Shown here: piece by piece, positions 1 to 11,767 of the stretch
How the letters are laid out: each line of letters begins with the position of its first letter
How positions within the stretch are numbered: the first letter of the stretch is position 1
Source: Candidatus Poribacteria bacterium
Lineage (GTDB): Bacteria; Poribacteria; DTPJ01; WJIO01
Assembly: GCA_014730235.1 (NCBI GenBank)
Contig: WJIO01000165.1
Span: forward strand, 1 to 11,767
Length of the DNA: 11,767 nt
Direction of reading: 5' to 3'
Notes under the pieces: generated by a model
The model's input: only the letters and a program-made list of their open reading frames with translations
What the model was told of the DNA's origin: nothing
Databases searched by the model: none
Translations under genes and position numbers: made by a program

Positions 1-282
1 ATAAACAAGCATCTACATTCCCTGCGTAAACTCCACGAAGATTGGAATAACCGCAAACTGGACAATATACCAAAGGCTTTACAGATAACCATTGATCTGG
101 ATCTGGAAAAGAAAAAGCTGAAGATCAACAAGCTGGACTTCCATAACCCAGCCCTCTCAGAAGAAATAAGGAATGACCTGACAAACAGGATCAAAAGCTG
201 GTCTTTTGACAGCCTTTTTGATGGCAAAAACGATCCGGATAAATGGCCCATCCGTTTGACTGGTAAAATATCCTGGCAGTAA
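1..282 (+). CDS. C-terminal fragment of a TonB/AgmX-PglI-like protein (5' end outside window)
   Basis: An open frame enters from the left edge and gives 93 residues before TAA at 280-282. The fragment has the layout of the AgmX/PglI or TonB C-terminal domain. A helix (HLHSLRKLHEDWNNRK) is followed by a strand with alternating hydrophobics (ALQITIDLDLEK), a second strand (KLKINKLDFHNPAL), a helix running into an R-I-K-S-W-S-F segment, and a final strand ending in GKISWQ. In that family the domain spans the periplasm and contacts outer-membrane partners. The next gene starts 27 bases later on the same strand and encodes an outer-membrane barrel, which fits a coupled pair. The assignment rests on fold pattern only. 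The N-terminus, including any membrane anchor and proline-rich spacer, lies outside the window. Confidence 0.6.
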   Translation: MNKHLHSLRKLHEDWNNRKLDNIPKALQITIDLDLEKKKLKINKLDFHNPALSEEIRNDLTNRIKSWSFDSLFDGKNDPDKWPIRLTGKISWQ

Positions 283-308
283 AATAATAACATAATCAGA
301 GGCATTAA

Positions 309-1991
309 ATGAAATTAAAAATAAGTTCATGTTTCTGCGTATTCTTCCTGGTAATTATATTTGTCAATCGTGTTTATCCTGAACCCTTCGAAGAGAAAAA
401 TCCAAGGGACGAAAAAGCCATCCTTGTTCCCAAAGGCGCGCGACCTGTTCTGAAAGAGGAATATCCCAGACGGCGGCTTGTGGTTGATAGGATAAAGGCC
501 AGGCATGAACAGGTGCTTTCCATACCCTTTTCCCGATCCTGGAACACAGCGGCTTTAACCATACTTAACGGATTGGAAATACAGGAAACTCCAGAATTCG
601 AGCCAGCTCATTTTGAGTTGGGTTTTGCCTTGCACAGTCAGCGCCTTAAGGTTGGTTCATTGAGAAACCGGGAGTATTTCCAGAAAGAGACGGAGGGTTT
701 CCCGGAATCCTGGTATCGTCCTTTACCCACCGTTGAAGATATAAACCGCCCGGAAGGATATATGACTACGACCTTTGTCCATCTAGCCGCCAAACGAATG
801 CGCAATAATTATGAGGATTTCATTGATTTTTCAGACCGGATCAGTGGAATCCTTAATGTGATGGCGACTGAAAACGATCAGCTAACTTTTTTAGCCCGAC
901 GGGATATGTGGAGATACAGGACACCGGATTCAGCGGTAATGCCCAAAACAAGGAATACAGCAGGCATATACTACAAGACATCAAGAAAAAGCTTGAATGT
1001 ATTTGACATAAGTGGGGAAAGCGTATGGTCATCTTTAACGGATTCCAGAGAGAGGGAGTTACGCTATATACAAGGTATCGGAAGGGCCTCTTGGATGCGA
1101 AACCTGCGATCTGACTATAAATTTGGCCTAAAAACCGAATTGCAAATATCCACCCTCAGGGATAACAGCGTAGAACCTGACCCTGAAGTCCTGGAAACCC
1201 GGAGTTCTGCTTCTTTAGGAATTGTCAATATTATAATGCCAGCATCATTCATGAAGATAAAGCTGGAGTTATCCGGCCTTTATGATTCTGATTACGAAGG
1301 TTACTTTACCCCCGGGGCGGAGATAGCTTTAACCCCTGATGTCTTTAAGCTAAATCTTGGGGTAAGAAAAAAAGCTGTGTTACCTGACCAGGACGAATTA
1401 TACTGGAGTTCCAAGACAGTAAGAGTTAATGAAGAACTAAAACCAGAAAGCTTTCTGGAAGCCTATGGCTCTATGGACATAAACCTTATAGCCCGTCTGC
1501 GTCTTCTGACAGAGGCCACTTACAGTCGCCCGGAAAGCAGGATTACATGGCAGCAGTTGCCCGATTATATATGGGAGCCCGTAAACATCGAAACCTCCGA
1601 AGCTTTAAATGCCCAGGGAGCTGTTATTCTGGATTTGATATGGGGTTTAGGACTTTTCGGCGGCGCGAGATATCAGTATTATGATAATCAGCTTTTTGAA
1701 CCCGATATTATCGGCGATGCGGGAATATTCTATAAAACCCTTTCAAGAGATCCATCTATAACTTTGGGCGCATTTTACTGGACTTTCACTCCACTGAATA
1801 ATATGGATTCACCGGAAGATATAATAATGCCCTACTGTCGTATACACGCAACCATACGTCGGGCCGTAAAAATTTTCATTGATGGACGATATGCTTTAAA
1901 AGATGAGGATGTATTGTATTACAGGGGTATACCGGAGGTCGGAAGGATAATTAGCTTTGGGGTAAATATCGTCTTTGGTGGTCTTGATTAA
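309..1991 (+). CDS. Predicted outer-membrane beta-barrel protein, related in pattern to TonB-dependent receptor barrels
   Basis: The protein has 560 residues. ATG at 309 is preceded by an AGAGG ribosome site at 298-302. Residues 1-24 form a Sec signal peptide (MKLK, then a hydrophobic core, then VYPEP). A soluble-looking, charged region extends to about residue 250. From about 255 to the end there are repeated amphipathic strands with aromatic girdle residues, ending in a strand at the C-terminus (ISFGVNIVFGGLD), as expected of an outer-membrane barrel. A segment around residues 366-387 (YWSS, VRVNEELKPE, EAYGS) resembles the region of TonB-dependent receptors where the 'N-x-x-L-K-P-E' motif falls. 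The protein is shorter than a typical receptor, and I see no clear plug domain. It lies 27 bases downstream of the TonB-like fragment, so it may be in the same operon. It ends 6 bases from the stop of the convergent gene. Substrate is unknown. Confidence 0.65.
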   Translation: MKLKISSCFCVFFLVIIFVNRVYPEPFEEKNPRDEKAILVPKGARPVLKEEYPRRRLVVDRIKARHEQVLSIPFSRSWNTAALTILNGLEIQETPEFEPAHFELGFALHSQRLKVGSLRNREYFQKETEGFPESWYRPLPTVEDINRPEGYMTTTFVHLAAKRMRNNYEDFIDFSDRISGILNVMATENDQLTFLARRDMWRYRTPDSAVMPKTRNTAGIYYKTSRKSLNVFDISGESVWSSLTDSRERELRYIQGIGRASWMRNLRSDYKFGLKTELQISTLRDNSVEPDPEVLETRSSASLGIVNIIMPASFMKIKLELSGLYDSDYEGYFTPGAEIALTPDVFKLNLGVRKKAVLPDQDELYWSSKTVRVNEELKPESFLEAYGSMDINLIARLRLLTEATYSRPESRITWQQLPDYIWEPVNIETSEALNAQGAVILDLIWGLGLFGGARYQYYDNQLFEPDIIGDAGIFYKTLSRDPSITLGAFYWTFTPLNNMDSPEDIIMPYCRIHATIRRAVKIFIDGRYALKDEDVLYYRGIPEVGRIISFGVNIVFGGLD

Positions 1992-1997
1992 GGAAGA

Positions 1998-2525
1998 TTA
2001 ATTTAATAAATTATAATTTGCAATAATATAACCAATTACTATACCAATTGATACGCAGGCGATAAGGGAAATCAGCACAATCAGGGCCAGTTTCAAGGGC
2101 GGGAGTTTTGAGCGAGTTTTTTTAATTTTAACTTTCCTTGCTGCATTTGAGGGGTTTTTAAAGGTTATCTCTCTTTTATTGTTAGAATAAACCTTTTCAT
2201 CAGATTTGTTGGTTTGTTCCTGTGATAGACTTTCACCTTTCCAAACGGCTCTTCTTTGATTAACGATTTTTTGTTTTAGCTCATTTACGTCATTGTCTGG
2301 AGTTATCTTTTCATTTTGCTCTGGTTTTGAAGGTGTTGGAAGAGGTTTTTCTCTGGAATCATCTTTTTGTTTTTGTTGTTTTTGATGTGAATTTTTTCTG
2401 GATAAAAGATCACTCCAGCGTCGTCTTTTTGTTTTTTTTGAACTGCTTTCGCCCTTCCAGACAGACCTTCTCTGTTCCTTTATTCTCTCTTCTAATTCCT
2501 TCTTTTTCTTATCGTCAATAGACAT
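1998..2525 (-). CDS. Small lysine-rich, tail-anchored protein with duplicated RRxVWKGES motif
   Basis: The protein has 175 residues. ATG at 2525-2523 has a good upstream GGAGG on the minus strand (2534-2538). I do not recognise a family. Residues 1-140 are strongly charged, low in complexity and probably disordered (runs of K, E, Q). One membrane segment at about residues 145-169 (LALIVLISLIACVSIGIVIGYIIA) is followed by only a few residues, so this is a tail-anchored membrane protein with its body probably in the cytoplasm. A motif occurs twice: residues 11-29 (LEERIKEQRRSVWKGESSS) and 83-101 (LKQKIVNQRRAVWKGESLS). Each copy is a short predicted helix ending in the same V-W-K-G-E-S. The duplication supports a real gene with a peptide or ligand binding role, but the function is unknown. 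Confidence 0.7.
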   Translation of the reverse strand: MSIDDKKKKELEERIKEQRRSVWKGESSSKKTKRRRWSDLLSRKNSHQKQQKQKDDSREKPLPTPSKPEQNEKITPDNDVNELKQKIVNQRRAVWKGESLSQEQTNKSDEKVYSNNKREITFKNPSNAARKVKIKKTRSKLPPLKLALIVLISLIACVSIGIVIGYIIANYNLLN

Positions 2526-2801
2526 TCAGCCGACCTCCGGTTCAGGGAATTTTTAATAATTTTTATTATTCATTCTTTAACTGCGATAATCCTTGTTTGG
2601 CTGTATTTGTATAATACCATTTTCAAAAAATTATTGTGCATTACTTTTAAGGGCTAAACCAACATAAAATTTATGTTCGTGAAAATTTTCTCAGCTTGTA
2701 ATTAAACATAGAATAAAATGACTAATGGCTGTAATCCTGAGAACAGTGAATATTAATTAACCTAACAAATTGAGACAGGTACATTATGTGAGTTGCTGAA
2801 A
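2526..2801. other. Gene-free AT-rich spacer
   Basis: This stretch lies between two minus-strand genes. It is AT-rich and holds no convincing ORF. The only structure seen is a perfect short palindrome, AACATAAAATTTATGTT, at 2661-2677, which could be an operator-like site or chance in AT-rich DNA. The promoter for the downstream small membrane protein must lie here or further upstream. No strong -35/-10 pair was found. Confidence 0.4.
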
Positions 2802-3350
2802 TTAAAAATCCCTGGGGTAATCAGGATAATATGGATATTCTCTCTCGCGCTGGCGGCGATTTTCGTATCTGTCCTCAGTTCCTGACGAACCGAAATAATA
2901 TCTGAATCCTATGCCGCCGTTAATTGTGGTTTCTGTCTTTGGTGCTACATCTATAAGGGGTAGAATCTCAATAAAAATATCCCAGGGTGATCTATTGAAC
3001 ATATATGTAATCCCAACGGGTATACGGATACCCACGCGTCTTTTACCATTGAATTGGTCAGCAAATTTTACCCTTGCTCCTATACCAGAGTATGTCCTGA
3101 GATTACCTTTAAAGTTGTGCAGTAAACAGCTTGTATAAACCTGAAATGCACCTTTATTTTCGTCACCTTTTTCCTCGAAAGACCAGGCAAAAGCAGAATC
3201 TACAGCTACATTTCCTGTTAGCCATAATTTGCTGTTAAGCCCTACAGATTCACCAAGAATAAATCCCAATCCAAATCCATCATCCTGTGCGGCGGCATTT
3301 CCACAAAAAATAAGAATTGAAAGAATAATAAGTATTGTCAGTTTAGACAT
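2802..3350 (-). CDS. Small outer-membrane beta-barrel protein, BAPKO_0422-like family
   Basis: I choose ATG at 3350-3348 (182 residues) over the longer in-frame start at 3401. It has AAGGA (3358-3362) at good spacing and is followed directly by a signal peptide: MSKLTILIILSILIFCGNAAA, with likely cleavage before QDDG. The mature part has the order of motifs I associate with the BAPKO_0422 (DUF3996) outer-membrane barrel family. These are GLGFILGESVGLNSKLWL near the N-terminus, DSAFAWSF, a LLHNF segment, YSGIGARVKF, VGIRIPVGITYMF, DIFIEILPLIDVAPKT, and a final strand GGIGFRYYF. An eight-stranded barrel is expected. The final strand is followed by about 27 extra residues rich in Arg, Tyr, Glu and Pro, which is unusual for a barrel that normally ends at its last strand. 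The role is unknown; members are assumed to be structural or minor outer-membrane proteins. Confidence 0.75.
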   Translation of the reverse strand: MSKLTILIILSILIFCGNAAAQDDGFGLGFILGESVGLNSKLWLTGNVAVDSAFAWSFEEKGDENKGAFQVYTSCLLHNFKGNLRTYSGIGARVKFADQFNGKRRVGIRIPVGITYMFNRSPWDIFIEILPLIDVAPKTETTINGGIGFRYYFGSSGTEDRYENRRQREREYPYYPDYPRDF

Positions 3351-3372
3351 GCAGGGATCCTTTCTTAATTTG

Positions 3373-3401
3373 TTTATAAATAATACTCTTGAGGTTTCCA
3401 A
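3373..3401 (-). promoter_or_regulatory. Candidate sigma70-like promoter for the small outer-membrane protein
   Basis: Read on the minus strand, TTGGAA (3396-3401) is separated by 17 bases from TATAAA (3373-3378). Transcription would begin about 3366, just upstream of the AAGGA ribosome site, leaving a very short leader. The match is moderate and the region is AT-rich. Confidence 0.35.
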
Positions 3402-3420
3402 TCGCTCTGGAAATTTTCTT

Positions 3421-3442
3421 GGTTCTTCCGAGTTTAGTCTGG
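3421..3442. repeat. Degenerate half copy of the inverted-repeat (MITE-like) element
   Basis: GGTTCTTCCGAGTTTAGTCT matches the outer end of the full elements at 4595-4714 and 10337-10494, including the A in TTCCGAGTTT also seen at the right end of the second copy. No partner end was found nearby, so this is a truncated or eroded copy. Confidence 0.5.
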
Positions 3443-3475
3443 GAATAAAAATTGCTGAAGGCTTAACTTACTTTT

Positions 3476-3548
3476 GGGAGGGTGAAAACTCCTTCTGAGC
3501 CTTTCTGTCTTTACAGGCCAAAAGGCTTAGCAGGAGTTTCGCCCTTCC
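3476..3548. repeat. Long imperfect palindrome, possible hairpin repeat
   Basis: The left arm at 3476-3504 (starting GGGAGGGTGAAAACTCCT) pairs imperfectly with the right arm at 3520-3548 (starting AAAAGGCTTAGCAGGAGT and ending GCCCTTCC). The centre holds a further small stem, CTGTCTTTACAG. Most mismatches would be G-U pairs in RNA. It lies between the channel gene and the small outer-membrane protein, so it could end the channel transcript, but the minus strand lacks a clear T run after the stem. On the plus strand a T-rich run follows (from 3549). It resembles dispersed palindromic repeats of environmental genomes. Confidence 0.55.
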
Positions 3549-3600
3549 GTTTTAATTTTTTTACATTTAACGTAGATATTCAAGGAATCCAAAAATATTA

Positions 3601-4410
3601 TTAGGAATCAGACACCATGTGAATAGAGTGCTGTGGGAAAGGAATTTCGATCCCTTCTGCATCAAAGGCGGCTTTGATTTTTTCTGTCAACCCAAATTTA
3701 ACATTCCAGTAATCACTGGTGTTGCACCAGGGACGCACCACCAGATTTACGCTGGAATCAGCCAATTCAGAGACAGCAACCTGAGGAGCAGGTTCATCAA
3801 GAATTTTTTCATCTTCTTTCATCAATCGCATACATATTTCCATAGCTTTAGTCATGGATGAACTGTAACCAATACCAATAACCAGATCAACCCTTCTGGT
3901 ATCATACCCGGTTACATTTTTAATAACATCGCCATATATCTTACCATTGGGCACTATTACTTTTATGTTATCAAGAGTGTCAATGATAGTGCTGAATATA
4001 CGGACTTCTTTTACCACACCTGCTACACCGGCAGCTTCTATAAAGTCACCAACTCTGTAAGGTCGGAAAATGAGAATCATAACTCCAGCAGCGAAATTTC
4101 CCAGGGAACCCTGAAGAGCGAAACCTATAGCAAATCCTGCCGCAGCCAGAACAGCAACAAAGGATGTTGTCTGTATACCAAATTTTGCCAAAGCGGCTAC
4201 TACAGTAAAGGCTAGAACCAGAAAATAACTCAAAGCACCAAAAAAGGATATAAGAGTTTCATCTACTTTGGCTTTTCTTAATCCCTTCTTTGTTACATTT
4301 CGGACAATACTGGCAACGATACGACCAACAATTAGTATCAGAATCGCGCCGATGATCTTTAATCCATACTCAGTCGCAAATTGAATCAGTCGTTGAATAA
4401 CATTTTCCAC
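3601..4410 (-). CDS. mscS: Small-conductance mechanosensitive channel, MscS family
   Basis: The protein has 269 residues, close to the length of classic MscS. The start is GTG at 4410-4408, with an excellent AAAGGAGGT ribosome site just upstream; the nearby ATG at 4403 is out of frame. The N-terminus holds three membrane helices at roughly residues 15-37, 55-78 and 83-115. The pore helix carries the family signature GFAIGFALQGSLGNFAAGVMI at about 92-112, followed by FRPYRVGDFIE and the beta-domain motif GVVKEVRIFSTII. The VPNGKI segment and the C-terminal GIEIPFPQ are also typical. The channel opens under membrane tension in hypo-osmotic shock and releases solutes across the inner membrane. 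It is transcribed alone from a promoter at 4492-4521. The family assignment is secure. Confidence 0.95.
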   Translation of the reverse strand: MENVIQRLIQFATEYGLKIIGAILILIVGRIVASIVRNVTKKGLRKAKVDETLISFFGALSYFLVLAFTVVAALAKFGIQTTSFVAVLAAAGFAIGFALQGSLGNFAAGVMILIFRPYRVGDFIEAAGVAGVVKEVRIFSTIIDTLDNIKVIVPNGKIYGDVIKNVTGYDTRRVDLVIGIGYSSSMTKAMEICMRLMKEDEKILDEPAPQVAVSELADSSVNLVVRPWCNTSDYWNVKFGLTEKIKAAFDAEGIEIPFPQHSIHMVSDS

Positions 4411-4491
4411 AAATACCTCCTTTGGCTAACCAATGCCAAATAAATGTAATGTTCAGTTGTTAGTTTAGTAAGATAGCCAGACCCAATAACA

Positions 4492-4521
4492 ATCATACAA
4501 TTACTGGGCTATTTATGTCAA
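4492..4521 (-). promoter_or_regulatory. Sigma70-like promoter driving mscS
   Basis: On the minus strand a perfect TTGACA (4516-4521) is followed after 18 bases by TATGAT (4492-4497). The predicted start is near 4485, which gives a leader of about 75 bases before the GTG start of the channel gene. This is the best promoter match in the window. Confidence 0.6.
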
Positions 4522-4594
4522 CAACTTTTCGTATAATTATTAACAATCGAACACTATAACACCTGAAAGCTGTCAGGGATTCCAAAAAATCACT

Positions 4595-4714
4595 GGTTCT
4601 TCCGGGTTTAGTGTGGTTATAATTGAAAATTCCCTCAGCTTGCCATTCCTGCCTTCGCAGGAATGACAGCATAAAGAAGTTTCTTATCTTTACCACACTG
4701 AACCCGGAAAAGCC
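4595..4714. repeat. 120-bp palindromic MITE-like element, copy A
   Basis: The ends are inverted repeats of about 23 bases with 3 mismatches: GGTTCTTCCGGGTTTAGTGT on the left, and on the right the reverse complement of GGCTTTTCCGGGTTCAGTGT. The centre is a perfect 9-bp stem, CATTCCTGC/GCAGGAATG, with a CTTC loop. The remaining arm sequence also pairs in part, so the whole element could fold into one long hairpin. It is non-coding; the 67-codon minus-strand frame crossing it (4493-4696) is an artefact with the LSFLRRQEW translation typical of such repeats. It sits between divergent genes. A second copy lies inverted at 10337-10494. I could not define a clear target-site duplication. Confidence 0.8.
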
Positions 4715-4781
4715 AAATAACTTAACACCATGCCTGATGCTTGAAATATGAATTTCTGATTTATATTTAGTTATATTTTTG

Positions 4782-4810
4782 TTGATCTGCGATTGAAACT
4801 TTGGTAAAAT
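4782..4810 (+). promoter_or_regulatory. Candidate promoter for the secreted-protein cluster
   Basis: TTGATC (4782-4787), a 17-base spacer and TAAAAT (4805-4810) lie about 120 bases upstream of the first cluster gene. A second choice is TTGAAA (4793-4798) with TATGAT (4819-4824), but its 20-base spacer is long. Moderate match only. Confidence 0.35.
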
Positions 4811-4931
4811 AGCTCTGGTATGATTTTATCAAATGGATCATGTGTTGTAACTAGAATTTTGGTAAATTTCATAGATATTTACTTTATAATTTTTAATCAT
4901 TTAACTATTTCATCTTTAGGAGGTTTTTTTG

Positions 4932-5744
4932 ATGAGGTATTTGCTAATTTCTGTTTTTATTATTCTTATTGTCTCAGGTTTGGCATTTTCAGAGGATTTT
5001 AATGTGTTGGTTATTTTAGGAGACCAGAGTGCCCAGGCTGAAGCCGCGGTAGTTGAATCTTTTGACACTGTTGAGGGTAATAACTTTAACTTTACCGAAC
5101 TCAATATAGCCACAGGCGGCACCCGTCCTATAGCAGGTGGAGTTATACCCGCAGAAGAAGAAATTAACTGGTCTGAATATCAGATGATCTGGTTTGCATG
5201 GAATGGGCCAGGCCATGATGGTGATTACTTCATGGAAGGTACTGAGGAAGACCTGGTTAGTTTTGTGGAAAATGGTGGCGTTATATATTTTTCCGCTTTT
5301 GACGACAACTACCGGGATCCCGAAGGTAATCAGATAGGAGGCTGGTTGCCTATTGATGAATTTCCATGTGGAGTTGATAATACAGGTGATGCTAATGCTG
5401 AAATAACTCCCGAAGGCGAAGCTACTGTCCTTTTTTCAGTACCAAATAAAATTGACGATGCTGATCTCTCAGCGTTAGTATTGGATGATAATCTTGCCCC
5501 GGCTGCCGATGAATATGTAGTTCTGGCCACGCGCACTGATAACAATCAACCGGCGGCTGTTATGCTTCCCTATGGGAAAGGTGCTTATGTGCATGTTTGT
5601 ATTGATGCTCGTTCAACTTTCCCTGCGGCTACTGACCTTGTGGAAAACCTGCTAAACTACATGGCAAATCTAACAGTTCCTATGGCTGTTGAACCTAACA
5701 TGAAACTTTATACTATATGGGGTAATATAAAATCTATTCGTTAA
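4932..5744 (+). CDS. Secreted protein with glutamine-amidotransferase-like (ThuA/DUF4350-type) fold, paralog 1
   Basis: The protein has 270 residues from ATG at 4932, which lies 8 bases after AGGAGG (4918-4923); TTG at 4929 is a less likely start. Residues 1-20 are a signal peptide (MRYLLISVFIILIVSGLAFS). The mature part begins with a strand, FNVLVILGD. It continues with EYQMIWFAWNGPGHDGDYF, the segment EEDLVSFVENGGVIYFSAFDDN, then GGWLPI, and VCIDARSTFP near the end. This order fits the class I amidotransferase-like fold used by ThuA-like and DUF4350-like proteins. The nucleophile elbow position after the GG strand has no cysteine, so amidotransferase chemistry is unlikely and a binding role is more probable. 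The C-terminus, AVEPNMKLYTIWGNIKSIR, is shared with both downstream secreted proteins. The next gene is a paralog with over half of residues identical. Function unknown. Confidence 0.7.
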   Translation: MRYLLISVFIILIVSGLAFSEDFNVLVILGDQSAQAEAAVVESFDTVEGNNFNFTELNIATGGTRPIAGGVIPAEEEINWSEYQMIWFAWNGPGHDGDYFMEGTEEDLVSFVENGGVIYFSAFDDNYRDPEGNQIGGWLPIDEFPCGVDNTGDANAEITPEGEATVLFSVPNKIDDADLSALVLDDNLAPAADEYVVLATRTDNNQPAAVMLPYGKGAYVHVCIDARSTFPAATDLVENLLNYMANLTVPMAVEPNMKLYTIWGNIKSIR

Positions 5745-5778
5745 TTTATTATATTTTGGAATTGTATTTTATATTTTG

Positions 5779-5789
5779 AAGGAGGTGAT
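5779..5789 (+). other. Orphan perfect Shine-Dalgarno sequence
   Basis: AAGGAGGTGAT is an 11-base match to the anti-Shine-Dalgarno sequence of 16S rRNA, but no plausible reading frame follows. The only close start, GTG at 5784, meets TAA after two further codons. The true start of the next gene has its own AGGAGG at 5853-5858. It may be a relic of an earlier gene start or a ribosome-binding leader element. Confidence 0.4.
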
Positions 5790-5866
5790 AAAGTAAGCAT
5801 CTACTTGGGAGATTGTAGAAATCGCTTTTTTTAACCAATTTCAAATTGTTTCAGGAGGTAAATTTC

Positions 5867-6685
5867 ATGAGGAAACTGATTTTTTCTTTTACAGTATGTT
5901 TGATTACTTTGTTTGTTGTCAGTGTTAGTATGGCTGCTAATCTAAATGTTTTAATCGTACTTGGTGACAGCAGTGCAGTTGCAGAAGCTGATGTAGTGGA
6001 ATCTTATGCTGAAATCGGTGGCGATACTTTCACATTTGAGCGCCTTAATGTAGCTGCCGGTGGAACTCGTCCAATAGAGGGTGCGCTGGTTATGGCTGAC
6101 GAAATTAGCAACGGCAGTCTGGATTTAAATGATTATGATATAATGTGGCTGACATGGAATGCACCAGGTCATGATGGTGACTATTTCTTTGCCGGTGCTG
6201 AAGAGGCTATATTAAGCTTTGTCGAGGGCGGCGGAATGGTATATATTGCCGCATTTGATGATAACTTTACAGATGCTGATGGTAACCAGATAGGCGGATG
6301 GATGCCTATTGCCGATCATCCTGCGACAGTATCAAACACCGGTGATTCTGAATTGACTGTTACACCTGAAGGTGAAGCTACAGGTATATTTGATGGCGTT
6401 GATACCAGCGGATTGGTACTGGACGATAACTATGCCAATACCGACGATGCTTATGCTATCCTTGCTATCAGAGACGACAACGGCGAACCTGCTGCCGTTA
6501 TGCTTCCCTATGGTAATGGGTTATATATCGAAGTATGTCTTGATGCTCGTTCCACTTTCCCAGCCGCAGAACCACTGGTTGGTAATGTATTGAGCTATAT
6601 GGCATCCCTGGCTGCTGAATCACCCACTGCTGTAGAACCTGAACATAAGTTGTCAATCACATGGGGTGATATAAAAGCTTACTAA
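5867..6685 (+). CDS. Secreted protein with glutamine-amidotransferase-like (ThuA/DUF4350-type) fold, paralog 2
   Basis: The protein has 272 residues from ATG at 5867, which lies 8 bases after AGGAGG (5853-5858). A TTG at 5846 would only add residues before the signal peptide. Residues 1-23 (MRKLIFSFTVCLITLFVVSVSMA) are the signal peptide. The mature protein repeats the layout of its upstream neighbour: LNVLIVLGD, AAGGTRPIEG, YDIMWLTWNAPGHDGDYFF, ILSFVEGGGMVYIAAFDDN, GNQIGGWMPI, TPEGEAT, LVLDDNYA, AAVMLPYGNG and VCLDARSTFP. As in paralog 1, the elbow lacks a nucleophilic cysteine. The C-terminus, TAVEPEHKLSITWGDIKAY, aligns with that of paralog 1. The strictly kept PGHDGDYF, FDDN and DARSTFP blocks mark likely functional surfaces. 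The acidic, Asp-rich composition could indicate metal binding, but this is inference. Tandem duplication is clear; the function is not. Confidence 0.7.
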   Translation: MRKLIFSFTVCLITLFVVSVSMAANLNVLIVLGDSSAVAEADVVESYAEIGGDTFTFERLNVAAGGTRPIEGALVMADEISNGSLDLNDYDIMWLTWNAPGHDGDYFFAGAEEAILSFVEGGGMVYIAAFDDNFTDADGNQIGGWMPIADHPATVSNTGDSELTVTPEGEATGIFDGVDTSGLVLDDNYANTDDAYAILAIRDDNGEPAAVMLPYGNGLYIEVCLDARSTFPAAEPLVGNVLSYMASLAAESPTAVEPEHKLSITWGDIKAY

Positions 6686-6699
6686 AAACAATAAATGAG

Positions 6700-6732
6700 T
6701 TTGCAGGTCGGTTTTTGCATCCGACCTGCAAA
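6700..6732 (+). terminator. Perfect 12-bp stem-loop between cluster genes (attenuator or mRNA end)
   Basis: TTTGCAGGTCGG (6700-6711) pairs perfectly with CCGACCTGCAAA (6721-6732) around a 9-base loop, TTTTTGCAT. It begins 14 bases after the stop of paralog 2 and lies 55 bases before the next gene start. There is no T run after the stem on the plus strand, so it may protect or process the transcript, or end it only partly. Confidence 0.45.
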
Positions 6733-6787
6733 AATTCAAGCTTTTACTGAAATTATTGAAGTAATCAAGAAAAAAGAAGGTGATTTT

Positions 6788-7400
6788 ATGTATAAAAGAT
6801 ATGTGATTTATTTTTCTATAATATGCTTCACCTTTCTGTTTCTTTGTCCTAAAAGCTTTTCTGCAGAAACAATAACTGTAGAGAACATTGAAGTTGCCAG
6901 CGGCAGAGCCTATGTTGTTCCAGAAGCAGGTATTGATGTTGGAACAAAGTATTATATTGATCGTGACTATGTTGTTAATCTTCTGCCCGAAGAGCTTATA
7001 GGTGCAACCTTTATTATGACTGGAAATGACGACAAGAATTCAGTTGGTGAGGATTTTCTTACATTTACCGTTGATATTCCTACCAAAGTCTGGTTAGCTC
7101 GCGATAGTCGGGGTGATGAAGGCAAAGCAGGTCAGATACCCGAATGGCTTTCAGAAGATATGGGATGGGAAAGACACGAAGATTTAAAGATCGAAGTAAC
7201 TGATGGAAATATGGGCTTTTTTATCCTGTATAGTAAAGATTTTGAAAAGGGTGATATAGTTCTTGGCGGCAATGCTGACCCCACCATCAAACGGTCAGGG
7301 GAGCCAATATCTTGTTATCCTTACACCCAGTGAACTACTGAAAGCTGTTGAATATACAGGAAAAGCAGCTACGACCTGGGCTGAATTAAGGTCTAAATAA
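6788..7400 (+). pseudogene. Secreted domain protein of unknown function, frameshifted near its C-terminus
   Basis: I choose ATG at 6788, after AAGGTG at 6777-6782, over the upstream in-frame ATG at 6695, which would start inside the stem-loop and before the signal peptide. Residues 1-25 are a signal peptide (ending KSFSAE). The mature region contains KYYIDRDYVVNLLPEEL, ATFIMTGNDDKNS, FLTFTVDIPTKVWLARDSR, QIPEWLS, FFILYSKDFEKGDIVLGGNAD. As I recall, this domain recurs in secreted proteins of environmental bacteria, often as a C-terminal module; I know of no function. The frame as read stops at 7331-7333. Dropping one C from the CCCC at 7279-7282 gives PPSNGQGSQYLVILTPSEL and ends in AVEYTGKAATTWAELRSK at 7400, matching the motif on the two upstream proteins. 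So the gene is either recently frameshifted or affected by a homopolymer base-call error. Confidence 0.7.
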
Positions 7401-7407
7401 ATAATAC

Positions 7408-7415
7408 AAGGAGGT
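7408..7415 (+). other. Orphan Shine-Dalgarno sequence upstream of the sugar kinase
   Basis: AAGGAGGT lies 8 bases after the restored stop of the frameshifted gene, but no ATG, GTG or TTG frame of any length follows it. The kinase start is 80 bases further on and has no clear ribosome site of its own. Confidence 0.3.
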
Positions 7416-7495
7416 ATAATTAGTAGAATAGTTAATTTATTATAATTGATCCTGAAAACTGATTTATAACCTTAACGAATAGTTGATATAATTAA

Positions 7496-8404
7496 ATGAG
7501 TAAATTTGATGTTATCGGTGTTGGTCTTTCAGCAATGGATTATCTGGGTATAGTGGATGAATATCCACCTCCGGCGGATGTCAAGATATGTATGTCTGAA
7601 TTTACAAAACAGGGTGGAGGTCCTGTTGCCACAGCTCTTGTGGCCCTATCCCGTCTGGGTATAAAAACTGCTTTTGTGGGAAAGATGGGGGATGATGAAT
7701 CTGGTGTTTTTATGCTGAAATCCCTTAAGGATGAAGGTGTTGACGTGTCTCATGTAGTTATTGAAAAAGGAGCATCTTCCCCCCCTGCATTTATTGTGGT
7801 AGACAGAAACAGCGGCAGCCGCAATATTTTCTGGAGTGAGTCGAATATTTCACCCCTTCAACCCTCTGAAATCAGCCATGATTTCATAAAATCATGCCGT
7901 ATTTTGCATCTGGATGGTCTTCAGATGCAAGCCGGTATAGAAGCGGCGAAAGTAGCAAGAGAAGCAGGTATAACCGTTATACTGGATGGTGATACAATAA
8001 GGCCCGGAATTGATGAAATGATTTCTTTAACTGACGTGATTGTCGCATCATACAATTTCGCTGTTAATTTCACCGGTGAATCCAGCTTAAAAGAAGCTAT
8101 GATAAAATTAAATTCAATGGGGCCAAAAACGGTCGGAGTTACATTGGGTGAAAAGGGGTGTATTTTCCTGGAAAATGGCAATGAAATAAGTATTCCGGCC
8201 TTTCCTGTGGAAATAGTAGACACTACAGGAGCGGGGGACGTATTTCATGGGGCTTTTATATATGGCTTGCTTCAGGAATGGCCACTGGATAAAATTGCTG
8301 AATTTTCCAACGCCGTATCAGCTATTAAATGCCGTAAACTGGGAGGCCGGGCAGGCATACCCTCACTGAATGAAGTAAAGATTTTTTTGGGTTGGAATTG
8401 GTAA
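7496..8404 (+). CDS. PfkB-family carbohydrate kinase (ribokinase-like)
   Basis: The protein has 302 residues, normal for the family. The start at ATG 7496 is fixed by an in-frame TAA directly upstream (7493-7495) and by the family-like beginning FDVIGVGLSAMDYL. No good ribosome site precedes it. The substrate-binding signature is at residues 40-55 (GGGPVATALVALSRLG), and VGKMGDDESG follows at 62-70. The ATP-site and anion-hole signature DTTGAGDVFHGAF spans 242-254, with Asp248 as the expected catalytic base. These enzymes phosphorylate the hydroxyl of a sugar or nucleoside using ATP in the cytoplasm. The residues seen do not reveal the substrate; ribose, fructose, ketodeoxygluconate and adenosine are all possible in the family. 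It follows the secreted cluster on the same strand by 95 bases and ends 16 bases from the stop of the convergent ATPase gene. A functional link to the secreted proteins is possible but unproven. Confidence 0.9.
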   Translation: MSKFDVIGVGLSAMDYLGIVDEYPPPADVKICMSEFTKQGGGPVATALVALSRLGIKTAFVGKMGDDESGVFMLKSLKDEGVDVSHVVIEKGASSPPAFIVVDRNSGSRNIFWSESNISPLQPSEISHDFIKSCRILHLDGLQMQAGIEAAKVAREAGITVILDGDTIRPGIDEMISLTDVIVASYNFAVNFTGESSLKEAMIKLNSMGPKTVGVTLGEKGCIFLENGNEISIPAFPVEIVDTTGAGDVFHGAFIYGLLQEWPLDKIAEFSNAVSAIKCRKLGGRAGIPSLNEVKIFLGWNW

Positions 8405-8420
8405 TAATATATGTATCCTT

Positions 8421-10133
8421 TTAATGATCTGAAGTTGCTCTGAAGGCTTCTTCCAATGAAGTAATGCCATCAATAACCTTATCAAGGGCTGCTTGTCTCA
8501 GGGTTCTCATACCATTTCTTATCGCGACTTGCTGGATTGTTTTCACATCTTTAAGGGATGAAGTAAGTTCCCGGATTTCATCATCCATAAACATAACTTC
8601 ATAGACTCCTGTTCTTCCTTTATATCCTTTATCATCGCAAATACTGCATCCATTTTTTTCATAAAAAGTATAATCTTTTTTTGGAAGCTTCAGTCTATCC
8701 AAAACTTCCCGGGAAGGTTTATAAGGTTTTTTACAGTTAGGACAAAGCTTTCTCACCAGACGCTGGGCTATGACGCAGGTAACGGATGCAGATATAAGAA
8801 ATGGCTGGACATCAAGGTCAAGGAGTCTTGATATTGCGCTGGGTGCGTTATTGGTGTGCAAAGTGCTAAAGACTAAATGCCCTGTAAGGGCAGCTTCTAC
8901 AGCCAGTTCTGCTGTTTCAAAATCTCGAATTTCTCCCACCATTATTATGTCCGGATCCTGACGCAGTATAGATCTTAAAACCGAAGGAAAAGTACGACCT
9001 GCTTTGTGGTTAATTTCAACCTGATTAAGGCCTGATATCAGGTATTCTACAGGGTCTTCTATGGTGATTATGTTTACATCGGTTTTATTTATGCGGTTCA
9101 GGGATGCGTAAAGGGTTGATGTTTTACCGCTTCCTGTAGGACCTGTAACCAGTATCATACCATAGGGACTTTCTATGCTCTCTATGTATTTATCCTGTAC
9201 GTCTTTTGGCATACCCAGTTGTTCAAGTCCCAGAGATGTGGTTGATTCGTCGGCAATACGCATGACGATTTTTTCGCCAAAAGCTGTGGGCAGAGATGAT
9301 ACTCTAAGATTTACATTTCCATTATCTGTCCTTATTTTAAGCCTTCCATCCTGGGGAACACGCCTTTCAGCGATGTCCATGTTGGACATAATTTTTATAC
9401 GGGATACAACGGCTGCATGAAGTTGTTTCGGGGGAGAGTCCACTTCATGAAGTATACCGTCAACCCGAAATCTTATTCTTAGTCTATCCTGGTATACCTC
9501 AATATGCACATCGCTGGCTTCTTCATCAATGGCCTGTCTTATAATCAGGTCTACAAGACCAATAACAGGCGCATCTTCAGCAAGGCGTTCAAGACTTGCC
9601 AGGTCGCTTATCTCTGTATCTATGCTCTCATCCTGAATTGTTTGAAGTTCTTCCCCTGGTTTAACTTTCTTAAGGTATTCGCTTACTGATTCCCTGGAGG
9701 ATTTATATTTGAGCTTGATGGAATTTTCTATTTCCTCCTTGCTGCTGATCATGGGAATGACATGCAGATTAGTGCGTTTTTCAACTTCATCAATGGCATC
9801 AATATCCAGAGGGTTAGCCATTGCCACAGTGATTATATCACCATGTTGGGATACAGGGATTAATTTATGTTTGGAAACCAGGTCCATGGGTACAAGATCG
9901 ATTACTGAGTCAGGGATTTTCAGTGTGCTTACATGTATGGGAACTGTCTCAAGGGCTAAAGCACGATAGCTCAACATATTTTCAGATTCAACAAATCCAT
10001 TGTTTACCAGAATATCTTCAAGCTTTCCGCCATCCTGTTCGCGGATTTTTTGAGATTCTGCTATATCATCTTCACTTATGACTTGATCTTTTTTTAATAG
10101 ATCAATTAATGTTGTGCTAAATCCCCTGCGCAT
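8421..10133 (-). CDS. pilB: Type IV pilus / type II secretion assembly ATPase (PilB/GspE family)
   Basis: The protein has 570 residues. An N-terminal MshEN/GspE-N-type region (about 1-160, with LEDILVNNGFV and the PMDLVSKHKLIPV, VAMANPLD blocks) precedes the hexameric ATPase core. The core has Walker A GPTGSGKT (331-338), the Asp box IITIEDPVEY (355-364), Walker B IIMVGEIRD (396-404), the His box HLVFSTLHTNN (419-429), and a four-cysteine zinc site at Cys464, 467, 496 and 499. All key residues are present, so the enzyme should be active in powering pilus extension or pseudopilus assembly at the inner membrane. Length and N-terminal domain favour PilB over GspE, but no pilC, pilT or gsp gene lies in the window to settle it. 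The start is ATG 10133, with AGGA 11 bases upstream (long spacing). A tight palindromic repeat region lies just upstream. Confidence 0.93.
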   Translation of the reverse strand: MRRGFSTTLIDLLKKDQVISEDDIAESQKIREQDGGKLEDILVNNGFVESENMLSYRALALETVPIHVSTLKIPDSVIDLVPMDLVSKHKLIPVSQHGDIITVAMANPLDIDAIDEVEKRTNLHVIPMISSKEEIENSIKLKYKSSRESVSEYLKKVKPGEELQTIQDESIDTEISDLASLERLAEDAPVIGLVDLIIRQAIDEEASDVHIEVYQDRLRIRFRVDGILHEVDSPPKQLHAAVVSRIKIMSNMDIAERRVPQDGRLKIRTDNGNVNLRVSSLPTAFGEKIVMRIADESTTSLGLEQLGMPKDVQDKYIESIESPYGMILVTGPTGSGKTSTLYASLNRINKTDVNIITIEDPVEYLISGLNQVEINHKAGRTFPSVLRSILRQDPDIIMVGEIRDFETAELAVEAALTGHLVFSTLHTNNAPSAISRLLDLDVQPFLISASVTCVIAQRLVRKLCPNCKKPYKPSREVLDRLKLPKKDYTFYEKNGCSICDDKGYKGRTGVYEVMFMDDEIRELTSSLKDVKTIQQVAIRNGMRTLRQAALDKVIDGITSLEEAFRATSDH

Positions 10134-10153
10134 TAGTCATTTTTTCCTGTAAA

Positions 10154-10244
10154 GTAATCGTTAAAAAATGGATATAATTTAGTTGTCATTTAACATCATT
10201 ATAAAGATATTTTCTAAACACATTTTTCATTTTTTAACGATTAC
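10154..10244. repeat. 91-bp element bounded by a perfect 17-bp inverted repeat
   Basis: GTAATCGTTAAAAAATG at 10154-10170 is repeated exactly, inverted, at 10228-10244, enclosing 57 bases of AT-rich DNA with no ORF. It starts 21 bases upstream of the PilB/GspE start codon and encloses a possible promoter -10 for that gene. The same 17-mer, with small changes, bounds the element at 10337-10494. Confidence 0.75.
10198..10226 (-). promoter_or_regulatory. Possible promoter for the PilB/GspE gene inside the inverted repeat
   Basis: On the minus strand a perfect TATAAT occurs at 10198-10203, about 65 bases before the ATPase start. The -35 position (around 10221-10226) reads AAAATG and is poor, so activation or another sigma factor would be needed, or the match is chance in AT-rich DNA. 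Confidence 0.25.
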
Positions 10245-10267
10245 GTAAATAATAAATTAAGCAATTA

Positions 10268-10319
10268 AGGCACGAGGAAAATAAGAGTCGGATAAATATT
10301 TTTTATTTTCGTCGTGCCT
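10268..10319. terminator. Strong stem-loop, candidate terminator or palindromic repeat
   Basis: AGGCACGAGGAAAATAA (10268-10284) pairs with TTATTTTCGTCGTGCCT (10303-10319), 16 of 17 positions, around an 18-base AT-rich loop. It lies downstream of the DUF4097-like gene and upstream of the PilB/GspE gene, both on the minus strand, where it could separate the two transcripts. The minus-strand sequence after the stem (TTAATTGCTTAATTT) is only weakly T-rich. Confidence 0.5.
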
Positions 10320-10336
10320 CATATATTTCATTTGGT

Positions 10337-10494
10337 GTAATTGTTAAAAAATGAATGGCTTTTCCGGGTTTAGTGTAATAAAGATAAGAAACTTCTTTAT
10401 GCTGTCATCTCTGCTTTTGCAGGAATGATAAGTTGAGAAAATTTTCAAATTATTACCACACCAAACTCGGAAGAACCTTATTTTCAACGATTAC
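10337..10494. repeat. 158-bp palindromic MITE-like element, copy B (inverted relative to copy A)
   Basis: The core at 10357-10477 matches the reverse complement of the 4595-4714 element along its whole length, with scattered substitutions. It includes the outer TTCCGGGTTTAGTGT end, the AAAGATAAGAAACTTCTTTA arm and the central CTGC...GCAGGAATG. Here the inverted repeat extends further out: GTAATTGTTAAAAAATG on the left (10337-10353) and, inverted, GTAATCGTTGAAAATAA on the right (10478-10494). These outer ends are variants of the 17-mer bounding 10154-10244. No transposase is nearby. Confidence 0.75.
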
Positions 10495-10518
10495 TTAGTA
10501 TATATTTTTTGTGTCTGA

Positions 10519-11676
10519 TTAACCCATAGAGGGTGAAGATATAGAACGTTTCCATGTTTCCTGTATATATATCCTGCCTCCCCGGGTTGATAGATTTATA
10601 GACGCTCCACCTTCTTTTAATATACCATGAAGTTTGTTTTCTGAGCGTCCCAAAAGCTTTTGCCAAGGTAAAGCAACTGGTGCAATCTGACCCCCATTGG
10701 TTGCTTCCGCTATTAATTCTCCTGAGAGATCGCCATCCAGAAGCACGTTTATATCTCCAATTTCATTCATACATATAAAGTTACCGTTGGATACGGATGC
10801 AAGGTTTAGCCATATATCGCCTTCTTTGGATGATATATTAATGTTATCGGAATTTATATCCCTTATATCGCAGTTACCTTTATTGGCACTTATATCTATT
10901 GATCCATCAATACCAATAAGACGTGTGTCTCCACCATTCACTCTTATATTCAGTTCACCTTTTATTTGTTCGCATCCCAGGTCACCACTCTGGCAGTAAA
11001 TGTCCATATCAGCGGATACTTTGCTTAACCACATATCGCCCGGTTCAACTCTGGCTTTCATTCGGGATATGCCCTCTGGAACCCAGATCTGCATTTGACC
11101 TGTAGAACTAGCCACTCTTATGGTATTATCATCCTGCCCTATTCTTAGATCAAAAACCGCGCCATCAATTTTGAGATTGGGCTTATCCCATCCTCTTACG
11201 AAAAGGTCTCCCTGGTATGATACTATATCCAGATTATTTCCTTCGGATACATCAATTGAATGACTTATATATATAGGATGTTCAAAATTCTGCCACATCC
11301 ACTGCCAGCTTTCATCTTCCCAGGGCCACTGCCAACCTTGGCTTTCACCTTCTACCATACCGACCATCATCTCTGGTGCCCATTCCTGTAGTCTTTCTGC
11401 TAAGATAAGCTTTCTCTCTCTTCTGGTGGGAACATTAGAGAATTCAATAGTTTTTTCGGGTTCTATTTCTTCTTCTTTTTTCTCTTCTTTCCGAATAGGT
11501 TCAGGCACTTCTTCTTCTTCTTTTTCTTCTTCTACAACCTGAATTTCAGAAATGTCCTCCTTTACAGACTGGATTTCTTCTTCATCCAATTCCTGTCCCA
11601 AGTATTTTTCCGCTTCTTCAACTGATAGTTCACCCTGTTCGATTTTCTCCAGGATTGACAATCTATCTTTTTCCAT
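10519..11676 (-). CDS. Glu-rich DUF4097-like beta-solenoid protein with SHOCT-like N-terminus
   Basis: The protein has 385 residues from ATG 11676-11674, with GGGAGGAA upstream on the minus strand. Residues 5-26 (RLSILEKIEQGELSVEEAEKYL) match the short helical SHOCT-like motif found at the start of YvlB-type proteins. Residues 31-78 are a very acidic, probably disordered linker. Residues 115-128 hold six tryptophans in 14 positions. From about residue 135 to the end, short repeats of the type 'G-D-I-x-V/I-x-x-x-x-G' (YQGDLFV, PGDMWL, SGDLGC, KEGDIWLNL, EIGDINVLL, RGGRIYIQE) indicate a right-handed beta-solenoid of the DUF4097 'putative adhesin' kind. No signal peptide or membrane segment is seen, so it is probably cytoplasmic or membrane-associated; in Firmicutes related proteins act in envelope-stress responses. 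The gene starts 21 bases after the stop of a gene with a similar C-terminal end, so the two form an operon. Confidence 0.75.
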   Translation of the reverse strand: MEKDRLSILEKIEQGELSVEEAEKYLGQELDEEEIQSVKEDISEIQVVEEEKEEEEVPEPIRKEEKKEEEIEPEKTIEFSNVPTRRERKLILAERLQEWAPEMMVGMVEGESQGWQWPWEDESWQWMWQNFEHPIYISHSIDVSEGNNLDIVSYQGDLFVRGWDKPNLKIDGAVFDLRIGQDDNTIRVASSTGQMQIWVPEGISRMKARVEPGDMWLSKVSADMDIYCQSGDLGCEQIKGELNIRVNGGDTRLIGIDGSIDISANKGNCDIRDINSDNINISSKEGDIWLNLASVSNGNFICMNEIGDINVLLDGDLSGELIAEATNGGQIAPVALPWQKLLGRSENKLHGILKEGGASINLSTRGGRIYIQETWKRSISSPSMG

Positions 11677-11697
11677 CTTTAAACTTTCCTCCCGTTT

Positions 11698-11767
11698 TTA
11701 TAAGGATTTGACGTTGATACCGCCATCTGGAGCGACTAGCTCAACTCTTGCCCCGCCGCCATTTAAT
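11698..11767 (-). CDS. C-terminal end of a gene upstream of the DUF4097-like protein (rest outside window)
   Basis: On the minus strand an open frame enters from the right edge and ends at TAA (11700-11698), giving LNGGGARVELVAPDGGIN followed by VKSL. The GGARVELVAPDGGINV pattern resembles the end of its downstream neighbour (GGASINLSTRGGRIYIQE), which suggests another DUF4097-like beta-solenoid. It is too short for a firm call. The gap of 21 bases to the next start, containing that gene's ribosome site, implies co-transcription. Confidence 0.5.
   Translation of the reverse strand, partial: LNGGGARVELVAPDGGINVKSL

Follow-up and report, generated by a model that had tools for sequence, protein, structure and literature searches.

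A short C-terminal tail on exported proteins of Poribacteria is probably a sorting or anchoring tag

Poribacteria are widespread uncultured sponge symbionts together with free-living relatives. In a stretch of 11,767 nucleotides from one of their genomes (the window), a first-pass annotation had reported that three consecutive genes for secreted proteins end in the same motif, which raises the question of whether this tail serves a common handling system or belongs to the proteins' domains. The motif was found at the end of all three proteins, each time directly before a TAA stop codon, and the genes and their tails are arranged as follows.

4932..5744, + strand: tagged protein 1, 270 aa, with a signal peptide, a predicted GATase-like domain and the tag; 55% identity to protein 2.
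5685..5741, + strand: tag 1, AVEPNMKLYTIWGNIKSIR, with TAA directly after it; profile E 3.1e-9.
5867..6685, + strand: tagged protein 2, 272 aa, with a signal peptide, a predicted GATase-like domain and the tag; modelled with AF2 and compared with Foldseek.
6629..6682, + strand: tag 2, AVEPEHKLSITWGDIKAY, with TAA directly after it; profile E 2.8e-8; modelled outside the domain at pLDDT ~38.
6788..7333, + strand: body of tagged protein 3, with a signal peptide and an unknown domain, in a frame that differs from that of the tag.
7260..7400, + strand: C-terminal frame of protein 3, in another frame than the body; the frameshift lies between 7260 and 7333.
7344..7397, + strand: tag 3, AVEYTGKAATTWAELRSK, with TAA directly after it; profile E 6.0e-7.

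Both window paralogues are assigned a GATase-like fold, and this is our reading of weak structural matches: the AlphaFold model of protein 2 has a moderate pLDDT of 70, and the best matches that Foldseek gave for it in the PDB, which include class I glutaminase-like domains and parts of GH42 enzymes, reach TM values of only ~0.4–0.5. The third protein acquires its tag only once its frame is restored, as the annotation had proposed, and this restoration is borne out by L244, a full-length homologue from this genome with 29–30% identity to protein 3 over ~100 aa, in which signal peptide, domain and tag all lie in one frame. The third window gene is therefore frameshifted in this assembly, through an assembly error or a mutation. 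Further tags of the source genome lie in very short open reading frames (L029, L202, L214 and L231) and one (L203) has a stop codon within the tag, which points either to more than the occasional frameshifted or decayed copy or to indels in the assembly. The window also encodes a 560-aa exported protein with no Pfam match (309–1991, +), a GspE/PilB-type ATPase with an MshEN domain (8421–10133, −), which adjoins the tagged cluster probably by chance, and a DUF4097 protein with an acidic N-terminal part (10519–11676, −).

The consensus first proposed for the tail, AVE-x3-K-x4-W followed by a few further residues, gave 29 matches as an exact DNA pattern in the 5.53-Mb source genome, against none for the reversed pattern. 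All but two of these (27/29) are C-terminal; the remaining two are chance matches, one in a 68-aa junk open reading frame and one near the start of another gene, presumably aldehyde-dehydrogenase-like. A profile (A1) built from the 27 C-terminal tails returned 140 matches in the genome, and 121 of the 123 that were read in open reading frames end 0–9 residues before the stop, including matches at E values near 1–2; the motif is thus neither confined to the three window genes nor buried inside domains. The core consensus is V-x4-K-L-x3-W-[GAS]-x-[IVL]-K in a tail of 15–18 residues, followed by at most a few unconserved residues. With Trp as the anchor of the count (100%), both Lys are conserved at 95%, Val at 91%, Ala at 57% and Glu at 42%, so the K/W core of the original consensus stands and its A-V-E part is less strict. 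A relaxed protein pattern run over all fetched DNA gave 288 forward matches and none in reverse. After removal of duplicates and of four Bacteroidota loci discussed below, 262 of 263 matches lie within 10 residues of the stop, a count that is biased towards the tag because the loci were fetched by it. A chance origin of the tag is excluded. A single poribacterial match (L052) has a longer extension, of 18 aa, after the tag.

A strict DNA pattern, with counts resting on searches together with fetched stretches, was found in all 84 Poribacteria genomes, which represent 21 of 21 genera, at 6–71 copies each; the reversed pattern in the same 84 genomes gave nothing except one match in one genome. 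With the profile, each of 23 genomes yielded 27–148 matches at E ≤ 0.1 (up to 150 candidates scored per genome). A scan of 84,980 species returned at least 112 loci, comprising 108 from Poribacteria and four from Bacteroidota among the matches listed. Eighty of these loci were listed by name, 76 as Candidatus or uncultured Poribacteria and four as Bacteroidota, and the remaining 32, which were fetched, all carry a terminal tag. Outside the four Bacteroidota, all 118 matches listed are terminal and begin 16–33 aa before the stop. The Bacteroidota matches were rejected as chance: they are internal, ~296–299 aa from the C-terminus, and belong to one enzyme family, which we take to be ornithine-aminotransferase-like. 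The annotation's mention of similar endings in Poribacteria-like secreted proteins is in this way confirmed for every genome of the phylum sampled, the only others among the matches listed being these four internal ones. No description of the tag was found in Pfam, NCBIfam or the open-access journal papers searched.

Two checks that had been suggested, for enrichment in signal-peptide proteins and for fusion to many unrelated domains, were run and gave clear answers. By a simple home-made rule, a signal-peptide-like start was called in 95 of 106 complete tagged proteins and in 25 of 88 neighbouring open reading frames (Fisher p = 3e-19), and most tagged frames without a call look like start-codon problems. 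The proteins are small (median 262 aa, quartiles 247–274) and as a rule neither lipoproteins nor tail-anchored, since a lipobox-like site was found in 3/106 and a borderline hydrophobic 19-mer within the last 60 aa in 1/106. Among 105 tagged proteins, Pfam placed Laminin_G_3 (LamG) in 56, and further bodies include 3-keto-disaccharide hydrolase, F5/8 type C (discoidin), CBM9, galectin-like, cohesin, esterase, PD40 propeller, Sad1/UNC and other domains, to which the GATase-like domains of the window may be added. Across all sampled Poribacteria the tail occurs on about 30 to 150 small proteins per genome, whose bodies are mostly carbohydrate-binding.

As more than half of the tagged proteins are LamG relatives, part of the count reflects paralogy, and the excess of tandem pairs of tagged genes within 1.5 kb (28 seen, ~5 expected) fits gene duplication. 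These two observations would also suit a tail that is the hitch-hiking remnant of one duplicated LamG family and has no common role. That explanation is largely refuted, and we regard it as very improbable, because the tail is the best-conserved part of proteins whose bodies diverge down to 21–31% identity, and it is attached to unrelated folds and almost never internal. Eight proteins were aligned, all the others sharing 21–55% identity with window protein 2; of the eight columns that are invariant, seven fall in the tag, and when 105 tagged proteins were aligned the sole invariant column was the Trp of the tag. In AlphaFold models the tail lies outside the folded domain: in a LamG-type protein the body is modelled at pLDDT ~97 and the tail at ~53, as a short helix at the C-terminus that follows a loose linker, and the tail of window protein 2, at pLDDT ~38, is also drawn as a helix. 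A hydrophobic-moment test on the tag found no excess at 100 degrees, the helical period, and an excess at 160 degrees; the helical form of the tail is thus possible rather than secure.

The tail has the properties generally expected of a C-terminal sorting signal, in that it lies at the extreme C-terminus, on signal-peptide proteins, on unrelated domains and in many copies per genome. This anatomy, together with the distribution, gives good support to the reading as a C-terminal handling tag. The same tail is present whatever the body, and it therefore looks like an undescribed address or cell-surface attachment tag. The earlier argument for a common handling system rather than a domain function gains support from the terminal position, the signal peptides and the unrelated bodies, from which the role itself is inferred. 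Overall, we consider it probable that exported proteins are sorted or anchored by means of this C-terminal tail, at a step after Sec.

Known C-terminal systems offer several points of comparison. PEP-CTERM/exosortase resembles the tag in using a short C-terminal motif common to otherwise unrelated exported proteins, and LPXTG/sortase in placing a C-terminal sorting motif on exported proteins. Neither exosortase nor sortase (PF04203) was found in any of 29 genomes in searches to which control genomes did respond, and the C-terminal transmembrane helix followed by basic residues that characterizes PEP-CTERM is absent, with only one borderline segment among 106 proteins. The tag was accordingly rejected both as PEP-CTERM (no transmembrane helix, exosortase 0/29) and as LPXTG (no LPXTG, no transmembrane helix, sortase 0/29). 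The analogy with PEP-CTERM that had been drawn at the outset survives only in the sense of 'a C-terminal address'; the transmembrane segment and the exosortase or sortase that it would entail are missing. A co-occurring processing enzyme had also been anticipated, and none emerged, either from the exosortase and sortase searches or among the neighbours of ~130 tagged loci, where no partner was seen either. The families that recur around these loci (named by eye as PhyH-like, Gfo/Idh-like, TPR, sulfatase-like and WD40) look generally abundant.

Dockerins are like the tag in being C-terminal docking units on carbohydrate-active proteins. They are ~60-aa calcium-binding domains, whereas the tag is a peptide. 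A cohesin domain (E 2e-26) occurs on one tagged protein of the source genome (alignment A2), an observation that would be relevant if the tag were a docking unit.

The C-terminal domains (CTDs) of type IX secretion share more with the tag: an extreme C-terminal position, carriers with signal peptides, many different bodies, no transmembrane helix and tens of copies per genome. Kamke et al. 2014 (PMC3909097) had reported such CTDs in Poribacteria without detecting the Por structural genes. In our searches, TIGR04183 CTDs numbered 22–79 in each of 39 genomes, PorV-family proteins 13–25 and C25 peptidases 1–5 in each of 29 genomes, and a SprA_N match was found in 75 of 81 genomes (29 of them over Pfam's cut-off), mostly in a single-copy open reading frame of ~2,200 aa. 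For three of these proteins, the Sov/SprA model TIGR04189 gave matches in five stretches (E 9e-54, 5e-51 and 6e-42), at scores of 143–182 bits that lie below the curated cut-off of 200. A phmmer search of the SprA-like proteins against the PDB gave no SprA match, though the profile search did match. Judged by sequence matches, the three parts looked for as marks of a type IX organism are all represented, namely a Sov/SprA translocon, a PorV-type shuttle and a C25-type peptidase, and the SprA-like, PorV-family, C25 and CTD matches make it very probable that Poribacteria have a diverged type IX system. Sov/SprA-like copies were located at L153:6644-13537 (source genome, C368), L154, L155, L156, L157 and L158, the source copy having an N-terminal LysM domain. 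The PorV family is strongly expanded phylum-wide, and one member adjoins a CTD gene in G001 (C452). Secretins were found in 29/29 genomes, evidence of a type II or type IV pilus system.

The tag itself is distinct from the type IX signal. Type IX CTDs are folded beta-domains of 40–100 aa with motifs B, D and E, in contrast to a tag of ~15–18 aa, predicted to be a loose helix or coil, that is unrelated in sequence and carried by a separate set of smaller proteins. The poribacterial CTDs are long (YPNPFNPETWIPYQL...SGVYFY...KMxIxK) and sit on other, larger proteins. Membership of the tag in the type IX CTD family was rejected: an NCBIfam search of the window proteins gave no match to TIGR04183, motifs B, D (GxY) and E are lacking, and none of the 53 TIGR04183 CTDs of the source genome coincides with a tag. 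Nor are the two co-located, as only 3 of the 53 CTD genes lie near a tag against ~7 expected. The type IX analogy raised in the first-pass annotation is therefore closer than that with PEP-CTERM, because the phylum has type IX parts, but it does not extend to the tag being a type IX CTD.

One specific form of the sorting-tag explanation would nonetheless have the tag mark clients of the poribacterial type IX system: a very short signal, it would be read by the SprA-like translocon or a PorV-like protein in parallel with the long CTDs. The machinery for this appears to be at hand, given CTDs, PorV-family proteins and C25 peptidases in all 29–39 genomes sampled, SprA_N in 75/81 and the TIGR04189 matches of three SprA-like proteins (E 6e-42 to 9e-54), and short signals have precedents. 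Translocation of HBP35 in P. gingivalis depends on the last 22 residues of its CTD (PMC3120885), and in Prevotella intermedia the short CTDs of 40–51 aa were modelled as binding PorV in the way that long ones do (PMC11969387). We nevertheless regard this form as rather unlikely, since the tag, a low-confidence loose helix, has neither the GxY motif D nor the beta-strands of type A CTDs, the CTD proteins are larger and, as counted above, neither coincide nor cluster with the tags, Bacteroidota, the best-known type IX hosts, do not share the tag among the matches listed, and the best TIGR04189 score falls just under the curated cut-off (182 against 200).

The other specific form takes the tag for a peptide-sized analogue of a dockerin, which would anchor proteins to a dedicated surface scaffold or receptor peculiar to Poribacteria and work independently of type IX. 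It would account for the separation of tag and CTD on different protein sets, for the restriction of the tag to one phylum among the matches listed, for the mostly carbohydrate-binding bodies and for a tail that is free and short; as no scaffold protein was found, we propose it only tentatively. A third possibility is that the tag acts within the periplasm, as a signal for retention, for a chaperone or for recognition by a protease, and not in outward sorting. Periplasmic proteases or chaperones could recognize a free C-terminal end that bears hydrophobic residues, but with ~100 lectin-like carriers per genome, whose glycan-binding domains are most readily understood as working outside the cell, such a role seems improbable.

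Under the preferred reading, as a sorting or anchoring tag, Sec would export the tagged protein and the domain would fold while the tail stays free. The free tail, in which V, K, L, W, I and K are conserved and which may form a short helix, would then bind one shared receptor, for which the periplasm, the outer membrane and the cell surface are candidate sites. This receptor would pass the protein outward or hold it on the surface, and the outcome would be a cell coat of glycan-binding proteins. It is conceivable, although we stop short of favouring it, that Poribacteria have here a wholly separate, undescribed system for sorting proteins or anchoring them to the surface, which has a receptor of its own, operates beside type IX secretion and covers the cell with dozens to more than 100 small glycan-binding proteins.

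The type IX parts found here call for revision of claims that this system is limited to Bacteroidota, or that Poribacteria lack the Por structural genes; a Sov/SprA-like translocon in nearly all Poribacteria contradicts the 2014 statement on the Por structural genes. If the sorting-tag reading is true, sequence would be enough to define, through the tag, a large part of the proteome that Poribacteria secrete or carry on their surface, and the tag would provide an entry point towards its receptor.
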